The position numbers and the translations under genes were made by a program. From contig JAJFGL010000036.1 of NCBI GenBank assembly GCA_021776135.1, positions 160,473 through 224,472 of the forward strand: DNA of 64,000 nucleotides, read 5' to 3'. Under the pieces are notes generated by a model. It did no database searches. It saw only the letters and a list, made by a program, of their open reading frames with translations, and was not told the origin of the DNA. Source of the stretch: Kiloniellaceae bacterium. Lineage in GTDB: Bacteria; Pseudomonadota; Alphaproteobacteria; Kiloniellales; J153. Shown here one piece after another: positions 1 through 64,000 of the stretch (within the stretch, counting starts at the first letter, position 1; each line of letters begins with the position of its first letter).

Positions 1-155
1 TCCTGGCCGGGGACGTCATCGCCAAGCTGGTTGTGACAGCACCCGCTACCGCACCGATTGAGATTCCGCTGCAAGCCGGCGAATCGGTTGAGCGCCTGGG
101 CATGTTCGGGCGCCTGGCCGCGGCGCTCAAGTTCCTGATTTTCGGGGCCTCATAA
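1..155 (+). CDS. dacC: D-alanyl-D-alanine carboxypeptidase, C-terminal fragment
   Basis: Only the last 50 codons are present, read from base 3 to a TAA at 153-155. The tail (motif PLQAGESVERLGMFGR, then a hydrophobic/amphipathic end LKFLIFGAS) resembles the C-terminal domain and membrane-anchoring helix of PBP5/6-type carboxypeptidases, periplasmic enzymes that trim the terminal D-Ala from peptidoglycan stem peptides. The position just upstream of tmk-holB-metG fits the usual alphaproteobacterial dacC location. The catalytic domain lies outside the window, so the assignment rests on the tail and context. The stop region overlaps the end of the convergent MFS gene by 6 bases. Confidence 0.72.
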   Translation, partial: LAGDVIAKLVVTAPATAPIEIPLQAGESVERLGMFGRLAAALKFLIFGAS

Positions 156-1316
156 CGGCGCGCGCCGGGCCAATGCCCGCCAGGCCATGGCGGCCAAATA
201 TATCAGGAAACAGACAGCCATGATATACGGCAAGCCATGGGGCCCAAAACCGGCCATGGACCAACCGCCGATGACCGAGCCGATCAAGGCGCCGATCCCC
301 CACATGCTGGCGAAGGCGGCGTTGCCCGCGATCAGCTCTTCGCCTTCGAAACGATCGCCGAGCGCGGCCAAGCCGACCGTGTACATGCCATAGCCGCTGG
401 CCCCGGCAATCAGCAGCACCGGCCACATGGCCAAGCTGCCCATGACCTGCGGAAGAAGCATCAACAAAGCCGCCGTGACAAAGGCAAGCGCAGCCATGAC
501 GCCGCGTTTTGGATAAGTATCCGCCAGCCAGCCGATAGGGAACTGCAGGACCACATTGCCGACGATCAAGGCGGTCAAGGCATTGGTCGCCATGGCCACG
601 TCCAAGCCTATGAGGATCCCATAGACCGGCAACAAGGACAGGGTTCCGGCATCGAAAATCGCGAACACGGCGATCGCTGCCAGCAACATGGGCGCTTTAC
701 CCACAAACGATAGCACGCCCGCGGTCCGGGCTTCGTGCGGCGCCGACTGCCGGTCGTCCTTGACCAGGCTAAGCGGAATAATGCCAAGCACGATCACTAG
801 GGCGCCGAGGAGGAACGGCAGCCAGCCATCGATGCCTATCCACGAGATCAACGCCGGCCCGGCGCCGAAACTGGCCGACATGATGCTGCCGTAAATCGCC
901 ACGATCCGGCCGCGCTTTTCATTGCCGGAGAACTTGACGATCCAGGTTTCGCTGAGCACGAACAAGGTCGCGACCGTCATGCCCTGCAACAGCCGTAAAA
1001 TGAACCAAACGTCCAGGCGGTCGAAAACCTTGAACCCAATGAACAGCAAACCCGTCAAGACCGCCGCCATGACCGCAAGGTTGCGCGAGCCGAATTTGCG
1101 GGCCGCGGCCGGAATGAGGGACGCCGACAAGAGAATACCGATCGGCGACATGGCGGCATTGATGCCGATCAGCTCCGGCGAAACGCCCCGGGCTTCCAGA
1201 ATCAGCGACAACAGAGGATAGGACATGCCGAAGGCGAAGCCGAATACGCTGATGGCCGCGAAGGCGGCGGCCAGATTGCGCCACTTGGCGGCGTCGATTG
1301 GCGGAGACGTGTTCAT
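150..1316 (-). CDS. MFS transporter (YcaD-like)
   Basis: A 388-residue protein with about 12 hydrophobic segments and the two-half layout of the major facilitator superfamily. The motif FVLSETWIV in the N-terminal half and the overall pattern resemble the YcaD-like group of MFS carriers; the substrate is unknown. The start is ATG at 1316. The gene lies in reverse orientation between dacC and tmk, which are normally co-directional neighbours, so it looks like an insertion into a conserved cluster. Its GC content matches its neighbours, so any such insertion is old or came from a similar genome. Its TGA stop overlaps the dacC stop region by 6 bases. Confidence 0.85.
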   Translation of the reverse strand: MNTSPPIDAAKWRNLAAAFAAISVFGFAFGMSYPLLSLILEARGVSPELIGINAAMSPIGILLSASLIPAAARKFGSRNLAVMAAVLTGLLFIGFKVFDRLDVWFILRLLQGMTVATLFVLSETWIVKFSGNEKRGRIVAIYGSIMSASFGAGPALISWIGIDGWLPFLLGALVIVLGIIPLSLVKDDRQSAPHEARTAGVLSFVGKAPMLLAAIAVFAIFDAGTLSLLPVYGILIGLDVAMATNALTALIVGNVVLQFPIGWLADTYPKRGVMAALAFVTAALLMLLPQVMGSLAMWPVLLIAGASGYGMYTVGLAALGDRFEGEELIAGNAAFASMWGIGALIGSVIGGWSMAGFGPHGLPYIMAVCFLIYLAAMAWRALARRAPL

Positions 1317-1400
1317 GGAGCTTTCTGACGCAGCAGGAACGGCGCGTCAATCCGCCTGGCGATTTGACGGCGGGGGCGCGGAAACGGCACAGTGCCACCC

Positions 1401-2036
1401 ATGACGCGTGGCAAGTTCATAACCCTTGAAGGCGGGGAGGGGGCGGGGAAATCGACCCAGATTTCCCTGCTGGCCGAAGCCTTGCGGGCCAGCGGACTTA
1501 AGGTCCACACCACCCGCGAACCGGGCGGCAGCCCGGGGGCCGAGGATATCCGCAAGCTGCTTGTGATCGGCGATGCCGGGCGTTGGGACGCCTTGAGCGA
1601 GGCGCTTCTGCACTTCGCCGCCCGCCGCGATCACGTCCAGAAAACCATCCTGCCCAAGCTTGAGGCGGGAACCTGGGTGCTGTCCGACCGTTTCCTGGAT
1701 TCGACCATGGCCTACCAGGGCTACGCCCAGGGCCTGGGCCGCGATGCCATAGCGACCCTGGCCAAGCTGACCCTGGACGATTTTCTGCCCGATATGACCC
1801 TGATTCTGGATTTGGATGTAGAAACCGGCCTGGCGCGCGCAACCGCCCGCCAAGACGGCGAAGACCGCTATGAGCGCCTGGGCGCGGCCTTCCACAACAG
1901 CTTGCGGAACGCCTTCCGCGACATCGCGCAACGCGAACCGGAACGTTGCGCCGCCATCGATGCCAGCGGCGATATCAACGCGGTTCAAACCGTCCTGCGC
2001 GCCGCCGTGGCGGCGCGCTTCGGCCTGTCCTTATGA
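1401..2036 (+). CDS. tmk: Thymidylate kinase
   Basis: Phosphorylates dTMP to dTDP with ATP in the cytoplasm, an essential step in dTTP supply. The P-loop GGEGAGKST lies at about residues 9-17, the DR motif is in DRFLDSTMAYQG, and a lid-like arginine-rich stretch RATARQDGEDRYE follows. At 211 residues it has normal family length. I chose ATG at 1401 (MTRGKFITLEGG, the usual family start) over the in-frame GTG at 1392 given in the ORF track; neither has a clear Shine-Dalgarno. The 3' end overlaps holB as ATGA, so the two are translationally coupled. Confidence 0.95.
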   Translation: MTRGKFITLEGGEGAGKSTQISLLAEALRASGLKVHTTREPGGSPGAEDIRKLLVIGDAGRWDALSEALLHFAARRDHVQKTILPKLEAGTWVLSDRFLDSTMAYQGYAQGLGRDAIATLAKLTLDDFLPDMTLILDLDVETGLARATARQDGEDRYERLGAAFHNSLRNAFRDIAQREPERCAAIDASGDINAVQTVLRAAVAARFGLSL

Positions 2037-3151
2037 GCGAACCCGAAAACAGCCAGGACGGCCCGCCCGAACCGCGCGCCAATCCTGAATTGCTCGACCG
2101 CGAGGCGGCGGAGCGGACCCTGCTGCGGGCCTTTCGCTCGGGGCGCTTGCCCCATGCCTGGCTCCTGAGCGGCCCACGCGGCATCGGCAAGGCGACTCTG
2201 GCCTATCGCTTCGCGCGCTTCATTCTGGCGGAACCGGCGGCCGGGCAGGGGCCCGATTTGTTCGGCGCTGCTTCGGCGCCCCGCAGCGATCTATTTCTGG
2301 ACCCGTCCAAGGCGATCTTCCAAAGAGTCGCCGCCGGCGGCCACCCGGACCTGCGCAGCCTTGAGATCGGCGCCGACCCCAAAACCGGGCGTCCCAGGCG
2401 GGAAATCGTTATCGACGATGTCCGCAAGATCGGTCAATTCATGCGCATGACCCCGGCCGAGGGCGGGTGGCGGATCGTGATCGTCGATGCGATCGATAAC
2501 TTGAACCGCAACGCCGCCAATGCCCTGCTCAAGGTCTTGGAAGAACCGCCGGAACGGGCCTTGCTGATCCTGGTCAGCCATGCGCCCGGAAGCTTACTGT
2601 CGACCATTCATTCCCGCTGTTGCCATCTGCCCCTGGCGCCTCTGGGCGACGCCACGCTGGCACACCTCATGGCGCGTTTCGCACCGGAGCTTCCGGCCGG
2701 GGACCGGGCCGCCCTGGTGGCCATGGGCGAGGGCAGTATCGGCCGCGCCCTGGACCTCGCCGCCGCCGGCGGCTTGGAGCTCTACCGCGAACTCCTGTCT
2801 GTCCTAGCGGACCTGCCCCGGCTTGAGTCGGGCAAGCTTCATGCCCTGGGCGACCGCCTGGCCAAGGGCGGTGACGAGACCGCGTTCCGCACCGGCATGG
2901 AGTTGCTGATCTGGTGGCTGGCGCGCAGCATCCGGGGCGCGGCAGAAGCCAAACCGCCACCGGAGATCCTGGCCGGGGAGGCGGCGCCCTCCGCGCTTCT
3001 GGCGGCGGGGCCCGGACTTGCACGATGCCTGCCGCTATGGGACAAAATCACGCGGCTCTACGCTCAGGCGGACGCGGTCAAGCTGGACCGCAAGCAGGTT
3101 GTCGTCACCGCGCTTCTGGAACTCGAGGCAGCCACGGCCCCGCGGTCGTGA
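2033..3151 (+). CDS. holB: DNA polymerase III subunit delta'
   Basis: Delta' is part of the clamp-loader complex that opens the beta sliding clamp onto primed DNA. The 372-residue protein has the AAA+ fold with a Walker-A-like GPRGIGKATLA near residue 40, then NANALLKVLEEPP and an SRC-type motif (IHSRCCHLPL) typical of delta'. The ORF track begins at 1946, but the ATG at 2033 overlaps the tmk stop as ATGA and begins at the usual N-terminus, so I use that. It sits between tmk and metG in the conserved alphaproteobacterial order. Confidence 0.93.
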   Translation: MSEPENSQDGPPEPRANPELLDREAAERTLLRAFRSGRLPHAWLLSGPRGIGKATLAYRFARFILAEPAAGQGPDLFGAASAPRSDLFLDPSKAIFQRVAAGGHPDLRSLEIGADPKTGRPRREIVIDDVRKIGQFMRMTPAEGGWRIVIVDAIDNLNRNAANALLKVLEEPPERALLILVSHAPGSLLSTIHSRCCHLPLAPLGDATLAHLMARFAPELPAGDRAALVAMGEGSIGRALDLAAAGGLELYRELLSVLADLPRLESGKLHALGDRLAKGGDETAFRTGMELLIWWLARSIRGAAEAKPPPEILAGEAAPSALLAAGPGLARCLPLWDKITRLYAQADAVKLDRKQVVVTALLELEAATAPRS

Positions 3152-3187
3152 CCCTTCCTTGACATAAGGCATATACGAGGCTCCCTC

Positions 3188-4744
3188 ATGGCGGATAAGG
3201 CTTCCGCGTACTACGTCACGACGCCGATCTATTACGTCAACGACGTGCCGCACATTGGCCATGCCTACACGACCCTGGCCTGCGATGCCCTGGCGCGCTA
3301 CATGCGTTTGGCGGGGCGCGACGTGAAGTTCCTGACCGGCACCGACGAGCATGGCCAGAAGGTCGAAGCATCGGCCCAGGCAGCGGGAGTGGACCCGCAA
3401 AGCTTCACCGACCGGGTATCGCGGAATTTCCGCGAGCTTTCGGCCGCGTTAAATTTTTCCAACGACGACTTCATCCGCACGACCGAGGCGCGCCACACCC
3501 GCAGCTGCCAGGCGCTCTGGGAAAAACTCTTGGCGAACGGCGAGATTTACCTGGGCAGCTACGCCGGCTGGTACGCGATCCGCGACGAGGCCTTCTATAC
3601 CGAAAGCGAGCTCAAGACCAGCCCCGACGGCACCAAGGAAGCGCCCAGCGGCGCCGCGGTCGAGTGGCTCGAGGAACCCTCGTACTTTTTCCGGCTCTCG
3701 GCCTGGCAGGACAAGCTGCTCGACTTCTATGCCGCGAACCCCGGCTTCATCCTGCCCGAAACCCGGCGCAACGAAGTTATCAGTTTCGTCAAGGGCGGCC
3801 TCAAAGACCTGTCCATCAGCCGCACCACCTTCACCTGGGGAATTCCGGTTCCCAACGACCCGGACCACATCATGTATGTATGGTTGGACGCCCTGACCAA
3901 CTACATAACGGCGCTCGGCTATCCGGACATGCAAAGCGACGAGTTCCAGACCTACTGGCCGGCGGATGTGCAAATGGTCGGCAAGGACATCGTGCGCTTT
4001 CACGCGGTCTATTGGCCGGCCTTCCTCATGGGCGCCGGAATAGCGCCGCCAAAGCGCGTCTATGCCCACGGATGGTGGACCAACGAGGGCCAGAAGATTT
4101 CCAAGTCCACGGGCAACGTCATCGACCCCCACGATCTGGTCGCGCGCTACGGTCTCGACCAAGTCCGGTATTTCCTGTTGCGCGAGGTGCCCTTCGGCAA
4201 CGACGGCGATTTCTCGCACCGGGCCATGGTCGGACGCGTGAACAACGACCTGGCCAACGATTTCGGCAATCTGGCGCAGCGCAGCCTGTCCATGATCGCC
4301 AAGAACTGCGCCGGGCTGGTGCCGGAACCGGGCGGCTTCACGGCCGCCGACGAGGCGCTTCTCGGCGCCGCGCGGGATTTGCGCGCCCGCCTGGACGCCG
4401 ACTACGGCATCCAGGTCTTCAACCGGGCGCTGGAGGCGACCTGGGCGGTGATCGCGGACGCCAACCGCTATATCGACGAGCAGGCGCCCTGGGCCCTGCG
4501 CAAGAACGACCCGCCGCGCATGGGCACGGTCCTTTATACGGTCGCGGAAACCCTGCGCCACCTGGCGATTCTATCGCAGCCGATCATGCCCGGCGCCATG
4601 AGCGTCATGCTGGACCAACTGGGCGTGGCGGCGGGCAAACGCGATTTCGCCGCCCTGGCGGAGGCCCTGAGGCCGGGCACGAGGCTGCCTAAACCCCAAG
4701 GCATCTTCCCGCGCTATGCCGAGGAAGAGGGCGGGGACGCCTAG
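3188..4744 (+). CDS. metG: Methionyl-tRNA synthetase
   Basis: Charges tRNA-Met in the cytoplasm. This is a class I synthetase of 518 residues with the HIGH motif as HIGHAYTT (about residue 20) and KMSKS as KISKSTGN (about residue 305). The C-terminal dimerisation domain found in longer MetG proteins is absent, as is usual for the short alphaproteobacterial form. The TAG stop at 4742-4744 is made from a TA dinucleotide plus the first G of an inserted MITE-like element. The present C-terminus (EEEGGDA) may therefore differ by a few residues from the ancestral protein. Confidence 0.97.
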   Translation: MADKASAYYVTTPIYYVNDVPHIGHAYTTLACDALARYMRLAGRDVKFLTGTDEHGQKVEASAQAAGVDPQSFTDRVSRNFRELSAALNFSNDDFIRTTEARHTRSCQALWEKLLANGEIYLGSYAGWYAIRDEAFYTESELKTSPDGTKEAPSGAAVEWLEEPSYFFRLSAWQDKLLDFYAANPGFILPETRRNEVISFVKGGLKDLSISRTTFTWGIPVPNDPDHIMYVWLDALTNYITALGYPDMQSDEFQTYWPADVQMVGKDIVRFHAVYWPAFLMGAGIAPPKRVYAHGWWTNEGQKISKSTGNVIDPHDLVARYGLDQVRYFLLREVPFGNDGDFSHRAMVGRVNNDLANDFGNLAQRSLSMIAKNCAGLVPEPGGFTAADEALLGAARDLRARLDADYGIQVFNRALEATWAVIADANRYIDEQAPWALRKNDPPRMGTVLYTVAETLRHLAILSQPIMPGAMSVMLDQLGVAAGKRDFAALAEALRPGTRLPKPQGIFPRYAEEEGGDA

Positions 4745-4768
4745 GGCCTGTTGACACTTAGGATGCCG
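4744..4768 (+). repeat. Left terminal inverted repeat of the MITE
   Basis: The 25 bases GGGCCTGTTGACACTTAGGA... are identical to the reverse complement of 4984-5008. The outermost G is also the last base of the metG TAG stop codon. Confidence 0.9.
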
Positions 4769-4983
4769 TCGCGGTTGGGCCAAAATGACGCGAGGTTAGG
4801 AGCGAGGACGCAGGACATGCTGAGCATATTCAAGAACGAGCGACGCGGCCTCGCGACATTTTGGCCCAATCCCTCTGGGACGGGTCGGATTATCCCACCC
4901 GCCGCGTCGCGAACGGCTTGTGGGGGGCCTGCCACACGGCGCCGTCCGCTCCTAACGGGTGGGATAATCCGATCCCGCCTCGG

Positions 4984-5008
4984 CGGCATCCTAAGTGTCA
5001 ACAGGCCC
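4984..5008 (-). repeat. Right terminal inverted repeat of the MITE
   Basis: Exact reverse complement of 4744-4768, followed directly by TA (5009-5010) and then, 7 bases on, the tatD start codon. The element therefore also supplies most of the tatD leader. Confidence 0.9.
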
Positions 5009-5017
5009 TAACCCGCC

Positions 5018-5806
5018 ATGCTGATCGATTCCCACTGTCATCTGGATTACCTGGCCCGCGACGGCGACCTGGACGCGGTCATCGCCCGCGCCCGCGACGC
5101 CGGTGTCGGCGCCATGATCACCATCTGCACTAAGCTGTCCGAGTTCGAGGCCGTGCGCGCCATCGCGGCGGGTCACGATGACATCTGGTGCTCCCTGGGG
5201 GTTCACCCGCATGAAGCGGCGGAGGAGGGGCAAAGCACCGCCGATCGCCTGATCGAACTCTCCCTTGCCGCCGAGGTCGTTGGCATCGGTGAGACCGGCC
5301 TCGACTATTTCTACGAACACTCTCCGCGACAGGCGCAGCAGGACAGCTTCCGCGCCCACATCGCGGCGGCGCGCGAGACCGGCCTGCCGCTTATCGTTCA
5401 CTCCCGCGACGCCGATGAGGATACCATTGCGATCCTGCGGGACGAATACGCCAAGGGTCCATTCGGCGGCGTCATTCATTGCTTCACCGCCGGCCGCGAA
5501 CTGGCCCAGGCGGCGCTCGAAATCGGGTTTTACATCTCCGCCGCTGGCATCGTGACCTTCAAGAACGCCGATGACTTGCGCGCCGCGCTACGCGAGGTGC
5601 CGCTGGACCGCTTGCTGGTCGAAACCGACTCGCCCTACCTGGCACCGGTGCCCATGCGCGGCAAGCGTAATGAGCCGGCCTTCGTCGCCCATACCGCCGC
5701 CGCCCTAGCCAAGCTGAAAGAGGTTTCCGTCGCCGAGACAATAAAAGCCACCGGCGATAACGCCTTGCGCCTCTTCGCCAAGATCCAGCGGCCGGGCGGC
5801 GTATGA
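5018..5806 (+). CDS. tatD: TatD-family metal-dependent DNase
   Basis: A 262-residue TIM-barrel hydrolase of the TatD/YcfH family, metal-dependent nucleases linked to DNA repair and turnover. Metal-site motifs are visible: DSHCHLD at the N-terminus, GETGLDY near residue 91, HSRDA near residue 128, HCFTAG near residue 151, and ETDSPYLAP near residue 203. The ATG at 5018 lies only 9 bases beyond the MITE-like element. The stop overlaps the next gene as ATGA, so the pair is coupled. The metG-tatD-metallohydrolase order is conserved in related bacteria. Confidence 0.93.
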   Translation: MLIDSHCHLDYLARDGDLDAVIARARDAGVGAMITICTKLSEFEAVRAIAAGHDDIWCSLGVHPHEAAEEGQSTADRLIELSLAAEVVGIGETGLDYFYEHSPRQAQQDSFRAHIAAARETGLPLIVHSRDADEDTIAILRDEYAKGPFGGVIHCFTAGRELAQAALEIGFYISAAGIVTFKNADDLRAALREVPLDRLLVETDSPYLAPVPMRGKRNEPAFVAHTAAALAKLKEVSVAETIKATGDNALRLFAKIQRPGGV

Positions 5807-6585
5807 AGGTTACCCTGCTAGGCTGCGGCGGGTCGGGCGGCGTGCCGGTGGCCGACGGTACGCCGGGCGGCTCTTGGGGTAACTGCGACCCGGCCAATAC
5901 CAAGAACCGGCGCCGACGGGTGTCGATCCTGGTGGAGCAGGGGGGCACCACGGCCCTGGTCGATACCTCGCCTGACTTGCGGCTTCAGCTTATCGACGCC
6001 GGGGTGCGCGATCTTGACGCCGTGATCTATACCCACGCCCATGCCGATCATGTCCACGGCATCGACGAACTGCGAGCCATGGCCAGAACCCACGGCGGAC
6101 CCATCGACGCCTTCATGGACTCGCGCACCCATCGCGATCTTACCGGGCGCTTCCCCTATATCTTTACCTCGACCCACGATACCGAGAGCCTGTATCCGGC
6201 GCTCATGCGCGACCATGAGATCGAGAGTGCATTTTCTACCGGCGCGATCGATGTCGTGCCGTTTTTCCAAGAACACGGGACCGGGGGCTCCCTGGGCCTG
6301 CGTTTTGGGCCCGTGGCTTACTCGACCGACGTCAAGCGCCTGGACGCCGCCGCCTTCGCGGCCCTTGACGGCATCGAGGTATGGATCGTCGATTGCCTGC
6401 GCGAAGACCCGCATCCGACCCACGCGCACCTGGCCCTGACCCTGGAGTGGATCGCCCAGGTTAAACCCAAACGCGCGATCCTGACCCACCTGAACCATCA
6501 AGCCGACTACGAAACCATCCTCGCCAAGTGCCCGCCAGGCGTCGAACCCGGCTACGATGGCATGACGATCGAGATGGATATCTGA
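5803..6585 (+). CDS. PhnP-like MBL-fold metallo-hydrolase
   Basis: 260 residues with the metallo-beta-lactamase fold. The N-terminal motif LLGCGGSGGVPVADG and the zinc-ligand motif HAHADHVHG (about residues 71-79) resemble PhnP/lipoate-protein-ligase-B-like hydrolases, often annotated as cyclic phosphodiesterase-type enzymes. Later histidines (HLNHQADY) fit the rest of the metal site. The substrate is unknown; there is no phosphonate operon here, and the family member next to tatD is usually an uncharacterised housekeeping gene. It overlaps tatD by ATGA. Confidence 0.85.
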   Translation: MKVTLLGCGGSGGVPVADGTPGGSWGNCDPANTKNRRRRVSILVEQGGTTALVDTSPDLRLQLIDAGVRDLDAVIYTHAHADHVHGIDELRAMARTHGGPIDAFMDSRTHRDLTGRFPYIFTSTHDTESLYPALMRDHEIESAFSTGAIDVVPFFQEHGTGGSLGLRFGPVAYSTDVKRLDAAAFAALDGIEVWIVDCLREDPHPTHAHLALTLEWIAQVKPKRAILTHLNHQADYETILAKCPPGVEPGYDGMTIEMDI

Positions 6586-6780
6586 ACTAATAGGGCTTTG
6601 TATTGAGTGTGAGGTTACTGTCTTTATTTCTTTAACCGTCACGGTTTTATCGATCGGATATCTGTGCAGAAATTCGCGATAGAAAAGAGCCAAATTCAGA
6701 ACGGCCCCTGCATTAAAATGAAGAGAAAAATGGGCTTAGTTCACTCTTTTTCTTTGTGGAGGATGCCTTCAAAGTTTGTA
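6586..6780. other. AT-rich intergenic junction
   Basis: Base composition falls sharply directly after the metallohydrolase stop, marking the left edge of the AT-rich patch. A small hairpin AACCG-TCA-CGGTT at 6634-6646, followed by a short T run, could end transcription from either side, but it is weak. Small ORFs here look like chance reading frames in AT-rich DNA. Confidence 0.5.
6634..6648 (+). terminator. Possible weak terminator hairpin
   Basis: 5-bp stem AACCG/CGGTT with a TCA loop, followed by TTTT overlapping the stem end. Its position 50 bases after the metallohydrolase stop suits a terminator, but the stem is short. Confidence 0.25.
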
Positions 6781-8448
6781 TTAGGGTCCAATAATGTCGC
6801 CTTTTCGCCGAACTCTCATATTTCCGAGAGCACTCCAAAGCATTGGAGCCACAGAAAGCCGTACTCCTTTCTCTAGGTCTTCAGGGTGTAATTCATACGA
6901 GCTATGAAAAGAGAAGTGTACGGGCTCACTTTTATTGGGCTTAACCCCAACAGCGCCTATTTTGTAAAAGATTGTTACGAGGTTCGATCGAACTTTTTCG
7001 AAAGAACAACGATCGTACATAAAATTATTTGCAATCTGCGGCATATTATCTGGGGCTTCTGGTCTATCGCATAAAGATAAAATCGTCCTTTCAAAAATTT
7101 CCTCAGATAAATCCCAATAATCTATGCGTGTTGGCATACGGCGAAGAACTTCGAGACATAATTCAAGATTAGGGTACTCATCTTTCCATTCTGTGCACAA
7201 TGCACGAAGTCGTTTTTTAGAATATATGATCTCCGCTTTATCGATATCCTCGGCTGTTATAGTATTTTTCCCTACAACCTGGATGAAAATGGTATTTATA
7301 AAGGCAATAATATCTCTCGGGCGCATTTGTGTTCTTTGGATCAGATAGTCAAATGTCTTTCCTTGTTGCCTGTATCTTGAAGGAAATATATCATTAAATT
7401 GAACATTCTCCTTCGTGTATTGCCGTCTGAAAAGTTCACCGATGCGTCTATTCACTAATAAATAAAGGTTGTCCCTATTCCAGGTGATCGGAATATGGAA
7501 ATCTTCATACTTCTCTTCCTGAAATCCACCCGATTTTGTGTATTTATATACACGCTCAATTAAATCTTGCCGTAGTGCGATTACTAATTTGACGGTTCTT
7601 ATTTTCCTAAACGCTTTGATAGCTTCTATTAGGGAACGTATTAACCGATACCTTAGGGCATCATCGACCCAGTTTTCGTCAAGTTTATCAATAACTATGT
7701 AATATTTATTCTGCTTGTTTGTAAAAATATCATCCGCGATCACGTTCATTAGGACGCTTAGCTTCTTGATTTGAACCTCGTTCACAACTTTTGTGGCATC
7801 TGTTACCAGCTCGAATTTTTTTTCACCATGAATTTTCGCAGATCCTTGAGCGTTTAATGGAACCCCTAGATTGGTTAAATCGACACCTGCCTGGAGATCA
7901 TTTTCGAAGCCTGTTACGATTTCTTTGATGCGCTCCTGAGTTTGTTCCCAGAAATGCGTTCCCCATTCTTCGAGGTACTCGAGTGATAGTTTTTTACCTT
8001 CGTTTTTAACAACTATGCCCTTGATTGATTCTATAGCTTTCTGGAAATCATTTACGTCCCGAATGTTATAATGATAATTTAGGAGCTCAACGCACAGGAC
8101 GTGTCGCCAAAGGAGTTGAAAAAATAAATCTAGATCTACTCCTATGCCATGAAAAAAAGAAAGTATGTTGGAGTTAGAAATGAAATTCAGTGCTAAATCT
8201 TCAGGGTCTATTCGAATAACATGATCTTGTGTTGAAATTATCTTCAAAATTGCTGCTGTCTTACCACATCCTGTTCGCCCTACTAAGATGCTGCCTGGAT
8301 CTTCGGTTGCTAGAGCCTGTTCGACATGGCCAATGTCGATGTAACATTGATCTAGAAATTCAATATCATCTTCCGCGTCAGCGAAACCAATCCGAACGCC
8401 TGTACGAAAGGCAATCTTATTTACTGGGAATTTTGATATTTTCGCCAT
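6781..8448 (-). CDS. P-loop ATPase, Sll1717-like
   Basis: A 555-residue protein with Walker A GRTGCGKT at residues 57-64, a Walker-B-like stretch YYIVIDKLDENW around 249-260, a sensor-1-like LVIALRQDL near 288-296 and a sensor-2-like RPRD near 376-379. This is the arrangement of an AAA+/STAND-type (Orc/KAP-like) ATPase. The stretch FISNSNILSFF and following region resemble the family named P-loop ATPase, Sll1717; function is unknown. The C-terminal third may hold a winged-helix-like region (inference). Codon use is AT-rich and strikingly unlike all neighbours, and the gene stands alone with its own leader. Acquisition by transfer is likely. A role in defence or signalling is only a guess. Confidence 0.7.
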   Translation of the reverse strand: MAKISKFPVNKIAFRTGVRIGFADAEDDIEFLDQCYIDIGHVEQALATEDPGSILVGRTGCGKTAAILKIISTQDHVIRIDPEDLALNFISNSNILSFFHGIGVDLDLFFQLLWRHVLCVELLNYHYNIRDVNDFQKAIESIKGIVVKNEGKKLSLEYLEEWGTHFWEQTQERIKEIVTGFENDLQAGVDLTNLGVPLNAQGSAKIHGEKKFELVTDATKVVNEVQIKKLSVLMNVIADDIFTNKQNKYYIVIDKLDENWVDDALRYRLIRSLIEAIKAFRKIRTVKLVIALRQDLIERVYKYTKSGGFQEEKYEDFHIPITWNRDNLYLLVNRRIGELFRRQYTKENVQFNDIFPSRYRQQGKTFDYLIQRTQMRPRDIIAFINTIFIQVVGKNTITAEDIDKAEIIYSKKRLRALCTEWKDEYPNLELCLEVLRRMPTRIDYWDLSEEIFERTILSLCDRPEAPDNMPQIANNFMYDRCSFEKVRSNLVTIFYKIGAVGVKPNKSEPVHFSFHSSYELHPEDLEKGVRLSVAPMLWSALGNMRVRRKGDIIGP

Positions 8449-8469
8449 ACAACAAATGCCTCAAACAAT

Positions 8470-8485
8470 CACCTTATATATGGTG
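8470..8485. promoter_or_regulatory. Near-palindromic TATATA site upstream of the ATPase
   Basis: CACCTTATATATGGTG is palindromic except for one mismatched pair and lies just upstream of the ATPase ATG at 8448. It could be a repressor operator or a promoter -10 region; nothing else in the sequence identifies a regulator. Confidence 0.3.
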
Positions 8486-8638
8486 ACATATTAAAACACG
8501 GAGGCCAATATTAGTGAGATTCCACATTTACAGTCTCAAGAGAAAAGGGCTTATTTTTGTGATATTTTGCACACCAATCTATCAATAAGGCCATATCACG
8601 TTCGTTTTCAGACAGAGTACAATGCAATATTCAGCTAA

Positions 8639-8672
8639 GCGCGTAATTTTCCATAATATAAATTATGCGCGC
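8639..8672. repeat. Inverted repeat, GCGCGTAATTT arms
   Basis: Left arm GCGCGTAATTT (8639-8649) pairs with AAATTATGCGCGC (8660-8672) with one bulge. It lies in non-coding AT-rich DNA. It could be a protein-binding site, an RNA hairpin or a recombination remnant. Confidence 0.45.
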
Positions 8673-8692
8673 TTTATTGATTGACGCACAGG

Positions 8693-8710
8693 TTTTGCCA
8701 TTTGGCAAAA
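8693..8710. repeat. Hairpin TTTTGCC-ATTT-GGCAAAA
   Basis: A perfect 7-bp stem with a 4-base loop and A/T-rich flanks on both sides, about 80 bases past the stop of the leftward ftsZ-like gene. Read leftward, the stem is followed by only a short AC-rich stretch; it may be a bidirectional terminator, though weak. Confidence 0.35.
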
Positions 8711-8787
8711 ATTATGCCTGTTCAATGAATTGTGTCAGATTTTTCGTGAATTGGATTAGCTGCGAGGCCTCTGCCCCGCCGCGCTAA

Positions 8788-10866
8788 TCAGGTATCGACG
8801 CCGAGTTCTTCTAGGTGCTTGGCGGCCCATTCGTGGCCGCGGGCGGCGGAGCGGCGGAACCAGCGGACGGCTTCGTCCATGTCTTTTTCAACGCCCCAAC
8901 CGTTTTCGAACATCTGGCCCATGTTGTATTCGGCGTAGCTATCGTATTTCGACGCCGCCAATTCGAACCAGCGTATCGCTTCCTCGTGGCTTTGCGGCAC
9001 GCCCCAGCCTTGCCGGTACATATAGCCGATATCGTTCATGGCGTTGACATAGCCTTGGTCGGCCGCCTTGCGGTACCACTTGACGGCTTCGGCGTGATCG
9101 ACCTCGACCCCCTCGCCTTTCTCGTACATCCAGCCGACCCGGTTCTGCGCCCCCGGATGGCCGGATTTCGCCGCTTCGATGTAGGATTTCAGCGCCAGTT
9201 CAAGATCCTTGGCCTCCCCTTGGCCATGATAGTAGCGGTCCGCTTTCGCGAACAAATCCTCGGGTTCGCCGCCGGAACCGCTGGAAATCCAGGAAAAGAA
9301 GCCGCCGGATTTCTTCGCTTTTCCCTCCGGCCCGGACGCCGCGCCGCCCGGGGCTTCGCCTTGGGCTCCCACCGGAGCCTCCGGGATTTTCTGGAAGGTC
9401 CCAGCCGGGGTATCGAGAACCAACGCCGGTTTGACCGGCGCGCTATCGTCTTGGCCGGGCGCCGCCGCATCCTTCGCTTCGCCGCTGTCCGTGACCTGCC
9501 CGGTCTTGGAGTCTAGGTCTTCGCCGCGCTTCGGCTTGCTCTCCTGTCCCGGCCAAACCCGAAGTTCGTCTTGCGCGTCCGCTTGCCCGGTTTCGGCCCC
9601 CCCGTCCGTGGCCAAGACGGGCGGCGCGGACGCTTGGATCGGCATGGCGGCGGCGCCCGGCGTTTCCGTGTCCTTGGGCTCGCGCGCACGGGCCCGGAAA
9701 GGAAATACGGGGGCCGATGCCCGGCGCGGCGGCGCGCTCTCCCGATCCCGGTCATGGGGGACGGTTTCGTTTTCGCCGGCTGCCGCATCCTCCTCGGCCC
9801 CGGCCGCTGCTGTAATATCGCGCGCGCCCTCCTCGGCCCGCTCCGAATACAGGCTGACGATCGGACGCTTGGAGCGGTCATCGCGCGCCGGTAGCTCGCC
9901 GGCGTCGATTCCGGCCGCGACCAGGGCCACGCGCATACGCCCGGACATGTTCTCATTGAAGGTCGAGCCGAAAATAATATTGGCGTCCGCATCGACCTCG
10001 TCGCGGATACGGTTCGCCGCCTGGTCGATCTCGAACAGAGTCAAATCCATGCCGCCGGTGATATTGATCAGGACCCCGCGCGCGCCCTTCATGGAAATAT
10101 CGTCTAGCAGAGGGTTGGATATGGCGGCCTCCGCCGCCTCCAGGGCCCGGTTTTCGCCCTCGGCCTCGCCGCTGCCCATGATGGCCTTGCCCATTTCGGT
10201 CATCACGGCGCGCACATCGGCGAAATCCAGATTGATAAGACCCGGCGTCACCATGAGGTCGGTCACCCCGCGAACCCCCGCGTGCAGCACGTCGTCGGCC
10301 ATCTTGAAGGCGTCGGCGAAGGTGGTCCGCTCATTGGCGACGCGGAATAGGTTCTGGTTCGGAATCACGATCAGGGTATCGACGTGATCCGCCATTTCCT
10401 CGATTCCGGCCTCGGCCAGGTCCATGCGCCGGGTGCCTTCGAAATGGAACGGCTTGGTCACCACGCCGACAGTCAGAACGCCGGCCTCGCGCGCCGCCTT
10501 GGCGATGACCGGCGCGCTGCCGGTGCCGGTGCCGCCACCCATGCCGGCGGTGATGAACACCATGTTCGCGTCCCCGATCGCGCGCAAAATTTCCGATTGC
10601 GATTCCTCGGCAGCGGCGCGGCCGATATCGGGCCGGGAACCGGCGCCCAAGCCTTGGGTTAGGGTAACCCCCATTTGAATCCGGTTCTGACTGAGCGAGG
10701 TAGCCAAGGCCTGGGCATCGGTATTCGCGGCCGCGAATTCGACCCCGGCTAGCTTGGCGCCGATCATGTTATTGACGGCGTTGCCGCCCGCCCCGCCGAC
10801 GCCGATAACGACAATACGCGGTCCCGCCGCTAAGTCCGGTGCCGGGCCGTCAGGCATGTCCGTCAT
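8788..10866 (-). CDS. FtsZ-like GTPase fused to C-terminal Sel1 repeats
   Basis: The 692-residue protein begins with a full FtsZ GTPase region (about residues 14-325): [15 protein letters not shown], the tubulin signature GGGTGTGS at 110-117 and the T7-loop motif NLDFADV at 212-218, so nucleotide binding and polymer-coupled hydrolysis residues look intact. A long disordered, Pro/Ala/Glu-rich linker follows. The last roughly 160 residues are about four Sel1-like repeats (for example [34 protein letters not shown]). The usual C-terminal peptide that binds FtsA is not visible. I start at ATG 10866, giving a normal FtsZ N-terminus, and not at 10968 as in the track. It is probably an additional FtsZ, since no ftsQA is nearby. 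Confidence 0.88.
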
Positions 10867-10998
10867 GCGAAAATCCCATGAAATCCCGCGCGATTCGTTC
10901 GATGACTGAATGCGGCGGAGCCTAAAGTGTCTGATTCGGGCGCGCAACCTCTTCCCTAAGACTCCCATGGCCGGTTGCAGGGCATGGAACGGCCCTGC

Positions 10999-11027
10999 TT
11001 GGCGGTCACTTTCCGCTCATATATGCT
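10999..11027 (+). promoter_or_regulatory. Possible promoter of mazG
   Basis: TTGGCG, 17 bases, then TATGCT, ending 9 bases before the mazG ATG, in the 170-base gap between the divergent ftsZ-like and mazG genes. The match to the sigma-70 pattern is moderate and the resulting leader would be very short. Confidence 0.3.
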
Positions 11028-11036
11028 CTTATCCCT

Positions 11037-11864
11037 ATGGACGAAACGCCCCCCCCACACCCGCGCGGCGATCCCATGGCGGCCTTGCGCGTCATCATGG
11101 CGCGCTTGCGCGATCCCAAGAACGGCTGCCCTTGGGATGTCGAGCAAACTTTCGCCAGCATCGCGCCCTATACCATCGAGGAAGCCTATGAAGTCGCCGA
11201 CGCCATCGCCCAAGGCGATCTCCCGGCGCTCAAGGAAGAACTTGGCGATCTGCTTCTTCAAGTGGTCTTTCACGCCCGCATGGCCGAGGAGGCGGGCGCT
11301 TTCGATTTCGATGCCGTGGCGGCGGCCATAGGCGACAAAATGCTGCGCCGCCACCCCCATGTCTTCGGCGGCGGCAAGGTCGAGAACACCGCCGCCCAGA
11401 GCCAAGCCTGGGAAGACCACAAGTCGGTGGAACGCCGCGCCAAGGCGGCGGCGGATGGCCGGACGCCGAGTGTCCTGGATGGGGTGGCGCTGGGCCTTCC
11501 GGCCTTGTCGCGGGCGCTGAAGCTGCAAAAACGCGCGGCGCGGGTCGGCTTCGATTGGCCCGAGGCCGTTCAAGTCCTGGACAAGATCGAGGAGGAAATC
11601 GGCGAACTCCGGGCCGAAATAGAAGCCGGCGCCGGGCGCGAACGCCTGGAGGACGAACTTGGCGATATTCTTTTCGCGGCCGCGAACCTGGCCCGCCATT
11701 TCGGCATCGATCCCGAAGCGGCCTTACGCGGAACCAACGATAAATTCACCCGCCGCTTTCACGCGGTCGAGGACCATTTCGGCGGCCAGGGGCAAGGTTT
11801 GACTCGGGCTTCCCTCGAAGACATGGAGTCCGCCTGGCAAGCCGCCAAGGCGGGCGAAACTTAA
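11037..11864 (+). CDS. mazG: Nucleoside triphosphate pyrophosphohydrolase MazG
   Basis: Hydrolyses (d)NTPs to monophosphates plus pyrophosphate, a house-cleaning role. The 275-residue protein has the two tandem MazG domains of the long form. The first has EEAYEVADAI and EELGDLLLQV (about residues 43-80); the second has EEIGELRAEI and DELGDILFAA (about residues 184-220), giving the EExxE...ExxD metal-binding pattern. KNGCPWDVEQT near the N-terminus is typical. In related genomes mazG follows the tatD-metallohydrolase pair directly, so the ATPase and FtsZ-Sel1 genes seem to interrupt that order. Confidence 0.95.
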   Translation: MDETPPPHPRGDPMAALRVIMARLRDPKNGCPWDVEQTFASIAPYTIEEAYEVADAIAQGDLPALKEELGDLLLQVVFHARMAEEAGAFDFDAVAAAIGDKMLRRHPHVFGGGKVENTAAQSQAWEDHKSVERRAKAAADGRTPSVLDGVALGLPALSRALKLQKRAARVGFDWPEAVQVLDKIEEEIGELRAEIEAGAGRERLEDELGDILFAAANLARHFGIDPEAALRGTNDKFTRRFHAVEDHFGGQGQGLTRASLEDMESAWQAAKAGET

Positions 11865-11878
11865 AGTCCCGCGATGCC

Positions 11879-14476
11879 ATGAAACGCGCAAGTAAGCTCG
11901 GCCTTTGGATAAGCGGCCTCGCGCTTACTTCGCTCGCCCTGGTCCTGGTTTACCGCGCGCCAATCCTGGAATCCCTTCTGAACGCCGCCTTGACCTACCG
12001 GGAGGTTCCCGGCGCCTTAAGCGTTGAAAGCGTGTCCTTGAACCGCACCGCGATCGCGGACGTTTCTCTCGGTGCGGCGGATGAGGTCCAGGTTGAAAGG
12101 GTCACCCTGACCTACGGCCTGCCCGGCTTGCTTGCCGGCCGCCTTCAAGGCCTGGCCGTGGACGGCCTGCGGCTGAAGCTCGATCTGCGCGACGGCGCGC
12201 CGCCCCTGGGCAGCCTCCAAAACCTGGCGGCGGGCGGCGATGGCGGCGACGCGCAAGCGGTCCCCGCCCTGCCCCCGATAACCCTGCGCAACGCGCGAGT
12301 CGAAGCCTGGACGCCCCTGGGTCCCATCGCCGGGCGCGTCGAGGGGACGTTAAATCCCGGCGCGGAAGGCGGCTTCGACGCGACGCTGCGATTCGATCTT
12401 CAAGGTGAAGCGGGCCGCCTGCGCGGAATGATGACGGCCACTCAAGCCGCCGAGGGGTCTTCGCGGGCGCGCTTCGATCTGGCGGACGGGGCGATCAACC
12501 TGCCCGGCGCCGAGTTGCGCGGGCTTCAGGGCGATGGCTCATTCTCTCTGTTGGGGAGCACGATCGAGACGGCTCAACTTGACCTGACCCTTGGCGAAGT
12601 CGCCGTGCCGGGCGCCTCGTTCGAGCAAGCCCGCGTGGCATTGAACCTGGCTGGCGAACGCCTAGAAATCGACGCCGGACTGGCGAGCGCCGACGGCCAC
12701 TTCGCGGTCATCGCCAAGGCCGACCTGAGCGATTTTCCGGCCCATCCCAAGGGACGCATAAACCTCGACGCGGAGATCGGCGTGCAAGCGGTTCTGTGGC
12801 CGCTGCTGGACATCCCGCCCCCGTCCAAGGGCCGCGCGGTCCTGGCCATGACCCTGGAGGGCCGTCTGCCGCCCATGGAACTTTTAATCGGCGGCGAAAC
12901 CGATCCGCTGACGGCGCTGAAGCCGGAGGATTTCACCGGCCAGGCCAGCTTGCGTTTGGACGGGATAGACTATCCCGGTCTGGTCAAGGGCCTGGCGGGC
13001 GAGCTTCGCCTGGCCGCGCGGCCGGGCCCGGATTTTCCCAAAGCTCTAGCGGCCGATGTAGCGCTGGACCTGCGGGCCGCCCGCCTAACTTGGGACGATA
13101 CCCAGGCCCGGAAGATCGCGATCTCGCACAAGGTGAAGCTCGATGTCTCGGACCTGAAAATAACCGTCACCTCAAACGATATTGGCGCTATTTCCATTGG
13201 AAACCTGGACATGGCAAGGGCGATCGAAGCCCGCATCGCGAAAGTCTCGCTCACGGCGGCGCGCGGCGCGGCCATAAGCGCCGCCGGGTCGGTCGCGCTC
13301 ACCGATGGATCGTTCACCGTGCCGGCTTACGATGTAACGGTCGAAGGTTTGAACGCGACCGTCGAGAAAACTAAGACCGGCGATATCGGCCTGGCTTTCA
13401 AGCTCGATACCTTGCGCCATCCGGCGGTTGCGCCGATTCGCCTGCAAGGCGAGGCGCGGAAATCCGGAGACGTCCTTACGTTCCGGGTAAGGGGGCACGG
13501 CCCGGACGGCCTCGGCGCCGTGAAGATGACCGGGCGGCATCATGTCTCCAAGGGCACGGGCGCGGCGCGAATCGGCCTTGTCCCCCTGACCTTCGTGCCC
13601 GGAAGCGCGCAACCGCGAGACCTGTTCCCGGCCCTCGCCGATCTTAGCAAGGTCGAGGGCACGGTACGCGGCGAGGCCGACGTGACCTGGGCACGGGCGG
13701 GCGTTACCGGTAGCGCGGCGCTGAAAATCGAAGATCTGTCCTTGGAAAGCGCCGCGGCGCGGATCGAGGGCTTAGCGCTGGATCTGGCCCTGAATGAAAT
13801 CCAACCGCCGGGCAGCCTCCCCGGACAAGTCCTGCGTATGCGCCGGCTAGACCCCGGCATTCCAATCGACGACCTCACCGTCCACTTTCAAGTCCTGGCC
13901 GGGGACACCCCCGCCATCGCGGTGGCGCGCGCGGGCCTGCGCCTGGCCGGCGGCCGCTTCGGCCTGGCCGATGTCGTGGTGGACCCGGCCCAGCGGCGGC
14001 AAGACCTGCCGGTCACGGTCGAAGACCTCGACCTCGCCGAGGTCTTTTCCTTGCTGGGGATCGAGGGGCTATCGGGCGATGGGCGCCTATCCGGGACCAT
14101 TCCCCTGGCGGTTACCGATGGTATACCGCGTATAGAGGGCGGCCACCTCAGCGCGCGGGAACCGGGCATCTTGCGGATAAAATCGGACTACGCCAATGAA
14201 GCCCTGGCATCGGCGGGCGAATCCGCGGAACTGCTGCTTTCGGCCCTGGAGGATTTTCACTACGAGGAGTTGAATTTAGCCATCGATCAGCCCTCGGAAG
14301 ACTTGGCGACGATCGGTCTTAGCTTGCTGGGAATGAATCCGGCGGTCCTGGACGGCCACCCGTTCCGCTTCAACGTCAATCTGGAGACCGACCCGCGCCG
14401 GTTGCTCAAGACCCTGCAGGAAGCCTTCCGAATTTCCAAGCGCGCCATCGGCCAGATGTGGATGTTTGGACCCTAG
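11879..14476 (+). CDS. ydbH: YdbH-family intermembrane lipid-transport protein
   Basis: 865 residues: a short cytoplasmic start, one N-terminal membrane segment (LWISGLALTSLALVLVY, about 8-25), then a long periplasmic region rich in beta strands with repeated D/E-G-x patterns. This fits the AsmA-like/repeating-beta-groove family of YdbH. The C-terminal part (SDYANEALASAG onward to RRLLKTLQEAFRISKRAIG) matches the YdbH C-terminal domain. In E. coli, YdbH acts with TamB and YhdP in phospholipid transport from inner to outer membrane. The next two genes encode its usual partners YnbE and YdbL, which supports the call strongly. Confidence 0.85.
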   Translation: MKRASKLGLWISGLALTSLALVLVYRAPILESLLNAALTYREVPGALSVESVSLNRTAIADVSLGAADEVQVERVTLTYGLPGLLAGRLQGLAVDGLRLKLDLRDGAPPLGSLQNLAAGGDGGDAQAVPALPPITLRNARVEAWTPLGPIAGRVEGTLNPGAEGGFDATLRFDLQGEAGRLRGMMTATQAAEGSSRARFDLADGAINLPGAELRGLQGDGSFSLLGSTIETAQLDLTLGEVAVPGASFEQARVALNLAGERLEIDAGLASADGHFAVIAKADLSDFPAHPKGRINLDAEIGVQAVLWPLLDIPPPSKGRAVLAMTLEGRLPPMELLIGGETDPLTALKPEDFTGQASLRLDGIDYPGLVKGLAGELRLAARPGPDFPKALAADVALDLRAARLTWDDTQARKIAISHKVKLDVSDLKITVTSNDIGAISIGNLDMARAIEARIAKVSLTAARGAAISAAGSVALTDGSFTVPAYDVTVEGLNATVEKTKTGDIGLAFKLDTLRHPAVAPIRLQGEARKSGDVLTFRVRGHGPDGLGAVKMTGRHHVSKGTGAARIGLVPLTFVPGSAQPRDLFPALADLSKVEGTVRGEADVTWARAGVTGSAALKIEDLSLESAAARIEGLALDLALNEIQPPGSLPGQVLRMRRLDPGIPIDDLTVHFQVLAGDTPAIAVARAGLRLAGGRFGLADVVVDPAQRRQDLPVTVEDLDLAEVFSLLGIEGLSGDGRLSGTIPLAVTDGIPRIEGGHLSAREPGILRIKSDYANEALASAGESAELLLSALEDFHYEELNLAIDQPSEDLATIGLSLLGMNPAVLDGHPFRFNVNLETDPRRLLKTLQEAFRISKRAIGQMWMFGP

Positions 14477-14513
14477 GGCGCGTATATGCTTTTATATAGC
14501 GAGCGATACAACC

Positions 14514-14747
14514 ATGGACAATTCAGGGGTGCGGGCCGTGAAAGAAACAACCCTAGGAGGCCCTTTCCTGGGCATTTACCTCATTTCGGCCGCCCTGGCG
14601 CTGGGCGCCTGCCAACCGACGGTGAAGCTCGAGGCGCCGCGCGAGCCCATTACAATCAACCTGAATATCAAGCTGGACGCCGACGTGCGGATCAAGCTCG
14701 AGAAGCAGGCGGAAGACGATATTAAAGCCAATCCGGATATTTTCTAG
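14514..14747 (+). CDS. ynbE: YnbE-family outer-membrane lipoprotein
   Basis: A small lipoprotein. The signal peptide ends in a lipobox SAALALGAC, followed by a mature part of about 45 residues containing INLNIKLDADVRIKLE, the conserved YnbE core. In E. coli YnbE joins the C-terminus of YdbH to complete the bridge to the outer membrane. The start is uncertain: ATG 14514 (used here), the ORF-track ATG at 14466, which would overlap ydbH, or GTG 14538. All give the same mature lipoprotein. Confidence 0.85.
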   Translation: MDNSGVRAVKETTLGGPFLGIYLISAALALGACQPTVKLEAPREPITINLNIKLDADVRIKLEKQAEDDIKANPDIF

Positions 14748-14772
14748 TCTGACGCTTCACGGGAGACCCAGC

Positions 14773-15111
14773 ATGTTGCACCGTTTATTCCGCCTTTTAC
14801 AGCCTTTGGCCCTGGCCCTGGCCGTGGTCGCTGCCATGTCCGGCGCCGCGCAGGCCCAGTCCCTGGACGCGCTGCGCGCTTCGGGCGCCGTTGGCGAAAG
14901 GTTCGACGGCCTCCTTGCCGCGCGCGACGCTAGCGCCAAGGCCTACGTCGATAAGGTCAACGCGCAAAGGCGTCAGCTATACGCCAAGAGCTCCAAGGCC
15001 CAGGGCATCGCCGCCGATCAGGTCGGGCAGGTCTATGCCCAGAAAATCATGGCCGGCGTGGCGCCGGGAACTTGGCTCTTGAAGCCTGACGGAAGCTGGG
15101 TCCAGAAGTAA
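14773..15111 (+). CDS. ydbL: YdbL-family periplasmic protein (DUF1318)
   Basis: 112 residues with a signal peptide (cleavage near AQAQS, about residue 27) and the DUF1318 core SLDALRASGAVGERFDGLL...GIAADQVGQVYAQKI. YdbL is the third member of the ydbH-ynbE-ydbL operon and is thought to help YdbH-YnbE assemble correctly. A Shine-Dalgarno-like GGGAGA precedes the ATG. The three genes are closely spaced and co-directional. Confidence 0.87.
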   Translation: MLHRLFRLLQPLALALAVVAAMSGAAQAQSLDALRASGAVGERFDGLLAARDASAKAYVDKVNAQRRQLYAKSSKAQGIAADQVGQVYAQKIMAGVAPGTWLLKPDGSWVQK

Positions 15112-15150
15112 CGCCGGCACTGAATTATTGACCTTCTTGGAACCCGGACC

Positions 15151-16074
15151 ATGAGCGCCGCGCGGAACTTGCCTGCCTCTCCAAACGAGGCCATGAAGCT
15201 CTTGAGCGACGGCGCCTATGTCGCCGAGCGCAGTTTGGCGACGGTTCTGTTCCTGGCTCTCAAGCAGCACCGCCCGCTGTTCCTGGAGGGCGAGGCCGGG
15301 GTCGGCAAGACAGAGATCGCCAAGGTTCTGGCCGAAACCCTGGGCCGCCGCCTTCTGCGCTTGCAGTGCTATGAGGGCCTGGACGTCAGCGCCGCCGTTT
15401 ATGAATGGAACTACCCACGCCAGATGATCGAAATCCGGGTTACCGAGGCGGCGGGCGACCGCGACCGGGAAACCCTGGCCAGCGACATCTTCGACGAAAA
15501 ATTCCTGATCGAGCGGCCGCTGCTGCAAGCGCTACGTCCGGGGCTGGAGGGCCCGCCGGTCCTGCTCATCGACGAATTGGACCGCAGCGACGAGCCCTTC
15601 GAGGCCTTCCTGCTGGAGGTTCTGTCCGATTACCAGGTGACGATCCCGGAACTCGGCACCATCGCGGCGCCGGAGCCGCCCATCGTCATCGTCACTTCGA
15701 ATCGCACCCGGGAAATCCACGATGCCTTGAAGCGCCGCTGCTTCTATCACTGGCTCGACTACCCCAACGCCGCGCGCGAGTTGGAAATCCTGCGCTTGAA
15801 AGCACCGGGCGCGCCCGAGGCTCTTGCGCAAGAGGTCGTGGCCTTCGTGCAGGAACTCCGCAAGGCAGACCTCTTCAAGCTGCCCGGCATCGCCGAAACC
15901 ATCGATTGGGCAGACGCCCTGACCCAGCTCGACAAGATCGCCCTCGATCCGGAAACCATCGACACGACCCTGGGCGTGTTGCTGAAATACCAAGACGACA
16001 TCGCCCGCATCCGCGGCAGCGAAGCGGCTAAAATCCTCGACGAGGTCAAGCACGCCGCCGCGCGCGGTGGCTAG
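15151..16074 (+). CDS. CoxD-like MoxR-type AAA+ ATPase
   Basis: 307 residues with Walker A GEAGVGKT (about 48-55), Walker B VLLIDELDR (about 133-141) and arginine-finger/sensor regions of the MoxR group. The C-terminus is shaped like CoxD, the AAA+ chaperone that helps assemble the Mo-Cu active site of aerobic CO dehydrogenase, or similar proteins serving xanthine-dehydrogenase-type enzymes. A CoxE-like VWA protein and XdhC-type proteins follow, the standard partners. No structural hydroxylase subunits are in the window, so the client enzyme is unknown. Confidence 0.82.
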   Translation: MSAARNLPASPNEAMKLLSDGAYVAERSLATVLFLALKQHRPLFLEGEAGVGKTEIAKVLAETLGRRLLRLQCYEGLDVSAAVYEWNYPRQMIEIRVTEAAGDRDRETLASDIFDEKFLIERPLLQALRPGLEGPPVLLIDELDRSDEPFEAFLLEVLSDYQVTIPELGTIAAPEPPIVIVTSNRTREIHDALKRRCFYHWLDYPNAARELEILRLKAPGAPEALAQEVVAFVQELRKADLFKLPGIAETIDWADALTQLDKIALDPETIDTTLGVLLKYQDDIARIRGSEAAKILDEVKHAAARGG

Positions 16075-16085
16075 GAGAATCGCTC

Positions 16086-16520
16086 ATGGAACAAAGGTTG
16101 AGCATAGTCAGCCTGGGTGTCGCCGATCTGGCCGCGAGCCGCCGCTTTTACGAGCAGGGTTTAGGGTGGAAGGTTTCAGGCGCAAGTAACGATTCGATCG
16201 TGTTCATGGATCTGGGCGGCGTTATCTTAGGTCTCTATGGCCGCGACGCCTTGGCCGACGATATGAAGCTACCTCATGGCAAAGCGGGCGGCTTTGGCGG
16301 TTTCTCTCTCGCCCACAACGTCCGCGCAAAAGAAGAGGTCGACCGGGTGCTGGAGGATGCGGCCAAGGCCGGGGCCAGGATATTGAAACCGGCCGAGGAG
16401 GTCTTCTGGGGCGGTTATTCCGGCTACTTCGCGGACCCCGACGGCCACCCCTGGGAGGTCGCCTGGAACCCCTTCTTCCCCTTGCGCGATGATGGCCGCG
16501 TTGAACTGCCGCCCCAGTAA
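16086..16520 (+). CDS. VOC (glyoxalase/bleomycin-resistance fold) protein
   Basis: 144 residues with the vicinal-oxygen-chelate fold: N-terminal LSIVSLGVADLAASRRFYEQ, and C-terminal YFADPDGHPWEVAWNP holding the conserved metal-ligand glutamate. This domain size is typical of small dimeric VOC proteins; the substrate cannot be told. A good Shine-Dalgarno (AGGAG) overlaps the stop of the preceding ATPase gene. Its position between CoxD-like and CoxE-like genes is unusual. Confidence 0.85.
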   Translation: MEQRLSIVSLGVADLAASRRFYEQGLGWKVSGASNDSIVFMDLGGVILGLYGRDALADDMKLPHGKAGGFGGFSLAHNVRAKEEVDRVLEDAAKAGARILKPAEEVFWGGYSGYFADPDGHPWEVAWNPFFPLRDDGRVELPPQ

Positions 16521-16529
16521 TTTTTTTTA

Positions 16530-16613
16530 ACCACGAAGACACAAAGAAGCCGCTAAGAAGAATTCTTTAATCCATAACTTCGCGGCTTCTTTGTGTCTTT
16601 GTGCCTTCGTGGT
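16530..16613. repeat. Intergenic inverted repeat with CCACGAAG-ACACAAAG arms
   Basis: Left arm ACCACGAAGACACAAAGAAG... (16530-16553) pairs with a longer right arm ending TTTGTGCCTTCGTGGT (16582-16613). The right arm carries one extra 8-base ACAAAGGC-type unit. This belongs to a dispersed repeat type seen in many bacteria, whose shadow reading frame gives peptides such as TTKAQRHKE (as in the 16527-16766 minus-strand ORF). It can form a strong hairpin between the VOC gene and the VWA gene and may act as a terminator or mRNA stabiliser. Confidence 0.8.
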
Positions 16614-16659
16614 GATTCTCTTGCTATAGTTACATAAGACCGCCCGCAGGAGCCTGAAA

Positions 16660-17892
16660 TTGAGCGCCGCAGCGAACACCCCGCCCATGGCCGGGCGCAT
16701 GGCCGAGAACATCATGCACTTCGCCCGAACCCTGCGCGCCGCCGGCCTGCCGGTCGGGCCCGGCAAGGTACTGACCGCCGTGGACGCGGTCCGTGCGGTT
16801 GGCTTGCGCCGCCGCGACGATTTCTACTGGGCCCTGCACGCGGTTTTCGTCAATCGCCGCGATCAGAAGGAAGTCTTCGATCAGGCCTTCCACGTTTTCT
16901 GGCGCAACCCGCAAATCCTGGAAAAGATGATGGGCCTGCTGCTGCCGGAGGTGCGCGCGGCGGGAAGCGAGGAACCCGAAAAAGAAAAAGAACTAAGCCG
17001 CCGGGTCGCCGAGGCGCTGAGCGCCGCCCGGGTTGAGCCGCCACAAGGCGAAGGCAAGGAAGATAGGGTCGATATCGACGCCGCCTTGACCTTTTCTTCG
17101 AAGGAACTTTTGCACGAAATGGATTTCGAAAACATGTCGGCGGAGGAGGAAGCGCGCGCCAAGGCCGCGATCGCCGCCCTGCGCCTGCCGATCCAAAACG
17201 TCGCGACCCGGCGTTTCCGTTCCGCCGCAAGCGGACGGCGGGCCGACTTGCGGGCGACCATGCGCGCGGCCTTGCGTTCCGGCAGCGACGCCATCCCCTT
17301 ACGCTGGAAAACCCCGCGCCGGCGTCATCCGCCCTTGGTGGTAATTTGCGATGTGTCCGGCTCCATGAGCCGCTATTCGCGTATGCTGCTGCACTTCATG
17401 CACGCCGTCACCTCAGACCGCGACCGGGTGCATACCTTCGTTTTCGGCACCCGCCTGACCAACATCACCCGCCACTTGCGTCACAAGGATGTCGATGTCG
17501 CCCTGGACAAGGTCGCCGATACGGTCGTCGATTGGTCCGGCGGCACCCGGATCGGGGCCTGCCTGCACGATTTCAACGCCAAGTGGTCGCGCCGGGTGCT
17601 GGGCCAGGGCGCCCTGGTGCTGTTTATTTCCGATGGCCTGGACCGGGACAACGCCGCCGACCTGGCGCGGGAGGTGGAACGCCTGCACAAGTCCTGCCGG
17701 CGCCTGATCTGGCTCAACCCGCTCTTGCGTTACGACGGTTACGAACCAAAGTCTTTAGGGGCGCGGGCCCTGGCGCCCCATGTGGACGATTTCCGCAGCG
17801 TCCATAATCTGGATAGCCTGAGCCAACTGACCCAGGTTCTGAGCCAGCCCGTGATCCGGCGCGCGGGCACGGCCATGGAGGCAAGCCTATGA
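16660..17892 (+). CDS. CoxE-like VWA-domain protein
   Basis: 410 residues; the C-terminal half is a von Willebrand A domain with the MIDAS motif DVSGSMS (about 230-236), a GGT further on and SDGLD. The N-terminal half is an acidic/basic helical region, as in CoxE. With the MoxR ATPase it would form the chaperone pair that matures a molybdenum hydroxylase; MoxR-VWA pairs generally act as metal-insertion chaperones. The start is TTG at 16660, supported by GCAGGAG seven bases upstream. The stop overlaps the next gene as ATGA. Confidence 0.85.
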   Translation: MSAAANTPPMAGRMAENIMHFARTLRAAGLPVGPGKVLTAVDAVRAVGLRRRDDFYWALHAVFVNRRDQKEVFDQAFHVFWRNPQILEKMMGLLLPEVRAAGSEEPEKEKELSRRVAEALSAARVEPPQGEGKEDRVDIDAALTFSSKELLHEMDFENMSAEEEARAKAAIAALRLPIQNVATRRFRSAASGRRADLRATMRAALRSGSDAIPLRWKTPRRRHPPLVVICDVSGSMSRYSRMLLHFMHAVTSDRDRVHTFVFGTRLTNITRHLRHKDVDVALDKVADTVVDWSGGTRIGACLHDFNAKWSRRVLGQGALVLFISDGLDRDNAADLAREVERLHKSCRRLIWLNPLLRYDGYEPKSLGARALAPHVDDFRSVHNLDSLSQLTQVLSQPVIRRAGTAMEASL

Positions 17893-18212
17893 CAACGAAG
17901 CCCGATGACGTTTTAGAACAAGCCGGGCGCTGGCGCGGCCAGGGCCGCAAGGTCGCCCTGGCGACCGTGGTTTCGACCTGGGGGTCCTCGCCGCGCCCGG
18001 TCGGCAGTCAGCTCGCGGTCGAGGAGTCCGGCAAGATGGCGGGTTCGGTCTCGGGCGGCTGTATCGAGGGCGCGGTGGTCATGGAAGCCCAACAAACCAT
18101 GGAGAGCGGCGCGGTCAAGCTGTTGGAATTCGGCGTGACCGACGAAATGGCCTGGGAGGTCGGCCTGGCCTGCGGCGGCACCGTCCGGGTTTTCGTCGAG
18201 CGTTTGGATTGA
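17889..18212 (+). CDS. XdhC/CoxF-type protein, N-terminal half as separate gene
   Basis: 107 residues matching the XdhC-CoxI N-terminal domain: VALATVVSTWGSSPRPVGSQLA, the conserved SGGCIEG motif and CGGTVRVFVE. XdhC proteins bind molybdenum cofactor, help sulfurate it and deliver it to xanthine-dehydrogenase-family enzymes. Usually this domain is joined to a Rossmann domain; here that domain is encoded by the next gene. ATGA overlap with the VWA gene indicates translational coupling. Confidence 0.85.
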   Translation: MTTKPDDVLEQAGRWRGQGRKVALATVVSTWGSSPRPVGSQLAVEESGKMAGSVSGGCIEGAVVMEAQQTMESGAVKLLEFGVTDEMAWEVGLACGGTVRVFVERLD

Positions 18213-18222
18213 GAGCGCGGAC

Positions 18223-18939
18223 ATGAAACACGCCCTTTTCGATGCCCTGCAAGCGGCCCGCGCCGGCAAGCGTCCGGTGGCGCTGATCACCGAGTTGGAA
18301 AGCGGCAAGCAGGTTTTGCTCGACGGCGATGGTGTGAGCGGCGATCTAAACTTGAAGGAAAGCGAACTTGCCTTGGCCAAGCGAGCCTTGGACGGCGACC
18401 GCAGCGGGCCTTTGGAAGAAACCGGTCTCTTCGTTCATGTCTTTAACCCGCCCTTGCGCCTTATGGTCGTGGGCGCGGTTCACATCGCGCAATTCCTTGT
18501 ACCCATGGCCGCCTTGGCGGGTTACGAGGCGGTGGTTATCGACCCGCGTCAAGCCTGGGCAACCGGCGCGCGCTTTCCCGATGTGAGCTTGGTGACCGAG
18601 TGGCCGGACGATGCCTTGCGCGCTTTGAAACCGGACCGGCGCACCGCCGTCGCCGTGCTGACTCACGACCCCAAGCTTGACGATCCGGCGCTATGCGCCG
18701 CTCTGGCCTCGCCCGTTTTTTATATCGGCGCCCTGGGCAGCAGGCGAACTCACGCCAAGCGCTTGGCCCGCCTGCGCGAAGCCGGCGTGGGAGAAGCGGA
18801 CCTGGCCCGCATCCATGCCCCGATTGGCTTGGCGGTCGGAGCCAAGAGCCCGGCTGAAATCTCCATCTCCATTCTGGCCCAAATGACCCAGGAACTGCAC
18901 GGCGCCCCGCCGCTCATCAAGGCCGGGGCGGCCAAGTGA
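18223..18939 (+). CDS. XdhC-type protein with C-terminal Rossmann domain
   Basis: 238 residues. The C-terminal two-thirds is the XdhC Rossmann-like domain: LMVVGAVHIAQFLVPMA (dinucleotide-binding loop), AVVIDPR, FYIGALGSRRTHAKRL and the ending GAKSPAEISISILAQM, all typical of XdhC. The first roughly 65 residues resemble a poorly conserved remnant of the N-terminal domain without its cysteine motif. It should work with the preceding 107-residue protein as a two-part molybdenum-cofactor chaperone. The spacing is 10 bases, and the stop overlaps the next start as GTGA. Confidence 0.87.
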   Translation: MKHALFDALQAARAGKRPVALITELESGKQVLLDGDGVSGDLNLKESELALAKRALDGDRSGPLEETGLFVHVFNPPLRLMVVGAVHIAQFLVPMAALAGYEAVVIDPRQAWATGARFPDVSLVTEWPDDALRALKPDRRTAVAVLTHDPKLDDPALCAALASPVFYIGALGSRRTHAKRLARLREAGVGEADLARIHAPIGLAVGAKSPAEISISILAQMTQELHGAPPLIKAGAAK

Positions 18940-20600
18940 AATTCGGCCCGACGCCCTTGAGCGAAGCCAGGGGCGCGATCCTTGCTCACTCTATCGAGGC
19001 CGGCGGCCAGCGCTTCAAGAAAGGCCATGTTCTTTCACCCAAGGACATTGAGGCCCTGCGCGCCGCCGGGCTAAAAAGCATCGTCACCGCCCGGCTGCAA
19101 GACGGCGACGTTCACGAAGACGCCGCCGCCGCCGCCGTGGCGCAAGCTCTGCTTGGCGAGGAGACCAAGACCCACCTAACACCGAGCACGGCCTTTACCG
19201 GGCGCAGTAATCTCGTCGCCACGCGGCGCGGGGTTTTACTTGTGGACCGTTCCGGTTTGGACAAGCTGAACCGGATCGACGAGTCCGTCACCCTGGCCAC
19301 CTTGGCGCCCTATGCCTTGGTGGAAGCCCGGCAAATGACCGCGACGGTAAAAATAATTCCCTTCGCGGTCCAGGACGCGGTGTTGCAAGCTTGCGTAACG
19401 CACGCGCGCGAGTCGGGCCCCTTGCTGCGCATCGCGCCCTTGCGGCCGCGCCAAGCCGGCCTGGTGCTGACCCGCGTGGCGGGTATGAAAGACTCGCTGC
19501 TCGACAAGACCCTGGCCGCCGTTAACGGCCGCCTCGCGGCGCTGGATTGCCCGCCCGTATTGGAAAGCCGCTGTGGACACAGCGATACGGAGGTGGCGCG
19601 CGCGATCAACGAATTGGTCGAACGCGGCTGCGGGCTGGTCATCGTTTCCGGCGCCTCCGCCATCGTCGACCGGCGCGACGTGGTGCCCGCCGGGATTGTC
19701 GAAGCGGGCGGTAGAATCGAACATTTCGGCATGCCGGTCGATCCGGGGAACTTAATTTTGCTCGCGACCCTCAAGGAGACGCCGGTGCTGGGTCTGCCCG
19801 GCTGCGCGCGCTCGCCCAAGCTCAATGGTTTCGACTGGGTATTGCAACGCGCGATCGCGGACATCCCCGTTACCGGCCAGGATATCATGGACCTGGGCGT
19901 GGGCGGCTTGCTGAAGGAAATCGCGCATCGTCCCCTGCCCCGCGCCGCGGCGGTCGAGAGGCCGGATCACACGGCGGCCCGCGCGCCGCTCAAGGTCGCG
20001 GCCCTGGTCCTGGCGGCCGGTCAATCGCGCCGCATGGGTGATCGCAACAAGTTGCTGGCCCCCGTCGAAGGCCGCCCCCTGGTGGCGCACGCCGTCGCCA
20101 GCGCGCTCGCGTCCAAGGCGTCGCCGGTCGTGGTGGTCACCGGGCACCAAGCCGATAAGGTCGCGGAAATCTTGGCGGGACTGGATATTTTAACGGTTAA
20201 GAATCCCGGCCATGCCGCCGGGCTCAGCACGTCCCTGCACCGGGGTCTGGGCGCCCTGCCCCCGGACATCGACGGCGTGGTGGTTTGCCTGGGCGATATG
20301 CCGCGTATCGCGCCAAGTGTTATCGACCGCCTGATCGCCGCTTTCGATCCCTTGGAGGAACGGGCGATCTGCGTTCCGACGCTGCAAGGCAAGCGTGGCA
20401 ACCCGGTTCTGTTCGCCGCGCGTTTCGCGCCCGAGATACAGGAAATCGCCGGCGACGTCGGCGCGCGCTATTTGTTGGGCGAATATCCGGAACTGGTGTG
20501 CGAGGTCGCCATGGACGAAGACAGCGCCGGCACGGGCATCCTGCTGGACGTCGATACGCCCGAAGCCCTGAGCGCACTCATAAATAAAAGCCGGGATTAA
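18936..20600 (+). CDS. Molybdopterin-binding / MobA-like nucleotidyltransferase fusion
   Basis: 554 residues in two parts. The N-terminal part (about 1-335) is a MoaB/MogA-like molybdopterin-binding region (VSGASAIVDRRDVVPAGI, LGLPGCARSPKLNGFDW). The C-terminal part (about 350-550) is a nucleotidyltransferase of MobA/MocA type with LVLAAGQSRRMGDRNKLL, the signature of molybdenum cofactor cytidylyl- or guanylyltransferases. It probably makes the dinucleotide form of the cofactor (MCD, as used by CO/xanthine-dehydrogenase-type enzymes), which fits the upstream genes. The start is GTG with GTGA overlap. The convergent next gene shares the 4-base TTAA containing both stop codons. Confidence 0.85.
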   Translation: MKFGPTPLSEARGAILAHSIEAGGQRFKKGHVLSPKDIEALRAAGLKSIVTARLQDGDVHEDAAAAAVAQALLGEETKTHLTPSTAFTGRSNLVATRRGVLLVDRSGLDKLNRIDESVTLATLAPYALVEARQMTATVKIIPFAVQDAVLQACVTHARESGPLLRIAPLRPRQAGLVLTRVAGMKDSLLDKTLAAVNGRLAALDCPPVLESRCGHSDTEVARAINELVERGCGLVIVSGASAIVDRRDVVPAGIVEAGGRIEHFGMPVDPGNLILLATLKETPVLGLPGCARSPKLNGFDWVLQRAIADIPVTGQDIMDLGVGGLLKEIAHRPLPRAAAVERPDHTAARAPLKVAALVLAAGQSRRMGDRNKLLAPVEGRPLVAHAVASALASKASPVVVVTGHQADKVAEILAGLDILTVKNPGHAAGLSTSLHRGLGALPPDIDGVVVCLGDMPRIAPSVIDRLIAAFDPLEERAICVPTLQGKRGNPVLFAARFAPEIQEIAGDVGARYLLGEYPELVCEVAMDEDSAGTGILLDVDTPEALSALINKSRD

Positions 20601-21688
20601 CCGGAAGCGGATTTTTGCTCTTCGGCGGCCTCGGGTTCCGGCGCGCTGACTTCAGCTTGAACGCCGCCGTCGGTAAGCGGCCCCAAAGCGCCCTCTTCCT
20701 CAACCAATTTGCTGACCCGCCGCATAATGTCTTCCAGGCTGGAAGCCTCGGACCCCGGCGCGCCGGCCTCGGCCGCCGCTGGAACCTCAAGGCCCGCTTC
20801 GGCTTCGCCGACGAGGTTGTTTTCCACGGCATTCGGCCCTTCTTCAACGGCATCCGTGCCTTCTTCCACGGCATCCGCCGTTGGGTTTTCCTCGATCGCA
20901 TCGGCCTCGAGCGGCACGCTGTCATCAGCCGCGCCAAGCACCAATTCTTCGTCGATAATCGTTATATCGGAATCGCCGGCGGGGATATCTATTACCTCGG
21001 TCTCCCCGGTCTCGGCTACAGCCTCCGGTTCGGCCGCCTCTTCGAGTTCGGCCGGCGTTTCTTCCGCCGCGAGATCTTCGGACGTTTCTGGGGTGGCCTC
21101 GGGTTCCGGCGCTTCGGCTTCGATTTCCGGCGCGGCGCTTTCTTCCTCGGGCGCTTCGGCGATTTCGGGTTCCGGCGCTTCGGCTTCGATCTCTGCTGCG
21201 GCGCTTTCTTCCTCGGGCGCTTCGGCGGTTTCGGGTTCCGGCGCTTCGGCCTCGATCTCCGGCGCGGCGCTTTCTTCCTCGGGCGTCTCGGCGGCTTCTA
21301 TACCGGGTGCTTCAGCTTCGTTCGTCTCCACCGCCATTTCTGCGCCGGCATCGCCAACCAGGGCGCTTATCTTGATTTCCAAGGCCTGCATGGTTTCGTT
21401 CAAGGCCATGTCGTTGCCCAGCTCTATGGCGTTTAGCAGGGACTGGATGGTGCCGCGCAGCAGCTTGTTGTCACCCGCTTCCAGGCGCAGGGTTTCCAGT
21501 TCTTCGGCCTGAGAGGCACTCTCCGCCGACTGACGTTCGATCTCGGCCTTCTGATCGCCTAGGCGGGTTTCGATCGTATCGATCAATTTCATGAGGCGGC
21601 CGCTGTATTTCGCGCGTTCCGCTCTGGCCAGACCGAAACGCTCTTCGGCCTCTATCACTCGTTGCTGCAGCTCTTCGATACCGCTCAT
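20597..21688 (-). CDS. Hypothetical protein: coiled coil plus acidic tandem repeats
   Basis: 363 residues of unknown function. Residues 1-110 are strongly helical with heptad spacing (EELQQRVIEAEERFGLARAE), likely a coiled coil. The middle is almost entirely Glu/Ala/Pro and contains three copies of a 22-residue repeat (SAAPEIEAEAPEPETAEAPEEE type). The C-terminal 40 residues (SLEDIMRRVSKLVEEEG) again look helical, possibly a short binding motif. There is no signal peptide or membrane segment. The protein would be very acidic and flexible, perhaps a spacer joining two binding ends (inference). Confidence 0.75.
   Translation of the reverse strand: MSGIEELQQRVIEAEERFGLARAERAKYSGRLMKLIDTIETRLGDQKAEIERQSAESASQAEELETLRLEAGDNKLLRGTIQSLLNAIELGNDMALNETMQALEIKISALVGDAGAEMAVETNEAEAPGIEAAETPEEESAAPEIEAEAPEPETAEAPEEESAAAEIEAEAPEPEIAEAPEEESAAPEIEAEAPEPEATPETSEDLAAEETPAELEEAAEPEAVAETGETEVIDIPAGDSDITIIDEELVLGAADDSVPLEADAIEENPTADAVEEGTDAVEEGPNAVENNLVGEAEAGLEVPAAAEAGAPGSEASSLEDIMRRVSKLVEEEGALGPLTDGGVQAEVSAPEPEAAEEQKSASG
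21099..21296. repeat. Three tandem copies of a 66-bp repeat
   Basis: Units begin with TCGGGTTCCGGCGCTTCGGC at 21099, 21165 and 21231. They differ at few positions, keep the reading frame, and encode the 22-residue acidic repeats of the hypothetical protein. High identity implies recent expansion, and copy number may vary between strains. Confidence 0.9.
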
Positions 21689-21768
21689 GCCGTTCCCACC
21701 CGTTTGACTGATTACAGGTGAATTTGGTCAAGAAAAGGTTGGTAATTCCTTAACCACGCTGGAAAACG

Positions 21769-22569
21769 CTAACGTATGTGCTCGCGGATAAAGCCGAGAA
21801 CCCGTTCGACAACCGGCCCATGCTCGAACAGCTCGACATGGCCGGCGCCGGCGACCGCGATCATTTCCTTGGGCTCACGCGCGGCATCGAAAAGGCTTTG
21901 CCCGAAACGCAGAGGAACGACGCTGTCCTTGTCGCCGTGAAGAACCAGCAGGGGGGTGGAAATACGGGCGATGCGGGCCAGGGAATCCCATTTATCCAGG
22001 ATCATCCAGCGGGCCGGCAGATACCAATAGTGCAACTGCGAAACCGCCGCGATCGAGGTATAGGGCGATTCCAGAATCACCGCCGCCGGCCGCCGCTCCA
22101 ACGCCGCCTTGACCGCGACCCCGGAGCCCAGGGATTCGCCATAGAGAACCGTCCGCTCCAAGCCGATTCCCTGCCCCGCCAGCCAATCCAGCAGACCGAG
22201 AGAATCCGCCGTTAAGCCGTCCTCGGTCGCTTTACCCGGATTGCCGCTATAACCCCGGTAACCGGCGAACAGCAGGCCGTAACCGGCATCGATCAGGGGT
22301 TTGAGTTTCGGCACCCGGTCGCCCAGATGCCCGGCATTGCCGTGAAAAACCACGACCACCGGGCCATCGGGTTTTTCCGGTGGCAGGTACCAGTGGGTCA
22401 GCGTCAAACCGTCGCCGGTCCGGGTCGTGACTTCCCCGATCCCCAGCCCATTGTAGAGCGCCAAGTCCGGGGCGTCCTTGGCGCCAGGATAGAGAAGCGT
22501 GCGCTGCATGATGAAAACCGCCCCGGTCAGAAGCAGATAAACGCCAAGCGCCGCGCCGATTAATTGCAT
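21769..22569 (-). CDS. Alpha/beta hydrolase (BEM46/ABHD13-like)
   Basis: 266 residues with one N-terminal membrane segment (about 5-20), an oxyanion region VVVFHGNAGHLGD, the nucleophile elbow YGESLGSG (catalytic Ser about residue 141), an acidic residue in LHGDKDSVVP and the catalytic His in GAGHVELFEHG. The arrangement matches the membrane-anchored BEM46/ABHD13 group. The substrate is unknown; esters of lipids or peptidoglycan-linked molecules are possible. No obvious operon partners. Confidence 0.85.
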   Translation of the reverse strand: MQLIGAALGVYLLLTGAVFIMQRTLLYPGAKDAPDLALYNGLGIGEVTTRTGDGLTLTHWYLPPEKPDGPVVVVFHGNAGHLGDRVPKLKPLIDAGYGLLFAGYRGYSGNPGKATEDGLTADSLGLLDWLAGQGIGLERTVLYGESLGSGVAVKAALERRPAAVILESPYTSIAAVSQLHYWYLPARWMILDKWDSLARIARISTPLLVLHGDKDSVVPLRFGQSLFDAAREPKEMIAVAGAGHVELFEHGPVVERVLGFIREHIR

Positions 22570-22727
22570 GCCAAGCCGCTCCCTTTTGAACGCACCTTAC
22601 CCTAGACCTTCCGGGCCGTCATGATTTGCCCAGCGCCTTATTCTCTTGCAATTTGAGTTCAAAATAATTAATTAAACACCGTAGCAGCGGTAATTATGGT
22701 ATTTAACACAATTATAGGGTTAAATAA
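22570..22727. other. Divergent intergenic region, AT-rich at the right
   Basis: The gap separates two divergent genes. From about 22650 it becomes AT-rich (TTAATTAAACACC, ATTTAACACAATTATAGGG), a likely promoter area for the ATP-grasp gene. I cannot fix exact -35 and -10 boxes. Confidence 0.4.
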
Positions 22728-23699
22728 ATGAGCCAGATCTACGTTCTGCACGAGAACGATGCTTGGGTCGAGCCGCTTCGCGCGGCCTTCGCCAACCTTG
22801 GCCTGCCCCATGAGGAATGGTTTCTGGGCGAAGGCATCGTGCCTTTCGACCGGCCCCCGCCCGATGGCGTGTTTTATAACCGCATGAGCGCGTCGTCCCA
22901 CACACGCGGGCACCGATATGCGCCCGAATTGACCCATGGCGTGCTGAACTGGCTTGAGGCCCATGGCCGCAGGGTGGTGAATTCCAGCCGGGCGCTGTAT
23001 CTCGAGGTCAGTAAGCTGGCCCAGTACGCCGCCCTAAGCCGCGCCGGTATCGCGGTGCCCCGTACCGTGGCCGCGACCGGGCGGGACAACGTGCTGGCCG
23101 CCGCCAGGAATTTCGGCCCCGGCCCCTACATTCTGAAACCGAACCGGGGCGGCAAGGGCCTGGGCGTGCGCCTGTTCCAAAGCTCCGATGCCATGGCGGA
23201 CTATCTGGACAGCCAGGAAGCCGTGGACGAGGCGCCGATCGACGGTTTATGGCTGATTCAGGAATACCTGCGCGCGCCGCAACCCTTCATCACCCGCTGC
23301 GAATTCGTCGGCGGCGAATTTCTTTACGCCGTGCGGGTCGATACCAGCGGCGGCTTCGAATTGTGCCCGGCGGATGCTTGCGCGATCGAAGGCGAGGCTT
23401 GCCCGGCCGGGACGCCCAGCAGGAACATCTTTACCGTGCTGCCCGATTTCAAGCACCCGATCCTCGACAGCTATGGCCGCTTTCTGCGCGCCAACGAGAT
23501 CGAGGTCGCCGGCATAGAATTCATCGCCGACGAGGCGGGCCGGACCTACACCTACGACGTCAACACCAACACTAACTATAACGCCCAGGCCGAGGATGAG
23601 GCCGGCGCCGCCTTGACCGGGATGGAGGCGGTGGCCCGCTTCCTGAGCAAGGAACTAACCAAGACAAGCGCCGCCGCATCGGCGGTCGCGGCCGAATGA
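22728..23699 (+). CDS. ATP-grasp ligase, RimK-like
   Basis: 323 residues with an ATP-grasp fold of RimK/glutathione-synthetase type. A pre-ATP-grasp N-terminal region is followed by YILKPNRGGKGLGVRLF (phosphate-binding loop, about residues 133-149), LIQEYLRAPQPFITRCEFV (adenine region) and GIEFIADEAGRTYTYDVNTNTNYN (Mg-binding acidic/Asn residues, about 263-286). It should join a carboxylate to an amine with ATP hydrolysis; the substrates are unknown. It is alone, with no precursor peptide or transporter next to it. ATG at 22728 has AGGG upstream. Confidence 0.82.
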   Translation: MSQIYVLHENDAWVEPLRAAFANLGLPHEEWFLGEGIVPFDRPPPDGVFYNRMSASSHTRGHRYAPELTHGVLNWLEAHGRRVVNSSRALYLEVSKLAQYAALSRAGIAVPRTVAATGRDNVLAAARNFGPGPYILKPNRGGKGLGVRLFQSSDAMADYLDSQEAVDEAPIDGLWLIQEYLRAPQPFITRCEFVGGEFLYAVRVDTSGGFELCPADACAIEGEACPAGTPSRNIFTVLPDFKHPILDSYGRFLRANEIEVAGIEFIADEAGRTYTYDVNTNTNYNAQAEDEAGAALTGMEAVARFLSKELTKTSAAASAVAAE

Positions 23700-23783
23700 T
23701 TTCAAACTGAGCACGATCCCTTCGGGCAGCCTTGTGCTAAACTCTTCCTGGGTAACGGCAAGCTCAGGAAGAGGAGAGCGCGC

Positions 23784-24641
23784 TTGGCACCGGCGAACAC
23801 TATCGAGATATTAAGCGAGCAGCGTTGTTTCGGCGGCTTGCAGGGTTTTTACCGGCACCAGTCTCCTGCTTGCGCCGGGGCCATGCGCTTTTCGGTTTAT
23901 CAACCGCCCCAGGCCCTGAAGGGGACCAAGGTGCCGGTTGTGACGTACCTGGCCGGGCTGACTTGCAGTGAAGAGACCTTCGTTATCAAGGCCGGGGCCC
24001 AACGCATGGCGGCGGAACTCGGGCTCATGCTGGTGGCGCCCGATACCTCGCCGCGCGGCGCCGGTCTGCCGGGCGAGGACGAGGATTGGGATTTCGGCAC
24101 CGGGGCCGGGTTCTATCTCGACGCCAGCCAGGAACCCTGGAACCGGCACTACAAGATGTACAGCTACATGACCCGCGACCTGCCGGCGGTGATCGAGGCG
24201 CGTTTTCCCGCCGACATGGCCCGGCAAGGCATCTTCGGTCATTCCATGGGCGGCCACGGCGCCTTGACCATCCACCTGAAGAACCCGGACACCTACCGCT
24301 CGGTCTCCGCCTTCGCGCCCATCGGCGCGCCGTGCCAGTGTCCCTGGGGGATCAAGGCCTTCACCGGCTATCTCGGCACGGACCGGGATAGCTGGCGCCG
24401 CCACGACGCCAGCGAATTGATCCGTGCCCGGCCCAGCGCCGCCAAGCTGCTCATCGATCAAGGCAGCGCCGATCAATTCCTGGACGAACAATTGAAACCG
24501 GACCTCCTGGCCGCCGCCTGCGAGGCCGCCGGGCAGCCCATCGAATTACGCATGCAAGCGGGCTACGATCACAGCTACTACTTCATACAGTCCTTCATGG
24601 AGGATCACCTGCGCCATCATGCGCAAGTTCTAGAGTCTTAA
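23784..24641 (+). CDS. fghA: S-formylglutathione hydrolase
   Basis: Last step of glutathione-dependent formaldehyde oxidation: hydrolyses S-formylglutathione to formate and glutathione. 285 residues, esterase-D family. Visible motifs are YLAGLTCSEETF, the nucleophile GHSMGGHGAL (catalytic Ser about residue 152) and GYDHSYYF near the C-terminus with the catalytic His. The start is TTG at 23784 with a strong GGAAGAGGAG upstream. The usual partner, glutathione-dependent formaldehyde dehydrogenase, is not adjacent. Confidence 0.95.
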   Translation: MAPANTIEILSEQRCFGGLQGFYRHQSPACAGAMRFSVYQPPQALKGTKVPVVTYLAGLTCSEETFVIKAGAQRMAAELGLMLVAPDTSPRGAGLPGEDEDWDFGTGAGFYLDASQEPWNRHYKMYSYMTRDLPAVIEARFPADMARQGIFGHSMGGHGALTIHLKNPDTYRSVSAFAPIGAPCQCPWGIKAFTGYLGTDRDSWRRHDASELIRARPSAAKLLIDQGSADQFLDEQLKPDLLAAACEAAGQPIELRMQAGYDHSYYFIQSFMEDHLRHHAQVLES

Positions 24642-24647
24642 TGCGGT

Positions 24648-25550
24648 ATGGATACGAACTTTTCCGATTTCATCGCCGAAGGCGGCTTGAAAACTCTCAG
24701 CCGCCGTTCGGACTTCAAGGGCCTTCGGCATTTGGCCGGGCATCTGGGCGTCCTGGCCTGTACCGGTGCCTTTGTGGCCTGGGCCCCTAGCTGGCCCTGG
24801 CTTATCGCGGCCTGGCTGGGGCATGGCATTGTTCTGGTGGGGCTATTCGCGCCCCTGCACGAGACCATTCACCGCACCGCGTTCAAGTCCCGCTGGCTCA
24901 ACGATGCCGTGGCTTTCCTCTGCGGCCTGATCCTCTTCCTGCCGCCCCAGTATTTCCGCGCCTTTCACTTCACCCATCACCGCTTCACCCAGGACGCGGC
25001 CCGCGACCCGGAACTCTTAACCCCTAAACCTCAGACTCTTGGGCGTTATTTGCTGCACGCAACCGGCGTATTCTACTGGCGGGCTCAGCTTGTGGGGCTG
25101 GTCCGCCATGTCACCGGCCGGATCGATGAAGCCTTCATCGCCCAACATCAGCGCCCCGCCATCCTGAGCGAAGCGCGGCTGTTTCTGGGACTCTATGCCG
25201 CCATGGCCTTCCTGGCGGGGGCATATGAAAGCACGGCCATACTGACATTCTGGGTGGTTCCGGTCCTGCTCGGGCAGCCGGCCTTGCGCCTCTACCTGCT
25301 CAGCGAGCACATGGGATGCCCCGAGGTGCCGGACATGTTCCGCAACACGCGCACGACCCTGACCCTCTGGCCCCTGCGCGCTCTGGCGTGGAACATGCCA
25401 TTTCACACCGCGCACCACGTTTACCCCGGCATTCCGTTTCATGCCCTGCCGGCGCTGCACCGGCTGCTCGAGGAACGCATTGAGGTTCTAGCGCCGGGAT
25501 ACTTGGCGCTGCACCGTGGCTTCGCCGCGGATTTTAATCCTTCGGCTTAG
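24648..25550 (+). CDS. Membrane fatty acid desaturase-type protein
   Basis: 300 residues with three histidine boxes of the di-iron membrane desaturase/hydroxylase family: HETIH (about 73), HFTHH (about 108) and HTAHH (about 261). Hydrophobic segments flank them (VLACTGAFVAWAPSWPW, LIAAWLGHGIVLVGLF). It could desaturate fatty acids or act on another lipid such as a carotenoid; the exact substrate cannot be read. It begins 6 bases after fghA, so they are probably co-transcribed. Its TAG stop lies in TTAG shared with the convergent bactofilin gene. Confidence 0.85.
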   Translation: MDTNFSDFIAEGGLKTLSRRSDFKGLRHLAGHLGVLACTGAFVAWAPSWPWLIAAWLGHGIVLVGLFAPLHETIHRTAFKSRWLNDAVAFLCGLILFLPPQYFRAFHFTHHRFTQDAARDPELLTPKPQTLGRYLLHATGVFYWRAQLVGLVRHVTGRIDEAFIAQHQRPAILSEARLFLGLYAAMAFLAGAYESTAILTFWVVPVLLGQPALRLYLLSEHMGCPEVPDMFRNTRTTLTLWPLRALAWNMPFHTAHHVYPGIPFHALPALHRLLEERIEVLAPGYLALHRGFAADFNPSA

Positions 25551-26050
25551 GAGCCCGCGCCGGCTAAACTGAGGGGCTGGCTTGCGTGTTCGGCATCTTC
25601 GGCCACCTCGACGCTTCCGGCGATAACGCCGCCGGTCTTGATGGAAATCCGGCCATAGCGGGTATCGCCGCGCACCTGCCCGCCCTCGCTTACCTCCAAG
25701 AGCCCGCTCACGGTCAAGCTGCCCTCGACGGTTCCGGCGACAATGGCTTGTCCGGCTTCCGCAGAACCGACGAAAATTCCACCTTTTCTGACTTCTAGGC
25801 GATCTGTTTTAAGTGTTGCTTCAACTCGGCCTTCGACGATCAGGGCGCGACAATCTTCGATTTCTCCCTTAACGTGAATATCCCGGCCGACGATCAAAGT
25901 CCCCTCCGGCACGCGATCCGATAGGGCCGCATTTGGCGCCGGCTGGCTTTGGCCAACCGCGAGGACACCCTTGGGCAAAGGCCGGTTGCAAACCGGCTCG
26001 GGCTTACGGGCAGGCATGGGCGGCCGTGCCGCTTGGATGCTTGTTGTCAT
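25547..26050 (-). CDS. Bactofilin-family cytoskeletal protein
   Basis: 167 residues. The central region (GTLIVGRDIHVKGEI ... GGVIAGSVEV, about 55-155) has the repeated hydrophobic/glycine beta-helix pattern of bactofilins (DUF583), which self-assemble into filaments and scaffold cell-wall or polarity proteins. The N-terminal 50 residues are Pro-rich and flexible. I start at ATG 26050, which has GGGAGGAG eight to ten bases upstream; the track's start at 26086 adds 12 residues without support. Confidence 0.9.
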   Translation of the reverse strand: MTTSIQAARPPMPARKPEPVCNRPLPKGVLAVGQSQPAPNAALSDRVPEGTLIVGRDIHVKGEIEDCRALIVEGRVEATLKTDRLEVRKGGIFVGSAEAGQAIVAGTVEGSLTVSGLLEVSEGGQVRGDTRYGRISIKTGGVIAGSVEVAEDAEHASQPLSLAGAGS

Positions 26051-26140
26051 GGTCCTGTTCTCCTCCCTGCGAGGTGCCTTGGGCACTTCTTAATCTCAAG
26101 GTTAGCGGAGGCGGACCCTTCCGGACCAGAAGAAAATTAT

Positions 26141-26995
26141 CTAACCGCCGGCGGCGAGAGTTTTATAAAGTTCCGGCCGCCGCTGAGTCATGAGCGGATA
26201 GCGTTCGCGGACCTCCTGAATGAAATCGAGATCGATGAAGGCGGTCACGCAATCCTCGGTATCGGAGGCGGTGGCCACGATCACCCCCCAGGGATCGACG
26301 ATCATGCTGCGGCCGACGAAACCGATGCCCGACTTCGGCTCGATGCCGTATTGGCCGGAGGCGACCACGAAAGCCTGGTTTTCGGTCGCCCGGGCGCGCA
26401 AGAAGAACTCCCAGTGATCGAAACGCGGGCTCAGGAAGGCAGAAGCGCAAACCAGAATCTCCGCACCCTTGAGGGCCATCTCCCGGTAAACCTCGGGAAA
26501 GCGCAGATCGCTGCACACGGAAAGGCCGATACGCGCCAGATTGGTGCCATAGACATCCAGGTTGCGGCCCGGCGACACCGCATCGGATTCCCGGATGCCG
26601 CCCTTGATATCGGTGCGGTTCGGGGCGTCGAACAAGTGAGTCTTGCGGTAAATCCCGATGATCTCACCCTGAGGGGAGATCAAGGGCACCGAGTTGTAAT
26701 AGGCGCCGTCGCTGCCGCGCTCGTACATGGACCCGGCGACGAACATGACATAGCGGCGCGCCTTGTCGGCCAGCATCTCGGTGGTCGGCCCCGGAAACGG
26801 CTCGGCGATTTTTTCGTGCAGGCCGGTTTCGCTAAAGCCCAGCCCGGTCCACAACTCCGGCAAGACCGCCAGGTCAGACCCGCGCTCCCCGGCGACATCG
26901 AGCCAGCCGGCCATCTTATCCACGACCGCCGCCTTCTCGCCGTCAACAGCGGTAATCTGTATGGCCGAGACTGTTAGTTGGCGTTTTCCGTCCAT
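26141..26995 (-). CDS. Carbon-nitrogen hydrolase (nitrilase superfamily)
   Basis: 284 residues with the Glu-Lys-Cys triad context: Glu in LAVLPELWTG (about residue 44), Lys in IYRKTHLFDA (about 118) and the nucleophile Cys in GLSVCSDLRFPEVYREMAL (about 156). It resembles omega-amidase/YafV-like and related amidases, which hydrolyse small amides. It lies 32 bases after soeC with a strong GAAGGAGG before its ATG, so it is probably transcribed with soeABC; a functional link to sulfite oxidation is not evident. Confidence 0.88.
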   Translation of the reverse strand: MDGKRQLTVSAIQITAVDGEKAAVVDKMAGWLDVAGERGSDLAVLPELWTGLGFSETGLHEKIAEPFPGPTTEMLADKARRYVMFVAGSMYERGSDGAYYNSVPLISPQGEIIGIYRKTHLFDAPNRTDIKGGIRESDAVSPGRNLDVYGTNLARIGLSVCSDLRFPEVYREMALKGAEILVCASAFLSPRFDHWEFFLRARATENQAFVVASGQYGIEPKSGIGFVGRSMIVDPWGVIVATASDTEDCVTAFIDLDFIQEVRERYPLMTQRRPELYKTLAAGG

Positions 26996-27027
26996 GTGAC
27001 TGCCTCCTTCGCGGTCATTCTAACAGA

Positions 27028-27978
27028 TCAAGCCGTTTCCGCGCCGTAATAAAGCGAGACGACGTGTTGCGCCTCGGCGAAGAACAGCCAGCGTTCGATC
27101 AGCATCCCGGCCATGGCCAGGATCGCCGCCAGGAACGCCAGGACCGCGGCCCCTACCCCGCCCGTCAGAGTGGTTTCGATCAAGCACAGACTCAAGGGCA
27201 GGACGAAGCCCGCGAGTACGGCGTAAAGGCGTAACTTGCGGGCGTGTTTCCGGGCAATCCAGAACCCCATTTCGCGCTGCACGTAGTTGGCCTGAGTATG
27301 CGCGGTTTCCCATTGGCGAACCTTGCCCAGGCGGCCCAGGCCGGTGGCGTGGCCAGGGTTGCGCGGGGCCTTGGCGGTATCGATGCCGCGCCAGTAGCCG
27401 AGCTTCGCGGTCAGGGCGGCCGCCAGCATGGCCATGCTTAGCCAGGTGAACCCGCTCCGCCCCTCGCCGAAGGCCAAAATCAGGGCATTGAACCAGAGGG
27501 CGCCGGTGGCCAATGCCAGCAGCATATAGATCGGCGTGACCCAGGTATTGTGCCACTGGCGTATAGTTTTAAGGGACTGATATATCATTCCCGTGCAGTA
27601 AACCGTGACCAGCGCACCAATCGCCGCGGCAACGCCGAGCATCGCCCAGACGCCGCCGGTATCGCCCAGGAAAATCCACCCCATGGCGAAGAGTCCGGCC
27701 GGTGCATAGGTGATGAGGGCCATGACCCCTTCGCGCGACAGCCAGGAACTGCGCCACTGGGTCACCGCCCGCCAGGCCCGTTCCGGGTGTCCCAGGTGAA
27801 AAGTCGAAGCCATCAAACCGGCGGTCACCATGGCGAAGGAAAGGCCGAATCCGATCAAGCCCAGCAGGGGGTCGGCGGGGACCAGTCCGGCCGCGCCGAA
27901 CAAGCAGAGCAGGATCATCAGGCCGTATCCCGCGCCTGTGAGGGTCGTGAACAGCAAGACGGAATAAGCGGGATGCAT
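27028..27978 (-). CDS. soeC: SoeC-like membrane anchor (DmsC/NrfD type)
   Basis: 316 residues with eight or so hydrophobic segments (for example VLLFTTLTGAGYGLMILLCL at the start), of the DmsC type. It should anchor the SoeA-SoeB pair to the cytoplasmic membrane and pass electrons to quinone. I start at ATG 27978 (MHPAYSVLLFTT), 13 bases after the soeB stop; the track start at 28029 lies inside soeB. Identity as SoeC comes from the neighbouring subunits. Confidence 0.78.
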   Translation of the reverse strand: MHPAYSVLLFTTLTGAGYGLMILLCLFGAAGLVPADPLLGLIGFGLSFAMVTAGLMASTFHLGHPERAWRAVTQWRSSWLSREGVMALITYAPAGLFAMGWIFLGDTGGVWAMLGVAAAIGALVTVYCTGMIYQSLKTIRQWHNTWVTPIYMLLALATGALWFNALILAFGEGRSGFTWLSMAMLAAALTAKLGYWRGIDTAKAPRNPGHATGLGRLGKVRQWETAHTQANYVQREMGFWIARKHARKLRLYAVLAGFVLPLSLCLIETTLTGGVGAAVLAFLAAILAMAGMLIERWLFFAEAQHVVSLYYGAETA

Positions 27979-27991
27979 CCGCGCGGCCCTC

Positions 27992-28750
27992 CTAGCGCGA
28001 CAGCACGCGGTCGAGCCAGCGGAACACACCGTCCCCCGCCACGGGGTTCGCGGGGTCGAGCGGCTCCAAGGCCTCCGGGCCGCTATCTGTGCCCGTGCGT
28101 CGTTCGCGCGGGGGCAGATACTTATTCACCGGGCGGTAGCCGAGACCGGGCATGAGATCGTAGCCGCCGCGTTCACGCACCAGGGCCGATACGGCGCTTT
28201 CCGGATCGCCCAGATCGCCGAAATGCCGGGCCCCGGTCGGGCAGGCCCGCACACATGCCGGTTTGCGGTCTTCGGGGGCCAGGTTCTCGTTATAAATGCG
28301 ATCGACGCAGAGGGTGCATTTCTTCATCACGCCGTGATCTTCGTCGTATTCCCGCGCCCCGTAGGGGCAGGCCCAGGAGCATAACTTGCAGCCGATGCAG
28401 GTATCGGGATTGACCAGGACAATACCGTCCTCGGCCCGCTTGTAGGACGCCCCGGTCGGACAAACGGTCACGCAGGCCGGTTCCTCGCAATGCAGGCACG
28501 AACGGGGAAAGTTGACCGTCATGCCGCCGGAGCCTTCAGTGCCGGGTCTGACTTCATACGAATGAACCCGGTTGAGCCAAACCCCGTCCGCTTCGGCGCC
28601 GTAAGGGTTCCGGTCGGTCAGGGGCGCGATATAGCCGGTAGTGTTCCATTCCTTGCAGGAAACCGCGCAGGCGTGACAGCCGACGCAGGTATCCAGGTCG
28701 ATCACCAGCCCCAGTTTCTTACCGCTCGGCTTATCCGGCAGGCTGGTCAT
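27992..28750 (-). CDS. soeB: SoeB-like 4Fe-4S ferredoxin subunit
   Basis: 252 residues with four cysteine clusters: CVGCHACAVSC, CLHCEEPACVTVCP, CIGCKLCSWACP and CTLC...CVRACP, enough for four [4Fe-4S] centres that transfer electrons from the molybdenum subunit to the membrane anchor. Such subunits are shared among DMSO reductase-family enzymes (TtrB, DmsB, SoeB). Start at ATG 28750, overlapping the soeA stop as ATGA; the track ORF from 29077 overextends into soeA. Confidence 0.82.
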   Translation of the reverse strand: MTSLPDKPSGKKLGLVIDLDTCVGCHACAVSCKEWNTTGYIAPLTDRNPYGAEADGVWLNRVHSYEVRPGTEGSGGMTVNFPRSCLHCEEPACVTVCPTGASYKRAEDGIVLVNPDTCIGCKLCSWACPYGAREYDEDHGVMKKCTLCVDRIYNENLAPEDRKPACVRACPTGARHFGDLGDPESAVSALVRERGGYDLMPGLGYRPVNKYLPPRERRTGTDSGPEALEPLDPANPVAGDGVFRWLDRVLSR

Positions 28751-31620
28751 GTGCCGCCCCCTGGCTTGCCCTTGAATTGCGCGCCAAAGCGTAAAATGCC
28801 CGGTGGTGGTTCCAAACCCGGCAGACGATCCAGGGCCGCCAGGACCGGTGCGCTCTCGCGCGCCTCGGCGGAGGTAACTTTCTCGACCTTGACCCTCAGG
28901 TCGTACCAGGCCGCCTGCCCGGTTACCGGATCGCTGTTGGAATAACGGTATCCGCCGCCGCCTTCGGGCAGGAGTTCGGATATCAAATGATTGAGCAGAA
29001 ACCCTTTCGTTGCTTCCGGCGAGTCCGGGGCAAGGTTCCAGGCCCCGGCGCGCTTGCCGATGGCGTTCCAGGTCCACACGGTATTGGGATTAACCCCGTC
29101 CATGAGCCGGACCTGTCCCCGCACCTTGCCGTGACTGCTGGTCACCCAGACCCAATCGTCTTCGCCGATGCCAAGACGGGTCGCGGTTTCCCGATTCATG
29201 TACAGGCGGTTGGCGCCGTGAATCTGCCGCAGCCAGGCGTTTTGGGAACCCCAGGAATGATACATGGCCATGGGCCGCTGGGTCAGGGCGTGCAGAGGAA
29301 AGGCCCCGGTTTCGATCCCGGCGTCTTCCAGGGGCGCATACCAGATCGGGAGGGGATCGAAATAGGTCTCCACCCGCGCCCGGTCGCTTTCCGGCGGTTG
29401 GCGCTCGCCGTGGCCACGCGCCGCCAGGCGGAATTTCTGCAAGGGCTCGCTATAAAGTTGCATGACGATCTGATCGGCATGGCCGATAAGGCCGAAGGAA
29501 ACCGCCCAGTCCAGGTATTCCTTATTGGCGTGGCGAAAGTAGCGTTGCGATTCCGGCAACTTCATGTGCCAGAAGCATTGGTTTTCGATGTAGTTTTCCA
29601 GTTGCTTCGGATTGGGCTCGCCACGGCCGTGAGAGTCCCCGCCCGCGCCCCGCCAACCGGCGAGGGAGCCGACGCCGGGGGCGCGCTCGTGATTCACGAT
29701 ATAGTCGGCATAGCCGCCGGGGTAGGCCGCGCCGCCGTCCTCCTTGACGAAACCGGGCAGGCCGATACGCGCGCCGAGATCGATTAAAACGTCCTGGAAG
29801 GGCCGGACATTGCGATCCGGCGCGACCACTGGCTGACGTATGGCGTCGCCGGGCCCCTCGGCCTCGCTAATGGGCCGGTCGAGCAGGGAAATACAGTCCC
29901 AGCGTTCCAGATAAGTGGTATCGGGAAGAATCAAATCGGCATAGGGCACCGTCTCCGAAAAATACGCATCGGAATAGATGATCTTGGGAATGACGTAGTC
30001 CCCGGTTTCCGGGTCGGTCTCGGTCAGGGCCTTCAAGGTGCTGGCCACGCTCATGGCGGAGTTCCAGCCCATGTTGGCCATGTAGAGGAACAGAACCTCG
30101 ATAGCGTAGGGATCGCGCTTGGCGGCATTGGCGATGACCATGTGCATCATGCCGTGGTTGGAGATCGGCGCCTCCCAGGAAAACGCCTTGTCGATGCGCC
30201 GGGGCGTTCCGTCGGCGTCCACCAGCAGGTCTTCCGGCCCGGTGGGAAAGCCCAGCGGCGGCCCGCCGAGAGGCTGGCCCGGCCCGGCCTGATCGGCGGG
30301 CTTCAGGCCCGGCGGAATCGGCTTGGGAAACGGCGGTTTGTAGCGAAAGCCGCCGGGGCAATCGATACTGCCCAGCAGGAGTTGCAGGATGTGTATGGCC
30401 CGGCAGGTGTGAAAGCCGTTGGAATGGGCGGAAATTCCGCGCATGGCGTGCATGGCGACCGGGCGGCCGATCGTCTTCTCGTGCCGTCGCCCGGCCCAAT
30501 CGGTCCAGGGGATATCGAGAACGATTTCTTCCTCGAAGGCGGCCTGGGCCAGTTCCGCCGCGATCCGCTTGATGGTCGCGGCCGGAACTCCAACCCGTTC
30601 CGCCACCGCCTCGGGCGCGAAGACCGCATTGGAATAGCGTTCGACCAAGCGGTTCATGGAGGGGACAACTTTGCGCCCATCTGGCAGAATGTATTCACCG
30701 CTCATGGCCGGCGTAATATCGGGCAACATGGCATTGACGGGCGCCCCGGCCGCGCGGTCCCAGGCCAGGGGCTTGCCGTCGCCGCCGCGCGCGAAGAGGC
30801 CGTCCTCGGCGGCGCCCGGATCGTCGATGACCAGCCAGGGGGCGTTGGTGTAGCGCACCAGGTAATCCAGATCGATCTTGCCCGCGTGCAGCAGCTCATG
30901 GATCAGGGCGAAGACGAACAAGCCGTCGGTGCCGGGGCGAATTCCGATCCATTCGTCGGCGATGGCGGAATAGCCGCTGCGCACCGGGTTGAGAGAAACG
31001 AACTTCGCGCCGCGCTGCTTGAGCTTCCCCAAGCCGATCTTGATGGGATTGGAATCGTGATCCTCGGCGACCCCGAACATGAGGAAATAGCGGGTCCGGC
31101 TCCAATCCGGCTCACCGAATTCCCAGAACGATCCGCCGATGGTGTAAAGCCCGGCGGCGGCCATGTTGACCGAGCAAAAACCGCCATGGGCGGCGTGGTT
31201 GGGGGTGCCGAACTGGCTCGCCCACCAGCCGGTCAAGGCTTGGCTCTGGTCGCGCCCGGTGAAGAAGGCGAGCTTGCGCGGCTCGCGCGCGCGGACCTCG
31301 CCCAGCCATCCGGCGGCGGTCGAGAGCGCCTCCTCCCAATCGATTTCCTTGAACTCGCCGGAGCCGCGCGGGCCGACCCGTTTCAGGGGATTGCGCAGGC
31401 GCGCCGGGGAATAGTGCTGCATGATCCCGGCCGAGCCCTTGGCGCAGAGCACGCCCTTGTTGACCGGATGGTCGCGGTTACCCTCGATATAGCGAACCGT
31501 GCCGTCCTTCAGGTGAACCTTAATGCCGCAGCGGCAGGCGCACATGTAGCAGGTGGTGTACTTGACCTCGTCCGCGATCTTGGGCGAGGTCTCGACCTTG
31601 GGCTCACCAGGCGCGGCCAT
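28747..31620 (-). CDS. soeA: Sulfite dehydrogenase molybdopterin subunit SoeA-like
   Basis: 957 residues of the DMSO reductase superfamily. An N-terminal [4Fe-4S] binding motif CYMCACRCG (about 24-32) with a further Cys in GVLCAKG (about 59) is followed by molybdopterin-guanine-dinucleotide binding regions. There is no twin-arginine signal, so the enzyme should be cytoplasmic. This fits SoeA, the catalytic subunit of the cytoplasmic sulfite:quinone oxidoreductase SoeABC (sulfite to sulfate), in the order soeA-soeB-soeC. I start at ATG 31620 with GGCAGGAG upstream. Polysulfide/thiosulfate/tetrathionate reductase relatives are the main alternative, so the exact substrate is not certain. Confidence 0.78.
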   Translation of the reverse strand: MAAPGEPKVETSPKIADEVKYTTCYMCACRCGIKVHLKDGTVRYIEGNRDHPVNKGVLCAKGSAGIMQHYSPARLRNPLKRVGPRGSGEFKEIDWEEALSTAAGWLGEVRAREPRKLAFFTGRDQSQALTGWWASQFGTPNHAAHGGFCSVNMAAAGLYTIGGSFWEFGEPDWSRTRYFLMFGVAEDHDSNPIKIGLGKLKQRGAKFVSLNPVRSGYSAIADEWIGIRPGTDGLFVFALIHELLHAGKIDLDYLVRYTNAPWLVIDDPGAAEDGLFARGGDGKPLAWDRAAGAPVNAMLPDITPAMSGEYILPDGRKVVPSMNRLVERYSNAVFAPEAVAERVGVPAATIKRIAAELAQAAFEEEIVLDIPWTDWAGRRHEKTIGRPVAMHAMRGISAHSNGFHTCRAIHILQLLLGSIDCPGGFRYKPPFPKPIPPGLKPADQAGPGQPLGGPPLGFPTGPEDLLVDADGTPRRIDKAFSWEAPISNHGMMHMVIANAAKRDPYAIEVLFLYMANMGWNSAMSVASTLKALTETDPETGDYVIPKIIYSDAYFSETVPYADLILPDTTYLERWDCISLLDRPISEAEGPGDAIRQPVVAPDRNVRPFQDVLIDLGARIGLPGFVKEDGGAAYPGGYADYIVNHERAPGVGSLAGWRGAGGDSHGRGEPNPKQLENYIENQCFWHMKLPESQRYFRHANKEYLDWAVSFGLIGHADQIVMQLYSEPLQKFRLAARGHGERQPPESDRARVETYFDPLPIWYAPLEDAGIETGAFPLHALTQRPMAMYHSWGSQNAWLRQIHGANRLYMNRETATRLGIGEDDWVWVTSSHGKVRGQVRLMDGVNPNTVWTWNAIGKRAGAWNLAPDSPEATKGFLLNHLISELLPEGGGGYRYSNSDPVTGQAAWYDLRVKVEKVTSAEARESAPVLAALDRLPGLEPPPGILRFGAQFKGKPGGGT

Positions 31621-31750
31621 GCTGTCTTGCTCCTGCCATGTAAAAGAAATCGCGCGGTGACTCCGCCCCCGCAATATGCCCCAGCGGCCCTGGCCATAAC
31701 AAGCATCGCGGCCCCTTGGCCCTATGGATTCGCGCCTCTTGCCGCCATTC

Positions 31751-32620
31751 CTAGGAAACCAATGCCAGCCACGGCAACATGGTCGCCATCGCGATCAGGG
31801 TCATGGCGGTGAGCATACGGGCCATGAGTTCGGCATCGCCGCCTAGCTGCTTGGACATGATGTAGGAGGTCGTGGAGACTGGGACGGCGCTACACACCAT
31901 GCCGGCCAGGATGGCTTGCCGGTCGAGGGCGAAGAGGTGCGCGAGGCCGAGAAACGCCGCCGGTAACAGGACCAGCTTGAGGCCGCAGGCTAGGGCCACG
32001 ATCCGGGGGTCGGCGAATACCCGTCTCGGCTCCAGGGCCGCGCCGACGGCAAGCAGGGCGACGCCAATGGCCGCCGAGCCGACGAACGACAAGGGCGCGC
32101 CGATCAGGCGCGGCATGGGAACGCCGCTTAGATTCCATAGAACCCCAATCAGCGCCGCCAGGATCAGGGGGTTTCCCGCCAAGGACTTCAGGAAATGCGC
32201 CGGTTCCGCTTGCGTTGAACCGCCGCGCACGCCGTAGCGGATCAAAACCGCTACCGCCATGAAATTGACCAGTACGGTCATGAAGGCCAAGACCAGAGAG
32301 ACCAGGGCCAAGCCAGCGGAACCGGCCAGGCCGCCCGCGAGGCCCAGGATCACATAGGCATTCATGCGGGTCGCGCCTTGAAACAAACTGGCGAAGACCG
32401 GGCCGGAAAGACCGAGCGGCCGGCGCAGGGCGAAAGCGGCGGCGGCGGCGATCAGGATCGCCAACAAGACAGCCGTAACCAAACGCCAGGCCGTGGCGAA
32501 GGCCAGATCGGCGCTCGCCAGGCTGTGTACAAGCAGGGCGGGCAGCAGGACGTAATAGGCCAGGCGCTCCAAGCCTTCCCACACCGCCCGCTCGGGCAAG
32601 AGGAACCGCCGCAAGGCCAC
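31751..32620 (-). CDS. AEC-family (auxin efflux carrier-type) transporter
   Basis: 289 residues with about nine hydrophobic segments (YYVLLPALLVHSLA, ILGLAGGLAGSAGLALVSLVL), the pattern of AEC carriers that move malate, malonate and similar acids. It follows frd and fumarase genes, so export or uptake of a C4-dicarboxylate is plausible. Start problem: the track begins at GTG 32620, but in-frame hydrophobic residues typical of the first membrane helix (LLSVFATILLGV) extend upstream to about 32668 without a standard start codon. A non-standard start, or a start mutation or sequencing error, is possible. Confidence 0.8.
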   Translation of the reverse strand: MALRRFLLPERAVWEGLERLAYYVLLPALLVHSLASADLAFATAWRLVTAVLLAILIAAAAAFALRRPLGLSGPVFASLFQGATRMNAYVILGLAGGLAGSAGLALVSLVLAFMTVLVNFMAVAVLIRYGVRGGSTQAEPAHFLKSLAGNPLILAALIGVLWNLSGVPMPRLIGAPLSFVGSAAIGVALLAVGAALEPRRVFADPRIVALACGLKLVLLPAAFLGLAHLFALDRQAILAGMVCSAVPVSTTSYIMSKQLGGDAELMARMLTAMTLIAMATMLPWLALVS

Positions 32621-32670
32621 ACCCAGAAGTATTGTCGCGAAGACCGACAGCAGGCTCTCGGCAATGAGTA

Positions 32671-33351
32671 TTATATCAACTCGTCCTTGCGATCATCGGT
32701 TTCGCCGTAGCGGCTCATGACCGGCGGCTTCAAGCCTTCGTAGAGCGCATCCAGGTTCTTCGCGACCTCGGCATTGGCGCGCTCGAACAGGCTGTTTCCT
32801 TGCAGGTCGCTCTCGACCAGGAAGGGGCCGAAGTTTTCGACTTCGAAGACCCACATGGCCTGGGCTATGCCAAGATCCTCCAGCCAATGCGCGGCCACCA
32901 CGCGCTTGATGCCCCGGCCCAGCAAGGCGCCGGTGCCGTAGCCGACCGTGGTCAGGTAAACCGCGCCCTGGGGCACGAGGTGTTTACGGTAGGCTTCGCT
33001 GGTCATGCCGCCCTTGCCGATGATGACCTTGCAGCCCGATATCTCGAACCAGCGGTCAAGCCACTTGGCGAAGCGGAAGGACGCGGTCGCGGTTACCGCG
33101 CCGACGTTATAACTGCCGTCCTCGCGCACGGCGGCGGCGGGGGAGCAATGGAAATTGACATTGCCCACCTGGGCCGGATCGACCGGCAGTTCGGCGCCCT
33201 CGTCGACCACACGCTTATAGACCCCTTCGCGCCCGGTGTAGATCAGGCCGTCGAGGTACACCACATCGCCGAGCCGAAAATCCGCGATATCCTCGGCCGA
33301 TATGGGCGTTTTCAGGCGGAGCGTGCGCCGCTTGCTGGATCTGTCTGCCAT
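32671..33351 (-). CDS. Class I fumarate hydratase, beta subunit
   Basis: 226 residues matching the C-terminal (beta) domain of class I, iron-sulfur fumarases and tartrate dehydratases: GDVVYLDGLIYTGREG, FHCSPAA, GKGGM, TTVGYGTGALLG, FEVENFGPFLVE. It acts with the alpha subunit, encoded just upstream and overlapping by 40 bases. The pair resembles both two-subunit fumarase and L(+)-tartrate dehydratase; the adjacent fumarate reductase genes make fumarase more likely. Confidence 0.88.
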   Translation of the reverse strand: MADRSSKRRTLRLKTPISAEDIADFRLGDVVYLDGLIYTGREGVYKRVVDEGAELPVDPAQVGNVNFHCSPAAAVREDGSYNVGAVTATASFRFAKWLDRWFEISGCKVIIGKGGMTSEAYRKHLVPQGAVYLTTVGYGTGALLGRGIKRVVAAHWLEDLGIAQAMWVFEVENFGPFLVESDLQGNSLFERANAEVAKNLDALYEGLKPPVMSRYGETDDRKDELI

Positions 33352-34277
33352 TCAACCGTCTCCCGGCGCATGTAAGGGGTGAACCACTTTGGATCGGTCC
33401 GGTAGTCAATCCCGCCATCGGCGTGAACACGCGCGGTGGCGCGGCGCGACGACAGGCAAAAGGCATGCACGCTCATGGGCATGCCGCCGGTATGGGTAAA
33501 GCCGGCCTCAATGTGGCAATCGATGACCATGGAAGAGCCGACGAAACCCATGGCGCCCATGCCGATGCTGTTGCCCAGGTCTTTCAGTTCCATCTCCAAG
33601 GCCGCGATGCGCGGGTCGGGGTTGCGATTCCCCACGGTGCGCAGACAGGCCGCTTGCTTACCCAAGACCATGCAAGTGTCTTTGGAACCGCCGAGCCCGA
33701 TGCCGACAATCGCCGGCTGGCACGCCAGGCCGCGCTTGCCGAAGGCGATCAAGGTATCCAGTAAGAAGCGCTTGATGCCGTCGATGCCGTCGCCGGGAAA
33801 CAACATGCGGTAGTCGGTGCCGAAGAGACCACCCTTATGTACGGCGGTGAGATCGATCCAGTTGGCCTCCGGCTCGAAGCTGTAGTCGATCTCCGGCGCG
33901 TTGAGGCCGACGTTGTTGTTGTGGTCCGTGCGCCACAGGGGATGGACCCGGTTGGGGCGCAGGGGTATTTCGTGGGTCGCACTGGCGGTCGCCCGGCGCA
34001 GGGCCGCTTCCAGGGCCACGGGGCCGCCCTCGATCCGCGCCTCGTTTCCCAGCTTCACGAACCAGCGCGGCACCCCGGTATCGGCGCACATGGCGCGCCG
34101 GTCTTCCTTGGCGGCCTCGTAATTCTCCAGCATGGCGCGCAGCACGAAGGCGGAAAGATCGCCCTCCTCCGTCTCGGCCATGCCCTTAACGCCCGCCAGA
34201 TAATCATCCGGTATCTCAATCGCCGCCTTGGCCATGAGCTCTTCGGCCACGTTCTGTAAAGTTTGCGTGGAGATCAT
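33312..34277 (-). CDS. Class I fumarate hydratase, alpha subunit
   Basis: 321 residues matching the N-terminal catalytic half of class I fumarase, with cysteines for a [4Fe-4S] cluster in AMCADTGVPRWF (about 82-93), GLACQPAIVGIGLGGSKDTC (about 185-204) and HAFCLSSRRATAR. Interconverts fumarate and malate (or dehydrates tartrate). It overlaps the beta gene by 40 bases and follows frdA by 11 bases. Confidence 0.88.
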   Translation of the reverse strand: MISTQTLQNVAEELMAKAAIEIPDDYLAGVKGMAETEEGDLSAFVLRAMLENYEAAKEDRRAMCADTGVPRWFVKLGNEARIEGGPVALEAALRRATASATHEIPLRPNRVHPLWRTDHNNNVGLNAPEIDYSFEPEANWIDLTAVHKGGLFGTDYRMLFPGDGIDGIKRFLLDTLIAFGKRGLACQPAIVGIGLGGSKDTCMVLGKQAACLRTVGNRNPDPRIAALEMELKDLGNSIGMGAMGFVGSSMVIDCHIEAGFTHTGGMPMSVHAFCLSSRRATARVHADGGIDYRTDPKWFTPYMRRETVEWQTDPASGARSA

Positions 34278-34288
34278 GATTTCCTCCG

Positions 34289-36031
34289 TCAGGCCGGGCG
34301 CGCTTGCGGGGCGCCCGCGTCGCCGTCGATGAGCGACTCGCCCGGCTTCACGATGGTGAACTCAACCGGGACTTCTGTCACCTCGATGGTCTCTCCCCGG
34401 CGCCGGACTTGGGTGAAGCATGAGCCTTCCATGTCCCCCGCCTCGGGGAAATCCTCGCGGAAGTGGGCGCCGCGCGAATTCTCCCGCGCAATGGCCGCGC
34501 GGGCGATGGCCCCGCTTACCTCGACCAGGCTGCGTAGATTGAGCCAGTCGTGCCATGTCAGGTTAAACACTTGGTCCTGATCGGCAAGGCCGCTTTGCAG
34601 AAGTTCGGCCTCCAATTCGGTTAGGCGCTCAAGGCCGCGCTTCAGACCCGCCGCCGTGCGCAAAACGCCGACATCGTCCCACATGATGTCCAAGAGGCGC
34701 TCGCGCAAGCCATTGAGATCGCCCAGGGGTTTATCGAAGGGCTGGCGGGCGCGCTCGATCTCGGCGTGGATCAAGGCTTTGTCCGGATCCCGGTGCGCCT
34801 CGCCCTTGACTTGCTTGGCCATGACTTCCCCGGCGATTCCGCCGAAGACGGTGGAATTGGCGACCCCGTTGCCGCCCAGACGATTGGCCCCGTGGACGCC
34901 GCCGGCATCCTCCCCGGCGACGAACAGGCCCGGCAGTCCGGTTCGGGTATCGGTGTCGCAGATCAGGCCGCCCATGAAGTAGTGGGCCGTGGGAACCACC
35001 TCGACCAGCCCGCCCGCCAGGTCGAAACCGCTGTCGGCGCAGCGTTCGACCATGCCCTTGAAGGCCTTGCGCACCTTGTCCGGGCCTAGGTGATGCATCT
35101 GTATATAAAGGCCGCCGTGTTCGGTCGTGCCGCCCTTGCGTATCTCGGCGGCCATGGCCCGGCTGACAACGTCGCGGGTCGCGCGCTCGCCCTGGGGGTC
35201 GTAGTCGAGCATGAAGCGGCGTTGTTCCCCGGTCAGAAGATAACCGCCCGCCCCGCGCAAGCCCTCTTCCAGCACCGTGCCGGTCATGCGGGTTTCGGGC
35301 CCGGCCAGCAGGCCGGTGGGATGAAACTGAACCATCTCCATATCGCGTAAGGGCAGGCCCAGGCGCAGGGCCATGGCGAGCCCGTCCATGGACTTGTCGC
35401 CGGAGGGCGTGTGATAGCGGTACATGGTCGGCCCGCCCCCGGTTCCCAGCAGGACCGCCTTGGCGCGCACGAACAGGAACCCGCCGCCACGCATATCGAC
35501 CAGCAGCACCCCGGCCAGGGCGGCGCCGTCGGCGGTTGGAATCAGGGCCAGGGCCCGATGCTCCTCCAGACGCTCGACCGGGCGGGCCCAGACCTGTTCC
35601 ATCAGGCGGTTGACGATCTCGATCCCGGTCAGATCGCCCTTGTGAACCGTGCGGTCGAAGCTTTGCCCGGCGAAGGCCTTGCCGTGCAGGGTACCGTCGG
35701 CCTTGCGGTCGAAGAAGCACCCGATCTCGTTCTCCAATTCGCGGACCCTCTCGACCGCCGTCTGGCACAGGCGCCAGGCCAGGTCCTGATTGGGCAGCCA
35801 CTTGCCGCCGACGATGGTGTCCATGAAATGGCGCTCAAGCGAATCGCCGGGCAAAAGCGCCACGTTGTAGCCGCCCTGCACCATGCGCGTGCAGCCGGAC
35901 TTGCCGATCAGACCCTTGACCGCCAGGGTGACCTTCAAGTCCGGATCGGTCTGGCAGGCATGAAGCGCCGCGAACAGCCCCGCGCCGCCGGATCCCAGGA
36001 TCAGAATATCGGTGTCGTGTTGCTTGAACAT
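34289..36031 (-). CDS. frdA: Succinate dehydrogenase/fumarate reductase flavoprotein subunit
   Basis: 580 residues. The FAD-binding N-terminus ILILGSGGAGLFAALHA (about 10-26) is followed by the FAD-histidine region TRMVQGGYNVAL (about 49-60). Substrate-binding motifs are MVQFHPTG (about 231-238) and VVPTAHYFMGG (about 344-354), and the C-terminal RENSRGAHFREDFP is the family signature. With FrdB and two membrane anchors it interconverts fumarate and succinate; direction cannot be told from sequence. The co-encoded fumarase suggests a malate-fumarate-succinate module that could serve anaerobic fumarate respiration. Confidence 0.88.
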   Translation of the reverse strand: MFKQHDTDILILGSGGAGLFAALHACQTDPDLKVTLAVKGLIGKSGCTRMVQGGYNVALLPGDSLERHFMDTIVGGKWLPNQDLAWRLCQTAVERVRELENEIGCFFDRKADGTLHGKAFAGQSFDRTVHKGDLTGIEIVNRLMEQVWARPVERLEEHRALALIPTADGAALAGVLLVDMRGGGFLFVRAKAVLLGTGGGPTMYRYHTPSGDKSMDGLAMALRLGLPLRDMEMVQFHPTGLLAGPETRMTGTVLEEGLRGAGGYLLTGEQRRFMLDYDPQGERATRDVVSRAMAAEIRKGGTTEHGGLYIQMHHLGPDKVRKAFKGMVERCADSGFDLAGGLVEVVPTAHYFMGGLICDTDTRTGLPGLFVAGEDAGGVHGANRLGGNGVANSTVFGGIAGEVMAKQVKGEAHRDPDKALIHAEIERARQPFDKPLGDLNGLRERLLDIMWDDVGVLRTAAGLKRGLERLTELEAELLQSGLADQDQVFNLTWHDWLNLRSLVEVSGAIARAAIARENSRGAHFREDFPEAGDMEGSCFTQVRRRGETIEVTEVPVEFTIVKPGESLIDGDAGAPQARPA

Positions 36032-36035
36032 TGGA

Positions 36036-36377
36036 TTATATAGCGTTGAAAAGAAACGCGAAAGACACGACCAAAGCCAGGCTTCCCGCCACGGCGGCCA
36101 GGCTCGCCTGCCAGTCCCGCCATGGCAGGAATTCCAGCGCCAGCAGACGCAGCCCGCCGAGCATATGGAGCGCCAGGAAAAACACCAAACCCATCTCGGC
36201 CAATTTCACCAGGCCGGAATCGGTCCAGGCCAAGATCCCATCCAGGGCCGCTTCGCCGTTCAGGACGGTTCCCAAAACCAGGAAATGCAGGGGCAGAAAC
36301 ACCGCCAGGGCGAGGCCCGACAGGCGATGCAGCGCGAAGGCCCACCACAGGGGATGATTCCGGTGGGGCCGGATCAT
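36036..36377 (-). CDS. Fumarate reductase membrane anchor, second subunit
   Basis: 113 residues with three membrane segments. HRLSGLALAVFLPLHFLVLG (about 17-36) contains a haem-ligand-like His, and ALHMLGGLRLLALEFLPW follows. This is the small SdhD/FrdD-type hydrophobic subunit. Start is ATG 36377, overlapping the preceding stop as ATGA; the track start at 36455 is inside the previous gene. Confidence 0.82.
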   Translation of the reverse strand: MIRPHRNHPLWWAFALHRLSGLALAVFLPLHFLVLGTVLNGEAALDGILAWTDSGLVKLAEMGLVFFLALHMLGGLRLLALEFLPWRDWQASLAAVAGSLALVVSFAFLFNAI

Positions 36378-36703
36378 AGAACCACCGCCGCGACCGCCCG
36401 CATGCCGAGCGCGCTCAAGAAAACCGCGGCGCCATACATGGCGGTATTCAGCCACGCCCTGGACCAGGCCAGGCTTTCGGAGACTATCGCGCGCAGTCCG
36501 ATGGCGCCGTGAATCGCGGCCGCGATGACGAAGATACTATAAAACACCGCCCAGGTCAGGTTGCCCCGGGTACGCGACAAAATCTCGGCCGCCGAAAGCC
36601 CGTCTTGAATCGCGTAAACGATCAAGCCCAAATGGATCAGAACCAAGGGCGCCAGCACCGCCGCGCTCAGGCGCTGCGCCACATATAGTTGGGCCGGACT
36701 CAA
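36374..36703 (-). CDS. Fumarate reductase membrane anchor, first subunit
   Basis: 109 residues with three membrane segments (VLAPLVLIHLGLIVYAI, WAVFYSIFVIAAAIHGAIG, LNTAMYGAAVFLSALGM). Histidines in the first two could bind haem b. It matches the SdhC/FrdC-type anchor and lies 2 bases after frdB; its stop overlaps the next anchor gene as ATGA. Confidence 0.8.
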   Translation of the reverse strand: MSPAQLYVAQRLSAAVLAPLVLIHLGLIVYAIQDGLSAAEILSRTRGNLTWAVFYSIFVIAAAIHGAIGLRAIVSESLAWSRAWLNTAMYGAAVFLSALGMRAVAAVVL

Positions 36704-36705
36704 GT

Positions 36706-37428
36706 TTATACTTCCCCTCGTAGGACCGCCTGAAAGACGGACCGCTTCAACCCGGCGATGGCGGCGGTTGGATTAAGCGACTTGGGGCAGTGGGCGGTGC
36801 AGCCCTGCTGGCTGTGACAGGAATGGCAACCGGCGTCCCCGGCGACAGCGGCAAGACGTTCGGCCTGGGCCGTATCGCGGATATCGTTCTGCAAGGTCCA
36901 AGCCCGGTTGAGCGCCGCCGGCCCCAGGTAGTCCGGCTTCCAGGCCACCACGTCGCAGGCCGCGTAGCACACCGCGCAGTTGATACACTCGATACCGGCA
37001 TCGGCGGCCTTGCGCGCCGGGGTATCGGGCGCGATCCGCTCGATATCGTCATAACGTGTCGCCCGGCCTTGGAAGCGCCCGCGCGCATTTTGCCATTTGT
37101 CGAAAAAGACCGTCATGTCGCACACCAGATCCTTGACGATTGGCAGGTTGCGCAGCGGCCCGATAGTCAGGCGGCTGTCTTGGGTCACCTTGGAGACATG
37201 GGTGCGGCAGGTCCAACGGGGCTTGCCATTGACGGTCATGGCGCAGGACCCGCACATCCCGACCCGGCAGGCGAAGCGGTAGGCCAGCCCCGGATCGCGG
37301 TTGCGTTGAATCCAGGTCACCACATCGAGCACGGTTTGATTGGCGCGCAGAGGCGCCTCGAACTCGGTATAACCGCCGTCCGCGCCGCCCTTCCAAATCC
37401 GTACCGCGAGCTTATCGCCCTGTTTCAT
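36706..37428 (-). CDS. frdB: Succinate dehydrogenase/fumarate reductase iron-sulfur subunit
   Basis: 240 residues with three iron-sulfur sites: [2Fe-2S] at CRVGMCGSCAMTVNG...C (about 54-77), then CINCAVCYAAC (about 142-152) and CHSCHSQQGCTAHCPKSLNP (about 198-217). It carries electrons between the flavoprotein and the membrane quinone site. I start at ATG 37428, with AAGGAG nine bases upstream; the track start (TTG 37449) would add seven residues. First gene of the operon frdB-anchors-frdA-fumarase-AEC. Confidence 0.88.
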   Translation of the reverse strand: MKQGDKLAVRIWKGGADGGYTEFEAPLRANQTVLDVVTWIQRNRDPGLAYRFACRVGMCGSCAMTVNGKPRWTCRTHVSKVTQDSRLTIGPLRNLPIVKDLVCDMTVFFDKWQNARGRFQGRATRYDDIERIAPDTPARKAADAGIECINCAVCYAACDVVAWKPDYLGPAALNRAWTLQNDIRDTAQAERLAAVAGDAGCHSCHSQQGCTAHCPKSLNPTAAIAGLKRSVFQAVLRGEV

Positions 37429-37483
37429 ACCGGCCGACTCCTTACCCAAGCCAAGAATGCCTTGGAAACTCCACCCAGGATAG

Positions 37484-38455
37484 TCACTTGCGCCGGCGAT
37501 TCCAAAGCTGGGCGATCAATATGCCCGCAACCACCAACACGGCGCCCGAAACTTGACTGAGGCTCGGTGGGATACCCATGGCCATGAGGATCGCGAGCGT
37601 AACCGCCGGCACCAGGTTGAGATACAGGCTGGCCATGGGCAAACCCAGGCGCGCCACGCCGTTGTTCCACAAGATGACCGCGGTCACGATAACGCCGTAA
37701 GACAGCAGCGCCATGAGCGTTAGGTCCAGGCCGCCGATGGCGTGCCAAGCGCCGTACGTCTGCCCGCCGGCGGCGGCCAAGCCATAGAAGGCGATCAAGA
37801 CCAGAGTGGCTACATTCGCGGTTCGCGCGGTGATGCGCAGGGCCGAAGTCCCGCCCATCCAGCGCTGCGCCATGAGGGAGTACCAAGACCAGCAAATCAT
37901 GGCGAGGACGATCAAGGGCTCGCCCCCGCCCCATTGCAAAGTGCCATCCATCTTGCCCGGGCCGGCCATGGCCAGGGCGGCCCCCGGCACGACCATGGCA
38001 AGCCCGGCCAGCAACCTCCGGTTGGGTAGAACGCCTTGAACCACGAGCACGACCAGGTTGGCGATCACCGGCATGGAGGCCGCGAAGACCACCGCCGTGA
38101 CCGGGTGGCTATGGGCAATCCCCAAGGTATAGAGGGTCGCGAAGCAAGCCATGGCCGTTCCCAACGCCAGCAAGCGCCAGGGCGCGATGGCTGCTTGGAA
38201 CGATGCGCCGGCCGGTTCGAGAACGCGCAGCAGCAACCAGAACAGCGGCAAGGCCGCGATATATCGGATCATGGCCAGAAAGTAGGGATCCCAACGCTGA
38301 CTCAGAACCGCGATCGCGGGCACTGTCGATCCCCATAGGGCGACCGTCACCAGCAAGCCGAGCACGCCCGGCCAACGGGCCAAAGCCGGCGCGCCCGCAT
38401 GATTTGGGGCCTCCGCACCTAGTCCCGTTTGCGGTCCAGCGCCGTCCCCCGACAT
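37484..38455 (-). CDS. DMT-superfamily (EamA) transporter
   Basis: 323 residues with two repeats of five membrane segments, the EamA fold (first half FAASMPVIANLVVLV, second half YGVIVTAVILWNNGVARL). The N-terminal 25 residues are hydrophilic. Substrate unknown; EamA proteins usually export amino acids or small metabolites. It lies 3 bases after the upstream MFS gene, so the two may share an operon. It is on the same strand as the frd genes with a 55-base gap. Confidence 0.85.
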   Translation of the reverse strand: MSGDGAGPQTGLGAEAPNHAGAPALARWPGVLGLLVTVALWGSTVPAIAVLSQRWDPYFLAMIRYIAALPLFWLLLRVLEPAGASFQAAIAPWRLLALGTAMACFATLYTLGIAHSHPVTAVVFAASMPVIANLVVLVVQGVLPNRRLLAGLAMVVPGAALAMAGPGKMDGTLQWGGGEPLIVLAMICWSWYSLMAQRWMGGTSALRITARTANVATLVLIAFYGLAAAGGQTYGAWHAIGGLDLTLMALLSYGVIVTAVILWNNGVARLGLPMASLYLNLVPAVTLAILMAMGIPPSLSQVSGAVLVVAGILIAQLWNRRRK

Positions 38456-38458
38456 ATT

Positions 38459-39694
38459 TTAGCGCCCCGGCGCGGGTATATGCGCCTGGGCGCGGGTCTC
38501 CTGGCCCAGGCGCTTAGGCACTTGGCGCGACAGCCAGGCGCCCCCCAACATGATGCCGGCGCTGGCCGAAAACACCGCCGGCAGGGCGAAAACCTGAAGA
38601 AGCAGCGCATACAAGGCCGGCATGGAAAGCCGCGCGGCATCCCGGTAGGTCGAATACACGGTGGTCATCTCGGCCCGCTCCCACGACCGCACGGAGCGCA
38701 TGAAGGGAACATTGCCGGCGCCGTCGACCATGCTCGCCCCGCCGGCGGCGGCGATCAGCAGACCGGCGCCCAGCCAGGGTATGGATGCCGTCAAGCCGAC
38801 CGCCGCGGTAAGGACCGCCGTCACCGCGAATCCCACCGCCAATAACCAGCGCAGACCGAAACGGCGGCCAAGCCAACCCCAGAAGGTCACCACGAACAAA
38901 AACGCCGAACCGGACGAGGAAATCAGGCCCCCGGCTTCCGCGCCGAGACCCGTGATGACCGCATAGATCGGCGCGTACATATAAAACATGCCCCACCAAC
39001 CGGCCCTTGCGGTGGCGAGAATCCAGGCCAGCACAAGGCGCGGTTGGGAAAAATAACGCCGGACGAAGAGGAAGGGATTCGCCGGCGGCGCCTTGCCCTT
39101 GGGCACCGCCGGGCTTTCCGTCGCCCGCAGAAACCAGAAATAGCCAAGTAATGCCAAAGCAGAGACACCGCTCGCGGCATAGGGCAACCAGCCGGCGACC
39201 CGGGTTTCCAGGTAAATGCCAAGCACCGGCCCAATCAGCCAACCGGCCCCGGAAAACAACATCCGCATCGGTTCGAAACGGGTGAAGGCCTGGCGCGGAA
39301 CGTGGTCGAGCACATAGAGATTGAGGCAAATCGACGCGCAGGTGGACCCGAACATATGAAGCGCGATGCCGGGGATCAGGGTCGCCACGCTGTGATACGC
39401 CAGCAAGGGCGCGGCGCCGACGAAACACAGGGCGCCCAGGGTGAGAGTCCAGCGGCGCTGAACGGTGCGGACCAGCCATGGCACGGCGAGGCTGCCCGCC
39501 AAGCCGGCGAGGCTGGCGGCGAGATAGAGGATGCTGACCTTCTGAATGTCGCCGAGCAGGTCATAGGCCTGTAGCGGCAAGACGGTCACGAGAATCGCGC
39601 GCGCCAGTGTATCCAGGGTAAACAGCACGATCAGCGCCGGGCCGCCGGCGCGCGCGACCTCGCCAATCCACGCGGGACCGTGCAGTTGCCTCAC
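38459..39694 (-). CDS. MFS transporter
   Basis: 411 residues with about 12 membrane segments and a central hydrophilic loop (RATESPAVPKGKAPPANP); MFS fold. A small charged cytoplasmic N-terminus precedes LIVLFTLDTLARAILVTVLPL. No substrate-specific motif recognised. It is likely co-transcribed with the following EamA transporter (3-base gap). The leader at 39695 onward is shared with the divergent sco gene. Confidence 0.85.
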   Translation of the reverse strand: MRQLHGPAWIGEVARAGGPALIVLFTLDTLARAILVTVLPLQAYDLLGDIQKVSILYLAASLAGLAGSLAVPWLVRTVQRRWTLTLGALCFVGAAPLLAYHSVATLIPGIALHMFGSTCASICLNLYVLDHVPRQAFTRFEPMRMLFSGAGWLIGPVLGIYLETRVAGWLPYAASGVSALALLGYFWFLRATESPAVPKGKAPPANPFLFVRRYFSQPRLVLAWILATARAGWWGMFYMYAPIYAVITGLGAEAGGLISSSGSAFLFVVTFWGWLGRRFGLRWLLAVGFAVTAVLTAAVGLTASIPWLGAGLLIAAAGGASMVDGAGNVPFMRSVRSWERAEMTTVYSTYRDAARLSMPALYALLLQVFALPAVFSASAGIMLGGAWLSRQVPKRLGQETRAQAHIPAPGR

Positions 39695-39814
39695 TGAATA
39701 TTCTCCTTTAACGCAGAATAAGGCGCAAACAGGGCTTGGGCCACTCCGTTTCGCGCATGGCTGCCCAGCGCCCTCTTGGCCGCCATGGAATCACGCTTTT
39801 CCCCCAAGCCTTCC

Positions 39815-39844
39815 TTGACTAATTTGAGCGCCAGCTAATATAGA
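39815..39844 (+). promoter_or_regulatory. Promoter-like TTGACT-N18-TATAGA before sco
   Basis: The -35-like TTGACT (39815-39820) and -10-like TATAGA (39839-39844) have an 18-base spacer. Transcription would begin at about 39851, which is almost exactly at the ATG at 39852. If real, the sco mRNA is leaderless; no Shine-Dalgarno is seen upstream of either candidate ATG. Confidence 0.5.
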
Positions 39845-39845
39845 A

Positions 39846-40469
39846 ATGCGCATGCGCCGTTACTCTCTCATTGCCATAGCCGCCGCCGCGGTCGCCGTGG
39901 CCGCCGTCGCCGCGTGGCATCTGACCCCCATGCCGGGCGGAGGCGAAGAGGCATCCACTCAGGCGCCGGTGAAGATCGGCGGGCCCTTCGAAATGACCGC
40001 CCACACCGGCGAAAGCGTCACGGAGCGGAGCTTCGATGGCAAGTTTCGCCTGATTTTTTTCGGTTACACTTTCTGTCCGGACGTATGTCCGACGACCTTG
40101 AACAGCGTGGCGTTGACCCTGGATGCTTTAGGTGACAATGCGGCCGCCGTCCAAGCCCTCTTCATCACCGTCGATCCGGCCCGCGACACGCCGGAGGTTC
40201 TGGCCGAATACACCGCCGCTTTTCACCCGGATATTCTCGGCCTCAGCGGATCGCCCGAACAGACAACCGCCATCGCCAAGTCCTACAAAGCCTATTTCGC
40301 CAGGGTCGAAGACGGCGATAACGATCCCGAGGCCTACCTGATGGATCACACGGTGTTCATTTACCTCATGGGCCGCGACGGCGAGTTTCTAAGCTTGTTC
40401 TCTTATCCCGCCGACCCGCAAGACATGGCCACGAAGATCGCCGCGTTTTTGAATCGAACAACCAGTTGA
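39846..40469 (+). CDS. SCO1/SenC copper chaperone
   Basis: 207 residues: an N-terminal membrane anchor (about 6-24), then a thioredoxin-like periplasmic domain with the Cu-binding CPDVCP motif (about 79-84) and the partner His in LMDHTVFIYL (about 161). SCO proteins deliver copper to the CuA site of cytochrome c oxidase. The next gene is a PCuAC copper chaperone, the usual partner. Start is ATG 39846; the second ATG at 39852 fits the promoter better and changes only two residues. Confidence 0.95.
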   Translation: MRMRRYSLIAIAAAAVAVAAVAAWHLTPMPGGGEEASTQAPVKIGGPFEMTAHTGESVTERSFDGKFRLIFFGYTFCPDVCPTTLNSVALTLDALGDNAAAVQALFITVDPARDTPEVLAEYTAAFHPDILGLSGSPEQTTAIAKSYKAYFARVEDGDNDPEAYLMDHTVFIYLMGRDGEFLSLFSYPADPQDMATKIAAFLNRTTS

Positions 40470-40483
40470 CCTAAGAGACGAAC

Positions 40484-40984
40484 ATGAAACGACAGATAAT
40501 CGCCACCGCGTTCTTTCTGGCCGCCGTGGTTTGCGGGCCGGTCCTGGCGGACGAAGTCACTGCCGGAGATTTGACCTTGCAGCAAGCTTGGGCACGCGCC
40601 TCGATCGGCACGGCCAAGGCAGGCGCAGCCTATTTGACTATCGTCAATAACGGCGATGAGGTTGACCGGCTGCTTGCGGTCGCCACGCCGGCCGCCAAGG
40701 TGACGCAGCTACACACCAACCTCATGAAAGACGGGCTCATGAAAATGCGCCGGGTCGAGGCTCTGGAAGTCGCCCCCGGCGAACCCGCCGTCTTGCGGCC
40801 AGGCGGGCTGCATATCATGCTCATGGGGCTCAAGGCGCCGCTGCGCGAGGGCAAGGTCTTTACGCTGCTGCTCACCTTCGAGAAGGCCGGCCGGGTTGAA
40901 GTTCCGGTCCGGATAGAAGCTCCGGCGGCCATGGAGCCCAGCCCCGATTCAGCCGTGCGGGGAGATCACGTCCAAGGTTCTTAA
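40484..40984 (+). CDS. PCuAC periplasmic copper chaperone
   Basis: 166 residues with a signal peptide (cleavage near VLADE, about 23) and the His/Met Cu(I) motif: QLHTNLMKDGLMKMRRV (about 77-93) and GLHIMLMGL (about 109-117). It transfers Cu(I) to SCO or directly to cytochrome oxidase. It lies 14 bases after sco, so the two are co-transcribed. Confidence 0.93.
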   Translation: MKRQIIATAFFLAAVVCGPVLADEVTAGDLTLQQAWARASIGTAKAGAAYLTIVNNGDEVDRLLAVATPAAKVTQLHTNLMKDGLMKMRRVEALEVAPGEPAVLRPGGLHIMLMGLKAPLREGKVFTLLLTFEKAGRVEVPVRIEAPAAMEPSPDSAVRGDHVQGS

Positions 40985-40994
40985 CGGCCCTCAT

Positions 40995-42122
40995 TCAACG
41001 CAGGCGGTCTATGATCGCATAGAGCGCGTCCAAGTTAGCGCCGCCGAGCTTACGGCTGCGTTCCGGCGACCAGCCTTCGGCCGCGTGCGGCGTTTCCAAG
41101 GTATCGTTGAATGGCATTTCCAAGGTCATGGAGAGGCACCCGAAAGACTCGGCGATGTACTTGCCGCACATCCTGGTGTTGGCCTTGCCGGGAGCCGGAC
41201 TCCAATCGCCGCGCTCGATCTGGAAATCCGGGCTGACCTGCTTGAGAGCATTCTTGTAGCCTTGTAGAAGATCGCCCAGACGATCGCTCCAACTCGGAAT
41301 ACCTCCGGGACCGATCAGGAAATTGAAGTGCCGGACCTCGTCGCCGTGCACGTCGAGGCAGAAATCGACACCGGTTTCGCGCATCTTGTTCCGCACTAGA
41401 AACACTTCAGGGCTTTTATCCAGGCTCGGATCCAGCCATTGCCGGTTGAGATCGGTGCCTATGGCGTTGCCGCGCAGGTGGCCACGCCGGCTGCCGTCCG
41501 GGTTCATGTTCGGAACAACATAAAAGACCGCCTTGCCGAGCAGTTCGCGAGATACAGGATCGTCTTCGTCCAGCAAGCGGGCGAGGAATCCCTCCATCCA
41601 CCACTCGGCCATGGTTTCCCCGCAGTGTTGCCGGGCGATAATCCAGCACGTCTTTTTCCCCGCGTCGTCGTCGCCGATCCGCAGAAGGTCCATGTCCTGT
41701 CCGTCGAGGGTCGAACCCAGCACGCTCAAGCGCACGCGCGCGGACCCCTGCGCGTCCGCGATCAAGTCCGCGTGGCGTTCCATGGAATAGGGAGCGAAAT
41801 ACGCGAAGTAGATCGAATCCGCCGCCGGAGTGTGGTGGATCGTGAGCGTCTTACCGTCATAGTCGGTTTCGACCCGGAACCAGGTCTCGCGATCTACCGA
41901 GGCTACCGCCCGATAGTCGCGCCAGCCATCCGCATAGGACGAAGCGCCAGCGTTGGTCAGCTTTAACTCACAAGCCTGCCCCGCCGCGCCGGTTAGGCGA
42001 AAATAAAACCACTGATAGTACTCGGCACCGTTGTCCTTTTGGATTTCAAGCCGGATATCGGTGGAATCTTCGCAGGCAAGACATGCGATGTTGCCGCCAT
42101 CGAAACTGCTGCTGATCTTCAC
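40995..42122 (-). CDS. M14-family zinc carboxypeptidase (PaCCP/CCP-like)
   Basis: 375 residues: an N-terminal beta-rich domain (about 1-125) as in cytosolic carboxypeptidases, then the M14 catalytic domain with Zn ligands in RQHCGETMAEWW (HxxE, about 171-182) and LDVHGDEV. The substrate-binding GTDLNRQW and the catalytic Glu in LEMPFND are also visible. Family members remove C-terminal residues such as glutamate from proteins. I start at GTG 42122 with GGGAG seven bases upstream; the track's extra 44 residues from 42254 overlap the upstream fumarase gene. The start lies 13 bases after the fumarase stop. Confidence 0.88.
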   Translation of the reverse strand: MKISSSFDGGNIACLACEDSTDIRLEIQKDNGAEYYQWFYFRLTGAAGQACELKLTNAGASSYADGWRDYRAVASVDRETWFRVETDYDGKTLTIHHTPAADSIYFAYFAPYSMERHADLIADAQGSARVRLSVLGSTLDGQDMDLLRIGDDDAGKKTCWIIARQHCGETMAEWWMEGFLARLLDEDDPVSRELLGKAVFYVVPNMNPDGSRRGHLRGNAIGTDLNRQWLDPSLDKSPEVFLVRNKMRETGVDFCLDVHGDEVRHFNFLIGPGGIPSWSDRLGDLLQGYKNALKQVSPDFQIERGDWSPAPGKANTRMCGKYIAESFGCLSMTLEMPFNDTLETPHAAEGWSPERSRKLGGANLDALYAIIDRLR

Positions 42123-42135
42123 GGCGAAACTCCCA

Positions 42136-43767
42136 TCACCCGATATTGAATTTGGCGAAAAAATCGTTGCCCTTGTCGTCGATGGCAATGAAGGCGGGGA
42201 AGTTTTCGATCTCGATGCGCCAGATCGCTTCCATACCGAATTCCGGGTAGGCAACGGTCTCGACCTTCTTGATGCAATCCTGCGCCAGACGCGCGCCCGG
42301 CCCGCCGACGGAGGCCAGATAAAAACCGCCGTGTTTCTTGCAGGCCACCCGGACTTGCGGGCTGCGATTGCCCTTCCCCAGGCTGATCATGGAACCGCCG
42401 GCGGATTGCAGCGCATCCATGTAGCTATCCATGCGCCCCGAGGTCGTCGGCCCGAAGGAACCGGTGGCATAGCCTTCCGGGGTCTTGGCCGGACCGGCGT
42501 AGTAGATCGGAAAATCGCGGAAGTAATCGGGCAAGGGCTGACCCGATTCCATGACCGAAAGCACCTTGGCGTGAGCCATGTCGCGCGCGACGGTCAAGGA
42601 ACCTCTGAGCGATAAACGGGTGCCGACCGGGTGCTTGGTCAGCTCCGCCAAGGTCGCCGCCATGGGCTGGCGCAGGTCGATCTTAACCGGCGCATCGACC
42701 AGGGAATCCTGATCGACATCGGGCAGATACTTGGCCGGATCGGTTTCCAGGGCTTCCAGGAACACCCCTTCGGCGGTGATTTTGCCCAGGGCCTGGCGGT
42801 CGGCGGAGCAGGAAACGCCGATTCCAATCGGCAGGCTGGCGCCGTGGCGCGGCAGGCAGATAACGCGCACGTCGTGGCAGAAATACTTACCGCCGAACTG
42901 CGCCCCGATGCCCATATTCTGTGTCATCTCGAAAATCGCCGCCTCCATCTCCAAATCGCGTATGGCGTGGGGCTGGCCCGTGCCCTGGGTGGGCAGGCTG
43001 TCGAGGTAGCGGCAGGACGCCAGCTTTACCGTCTTCAGGGTCATCTCGGCGCTGGTCCCGCCGATGACCACCGCCAGGTGATAAGGCGGGCAAGCGGCGG
43101 TGCCGAGGGAGCGGATTTTCTCGTCCAGAAACGGCATCATCTTTTCCTTGTTCAAAAGCGCGGGCGTGCCCTGATACAGGAAAGTCTTGTTGGCCGAGCC
43201 GCCGCCCTTGGCCAGGAACAGAAACTTGTAGGCGTCCTCGCCCTCGGAATAAATCTCGATCTGGGCCGGCAGGTTGTTGCCGCTATTGGCGCCTTCAAAG
43301 GCGGACATGGGGATTTGCTGGCTGTAACGCAGGTTCTTGTTCATATAAGCGTCGCGCACGCCGCCGCTCAGGGCGGCTTCGTCGCCGCCCTCGGTCCAGA
43401 CCCGGCGGCCCTTCTTGGCCATGACGATCGCGGTGCCGGTATCCTGGCACATGGGCAAGATGCCGCCGGCCGAGATGTTGGCGTTCTTCAACAGCTCGAA
43501 GGCAACGAAACGGTCCTGGGGCGAAGCCTCGGGATCGTCCAGGATCTTGCGCAACTGGCTCAAGTGACCGGGCCGCAGCAGGTGATTGATGTCGGCGAAG
43601 GCTTGCTCCGCCAGGGCGCGCAGGGCCTCCGGCGCGACCTTCAGGATGGTCTGACCATGGAAGCTATCGGTTTCCACGCCACTGTCCGACAGCTTGCGGT
43701 AGGGGGTGTTATCCTCCCCGAGGGGAAACATAGAGACGTGATCCGCAACTTCAGCCGCATTCGTCAT
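42136..43767 (-). CDS. Class I fumarate hydratase, single-chain
   Basis: 543 residues, the full-length iron-sulfur fumarase of FumA/FumB type: N-terminal alpha region with [16 protein letters not shown] (cluster Cys about 103), [13 protein letters not shown] (about 216-228) and SCSADRQ (about 315-321), then a C-terminal beta region with [36 protein letters not shown] and a tail with IDDKGNDFF. Start is ATG 43767, with GGAGAAG upstream; the track start at 43803 adds 12 residues. It is a second, unlinked class I fumarase in this window, besides the two-subunit enzyme at 32671-34277. Confidence 0.93.
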
Positions 43768-43893
43768 TTTCTTCTCCGATCTTCGCCAAGCCGATTGCAG
43801 CATAACGAGGCGCGCCGCGTCTTCTCAAGCGCATTGCGATGGCCGGAAACCCGTGCCATTACCCCCTGGCCGAATAAACCGGGAGCAATCGAG

Positions 43894-44931
43894 GTGTCCA
43901 AGGGAAGTATAAACACGGTCGCCTATCATCCGGCCGGGATGCCGGAGCCGGGCAGGCTCGAGACCCTGGCCGAGGGCGTGCATTGGCTGCGTATGCCCCT
44001 GCCCTTCGCCCTCGACCACATCAACCTTTGGATTCTCGATGAGGACGACGGCTGCACCCTGGTCGATTGCGGCCTGGCGACGGCCGAAACCCGCGCTGCC
44101 TGGGAGGCCGTGTTCCGCGATCCCGCCTTCAAAGGCCCGGTCCGGCGGGTGATCGCCACTCACTACCACCCGGATCACCTGGGCCTGGCGGGCTGGCTGT
44201 GCGAACGCTGGGGCGTGCCGCTGCTCATGACCCAGGCGGAGTGGCTGACCGGGCGCATGACCGCGCTCGATAGCCCGGCGAGTCTCGCTTCCAAGCAGAT
44301 CGCGTTTTACCGGGCCGCGGGCTGTGGCGAGGATTTCTTGGGCGCGGTCGCGGCGCGGGGCAATGCCTACGCCGGCCGCATCGATCCCATCCCCGCCGAA
44401 TTCAGGCGCCTGCGCCATGACGATATCTTGGATATCGGCGGGCGCGGCTGGCGGATCATGGTCGGGCGCGGCCACGCGCCGGAACATGCGACCCTCTATT
44501 GCGCTGAGTTGGGCCTGCTGATTTCCGGCGATCAAATCCTGCCGCGCATTTCGCCCAATGTCGGGGTCTGGGCCAACGAGCCGGAGGCCGAACCCCTGAG
44601 CGATTTTCTGGACTCCCTGGAAATCTTCAAGGCCCTGCCCGCCGGCACCCTGGTCCTGCCCTCCCACGACCGGCCCTTTCACGGCCTGCACACTCGGCTT
44701 GACGATCTCGCGGCCCATCACGAAACCCGCCTGGGCGACCTGCTGGCCGCCCTCGGAGAGCCCATGACCGCCATGGAAGTGGCGCCGGCCTTGTTCCGCC
44801 GCAAACTCGATCATCACCAGACCGGCTTCGCCGTCGGTGAGGTCTTGGCGCATCTGCACCTGCTGCGTACCCGGGGACAGGTGGCGCGCGATCTAGGGGC
44901 CGACGGCATTCACCGCTATCGATCCGCCTAA
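43894..44931 (+). CDS. MBL-fold metallo-hydrolase
   Basis: 345 residues with the metallo-beta-lactamase motif THYHPDHLG (about 89-97) and a C-terminal helical domain with EHATLYCAELGLLISGDQ (about 194-211). The substrate is unknown; hydroxyacylglutathione-type or nucleic-acid-unrelated thioester hydrolysis is possible. The track's 766-residue ORF from 42631 is mostly a shadow of the fumarase gene. I start at GTG 43894, preceded by GGGAG eight bases upstream. Its TAA stop shares CTAA with the convergent HAD gene. Confidence 0.82.
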   Translation: MSKGSINTVAYHPAGMPEPGRLETLAEGVHWLRMPLPFALDHINLWILDEDDGCTLVDCGLATAETRAAWEAVFRDPAFKGPVRRVIATHYHPDHLGLAGWLCERWGVPLLMTQAEWLTGRMTALDSPASLASKQIAFYRAAGCGEDFLGAVAARGNAYAGRIDPIPAEFRRLRHDDILDIGGRGWRIMVGRGHAPEHATLYCAELGLLISGDQILPRISPNVGVWANEPEAEPLSDFLDSLEIFKALPAGTLVLPSHDRPFHGLHTRLDDLAAHHETRLGDLLAALGEPMTAMEVAPALFRRKLDHHQTGFAVGEVLAHLHLLRTRGQVARDLGADGIHRYRSA

Positions 44932-45626
44932 CCCAAAACACTCTCAAGATCGGCGATACTGTCGAAGACATGATCGGCCAGGGCCGACAAGTCGCTTCGC
45001 GACCCGGTTCCGGTCAGCACCCCGATGGCCAGGCCCACGCCCGCCGCCCGGCCCATTTCCAGGTCGTGAATATTGTCACCGACCACCGCGATCTCAGCGA
45101 CAGGAAGGCCGGATTCCCCGGCAAAGCCATGAACCATGCCCGGTCCCGGCTTGACGCCGTGGCCGCTATCGTAACCGGCTAGAAAGTCGAAATGCCCGAG
45201 GACATCGAAACGGCCCAAGGTCGATTCGATCCCCGCCTCGCTATCGCTGGTCGCGATGCCCAGGATCAGGCCGCGCGCCTTGAGCTGGGTCAGGGTTGGC
45301 GACAAATCCGGCACCGGCACCGCGCCGTGGCGCCCGTGGTCCAGAAAGATACCCTCGATGAGCGCCACCAACTCGTCGAGATTCCAGTCCGGCACTTGGG
45401 CGCACCATGCGCTCGCGATCTCGACATTGGTGCCGGCCGCCAACAAGGCGTTGCCGGTCATCTGCTTGGTATCGGGATCGTAACCGCCGGCGCGCAGAAG
45501 GTGCCCGCATAGGTCCGGATCGCCGCGCGCCACGGCCAGAGCGGCGGCCCGGTTGGCCGGTATCCAGGTCGCCGTGTAGTCGAGCAAGGTGCCGTCTTTG
45601 TCGAAAAGGATGCCGCGTATGGCCAT
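44928..45626 (-). CDS. HAD-family phosphatase (phosphoglycolate phosphatase-like)
   Basis: 232 residues of the HAD superfamily. Motif I FDKDGTLLDY (nucleophile Asp about residue 9), motif II ATSDS (about 122-126), Lys in GVKPGPG (about 154) and motif IV VVGDNIHDLEMGRAAG (about 177-192) are all in place. Resembles phosphoglycolate phosphatase (Gph), which removes phosphate from 2-phosphoglycolate, but HAD specificity cannot be set from motifs. It lies 8 bases after choV on the same strand. Confidence 0.87.
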   Translation of the reverse strand: MAIRGILFDKDGTLLDYTATWIPANRAAALAVARGDPDLCGHLLRAGGYDPDTKQMTGNALLAAGTNVEIASAWCAQVPDWNLDELVALIEGIFLDHGRHGAVPVPDLSPTLTQLKARGLILGIATSDSEAGIESTLGRFDVLGHFDFLAGYDSGHGVKPGPGMVHGFAGESGLPVAEIAVVGDNIHDLEMGRAAGVGLAIGVLTGTGSRSDLSALADHVFDSIADLESVLG

Positions 45627-45634
45627 GATGTTTT

Positions 45635-46855
45635 TTAGGCTGGGCTAGGCGGTTGTTCGGCCAAGCTGGCCTGGCGCAAGATGCCCCGGTAGATTTCCTC
45701 GTCCCCGCACACCCCGACCAGCTTACCCTCCTCGACCAGGGCGACCGGGTGGCCGCTGGCTTGGCGCAGGCGGATCGCGCCGTGCATGGACATATCCACC
45801 GGCCCGACGATGAGGGCGGCGCCGACGATGGCCAGGTTGTCGAGAGCTTGCGCGTCGGCGTCGGGATCGAAGGTCATTATCTTTCCGGCCCGGCCGTCAA
45901 GGGTCACCCCTTGGGGCGCGCCTTCGCTGTCGAGGGTCACCCGGAAGCGCCCATGGCGGTCCAGAAGCACGGCATCGCCATCGCGTTTCAAATCGTCGAG
46001 AGCGGTCATGAGCGAGGCGCCGCGCAGCACGTTCAGGGGATTCATATGGGCGACGAACTCGGCCACGTATTCATTAGCCGGGTTGAGCACGATTTCCTCC
46101 GGCTCACCGTATTGCACGATCCGGCCACCCTCCATGATCGCAATGTGGGTGCCGATCTTCAAGGCTTCGTCGAGATCGTGGCTGACGAATATTATGGTCT
46201 TGCGCAGCGAGCGTTGCAGATCCAGCAACTCATCCTGCAAGTGGTTGCGGATCAGGGGATCGAGGGCCGAAAACGGTTCGTCCATAAGCAGGATATCGGC
46301 GTCGGTGGCGAAGGCGCGCGCCAGTCCCACACGCTGCTGCATACCGCCCGACAACTCGTGCGCGTACTTGTCCTTCCACTGGTCCAGGCTGACGAGTTTC
46401 AATTTTTCCTCGACAATGCGCGTGCGCTCCGCCTTGGACATGCCGCGCAATTCCAAGCCGAAGCCGACGTTCTCCGCCACCGTGCGCCAGGGCAGCAGGG
46501 CGAACTGCTGAAACACCATGGCGATGCGGTTCATGCGCAGGCGGCGCAGGGTCGCGGCATCGCAGGAGGCGACATCGATGGCCACCTCGCCGTCCTTAAC
46601 CAGAACCTGCCCCCGGCTGACTTGGTTCAATCCATTGACACAGCGCAACAACGTGGACTTGCCGGAACCGGACAGGCCCATGAGGACGCAGACCTCGCCC
46701 TCCTCGATGGAAATCGAGGCCCCGGCGACGCCAACCACATGTCCGGTCTCGGCCAAAATCGCATCGCGGCCGCCGCCTTGGTCAAGCATCTCCAAGGCGC
46801 GCGCGGGTTCCTTGCCGAAGATGACATCGACATCGCGGAACTCAACGGCGGCCAT
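45635..46855 (-). CDS. choV: Choline/glycine-betaine ABC transporter ATP-binding protein
   Basis: 406 residues: ABC ATPase with Walker A GLSGSGKST (about 59-67), signature LSGGMQQRVGLARA (about 168-181), Walker B ILLMDEPFSALDP (about 188-200). A C-terminal region resembles the CBS-type regulatory domains of ProV/OpuA. Together with ChoW and ChoX it imports quaternary ammonium compounds. Gene order choX-choW-choV is as in other alphaproteobacteria; the 3-base gap from choW supports coupling. Confidence 0.9.
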   Translation of the reverse strand: MAAVEFRDVDVIFGKEPARALEMLDQGGGRDAILAETGHVVGVAGASISIEEGEVCVLMGLSGSGKSTLLRCVNGLNQVSRGQVLVKDGEVAIDVASCDAATLRRLRMNRIAMVFQQFALLPWRTVAENVGFGLELRGMSKAERTRIVEEKLKLVSLDQWKDKYAHELSGGMQQRVGLARAFATDADILLMDEPFSALDPLIRNHLQDELLDLQRSLRKTIIFVSHDLDEALKIGTHIAIMEGGRIVQYGEPEEIVLNPANEYVAEFVAHMNPLNVLRGASLMTALDDLKRDGDAVLLDRHGRFRVTLDSEGAPQGVTLDGRAGKIMTFDPDADAQALDNLAIVGAALIVGPVDMSMHGAIRLRQASGHPVALVEEGKLVGVCGDEEIYRGILRQASLAEQPPSPA

Positions 46856-46858
46856 GGC

Positions 46859-47707
46859 TCAAGACCCCTCGCTCTTGGGGTCGCTGCGCTTGCAGATACG
46901 ATCGAGCAGGATGGCGACGATGACGATGGCGAGGCCGGCCTCGAAGCCCTTGGCGATGTTAACCGTGTTCAAGGCCCGCACCACCGGCTTGCCCAGGCCG
47001 TCGGCGCCGACCAGGGCGGCGATCACGACCATGGACAGGGACAGCATGATGCACTGGGTCAGGCCGGCCATGATGGTCGGCGTGGCGTGGGGCAACTCAA
47101 CCTTCCAGAGTAACTGGCTCTTGGTGGCGCCGAAGGACTCGCCGGCCTCGATCAGAGGCTTGGGCACCGAGGAAACGCCCAGATGAGTGAGGCGGATAGG
47201 CGCGGGTATGGCGAAGATCACGGTCGAGATCAAACCCGGCACCACACCCAGGCCAAAAAGTATCAAGGTCGGAATCAGATAGACGAAGGTTGGGATCGTT
47301 TGCATCAAGTCCAAGACCGGGCGCAGACCCGTGTACAGCCAGGGCCGGTGCGCGGCGGCGATACCCACCGGCACCCCGACCGCCATGCACACCGCGGTCG
47401 AGAACACGACCAGAGACAAGGTCTCGATGGTTTCGTCCCAATAACCGAGATTGATAATCAGCAGCAGAGCCGCGGCCATGCCCAGGGCCATCTTCCAGGA
47501 GCGGTGCAGGCCGTAAGCCAAGGCCGCGATCGCGGCCACGACGATGAGTGGCGGGAACCATTGCAGGACATCGATCAAGCCTTCGATCAGAAAGCTCAAT
47601 ACATCGGCGATCAGATCGAAAACCCAGGCCGCGTGATCGTTCAGTAAATCAACGAGGCCACGAATCCACTTACCCAGCGGGATCTTATTGTCGGTCAGCC
47701 ACTCCAT
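46859..47707 (-). CDS. choW: Choline/glycine-betaine ABC transporter permease
   Basis: 282 residues with about six to seven membrane segments and the ProW/ChoW permease pattern (IGIAAAHRPWLYTGLRPVLDLMQTIPTF, then the EAA-like loop around SFGATKSQLLWKVELPHA, about 205-222). It forms the channel of the importer with ChoV bound on the cytoplasmic side. It follows choX after an intercistronic hairpin. Confidence 0.9.
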   Translation of the reverse strand: MEWLTDNKIPLGKWIRGLVDLLNDHAAWVFDLIADVLSFLIEGLIDVLQWFPPLIVVAAIAALAYGLHRSWKMALGMAAALLLIINLGYWDETIETLSLVVFSTAVCMAVGVPVGIAAAHRPWLYTGLRPVLDLMQTIPTFVYLIPTLILFGLGVVPGLISTVIFAIPAPIRLTHLGVSSVPKPLIEAGESFGATKSQLLWKVELPHATPTIMAGLTQCIMLSLSMVVIAALVGADGLGKPVVRALNTVNIAKGFEAGLAIVIVAILLDRICKRSDPKSEGS

Positions 47708-47725
47708 GACGCCCCCGGAATAGGA

Positions 47726-47761
47726 GAACGCGGCCGGCCCCGGCAGGTTCCGGCCGCGTTC
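47726..47761 (-). promoter_or_regulatory. Intercistronic hairpin between choX and choW
   Basis: A perfect 12-bp GC-rich stem GAACGCGGCCGG (47726-47737) with CCGGCCGCGTTC (47750-47761) and a 12-base loop. It lies just after the choX stop and is not followed by a T run in the leftward direction, so it is unlikely to be a full terminator. It more likely protects the choX mRNA 3' end and lowers expression of choW and choV relative to the binding protein, a common arrangement for binding-protein genes. Confidence 0.7.
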
Positions 47762-47774
47762 ATATCGCTGTTAC

Positions 47775-48725
47775 TCAGAGGCCCAGGTGCGACTTGGCGG
47801 CCGCCAGGCCGTTCTTGCCGTCCAGGGTCGTGACCCCGGCCAGCCAGGTGTTCAAAACGCCGGAGTTCTTCTTCAGCCAGGCCGTGGCCGCGTCGTCCGG
47901 CTCCTCGCCGTCGTTCAGGATCGCCCCCATGATTTCGTTTTCCATGGCCAGGGTGAAGACCTGATTGGCCAGCAGCTTGCCGACGTTCGGACAATCGGCG
48001 CTATAGCCCTTGCGGGTATTGGTGAAGACCGAGGCGCCGCCCAGATTGGGTCCGAACCAATCGTCGCCGCCGGTCAGATAGGCCAGATCGAAGTTGGCGT
48101 TCATGGGATGAGGTTCCCAACCCAGGAACACCACATGATCCTTGCCACGTATGGAGCGGGCAACCTGGGCCAACATGCCTTGCTCCGAGGATTCCACGAC
48201 CTCGAAGCCCTTCAGGCCGAAGGCATCGTCGTCGATCATCTGCTGGATCAGGCGGTTGCCGTCGTTGCCCGGCTCGATGCCGTAGATCTTGCCGTCCAAT
48301 TTGTCCTTGAACTTGGCGATATCGGCGAAGCTCTTCAGGCCGGCGGCCGCCGTCGCCTTATCCACCGCCAGGGTGTATTTCGCCCCCTCCAAGTTAGGTT
48401 TCTTGAGCACCGCGACCGAGCCGTCGTCGCGGTAAGGCGCCAGATCGGCCTCCATGGTCGGCATCCAGTTACCCAGGAAAACGTCGATATCGCCGTTCTT
48501 CATGCTGGCATAGGTTACCGGCACCGAGAGAATCTGGGCCTTGGGGCTGTAACCGAGACCTTCGAGGATTACCGAGGTCGCCGCCGTGGTGGCCGTGATA
48601 TCGGTCCAGCCCACATCCGAGAACCGCACTTCCTTGCACGATGCCGGATCGGCCGCCTGGGCCGCCGGGGAGGCCAGCAAGGCACCGGTGATGGCGCTCA
48701 GGACTAAAATTTTTCGAATAGTCAT
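47775..48725 (-). CDS. choX: Choline ABC transporter substrate-binding protein
   Basis: 316 residues with a signal peptide (cleavage after AAQA, about residue 24) and a ChoX/ProX-like periplasmic domain: VRFSDVGWTDITATTA, FLGNWMPTMEADLAP, HVVFLGWEPHPMNANFD. Several aromatic residues (FSDVGW, FLGNW, GWEPHP) could form the aromatic box for the trimethylammonium group. The high similarity of the N-terminal motif to ChoX of rhizobia favours choline over betaine, but both may bind. A BetA-like dehydrogenase is encoded nearby. Confidence 0.9.
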   Translation of the reverse strand: MTIRKILVLSAITGALLASPAAQAADPASCKEVRFSDVGWTDITATTAATSVILEGLGYSPKAQILSVPVTYASMKNGDIDVFLGNWMPTMEADLAPYRDDGSVAVLKKPNLEGAKYTLAVDKATAAAGLKSFADIAKFKDKLDGKIYGIEPGNDGNRLIQQMIDDDAFGLKGFEVVESSEQGMLAQVARSIRGKDHVVFLGWEPHPMNANFDLAYLTGGDDWFGPNLGGASVFTNTRKGYSADCPNVGKLLANQVFTLAMENEIMGAILNDGEEPDDAATAWLKKNSGVLNTWLAGVTTLDGKNGLAAAKSHLGL

Positions 48726-48864
48726 AGGTATTTGCCTCCTGCTTTTTTTGTTTCGATCCGCCGCCTAGGCGTAGTCATCGTGAATTGAACGGCGAAATCC
48801 TCCTAAGATCAATGACAAAGCGTCCCGCGATGCGAAGCTTGCCGGTCAGCGCCGATTTCAAGCT

Positions 48865-49485
48865 TTATCGCGCCGGGGCCATGGCGGCGGCGCTGGCGCT
48901 GAACGCATAGAATCCAGCAGCGGTTCGATTGAATAACCGCAAGCGTCTCGCAGATGTAAGAAGGTTGCTCAAGGGCACGCCCAAGATGGCCCAGGCGCTG
49001 TAAATGGCCAGCACAATCCCGCTCGCCGTCGGCATGAGGATCGCGAGTTGCGGTACTAACGGCTGATCCGGCGCGATCGCCTGAGTGAAAACCGCCAGAT
49101 ACATGAGGGCCGCCTTGGGATTGCTCATGGAAACCAAAAATCCGCGCCGCAGCATCTGCCAGCGTCCCGCCGGTATCCGGCGGCCGGACTGTAATTCCCG
49201 CACTGGCGCGCGCCAGAGAAGCACTCCCATCCATAGTAGATAAACCACGCCGAGCCACTTCATAATGTAGAATATCTCGCTGTAAGCGAGCAGCAGCGCG
49301 CCGAAGCCAAAGGCCGCGATCAAGGCGTGGGTCACACTCGCCAGGGTAATCCCAAGAGCCACCCAGAAACCGCGAAGCGGCCCGTGCGCGACGGAAACGG
49401 CCACGCAACATACGGCGTTTGGCCCAATCGGCAGGCCAACAATTGTCCAAATAACAACAAAGCCAAGCCATTCATTCAAAGACAT
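48865..49485 (-). CDS. LysE-family exporter
   Basis: 206 residues with five to six membrane segments; IGPNAVCCVAVSVAHG (about 21-36) is the LysE/RhtB N-terminal motif and SMSNPKAALMYLAVF (about 118-132) the second. It exports amino acids or derivatives; substrate unknown. It is divergent from the ArsR-like gene to the right, so that regulator may control it. Confidence 0.87.
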   Translation of the reverse strand: MSLNEWLGFVVIWTIVGLPIGPNAVCCVAVSVAHGPLRGFWVALGITLASVTHALIAAFGFGALLLAYSEIFYIMKWLGVVYLLWMGVLLWRAPVRELQSGRRIPAGRWQMLRRGFLVSMSNPKAALMYLAVFTQAIAPDQPLVPQLAILMPTASGIVLAIYSAWAILGVPLSNLLTSARRLRLFNRTAAGFYAFSASAAAMAPAR

Positions 49486-49585
49486 AGTAGGAATTTCCTT
49501 CTATCCGCACCTGTGTTTTCGGGTAGTCAGAATCGTTTTCCAATAGCCCCTTGTCGAGCAAAAACGCTTCGCTTACAATCGAAGT

Positions 49586-50290
49586 ATGTCGGAAGGACCG
49601 TATATCGCCGAGGCCGGCGCCTTGATCGGGGATCCGGCGCGGGCCAACATCCTGCTCTCCCTCATGGACGGCATGGCGCGTACGGCGACCGAGCTTGCCT
49701 ATGTCGCCGGGGTGTCGCCTCAAACCGCGAGCAGCCATCTGGCCAAGCTGGTCGAGGGCAAATTCCTGACCATGGCCCGCCAGGGGCGACACCGCTATTA
49801 CCGGATCGCCAACCCCCAGGTCGCCGAAGCCATCGAGGGCCTGTCCCGCATCGCCGGCGATGGCCCTACTCAACATCGCCGTCCGGGGCCGCGCGACGAG
49901 GCCATGCGTCATGCCCGGTATTGCTACGATCACTTCGCCGGGCGCTTGGGCGTCCTGCTGGCCAATGCCCTCCTGGCTCAGGGCTGCCTCGTCCGCCAAG
50001 GCGACAACTTTTTCGTGACCGAGTCCGGCGAAGAGGCTCTGGCCGGCTTCGGTATCGACCTGGACGCGGTGCGCGGGCACCGCCGGGCCTTCGCCCGCGC
50101 CTGCATTGATTGGAGCGAACGCCGCCCCCATGTGGCGGGCGCCCTGGGCGCCGCCCTGGCGGCCCGCTGTATCGAGCTTGGATGGGTCAAGCGGGTTCGC
50201 GACAGCCGAACCGTCGAGATTACCGAAGCGGGCCGCAAGGGCCTGCGCGATACCTTCGGCGTGCTCCTCGGCTTGAAGCGGGCGGCCTAA
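49586..50290 (+). CDS. ArsR-like winged-helix regulator with C-terminal domain
   Basis: 234 residues. The N-terminal winged helix (ILLSLMDGMARTATELAYVAGVS, SHLAKLVEGKFLTMARQGRHRYYRI, about 20-80) is of ArsR type without the classical CxC metal site. The C-terminal half (about 95-230) contains a second, helical region with VTESGEEALAGFG, as in two-domain ArsR-like regulators common in alphaproteobacteria. Likely regulates the divergent LysE gene or its own operon; ligand unknown. Confidence 0.85.
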   Translation: MSEGPYIAEAGALIGDPARANILLSLMDGMARTATELAYVAGVSPQTASSHLAKLVEGKFLTMARQGRHRYYRIANPQVAEAIEGLSRIAGDGPTQHRRPGPRDEAMRHARYCYDHFAGRLGVLLANALLAQGCLVRQGDNFFVTESGEEALAGFGIDLDAVRGHRRAFARACIDWSERRPHVAGALGAALAARCIELGWVKRVRDSRTVEITEAGRKGLRDTFGVLLGLKRAA

Positions 50291-50342
50291 TCCCGACCTG
50301 ATGGATGGCAGGTGGCATGAGTTGCTTTGAGGGAAACGGAGG

Positions 50343-51206
50343 ATGTCACTTTCCAATTTCGACGATCGCATTAAATCCGTTCATGTTTTTTCCACGGGGT
50401 CTGGCAAACAGCATAAAGAGCACCGCTACGGCAGCCCTATGCCATCCTTGTGGTGGGTTTTAACGTCGCGGAGCTGGATCGAGATACCGATAAATGTTTA
50501 CGTGCTCGAACACCGCGATGGCCTGGTGCTTTTCGACGCCGGTATGGACCCGGCCATGGGAACCGACCCGGCCTATATTTCCAGCCCGGTTGGCAGATTC
50601 TTCGCCCGTAAGCTGTTTCGATTCCACATTGGGCCGGACGACACGCTGACCAAGAAACTAGAAAGCTTAGGATACGCCGCCGCCGGCATCCGCAAGGTCA
50701 TCGTCTCTCACCTGCATTTCGATCATATAGGCGGCATCGAGGAGGTCCCGCAGGCTGAATTGCTCGTCAGCCGTGACGAGTGGCGGCAGCTATCGGGACC
50801 GCATCCTGAACGCGATTTCATCCTGCGCGAGCACATTGAACTGCCCAAGGCAAAATGGCGTCAGATAGATATGGCGCCTAGCGATGATCCGTTGTTCGCG
50901 CCATTCGGCGGCTGTTATAACGTGATGGGCGACGGCTCCATGATACTGCTGCCCACACCCGGCCACACGCCAGGATCCATATCCTTGCTGGTGCGAACCG
51001 GCAAGTTTCCACCGCTTCTGCTGGTTGGGGATCTCACCTATGATGTTGAACTGCTGATGAAGGACCAAGTCCCCGGGACTGGCGATACGACGCTGCTACG
51101 GCGCTCTTTCGCCAAGGTACGCGCCTTGAAAAAGCAATTGCCGGACTTGGTTATCTTGCCCGCCCACGATCCTGCCGCGGCGGAAGCGTTAAGAGCCGCG
51201 ACATAA
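50343..51206 (+). CDS. N-acyl-homoserine-lactonase-like MBL-fold hydrolase
   Basis: 287 residues with the MBL motif [10 protein letters not shown] (about 121-130), a later PTPGHTPGS (about 202-210), GDLTYD (about 227) and PAHDP (about 278) giving the full metal site of AttM/BlcC and related lactonases. It could hydrolyse a lactone (possibly acyl-homoserine lactone) or another ester; context does not decide. It lies between the ArsR-like regulator and a choline-dehydrogenase-like gene, likely in one operon. Confidence 0.85.
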
Positions 51207-51222
51207 AGAATCAAAGAGAACA

Positions 51223-52890
51223 ATGCCCGAAACAGAATTTTTCGATTACGTCATCGTCGGCGCCGGTTCCGCCGGCTGCGTGCTGGCCAACCGCCTGAGC
51301 GAAGATGCAAGCACATCGGTGCTGCTGATCGAGGCCGGTGGCTCCGACCGCAGTATCTTCGTGCAAATGCCGACCGCCTTGTCGATTCCCATGAACATGC
51401 CGCGCTTCAACTGGTTCTTCGAATCGGAGCCCGAGCCCTTCATGGACGACCGCCGTATGCACTGCCCGCGCGGCAAGGGGCTGGGCGGCTCGTCCTCCAT
51501 TAACGGCATGGTCTATGTGCGCGGTCACGCCCGCGACTTCGACGAGTGGGAGGCGCAAGGCGCGACCGGCTGGGCCTACCGCGACTGCCTGCCCTACTTT
51601 CGTAAAGCGGAGACCTGGAAGGGCGGCGGCGATGCCTATCGCGGTGGCGAAGGGCCCCTGGCCACCTGTAACGGCAACGAAATGCGCAACCCCTTGTATG
51701 CCGCCTTCATCGAGGCCGGACAGCAGGCGGGCTACCTCAAGACGGACGATTACAACGGCGAGCGCCAGGAAGGCTTCGGCGCCATGCACATGACCGTCAA
51801 GGACGGCGTGCGCTGTTCGACCGCCAAGGCGTATCTCGATCCCGCGCGCGCACGTCCCAATCTGAAGGTGATTACGAAAACACTGACACATCATCTAGTG
51901 TTGGAGGGCCGCAAGGCGGCCGGTGTGGTTTATGAGCGGGGCGGCCAAAAAACCACCGTGCGCGCCCGGCGCGAGGTGATCCTATCCGCCGGTTCCATCG
52001 GCTCGCCCGCTCTATTGCAAGCCTCCGGCATTGGCCCGGCCCAGGTCTTGCGGGATGCCGGGGTGGCGGTGGTTCACGACCTGCCCGGCGTGGGCGCGAA
52101 CCTGCAGGATCATCTGGAGGTTTATTTCCAATACCGCTGCACCCAAGCCATCACCCTAAACGGGCAACTGGATTTATTTCACAAGTTTCTGATCGGGGCG
52201 CGCTGGTTCTTTTTCAAAAGCGGCCTGGGCGCCACCAACCATTTCGAATCCTGCGCCTTCATCCGCTCGCGCGCCGGGATCGAGTGGCCGGACATCCAGT
52301 ATCACTTCCTGCCCGCCGCCATGCGTTACGACGGCAATGCCGCCTTCGACGGTCACGGATTCCAGGTCCACGTCGGCCCCAACAAGCCGAAATCCCGGGG
52401 CCATATCCGCATCGCCGGCCCCAGCCCGCGCGACAAGCCAAAAATTCTGTTCAATTACCTGGAACATCAAGACGACCGGGCCGCCTTTCGCGCCTGCATC
52501 CGCCTGACCCGGGAGATCATCGGCCAGCACGCCTTCGATCTCTACCGCGGTGAGGAAATCCAGCCAGGCGCGGAGGTCGAAGACGGCGCGGCCATGGATG
52601 CCTGGATCCGGCAAAATGCCGAAAGCGCCTATCACCCCTCCTGCACCTGCAAGATCGGCGCGGCGGACGACCCCATGGCGGTCCTCGATCCGGAATGCCG
52701 GGTGCGCGGCATCGGCAACCTGCGGGTCGCCGATTCCTCGGCCTTCCCGACCATCTCCAACGGCAACTTGAATGCCCCTACCATCATGCTCGGCGAAAAA
52801 GCCGCCGATATTATCCGCGGCCGCCCGCCCCTCGCCCCCTCCAACGCGCCGGTCGCCATCGCCCCGGAGTGGGAGACGAAGCAGCGTTAG
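51223..52890 (+). CDS. GMC-family choline-dehydrogenase-like flavoprotein
   Basis: 555 residues. FAD-binding N-terminus [17 protein letters not shown] (about 7-23), GMC signature [18 protein letters not shown] (about 85-102), second signature [16 protein letters not shown] (about 258-273) and C-terminal [20 protein letters not shown] with the active-site Asn. BetA oxidises choline to betaine aldehyde; the adjacent choXWV importer supports that role, but other GMC alcohols cannot be excluded. No betB or betI is in the window. Its TAG stop shares TTAG with the convergent Lrp gene. Confidence 0.87.
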
Positions 52891-53366
52891 ATAAGCTCGG
52901 TTTTTGACATTGGCGGCAAACGGCGTTTCACCGGCGATGACTGAATAATCGCGGTGTTGGTCATGGCATATGGCATGATCTTGTCGATGAGCGCTTCAAG
53001 CTCCTCGACCGAGGCTACGTGGGCTTTGGCGATGAAACAATCGTCGCCGGTGACCCGGTCGCACTCGACGATGGCATCCAATCCGGCCAGGACATCCGCA
53101 ACCCGCTTCAATTGTCCGGGGACGGGTCTGATTCTTACGTAGGCGGAAAGGGCCAGTCCAAGGGCCCTGGGATCGACCTGGGCAGCATAACCGCGAACCA
53201 CTCCCGCGTCTTCCAGGCGCCGCACCCGCTCCGTAACGCTCGGCGCCGACAACCCGACAGCACGGGCGAGCTCGGCCATGCTCGTGCGGGCATCCACGGT
53301 TAGGACGCGAAGAATATGCATATCGAGCGCATCGAGGCGGTCGTTTATATTTTGAAGGCGTTTCAT
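52887..53366 (-). CDS. Lrp/AsnC-family transcriptional regulator
   Basis: 159 residues: N-terminal helix-turn-helix ([27 protein letters not shown], about 19-45) and C-terminal ligand-binding RAM-like domain ([22 protein letters not shown], about 115-136). Leucine-responsive-type regulators bind amino acids and control nearby transporters. The divergent EamA exporter is the likely target. The start ATG at 53366 faces the exporter across a 52-base gap. Confidence 0.92.
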
Positions 53367-53418
53367 ACATTATCCCTTTGTATCGCACGGTAATATAGCT
53401 AATAAAATTCTATTACGC

Positions 53419-54330
53419 ATGCATTTTCTTGGTTATGCCTCATATTTTAAATATGTGAAATCCACTGGCAATACCCTGGCGAAGGCAGCCGAGGCTGTTC
53501 CGCCCCACGCCTGGTTCGCGGTGAGCGCCGTGTTCCACTACCTGGGCCCATCCTTCGCGGTTCTGCTTTTCCCCGCAATCGGCGTGCTAGGAATCGCGTG
53601 GCTGCGTATCGCCTCGGCGGCCGCCATCTTCGCGCCCTGGACCCGGCCTTGGCGTACCTGGCGGGCGGCGGATAACCAGACCCGGCTGTTACTTGCCGCC
53701 TTGGGCGCGTGCTTGGCCATCATGAACACCTCTTTTTATCTGGCCCTGGACCGCTTACCCATGAGCCTTGTCGCGGCGGCCGAATTCATCGGCACTATTG
53801 GGGTTGCTCTCTATGGGTTACGTAGCGCGCGGAATCTAGCGGCCCTGGCGCTGGCGGTTATGGGTGTCTTTATTCTTATCGACGCGATCTGGATAACCGA
53901 TCCCCTGGGCCTTTTTTGGGCTTTTCTGAACGCGGCTCTCTTTGTCGGCTATATCGTTCTCGGCCACCGCATCTCGCGGACCGGCGCCGATAGTGGTGTC
54001 GAGCGCCTGGGCTGCGCCATGGCCATAGCCTTGGTTTTCGTCATGCCAATCGGCTTCATGGAGGCCTTAAGGACGCTTGGCGCCCCGACTCTTCTGCTAG
54101 CCGGGATCGGCGTTGGAGTCTGCTCCTCCGTAATCCCCTATGTCTGCGACCAACTCGCCATGTCCAGGTTGCCGCGCGCGAGTTTTGCGTTGCTGCTGGC
54201 GTTATTGCCCGCCACCGCGACGATCGTTGGGATTATCGTGCTGGCGCAAATTCCGAGCCTCTGGGACCTGGCCGGGGTCTTGCTGGTCATGGCGGGTGTC
54301 GCGCTTCATAAACCAGCCGAAGTCACTTGA
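53419..54330 (+). CDS. EamA-family exporter (RhtA-like)
   Basis: 303 residues, ten membrane segments in two EamA repeats (ILLLAAL-type pattern NQTRLLLAALGACLAIMN; second repeat LLAGIGVGVCSSVIPYVCDQLAMSRLPRASFALLLALLPA). The last part is close to the RhtA threonine/homoserine exporter group. The first 30 residues before HAWFAVSAVFHYLG are hydrophilic, and the real start may be later. Lrp-type regulation is suggested by the divergent neighbour. Confidence 0.85.
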   Translation: MHFLGYASYFKYVKSTGNTLAKAAEAVPPHAWFAVSAVFHYLGPSFAVLLFPAIGVLGIAWLRIASAAAIFAPWTRPWRTWRAADNQTRLLLAALGACLAIMNTSFYLALDRLPMSLVAAAEFIGTIGVALYGLRSARNLAALALAVMGVFILIDAIWITDPLGLFWAFLNAALFVGYIVLGHRISRTGADSGVERLGCAMAIALVFVMPIGFMEALRTLGAPTLLLAGIGVGVCSSVIPYVCDQLAMSRLPRASFALLLALLPATATIVGIIVLAQIPSLWDLAGVLLVMAGVALHKPAEVT

Positions 54331-54367
54331 TGGCCCTGTCGCGACCTAAAATAAGGCCGCCTTCAAG

Positions 54368-54817
54368 CTACGCCTTTTTGTCCCACTTGCCGCTTTCGTC
54401 TTGCTGCCAGTAGGTGACCTCGTGGCCGGCGTCCTTGAAGGCCCGCCAGCGGTCGCGGGCGGCGGCGGCGGCGTCCGGGTCGTTGCCGTCGAAGAGGACC
54501 GCGCAGAGATCGTAGTCGCCGAGCTTTTCGGAGGCCGCGCCGTCGGTCAGGAACAGGACTTGGGCGCCGTTCGGGCGCTCGTCCTTGTCGCTCAGCCAGA
54601 TCGGCTGGTCCCCGGCGCGGCCGTCCTTGGCCGAGCCGTGGGGCAGGAAGCCCCGGTCCTTGGCGGTCCAAAGATGAGAGGTCAGGGCCTCGACCCGCTC
54701 CGGCGAGCCCGCCAGGACCACCGCGCGCTGGCCCCGTTCCAGGGTTTTCTCCAGCATGATGGGCAGCACGGAGTCCAGCGTACCGCGTGTCAGATGATAG
54801 AAGCGGACTTCGGTCAT
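54368..54817 (-). CDS. holC: DNA polymerase III subunit chi
   Basis: 149 residues. N-terminal VRFYHLTRGTLDSVLPIML and the C-terminal pattern ending GHEVTYWQQDESGKW are typical of chi, which links the clamp loader to single-stranded-DNA-binding protein. The ATG directly follows the pepA stop (TAG then ATG, no gap), so the two are coupled; pepA-holC is a very common pair. Confidence 0.93.
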   Translation of the reverse strand: MTEVRFYHLTRGTLDSVLPIMLEKTLERGQRAVVLAGSPERVEALTSHLWTAKDRGFLPHGSAKDGRAGDQPIWLSDKDERPNGAQVLFLTDGAASEKLGDYDLCAVLFDGNDPDAAAAARDRWRAFKDAGHEVTYWQQDESGKWDKKA

Positions 54818-56338
54818 CTACTTTTCGTGGTTGTCGGCGATCCAGCGGTCGAGCAGGCGGACGCCGAATCCGGTGCCGCCCTTGGGTACGGTCGGGGTAT
54901 CCTTGCTGGACCAGGTCGTGCCGGCGATGTCCAGATGGGCCCAGGGCGTGCCCTTGTTAACAAAGCGTTGCAGGAATTGCGCCGCCGTGATCGAGCCGCC
55001 GGCGCGGTTGCCGACGTTTTTCATGTCGGCGGCCTGGCTGTCGATATCCTTGTCGTAAGATTCGCCCTGCGCGGCCAGGGGCAAGCGCCAGACCGGTTCG
55101 CCCACGGACTTGCCGGCCGCGGTCAGTTGATCCGACAACTTGTCGTTATTGCAGAAAAGCCCGGCATAGTTATGGCCGAGGGCGATGATGATGGCCCCGG
55201 TCAGGGTCGCCAGATCGACGATGGCCTTCGGTTTGAATTTTTCCTGCACATAGCAAAGGGCGTCGGCGAGAACCAGGCGGCCTTCGGCGTCGGTGTTGAT
55301 GACCTCGATGGTCTGGCCGGACATGGAGGTCACGATATCGCCGGGACGCTGCGCGGTCGAAGATGGCATGTTCTCCGCCAAGGCGCAGATCCCAACCACA
55401 TTGACCTTGGCCTTACGCCCGGCCAGGGCGGCCATCAGGCCGATCGTGACCCCGGCGCCGCCCATATCCCACTTCATGTCCTCCATGCCGCCCGCCGGCT
55501 TTATGGAAATACCGCCGGTATCGAAGGTCACGCCCTTGCCAACGATGGCGAGAGGCGCGGCGTTCTTGCCCCGTGGCGTGGCGGCGCCGTTCCAGCGCAT
55601 GATCAGAAGCTGCGATTCCCGGGCCGAACCTTGCCCGACCCCCAGTAGCGCGCCCATGCCCAGCTTACGCATCTCGCTCTCGCCCAGGGCCTGAACGGTC
55701 ACACCAAGCTTGCTTAATTTCTTAGCTTCCGCCACTAAGCTTTTGGGATAAATAATATTTGCCGGTTCTGACACCAAGTCTCTTGTGAAGGCCACGCCCT
55801 CGGCGACCTTCTCGTGGGACGCGAAGGCGCGCCTGGCCGCGGCGGGGTTCGCGACCATGACGGTGACGCTTTTCAGGCCCGGCTTGTCCTCCGGCTTGAC
55901 CTTGGTTTTGTATTTGTCGAAGCGGTAACTGCGCAGGCGGGCGCCCAGGGCATAGCGCGCGGCCCGTTCCGCCGGCGGACGCACGGCCTCCGCCAAGCCA
56001 TCGACCATGATCGTGACGCCGGCCTCGCCCGTATCGCTCATCCGCGCGACAACCGACCCGCCCAGGTTTTCGAGGTCCAAATCCTTCAAGTCTTTGGTTT
56101 TGCCCACGCCGACCAAGAGAATCCGGCTGTTGTGCAGTCCGGCCGGGGCCACGAGTTCAAGTATTTGCCCTTTCTTGCCGGTGAAACGGCCTTGCTTGAT
56201 GGCGCGGGACAGGGTGCCGCCGGCCGTCTTATCCAGGGTTTCCGCGCTTGGCGAGAGCTTGCGGCCCTCCATCGCTCCAACGGCGACGGCGCCGGTTCTG
56301 GGCAGCTTGGGTGCGGCGAAGGTTATCTTGACTGACAT
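54818..56338 (-). CDS. pepA: Leucyl aminopeptidase PepA (M17)
   Basis: 506 residues; releases N-terminal amino acids from peptides in the cytoplasm, hexameric with two metal ions. Metal and catalytic residues are visible in GKGVTFDTGGISIKPAGGM (about 267-285) and NTDAEGRLVLADAL (about 349-362), the cytosol aminopeptidase signature. The N-terminal domain (about 1-170) is of normal size. It is divergent from lptF. Confidence 0.97.
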   Translation of the reverse strand: MSVKITFAAPKLPRTGAVAVGAMEGRKLSPSAETLDKTAGGTLSRAIKQGRFTGKKGQILELVAPAGLHNSRILLVGVGKTKDLKDLDLENLGGSVVARMSDTGEAGVTIMVDGLAEAVRPPAERAARYALGARLRSYRFDKYKTKVKPEDKPGLKSVTVMVANPAAARRAFASHEKVAEGVAFTRDLVSEPANIIYPKSLVAEAKKLSKLGVTVQALGESEMRKLGMGALLGVGQGSARESQLLIMRWNGAATPRGKNAAPLAIVGKGVTFDTGGISIKPAGGMEDMKWDMGGAGVTIGLMAALAGRKAKVNVVGICALAENMPSSTAQRPGDIVTSMSGQTIEVINTDAEGRLVLADALCYVQEKFKPKAIVDLATLTGAIIIALGHNYAGLFCNNDKLSDQLTAAGKSVGEPVWRLPLAAQGESYDKDIDSQAADMKNVGNRAGGSITAAQFLQRFVNKGTPWAHLDIAGTTWSSKDTPTVPKGGTGFGVRLLDRWIADNHEK

Positions 56339-56495
56339 GTACGGCCCCTTGGCTTGGCGGATGAAATTTTTGCTAGGTAGTGCGATATCCGGCGCGCCGG
56401 GGATGTGTCAATGTTTTGTCGCGCGCCGGCGGCACCCTAAAGACCCGACAAAGCCGCTTTTCCTTTATGCCGCACCCGTTTATCGTGTGCGCCAG

Positions 56496-57620
56496 ATGCG
56501 GGCAATCAACAGATACATCTTCGCGCAAACCTTTATGGCGACGATCGCGATCACCCTTGGCCTGACCTTCGCCGTCTGGCTGACACAGTCGTTGCGGCTA
56601 ATCGATTTTATCGTCAACCGCGGCTTACCCGCGAGTACGTTCCTGGCATTTATCCTCCTTCTGGTGCCCTCCTTCATCGGCATTGTCCTGCCGATCGCCG
56701 CCTTCTGCTCGGTGTTGTTCGTCTACTACAAGTTGACCATGGACAGTGAAATCGTCGTGCTGCGCGCCGCCGGGCTATCGCAACTTGAATTGGCCGGTCC
56801 GGCGCTGCACCTCGGCCTGCTGGCCACCTTAACGGTTTACAGCATCACGCTCTATTTTCTGCCCGCCTCGTACCGGGAATTCAAGGATCTGCAACACCGC
56901 TTGCGGAGCGATTTCACCACGGTCCTGCTGCAGGAAGGCACCTTCAACGCCGTGACCCAGGGGATCACGGTTTACGTTCGCGACCGAACTGGGGAAGGCG
57001 AGCTTTTGGGAATTCTCGTTCACGACAGCCGTGACCCCGATAAACCCATAACCATGATGGCCGAGCGCGGGGCGCTCGTGCGTAGCGGCGACAGCCCTCG
57101 TGTCGTCATGTTCAATGGCAACCGGCAGCAACGCAACCTTGACGATGGCCGGGTCTCGATCCTTTATTTCGACCAGTACACCGTTGAATTGGCCCAGCTT
57201 CAGGAGACCGCGCTCACGCGCTGGCGCGAACCCAAGGAACGCTTCATCATGGAGCTGTTCGCCCGAAGCGACGATCCGAACGACATTGCCTACAGAAGCG
57301 AACTTATCGCCGAGGGGCATCAACGCCTGGTCATGCCTCTTTACTGTTTGTCGTTTGTGCTGATCGGCCTTGCCGCGATTCTGGCCGGAGAGTTCAACCG
57401 CCGCGGCCAGACGCGCAGAGTTTTGTTGGCGATCCTACTGATAGCGGGTCTGGAAGCCATATCTCTCGCCCTGCACGACCTCGCGACCCGCACGGCCCTG
57501 GCGATTCCCGCCATGTACGCGGGCGCGGTCCTGCCGATTTTGGCAAGCCTCTACGTGCTGGTAAGGACGCCGCGCCGTCCCGCTCGGCGCGTGCCGGTCA
57601 CGCCGGCGGCGCCGTCATGA
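56496..57620 (+). CDS. lptF: LPS export permease LptF
   Basis: 374 residues: N-terminal RYIFAQTFMATIAITLGLTFAVW, three further membrane segments before and after a periplasmic beta-jellyroll (about 115-255). LptF and LptG form the inner-membrane channel of the LptB2FG ABC transporter that extracts lipopolysaccharide. The track ORF begins at 56007, inside pepA; I start at ATG 56496 (MRAINRYIFAQT), the family start. The stop overlaps lptG as ATGA. Confidence 0.95.
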   Translation: MRAINRYIFAQTFMATIAITLGLTFAVWLTQSLRLIDFIVNRGLPASTFLAFILLLVPSFIGIVLPIAAFCSVLFVYYKLTMDSEIVVLRAAGLSQLELAGPALHLGLLATLTVYSITLYFLPASYREFKDLQHRLRSDFTTVLLQEGTFNAVTQGITVYVRDRTGEGELLGILVHDSRDPDKPITMMAERGALVRSGDSPRVVMFNGNRQQRNLDDGRVSILYFDQYTVELAQLQETALTRWREPKERFIMELFARSDDPNDIAYRSELIAEGHQRLVMPLYCLSFVLIGLAAILAGEFNRRGQTRRVLLAILLIAGLEAISLALHDLATRTALAIPAMYAGAVLPILASLYVLVRTPRRPARRVPVTPAAPS

Positions 57621-58744
57621 CCCGCGCGATTGGCGTTCCGGGGATGCGCCGCCTGCGCCTGTCCATCACCTTATCGGCGTATTTAGCGCGGCAATACGGG
57701 TTCTGGTATCTCAGCTTTCTGTTCGGCCTAACCGGAATCATATTCCTGATTACCATCGTCGATCTCTTGGACCGCCTGGCCAACAAAAAAGCCTCGCTCG
57801 GCCTAGTGTTCGAGATGGCGGCGTTAAAGCTCCCGTTCCTGGCGATCGAAGTCATGCCCTTCACCGTGCTTTTGGCCGGCTTGACTTGCTTCTGGCGGCT
57901 GACCAGAGCCCACGAACTCGTCGTGACCCGCGCGGCCGGAGTGTCAATATGGCAACTGCTGGCGCCGGTGCTCGGCGTCGCGGTCCTGGTCGGCGCGGTC
58001 ACGGTGAGCTTGTTGAACCCTTTGGCATCCGTTCTCTTGAGCCGCTACGAACAGCTAGAAGCGCGCTACGTTCGTAACCAGACAAGCACCTTGGCGGTCT
58101 CGCAAAGCGGCCTGTGGCTGCGCCAGGCAAATGAAGATGGGCAGTCCGTGATCCACGCCACGCGCGTGACCAGCGATCCCCTGGTGCTTTACGGAGTCAC
58201 GGTTTTTCATTTTTCGCAGGAGGACCAGTTCCGCCAGCGAATCGATGCGGAGCGGGCTGAACTTGGAGACAATAAATGGCTTCTACATGAGGTCTTGCAA
58301 TCCACGCCGGGAGGAACAGCGCAACAATTCAAGCAGCTCGAACTCGCCACCGAACTAACGCACGAAAAAATTCAAAATAGCTTCGCGCCGCCGGAAACCA
58401 TTTCGTTTTGGCGATTACCCGGCTTTATTGAGCTTCTGGAGAATGCAGGTTTTTCAGCGGTCCGGCATAAACTGCAACTGCACCGCCTACTCGCGACGCC
58501 AATGCTTTATGCCGCCATGCTCTTGTTGGCCGCCACTTTTTCATTGCGCACTCAACGCCGCGGAAATGTCGGCATTACGATCCTGGGCGGGGTTATGACC
58601 GGGTTTTTGTTTTATTTCCTATCTAATTTCGTTTTCGCCCTGGGTTTATCGGCCAAGGTTCCGGTGATTCTCGCGGCTTGGACTCCGGCCGGCATTAGCC
58701 TCATGCTCGGTATCGCCATGCTGCTTCACTTGGAAGACGGATAG
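57617..58744 (+). CDS. lptG: LPS export permease LptG
   Basis: 375 residues with the same architecture as LptF: TLSAYLARQYGFWYLSFLFGLTGIIFLITIVDLLDRL at the start, a periplasmic jellyroll (about 115-270), three C-terminal membrane segments (AAMLLLAATFSL, GFLFYFLSNFVFALG, AGISLMLGIAMLL). It pairs with LptF. ATGA overlap and 9-base gap to lptD indicate an operon. Confidence 0.95.
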   Translation: MTRAIGVPGMRRLRLSITLSAYLARQYGFWYLSFLFGLTGIIFLITIVDLLDRLANKKASLGLVFEMAALKLPFLAIEVMPFTVLLAGLTCFWRLTRAHELVVTRAAGVSIWQLLAPVLGVAVLVGAVTVSLLNPLASVLLSRYEQLEARYVRNQTSTLAVSQSGLWLRQANEDGQSVIHATRVTSDPLVLYGVTVFHFSQEDQFRQRIDAERAELGDNKWLLHEVLQSTPGGTAQQFKQLELATELTHEKIQNSFAPPETISFWRLPGFIELLENAGFSAVRHKLQLHRLLATPMLYAAMLLLAATFSLRTQRRGNVGITILGGVMTGFLFYFLSNFVFALGLSAKVPVILAAWTPAGISLMLGIAMLLHLEDG

Positions 58745-58753
58745 CGCCAGGAC

Positions 58754-60949
58754 ATGCCGGGGGGCGGAAATTCATTGTTACGCGGTCTCGCCGGTGCATT
58801 CCTGCTTTATTGCGCCTTGGCGGCCGCACCGGGCGCCAGCCTCGCGCAATCCCCCGCGCGCGATGCGCCGGCCCTGATTAGCGCCGACGAGATTAAATAC
58901 GACGAAAGCCTGGCCGTGGTCACCGCGTCGGGTAACGTCGAGTTATCGCAAAACGGCCGTGTCCTCCTAGCCGATACGGTGTCTTACAATCAACGCAGCG
59001 AAGTCGTCACGGCATCCGGCAATGTGACCTTGATGGAGCCCAGCGGCGAGACTCTTTTCGCCGACTTTGTCGAGTTGACGGACGATTTGCGCGAAGGTTA
59101 CATCCGCGACATCCGGATTTTAATGTCTGACCGCAGCCGCTTGGCCGCGGCCAGTGCGTTGCGTAGCGGTGGCCGCAAAACCGTTTTCCGTAAAGGCGTG
59201 TTCAGCCCCTGCAATCTGTGCCGGGAAGATCCAACGCGCGCCCCGCTCTGGCAACTCAAGGCCATGGAAGTCGAGCACGATCAGGAAGAAAAAGTCATAC
59301 GCTATCGCGATGCCTGGATGGAGATATTCGGCCTACCGGTCATGTACGTCCCCTACTTCGAACATCCCGACCCCACGGTAGAGCGTAAATCCGGCTTCCT
59401 GGCGCCCTCCATAGGCTCCACGGAAATCCTCGGCACCACTTATCAACAACCCTATTACTGGGTTTTGGGATCGAACCGCGACGTTACCATCGCCCCTATC
59501 GTCACCTCCAAGCAGGGGTCGGTTTTGACCGGCCGCTACCGTCATCTCTTACCCCGGGCGCTCGTCGATGTACGTGGCAGCGCCACCTTCACGGATCGTG
59601 TAAACGATGACGGCACCGTCGATTCAGACGCATTCCGGGGTCACATCGACAGCACGCTACGCTTCGATATCAACGACACCTGGCGCGCCGGCGCGGACAT
59701 TCAGCGCGCCACCGACGATACTTATCTGCGTATCTATAACTTCTCGAATGAACGTACCTTGACCTCACGTGCTTACGCCGAAGGTTTCAATGGCCGCAAC
59801 TATTTGAGCGTCAATAGCTATGCTTTTCAGGGCTTGCGCGCCACCGACCTCCAGGACGAAACGCCTATTGTCCTGCCCTTCGCGGAGTATAATTTCACCA
59901 GCGAGCCGGGCGCCGGCGGCGGCCGGTATAATTTCGACGGCGATCTCCTGGCTCTATCCCGGGTGGATGGCCGCGACAGCCGGCGCATTTCCACCGTTAC
60001 CGCTTGGGAACTTCCCTACACAAATGTTCTCGGCGATATTTATACGCTGACGGGCCGGGTCCAAGCGGATGCCTACTGGACCAATGGTGTCGATCTAAGC
60101 AGTAATGACGTCAATTCCAGCGGCCCCACTTCCAGCGATATAACCGGCCGCGTTTTCCCGCAACTGGCGGCAAGCTGGCGTTACCCCTGGGTTCGCAGCG
60201 CCGGCGGCGTACATCAGGTTATTGAGCCCAAGGTCCAAGTCGTCATGGCGCCGAACGGGTCGAATCCGACTGAGATTCCAAACGAGGACAGCCTGGATTT
60301 CGAGTTCGACGATACCAATTTGTTCAGCCTGAACCGCTTTCCTGGCCGCGACCGTATCGATCCCGGATCCCGCGTGGACTACGGATTGGAATGGACAGCG
60401 AACGGTGAAGGAGGCGGTTTCGTTAGCGCCTTCCTGGGGCAAAGCTATCGCTTGCGGGAACAAAGTATCTTCCCCGAAGGATCCGGAATTTCCGACCGGT
60501 TATCCGATATCGTGGGGCGGGTTCATATCGCCCCGACGAGCCAACTCGATTTCACCTTCCGGACCCGTCTGGATAAGGACGATCTCAAGTCGCGGCGGAG
60601 CGAAGTCGAGGTTCAAGCCGGCCCTCCGATCCTAAACCTTAATCTTGACTACGTTTTCATCGATTCTGATATCGGTGCGAGCGAATTCGACGACCGCGAA
60701 GAGATCAATTGGACCCTGCGCTCCCAGATATCAAGGTACTGGTCCTTGTTCGGCGGCCAGCGGATCGATATGGCGGCCAATGAAACCAGGCAAGCGCGGC
60801 TCGGCGCCACCTATCACGACGAATGCTTCCTGATCGAGATGACTGCGGAAAGGAACTTCTTTTCCGACCGTGAAATCGAGCCCGAGAACGCCTTTTTCGT
60901 TAGATTCGTCTTCAAGCACCTTGGCGGTGTAGCCAATATCGGGCAATAA
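58754..60949 (+). CDS. lptD: LPS-assembly outer-membrane protein LptD
   Basis: 731 residues: signal peptide (cleavage near SLAQS, about 31), LptA-like beta-jellyroll (ALISADEIKYDESLAVVTA to about 120), then a beta-barrel domain. It is the outer-membrane translocon that inserts LPS into the outer leaflet with LptE. Three cysteines are visible: CNLC (about 153-156) and a late one in YHDECFLIE (about 692), fewer than in E. coli. Followed by surA, the chaperone needed for its folding. Confidence 0.95.
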   Translation: MPGGGNSLLRGLAGAFLLYCALAAAPGASLAQSPARDAPALISADEIKYDESLAVVTASGNVELSQNGRVLLADTVSYNQRSEVVTASGNVTLMEPSGETLFADFVELTDDLREGYIRDIRILMSDRSRLAAASALRSGGRKTVFRKGVFSPCNLCREDPTRAPLWQLKAMEVEHDQEEKVIRYRDAWMEIFGLPVMYVPYFEHPDPTVERKSGFLAPSIGSTEILGTTYQQPYYWVLGSNRDVTIAPIVTSKQGSVLTGRYRHLLPRALVDVRGSATFTDRVNDDGTVDSDAFRGHIDSTLRFDINDTWRAGADIQRATDDTYLRIYNFSNERTLTSRAYAEGFNGRNYLSVNSYAFQGLRATDLQDETPIVLPFAEYNFTSEPGAGGGRYNFDGDLLALSRVDGRDSRRISTVTAWELPYTNVLGDIYTLTGRVQADAYWTNGVDLSSNDVNSSGPTSSDITGRVFPQLAASWRYPWVRSAGGVHQVIEPKVQVVMAPNGSNPTEIPNEDSLDFEFDDTNLFSLNRFPGRDRIDPGSRVDYGLEWTANGEGGGFVSAFLGQSYRLREQSIFPEGSGISDRLSDIVGRVHIAPTSQLDFTFRTRLDKDDLKSRRSEVEVQAGPPILNLNLDYVFIDSDIGASEFDDREEINWTLRSQISRYWSLFGGQRIDMAANETRQARLGATYHDECFLIEMTAERNFFSDREIEPENAFFVRFVFKHLGGVANIGQ

Positions 60950-60990
60950 TCGCCCAAACCAGGGGTTATTGGAAGGGCGCTCCCCCAGCT

Positions 60991-62238
60991 ATGCCGCAAG
61001 CGATCAAGATTACCGTTTTCGCCATGATTTTCTTACTATCGGCCGGCCGCGAGGCTCCGGCGCAGGAAATCTCGCGGGCGGCCGCTGTCGTCAACGACGA
61101 CATCGTTTCCATGCTCGATGTGAAACAACGCCTCCAACTTCTAATCGTTTCGACCGGCCAAAAAGACTCGCCCAAGCTACGCCAGCGCATGCTATCGCAA
61201 GTCGTTCGCAGCCTGATCGACGAACGGCTTCAAGCACAGGAAGCGGAACGGCTGGATATTCGGATATCGGATGAGCAAATCGACGCGGCCATCGAAGATA
61301 TTTCCAAACAAAACAACATGTCCAAGGCGGGTTTCCTGAAAGCCTTGCAACAAAGCGGCATTTTGATGGAATCCTTCAAAGATCAAGTAAGGGCGCAAAT
61401 TACTTGGCAGGGCCTGATCGCACGCAGAATCCGTCCCTCGGCGCAGGTGTCCGACGACGAAATCGAGGATTCGATCAAGCGGGTACGGGCCAACCGCGGC
61501 ACGACCTTGCGCAACCTTTCCGAGATTTTTCTCGCTGTCGACAATCCAGAGCAAGATCGGGAAATCTTGGATAATGCCGAAAGAATTTTCGATCAGCTAC
61601 GCGTTAAAACGCAATTCGGCGCCTTGGCGCGCCAGTTTTCCCAGTCCGCGACCGCGCCACGTAACGGCGAGGTCGGCTGGGTACAAAAGGGCCAGTTACC
61701 GGCCGAGATCGATCGGGCCCTGGAAGCCATGGAACCGGGGCAAATATCGAAACCAATTCGGACCTTGGCCGGGTATCATATCGTCTGGTTGCGCGATGAG
61801 CGTCAAAGCGCGGCCGGCGAGGTTAGCTTGGAGCTGAAGCAGATCCTCTTTGCCCTGCCCGCCGACCCAAGCGCCGCCCAACGCGGTGACGCGCTGGCCC
61901 GCGCCCAAAATGCGCGTACCCAGGTGACGGGCTGCCAGGGCATCGATTCCCTGGCTCAATCGCTCGGCTCGCCTGGGTCTGGTAGCCTTGGGAAAATGAA
62001 ATTGAACGACCTGCCGCCGGCTATCCAAGAGGCGGTTGGCGGGCTATCGAACGGCCAGGCCAGCGAGGCCATCGCCCTGCCCACGGGTATCTCCGTCTTG
62101 ATCGTATGCGACCGCGAAGACAGCGGTATCGATCGTGACCGCATCCGCCAAAGATTGTCGGAAGAGCGGTTGAGCAATGAATCGCGAAAATTCATGCGCA
62201 ACCTGCGGCTCGATGCCAACGTGGATATCCGCATATGA
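60991..62238 (+). CDS. surA: Periplasmic chaperone/peptidyl-prolyl isomerase SurA
   Basis: 415 residues: signal peptide (cleavage near PAQEIS, about 26), N-terminal helical chaperone domain (AAAVVNDDIVSMLDVKQRLQLL), a first parvulin domain (about 165-270, with GALARQFSQSATAPRNGEVGWV) and a second, weaker parvulin domain (about 275-380). Assists outer-membrane barrel proteins including LptD. Conserved lptD-surA-pdxA-rsmA order. Confidence 0.95.
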   Translation: MPQAIKITVFAMIFLLSAGREAPAQEISRAAAVVNDDIVSMLDVKQRLQLLIVSTGQKDSPKLRQRMLSQVVRSLIDERLQAQEAERLDIRISDEQIDAAIEDISKQNNMSKAGFLKALQQSGILMESFKDQVRAQITWQGLIARRIRPSAQVSDDEIEDSIKRVRANRGTTLRNLSEIFLAVDNPEQDREILDNAERIFDQLRVKTQFGALARQFSQSATAPRNGEVGWVQKGQLPAEIDRALEAMEPGQISKPIRTLAGYHIVWLRDERQSAAGEVSLELKQILFALPADPSAAQRGDALARAQNARTQVTGCQGIDSLAQSLGSPGSGSLGKMKLNDLPPAIQEAVGGLSNGQASEAIALPTGISVLIVCDREDSGIDRDRIRQRLSEERLSNESRKFMRNLRLDANVDIRI

Positions 62239-62260
62239 CCCCTGGCCGGCCTTCGGCGGC

Positions 62261-63280
62261 GTGATAACGCCCCTGGCCGTGACCATGGGGGAACCGGCCG
62301 GAATCGCGGCCGAGATCACGCTCATGGCCTGGCGCGCTTCCCATAGCGGCCAATCCGAAGACGCCCCGAATCCCTTCTTCACCATCGCCGACCCCAGGCA
62401 TCTGAAGGACGTGTCGGACAGGCTTGGTCTCGCGGTTCCCGTTGTGCCTATTACGGCGGCCCAGGAAACGGCGGACGCCTTCGCGCAAGGTTTGCCGGTT
62501 TTGCCTCTGCCTCTGTCCGAACCCGTAAGCGCCGGGGTGCCCAATCCGGCGAATGCCCTAAAAGTCATTGAATCGATCGAGCAAGCCGCCACGCTTGCCC
62601 TGGCGGGCGCCGCCGCCGCCGTCGTTACCAACCCAATTCAAAAGAAAGTTCTTTATGGCGCCGGCTTCCGGCATCCGGGCCACACGGAGTTTTTAGCCGC
62701 TCTGGCGGGCGGCGGCGCCGCGCCTGTCATGATGCTGGCCTGTCCGGGCCTGCGCGTGGTTCCGGTGACCGTGCACTTGCCCCTCGCCCAAGCACTCGCC
62801 GCGTTATCCAAGGACGCGATCGTTCATGCCGGGCAAGTTACGGCGGCGGCCTTGCGTCGGGATTTCGGCATCGCCGCGCCGCGTTTGGCGGTCGCCGGCC
62901 TGAACCCCCATGCGGGCGAAGGCGGCGCCCTGGGCGAGGAGGAAACCCACATCGTCGCCCCCGCCGTTGCCGCCTTGCGCGCGCAAGGTATCCTGGTCAA
63001 GGGCCCCGAAGCGGCGGATACGCTGTTTCACGCCGCGGCGCGCCGGCGCTATGACGCGGTTCTTTGCATGTACCACGACCAAGCCCTGATCCCGCTGAAG
63101 ACCATAGATTTCGAGAACGGCGTCAACATCACCCTGGGGCTGCCCTTCGTGCGCACCTCGCCCGATCATGGCACGGCCTTGGGCATTGCCGGACAGGGCG
63201 CCGCCAGCCCGGCAAGTTTGATCGCGGCCATGACCACAGCGCGCGCCATGTCCGGCGCCCGTGCCCGCGCCCTTGCCTGA
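62261..63280 (+). CDS. pdxA: 4-hydroxythreonine-4-phosphate dehydrogenase
   Basis: 339 residues; NAD-dependent step of pyridoxal-phosphate biosynthesis. Motifs are [11 protein letters not shown] at the N-terminus, [11 protein letters not shown] (metal site), and [20 protein letters not shown] with [19 protein letters not shown] near the C-terminus. The track start (62177) lies inside surA; I use GTG 62261 ([12 protein letters not shown]), which gives a normal length. The Shine-Dalgarno is weak. Confidence 0.95.
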
Positions 63281-64000
63281 CCCGGCGCTTCCGCCCCTGC
63301 GCGAGGTCATCGCCCGCCACGGCCTCGGCGCCCGGAAACGCCTGGGCCAGCATTTCCTGCTCGACCTCAACCTGACCGCCCGTATCGCCCGCGCGGCCGG
63401 CGAGATCGCGCAAGCCACGGTTATTGAAATCGGCCCCGGCCCCGGCGGCTTGACCCGCGCGCTTCTGGCCGGGGACGCGGGCCGGGTTATCGCGATCGAG
63501 AAAGACCCGCGTTGCCTCGCGGCCCTAGCGGAGCTAAGCGCCGCCTATCCGGGCCGCCTGGAAGTCATCCCTGGCGATGCCCTGAAGATCGACGCCGCGA
63601 GCCTGGGCGCAGCGCCGCGCGCCATCGTCGCCAACCTGCCCTATAATGTCGCCACGCCCCTGCTGGTGTCGTGGCTGGAAACCATCGCCAAGGCGCCGGA
63701 GAGTTTCGCGTGCCTGGTGCTCATGTTTCAAAAGGAGGTGGCGGCGCGTTTGACCGCCGTGCCGGGGACCAAGGCCTACGGACGCCTTAGCGTCCTCGCC
63801 CAGTGGCTGTGCGAGGTGCGGCCCCTATTCGATGTGCCGGCCCGCGCCTTCACCCCCCCGCCCCGGGTGACCTCAAGCGTGGTCGGTCTTTGGCCCCGGC
63901 CGCGCCCCCTCGCCCAAGCGCGCCTGGAATCCCTGGAGCGGGTGACCGCCGCCGCCTTCGGTCAGCGCCGCAAGATGCTGCGTCAGAGTCTGAAAAGCCT
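63261..64000 (+). CDS. rsmA: 16S rRNA dimethyladenosine transferase RsmA, 3'-truncated by window
   Basis: Dimethylates two adjacent adenosines near the 3' end of 16S rRNA with S-adenosylmethionine. Visible: [11 protein letters not shown] (about 26-36), SAM-binding [15 protein letters not shown] (about 54-68), the catalytic NLPYNV (about 124-129) and [12 protein letters not shown]. The ORF is absent from the track. The likely start is GTG 63261 ([17 protein letters not shown]), overlapping pdxA by 20 bases. The last visible residues ([14 protein letters not shown]) are near the normal C-terminus, so only a few tens of residues are missing. Confidence 0.93.

Follow-up and report, generated by a model that had tools for sequence, protein, structure and literature searches.

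We found that an AT-rich island with one intact gene, encoding a P-loop ATPase of the Sll1717 family, is inserted beside the chromosomal dif site in the window (the whole stretch of DNA analysed, 64,000 nucleotides of a 3.96 Mb draft genome). The island is foreign in composition, the motifs of its ATPase are intact, and the homologues have a patchy, mobile distribution that includes repeated occupation of prophage cargo slots. From this location, from fusions in distant relatives and from the predicted fold, we consider the island to be probably a horizontally acquired piece of single-gene anti-phage or anti-element cargo, with the ATPase as a candidate for a defence role. Both the Sll1717 ATPase family and integration at dif were known before; new are the placement of the ATPase, the order-wide insertion hotspot at dif, and the case for the ATPase family as single-gene defence cargo.

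A foreign island with a single gene

The island extends from 6586 to about 8759, and its GC content is far below that of its flanks (~65%) and of the window overall (~60–70%). The locus contains the following features.

5803..6585, plus strand: metallo-beta-lactamase-fold hydrolase gene, conserved dif neighbour (Pfam, synteny)
6586..8759, no strand: AT-rich island, ~39% GC, between the metallo-hydrolase gene and FtsZ-Sel1 (composition; near-empty sites in the relatives G003 and G005)
6781..8448, minus strand: 555-aa P-loop ATPase, Sll1717 family (profile matches to NF047389 and phrog_13260)
8646..8670, minus strand: chromosomal dif site GCGCATAATTTATATTATGGAAAAT, consisting of XerC arm, 6-bp centre and XerD arm (unique in the genome)
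8788..10968, minus strand: FtsZ-Sel1 fusion gene, resident dif neighbour in this bacterial family (profile matches; relatives G003 and G005)
11037..11864, plus strand: mazG, conserved neighbour across dif from the hydrolase (Pfam, synteny)

In a composition scan, GC drops from 0.63–0.67 to 0.36–0.41 across the island and then recovers. At 20-bp steps the fall begins at ~6580, at the stop codon of the metallo-hydrolase gene, and ends at ~8760, about 30 bp before the stop codon of FtsZ-Sel1, which bears out the abrupt borders given in the preliminary description and confirms the foreign origin of the island. The ATPase gene is its sole sizeable open reading frame of island-like composition and is present once in the source genome. 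At the island borders, a search for terminal or direct repeats gave short, chance-like ones only, and a non-coding RNA search of the island gave just a sub-threshold U6 match (E = 0.46) that we read as chance. Elsewhere in the window, at 46653–46745, ARAGORN predicts a tRNA (tRNA-???) whose anticodon, with two bases, is unusual.

The ATPase gene could be passive foreign DNA, the silent or neutral leftover of a lost dif-integrating prophage. The promoter search fits such a leftover: 9 promoter-like sites turned up where 6.1 were expected, and none was convincing. We nevertheless regard this explanation as quite improbable, since the gene has an unbroken reading frame and retains every motif that is invariant in the family.

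The spacer between the stop codons of FtsZ-Sel1 and the hydrolase gene is only 364 bp in the same-genus genome G003 and 245 bp in G005. FtsZ-Sel1 is therefore a resident of the locus, and the added DNA is the ATPase island only. The preliminary description had the hydrolase and mazG genes split by an insertion that included FtsZ-Sel1; the insertion of the ATPase island stands, and the inclusion of FtsZ-Sel1 does not. FtsZ-Sel1 adjoins dif in all examined members of the source's bacterial family, and a separate FtsZ exists elsewhere in the genome; a literature search found no paper on the fusion.

The hydrolase and mazG genes flank dif

That the island is inserted at dif had been overlooked. 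The spacer of G003 contains a 25-bp sequence, GCGCATAATGTATATTATGGAAAAT, from which the G005 version differs by two mismatches. This sequence is nearly identical to bacterial dif, which reads GGTGCGCATAATGTATATTATGTTAAAT in E. coli. In the source genome dif is found in a single copy, allowing up to three mismatches; this copy is within the AT-rich DNA, between the ATPase gene and FtsZ-Sel1. The XerD gene of the same genome scores over the equivalog cut-off, and GC skew has no clear switch within the 64-kb window. A slightly looser dif pattern matches 54 of 60 genomes of the order, 53 of them with one copy, and the reversed pattern, used as a control, matches none.

The hydrolase and mazG genes had been thought to be adjacent by default. 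We found instead that dif separates them in 26 of the 29 order genomes that have hydrolase, dif and mazG on one contig, with gaps between dif and either gene that range from 25 bp to 25 kb across the order. The supposed broken housekeeping pair is the dif locus of the order, and this conserved hydrolase–dif–mazG neighbourhood could help to locate dif in draft genomes.

Because the ATPase gene adjoins dif, a host function at this site, such as control of Xer recombination or handling of the terminus, has to be considered. It is very hard to reconcile with the other genomes of the bacterial family, which possess dif without the ATPase gene, or with the regions fetched around other homologues, none of which contains a dif-like site. 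On the latter ground we rejected the ATPase as a dif-specific protein.

Other insertions at dif and a possible route of entry

The same-genus genome G001 has a 10.8-kb phage-like insert (L039, 6895–17761) next to the hydrolase gene, bounded at one end by a full dif and at the other by a half dif, CGGCACTGTGTATATTATGGAAAAT, in which the XerD arm is intact and the XerC arm degenerate. The insert codes for a packaging ATPase, a major head protein and a transglycosylase-like protein (PHROG matches), together with a protein matching phrog_11698 whose replication-type function was judged by eye; no tail genes were recognised in it. G036, from another family, has an 11.1-kb element (L145, 4830–15950) whose ends are likewise a full dif and a half dif, the latter with its XerC arm degenerate, and which holds homologues of the G001 head protein and packaging ATPase. 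A 4.7-kb insert in G002 has a relative of the G001 replication-type protein. Judged by their gene content, the G001 and G036 elements are related ~11-kb tailless-phage-like prophages in two families of the order, and the dif locus of the order acts, by the same genomic evidence, as an insertion hotspot that small tailless-phage-like prophages use. Tailless and filamentous prophages also sit at Vibrio dif sites, with an accessory-gene hotspot enriched in defence functions near their borders (PMC11630473).

Relative to dif, the island occupies the side on which G001 has its prophage, and it could therefore be the surviving cargo of a dif-integrating element. We searched the left island border for a second dif or half dif; the best match to the XerD half, 11 of 15 positions, is equalled in 85% of shuffles, so that the island has one dif only and is not bounded by two dif-like sites as an IMEX or Xer element would be. 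With no second half-site left, Xer-mediated entry is a tentative reading, in which the island would have arrived as accessory cargo of an Xer-integrating element.

Family, motifs and predicted structure of the ATPase

The assignment of a lone Sll1717-like P-loop ATPase held up well. The protein scores 219.3 bits (E = 1e-64) with NCBIfam NF047389 (P-loop ATPase, Sll1717 family), whose cut-off is 75, and the match covers residues 20–541 and all 454 profile positions (1–454). The annotated function of phrog_13260 is unknown, and a literature search found no paper naming the Sll1717 family. In the alignments, Walker A and Walker B are intact and all family-invariant residues are kept. The ATPase has the following parts, all on the minus strand.

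8257..8280: Walker A, GRTGCGKT, residues 57–64 (invariant or nearly so in clade alignments)
7725..8169: helical insertion typical of the clade, located between the two Walker motifs, residues ~94–241 (predicted helices)
7675..7704: Walker B region, IVIDKLDE, residues 249–258, with D254 and D257 invariant (alignments; model strand 249–253)
7561..7578: putative sensor-1-like strand, ALRQDL, residues 291–296, with R293 and D295 invariant (alignments, model)
7312..7323: RPRD motif of putative function, residues 376–379, with R376, P377 and R378 invariant (alignment)
6814..7185: putative C-terminal winged-helix-like domain, residues ~422–545 (model secondary structure)

A 24-sequence alignment yielded a confident structure model (pLDDT 84.5, pTM 0.82). 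In it, a large insertion of helices separates the two Walker motifs of the P-loop core; helical and winged-helix-like domains come after the core, the winged-helix-like fold being the one predicted for the C-terminus. The closest fold matches are archaeal SSO1545 (2fna; best E 5e-4), RdrA of RADAR, BrxC of BREX and Orc1/Cdc6, and further down come TnsC, MuB and a plant NLR. These matches are remote (TM 0.36), with DNA-metabolism proteins of the Orc, TnsC and MuB kind in a similar score range, and the model suggests a place in the AAA+/STAND region of fold space and no finer one. By sequence, no convincing solved homologue was found in the PDB. Pfam gives only sub-threshold STAND and AAA matches (nSTAND1 at 14.9 bits against a cut-off of 27.1; 26.1 in a homologue). 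The repeat sensor domain found at the C-terminus of STAND NTPases was not seen, as Pfam finds no repeats and the model has a winged-helix-like domain in that position. KAP_NTPase, the PifA type, does not match the window ATPase in Pfam up to E = 1, and one prophage relative exceeds its cut-off (27.4 against 20).

The main rival to a defence role is that the ATPase is a DNA-maintenance or mobilisation helper of the Orc1/Cdc6, TnsC or MuB kind, derived from a plasmid or integrating element and acting in replication, partition or integration. The fold permits it: these proteins are among the fold matches, and the predicted winged-helix-like C-terminus would fit DNA binding. In some records, homologues go by the name 'DNA repair protein'. 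What argues against it is the distribution of the gene, which hops between slots unlinked to any one replicon, transposase or integrase, and near-identical copies of which occur in unrelated elements and slots, among them P2-like carriers that already own gpA and packaging genes. We consider a helper function unlikely.

Homologues on plasmids and in prophage cargo slots

Homologues in conserved housekeeping contexts only, or with a known cellular role, would have spoken against a defence role; we found no known role, and homologues on plasmids and in prophage cargo slots. An ATPase match over the cut-off occurs in 15 of 337 genomes of the class, any match in 4 of 63 genomes of the order, and the source genome is the only one with a match among nine of its bacterial family. 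Full-length relatives with 35–42% identity are encoded on two alphaproteobacterial chromosomes, in other genomes of the class and on plasmids, F-like and others, and seven viral contigs carry full-length relatives with 33–39% identity. Among plasmid records, 90 match at E<=1e-5, and 57 of these are typed conjugative. The homologues are solo genes and mostly AT-richer than their surroundings (GC 0.43 where the locus has 0.60, and 0.45 where it has 0.64), with a GC of 0.33 on F-like plasmids. Many Klebsiella and Raoultella plasmids (H4–H8, H64–H71) have the homologue as two or three fragments, a possible sign that it is costly to carry. The many split Klebsiella copies also indicate that the gene is easily lost, a point in favour of passive foreign DNA.

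A sister clade with ~23–29% identity consists of solo prophage genes of ~510–533 aa, mostly at 29–35% GC. Its members L106, L112, L120 and L105 lie beside P2-like portal/terminase genes and gpA; L119, L104 and L108 lie among tail-completion, lysis and baseplate genes, and L116 follows a tape-measure gene. The gpA–gpQ slot of P2 is an experimentally validated anti-phage hotspot (PMC9122126). In the tree, short branches separate the near-identical L119 (tail-completion/baseplate), L120 (gpA–gpQ) and L124 (e14-like). A search of 50,697 phage records returned no match to the window ATPase, and L107 likewise had no close relative in phage records. In viral contigs the single-protein query found no close relative, and a clade alignment as query found 27.

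Natural relatives are available in E. coli for standard assays, such as WP_000026497, encoded on F-like plasmids, and WP_045133314, encoded in an e14-like prophage. The plasmid type occurs in 30 of 5,426 genomes and is never chromosomal, and the sister clade occurs as a prophage type in 13. The four E. coli sister-clade loci examined belong to two settings: an e14-like prophage, at its icd/intE border, and a dic-region prophage.

Links to defence genes

The preliminary description had proposed testing the neighbourhoods of homologues for defence genes. Such genes occur near some relatives, namely PifA, PDC-M28A/B or Mads proteins, while the chromosomal neighbours of the nearest clade are mostly non-defence genes; other relatives lie near ppl, or near a pair of a UvrD helicase and an ATP-dependent nuclease. 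The defence-gene scan of 121 neighbours ran without a control set, and we therefore claim no enrichment in defence genes. The window ATPase itself has weak PADLOC matches to PDC-M28C (E = 3.5e-6) and mad8 (E = 0.031), with no partner gene in the island and no strong system match that includes partner genes.

Distant members of the family have fused domains. In L080 (899–3325) and L081 (8492–10816) an N-terminal region is nucleoside-deoxyribosyltransferase/TIR-like at a Pfam E of ~5e-4, below the cut-off. In L048 (360–2438) a C-terminal extension matches the candidate defence protein PDC-M36A (E = 1.4e-9) and is PD-(D/E)XK nuclease-like by eye. Separately, the ATPase at 8754–10487 of L088 matches the PADLOC candidate PDC-M28C at E = 4e-20. 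As the scan of neighbours gave hits to PDC-M28A and PDC-M28B as well, a three-gene candidate system that includes such an ATPase may exist in this region.

A proposed role in defence

We favour a defence role because the homologues are patchy, solo, mostly AT-rich, and found on plasmids and in prophage cargo slots; one gene that moves between the slots of unrelated elements behaves as defence cargo does. We infer that the ATPase would be an ATP-loaded switch that guards the cell and the carrier element against competing phages and elements. A phage-derived trigger would change its nucleotide or oligomer state, and the triggered ATPase would halt the infection, probably at the expense of the cell. 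No separate nuclease, TIR or membrane effector domain was found in the window ATPase, and the effector step would therefore have to come from the helices inserted between the two Walker motifs or from the winged-helix-like C-terminal domain, either of which would act itself or recruit a partner.

A wider generalization can be offered tentatively. The dif locus of the order might be an Xer-served cargo slot, and the Sll1717 ATPases might be a new stand-alone, single-gene type of anti-phage system that travels via dif, P2 hotspots, e14-like borders and F-like plasmids and has neither an integrase nor a partner gene of its own. With the present analysis, an ATPase that had been anonymous and without a known function becomes a concrete candidate for testing one-gene defence against phages, and the insertion hotspot seen across the order at the predicted dimer-resolution site of the chromosome is a place to seek more such cargo.

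Comparison with known systems

The window ATPase is a full-length member of NF047389, well over the curated cut-off. The family has no known function, and the branch of the window member is distinguished by its helical insertion of ~145 residues and has no fused effector. The resemblance to RdrA of RADAR and BrxC of BREX is one of a remote AAA+ fold with low TM-scores, and the island differs from those systems in having no RdrB-like or BREX partner genes. The archaeal AAA+/STAND-like proteins SSO1545 (2fna) and PABY2304 (2qen), and Orc1/Cdc6, resemble the ATPase in domain order, the P-loop core coming before helical and winged-helix-like domains; identity is ~11%, and the large insert between its two Walker motifs sets the ATPase apart from them.

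Xer-integrated dif elements, such as CTX-type IMEX and tailless Vibrio prophages (PMC11630473), use the same target site as the island, and G001 and G036 have the corresponding flanks of a full and a half dif, whereas the island has one dif and no phage or integrase genes. Single-gene cargo of the P2-like hotspot (the old/tin slot, gpA–gpQ; PMC9122126) includes sister-clade members as solo AT-rich genes. The window copy differs from these in its position at the chromosomal dif, outside any P2 prophage, and its activity is that of a candidate.
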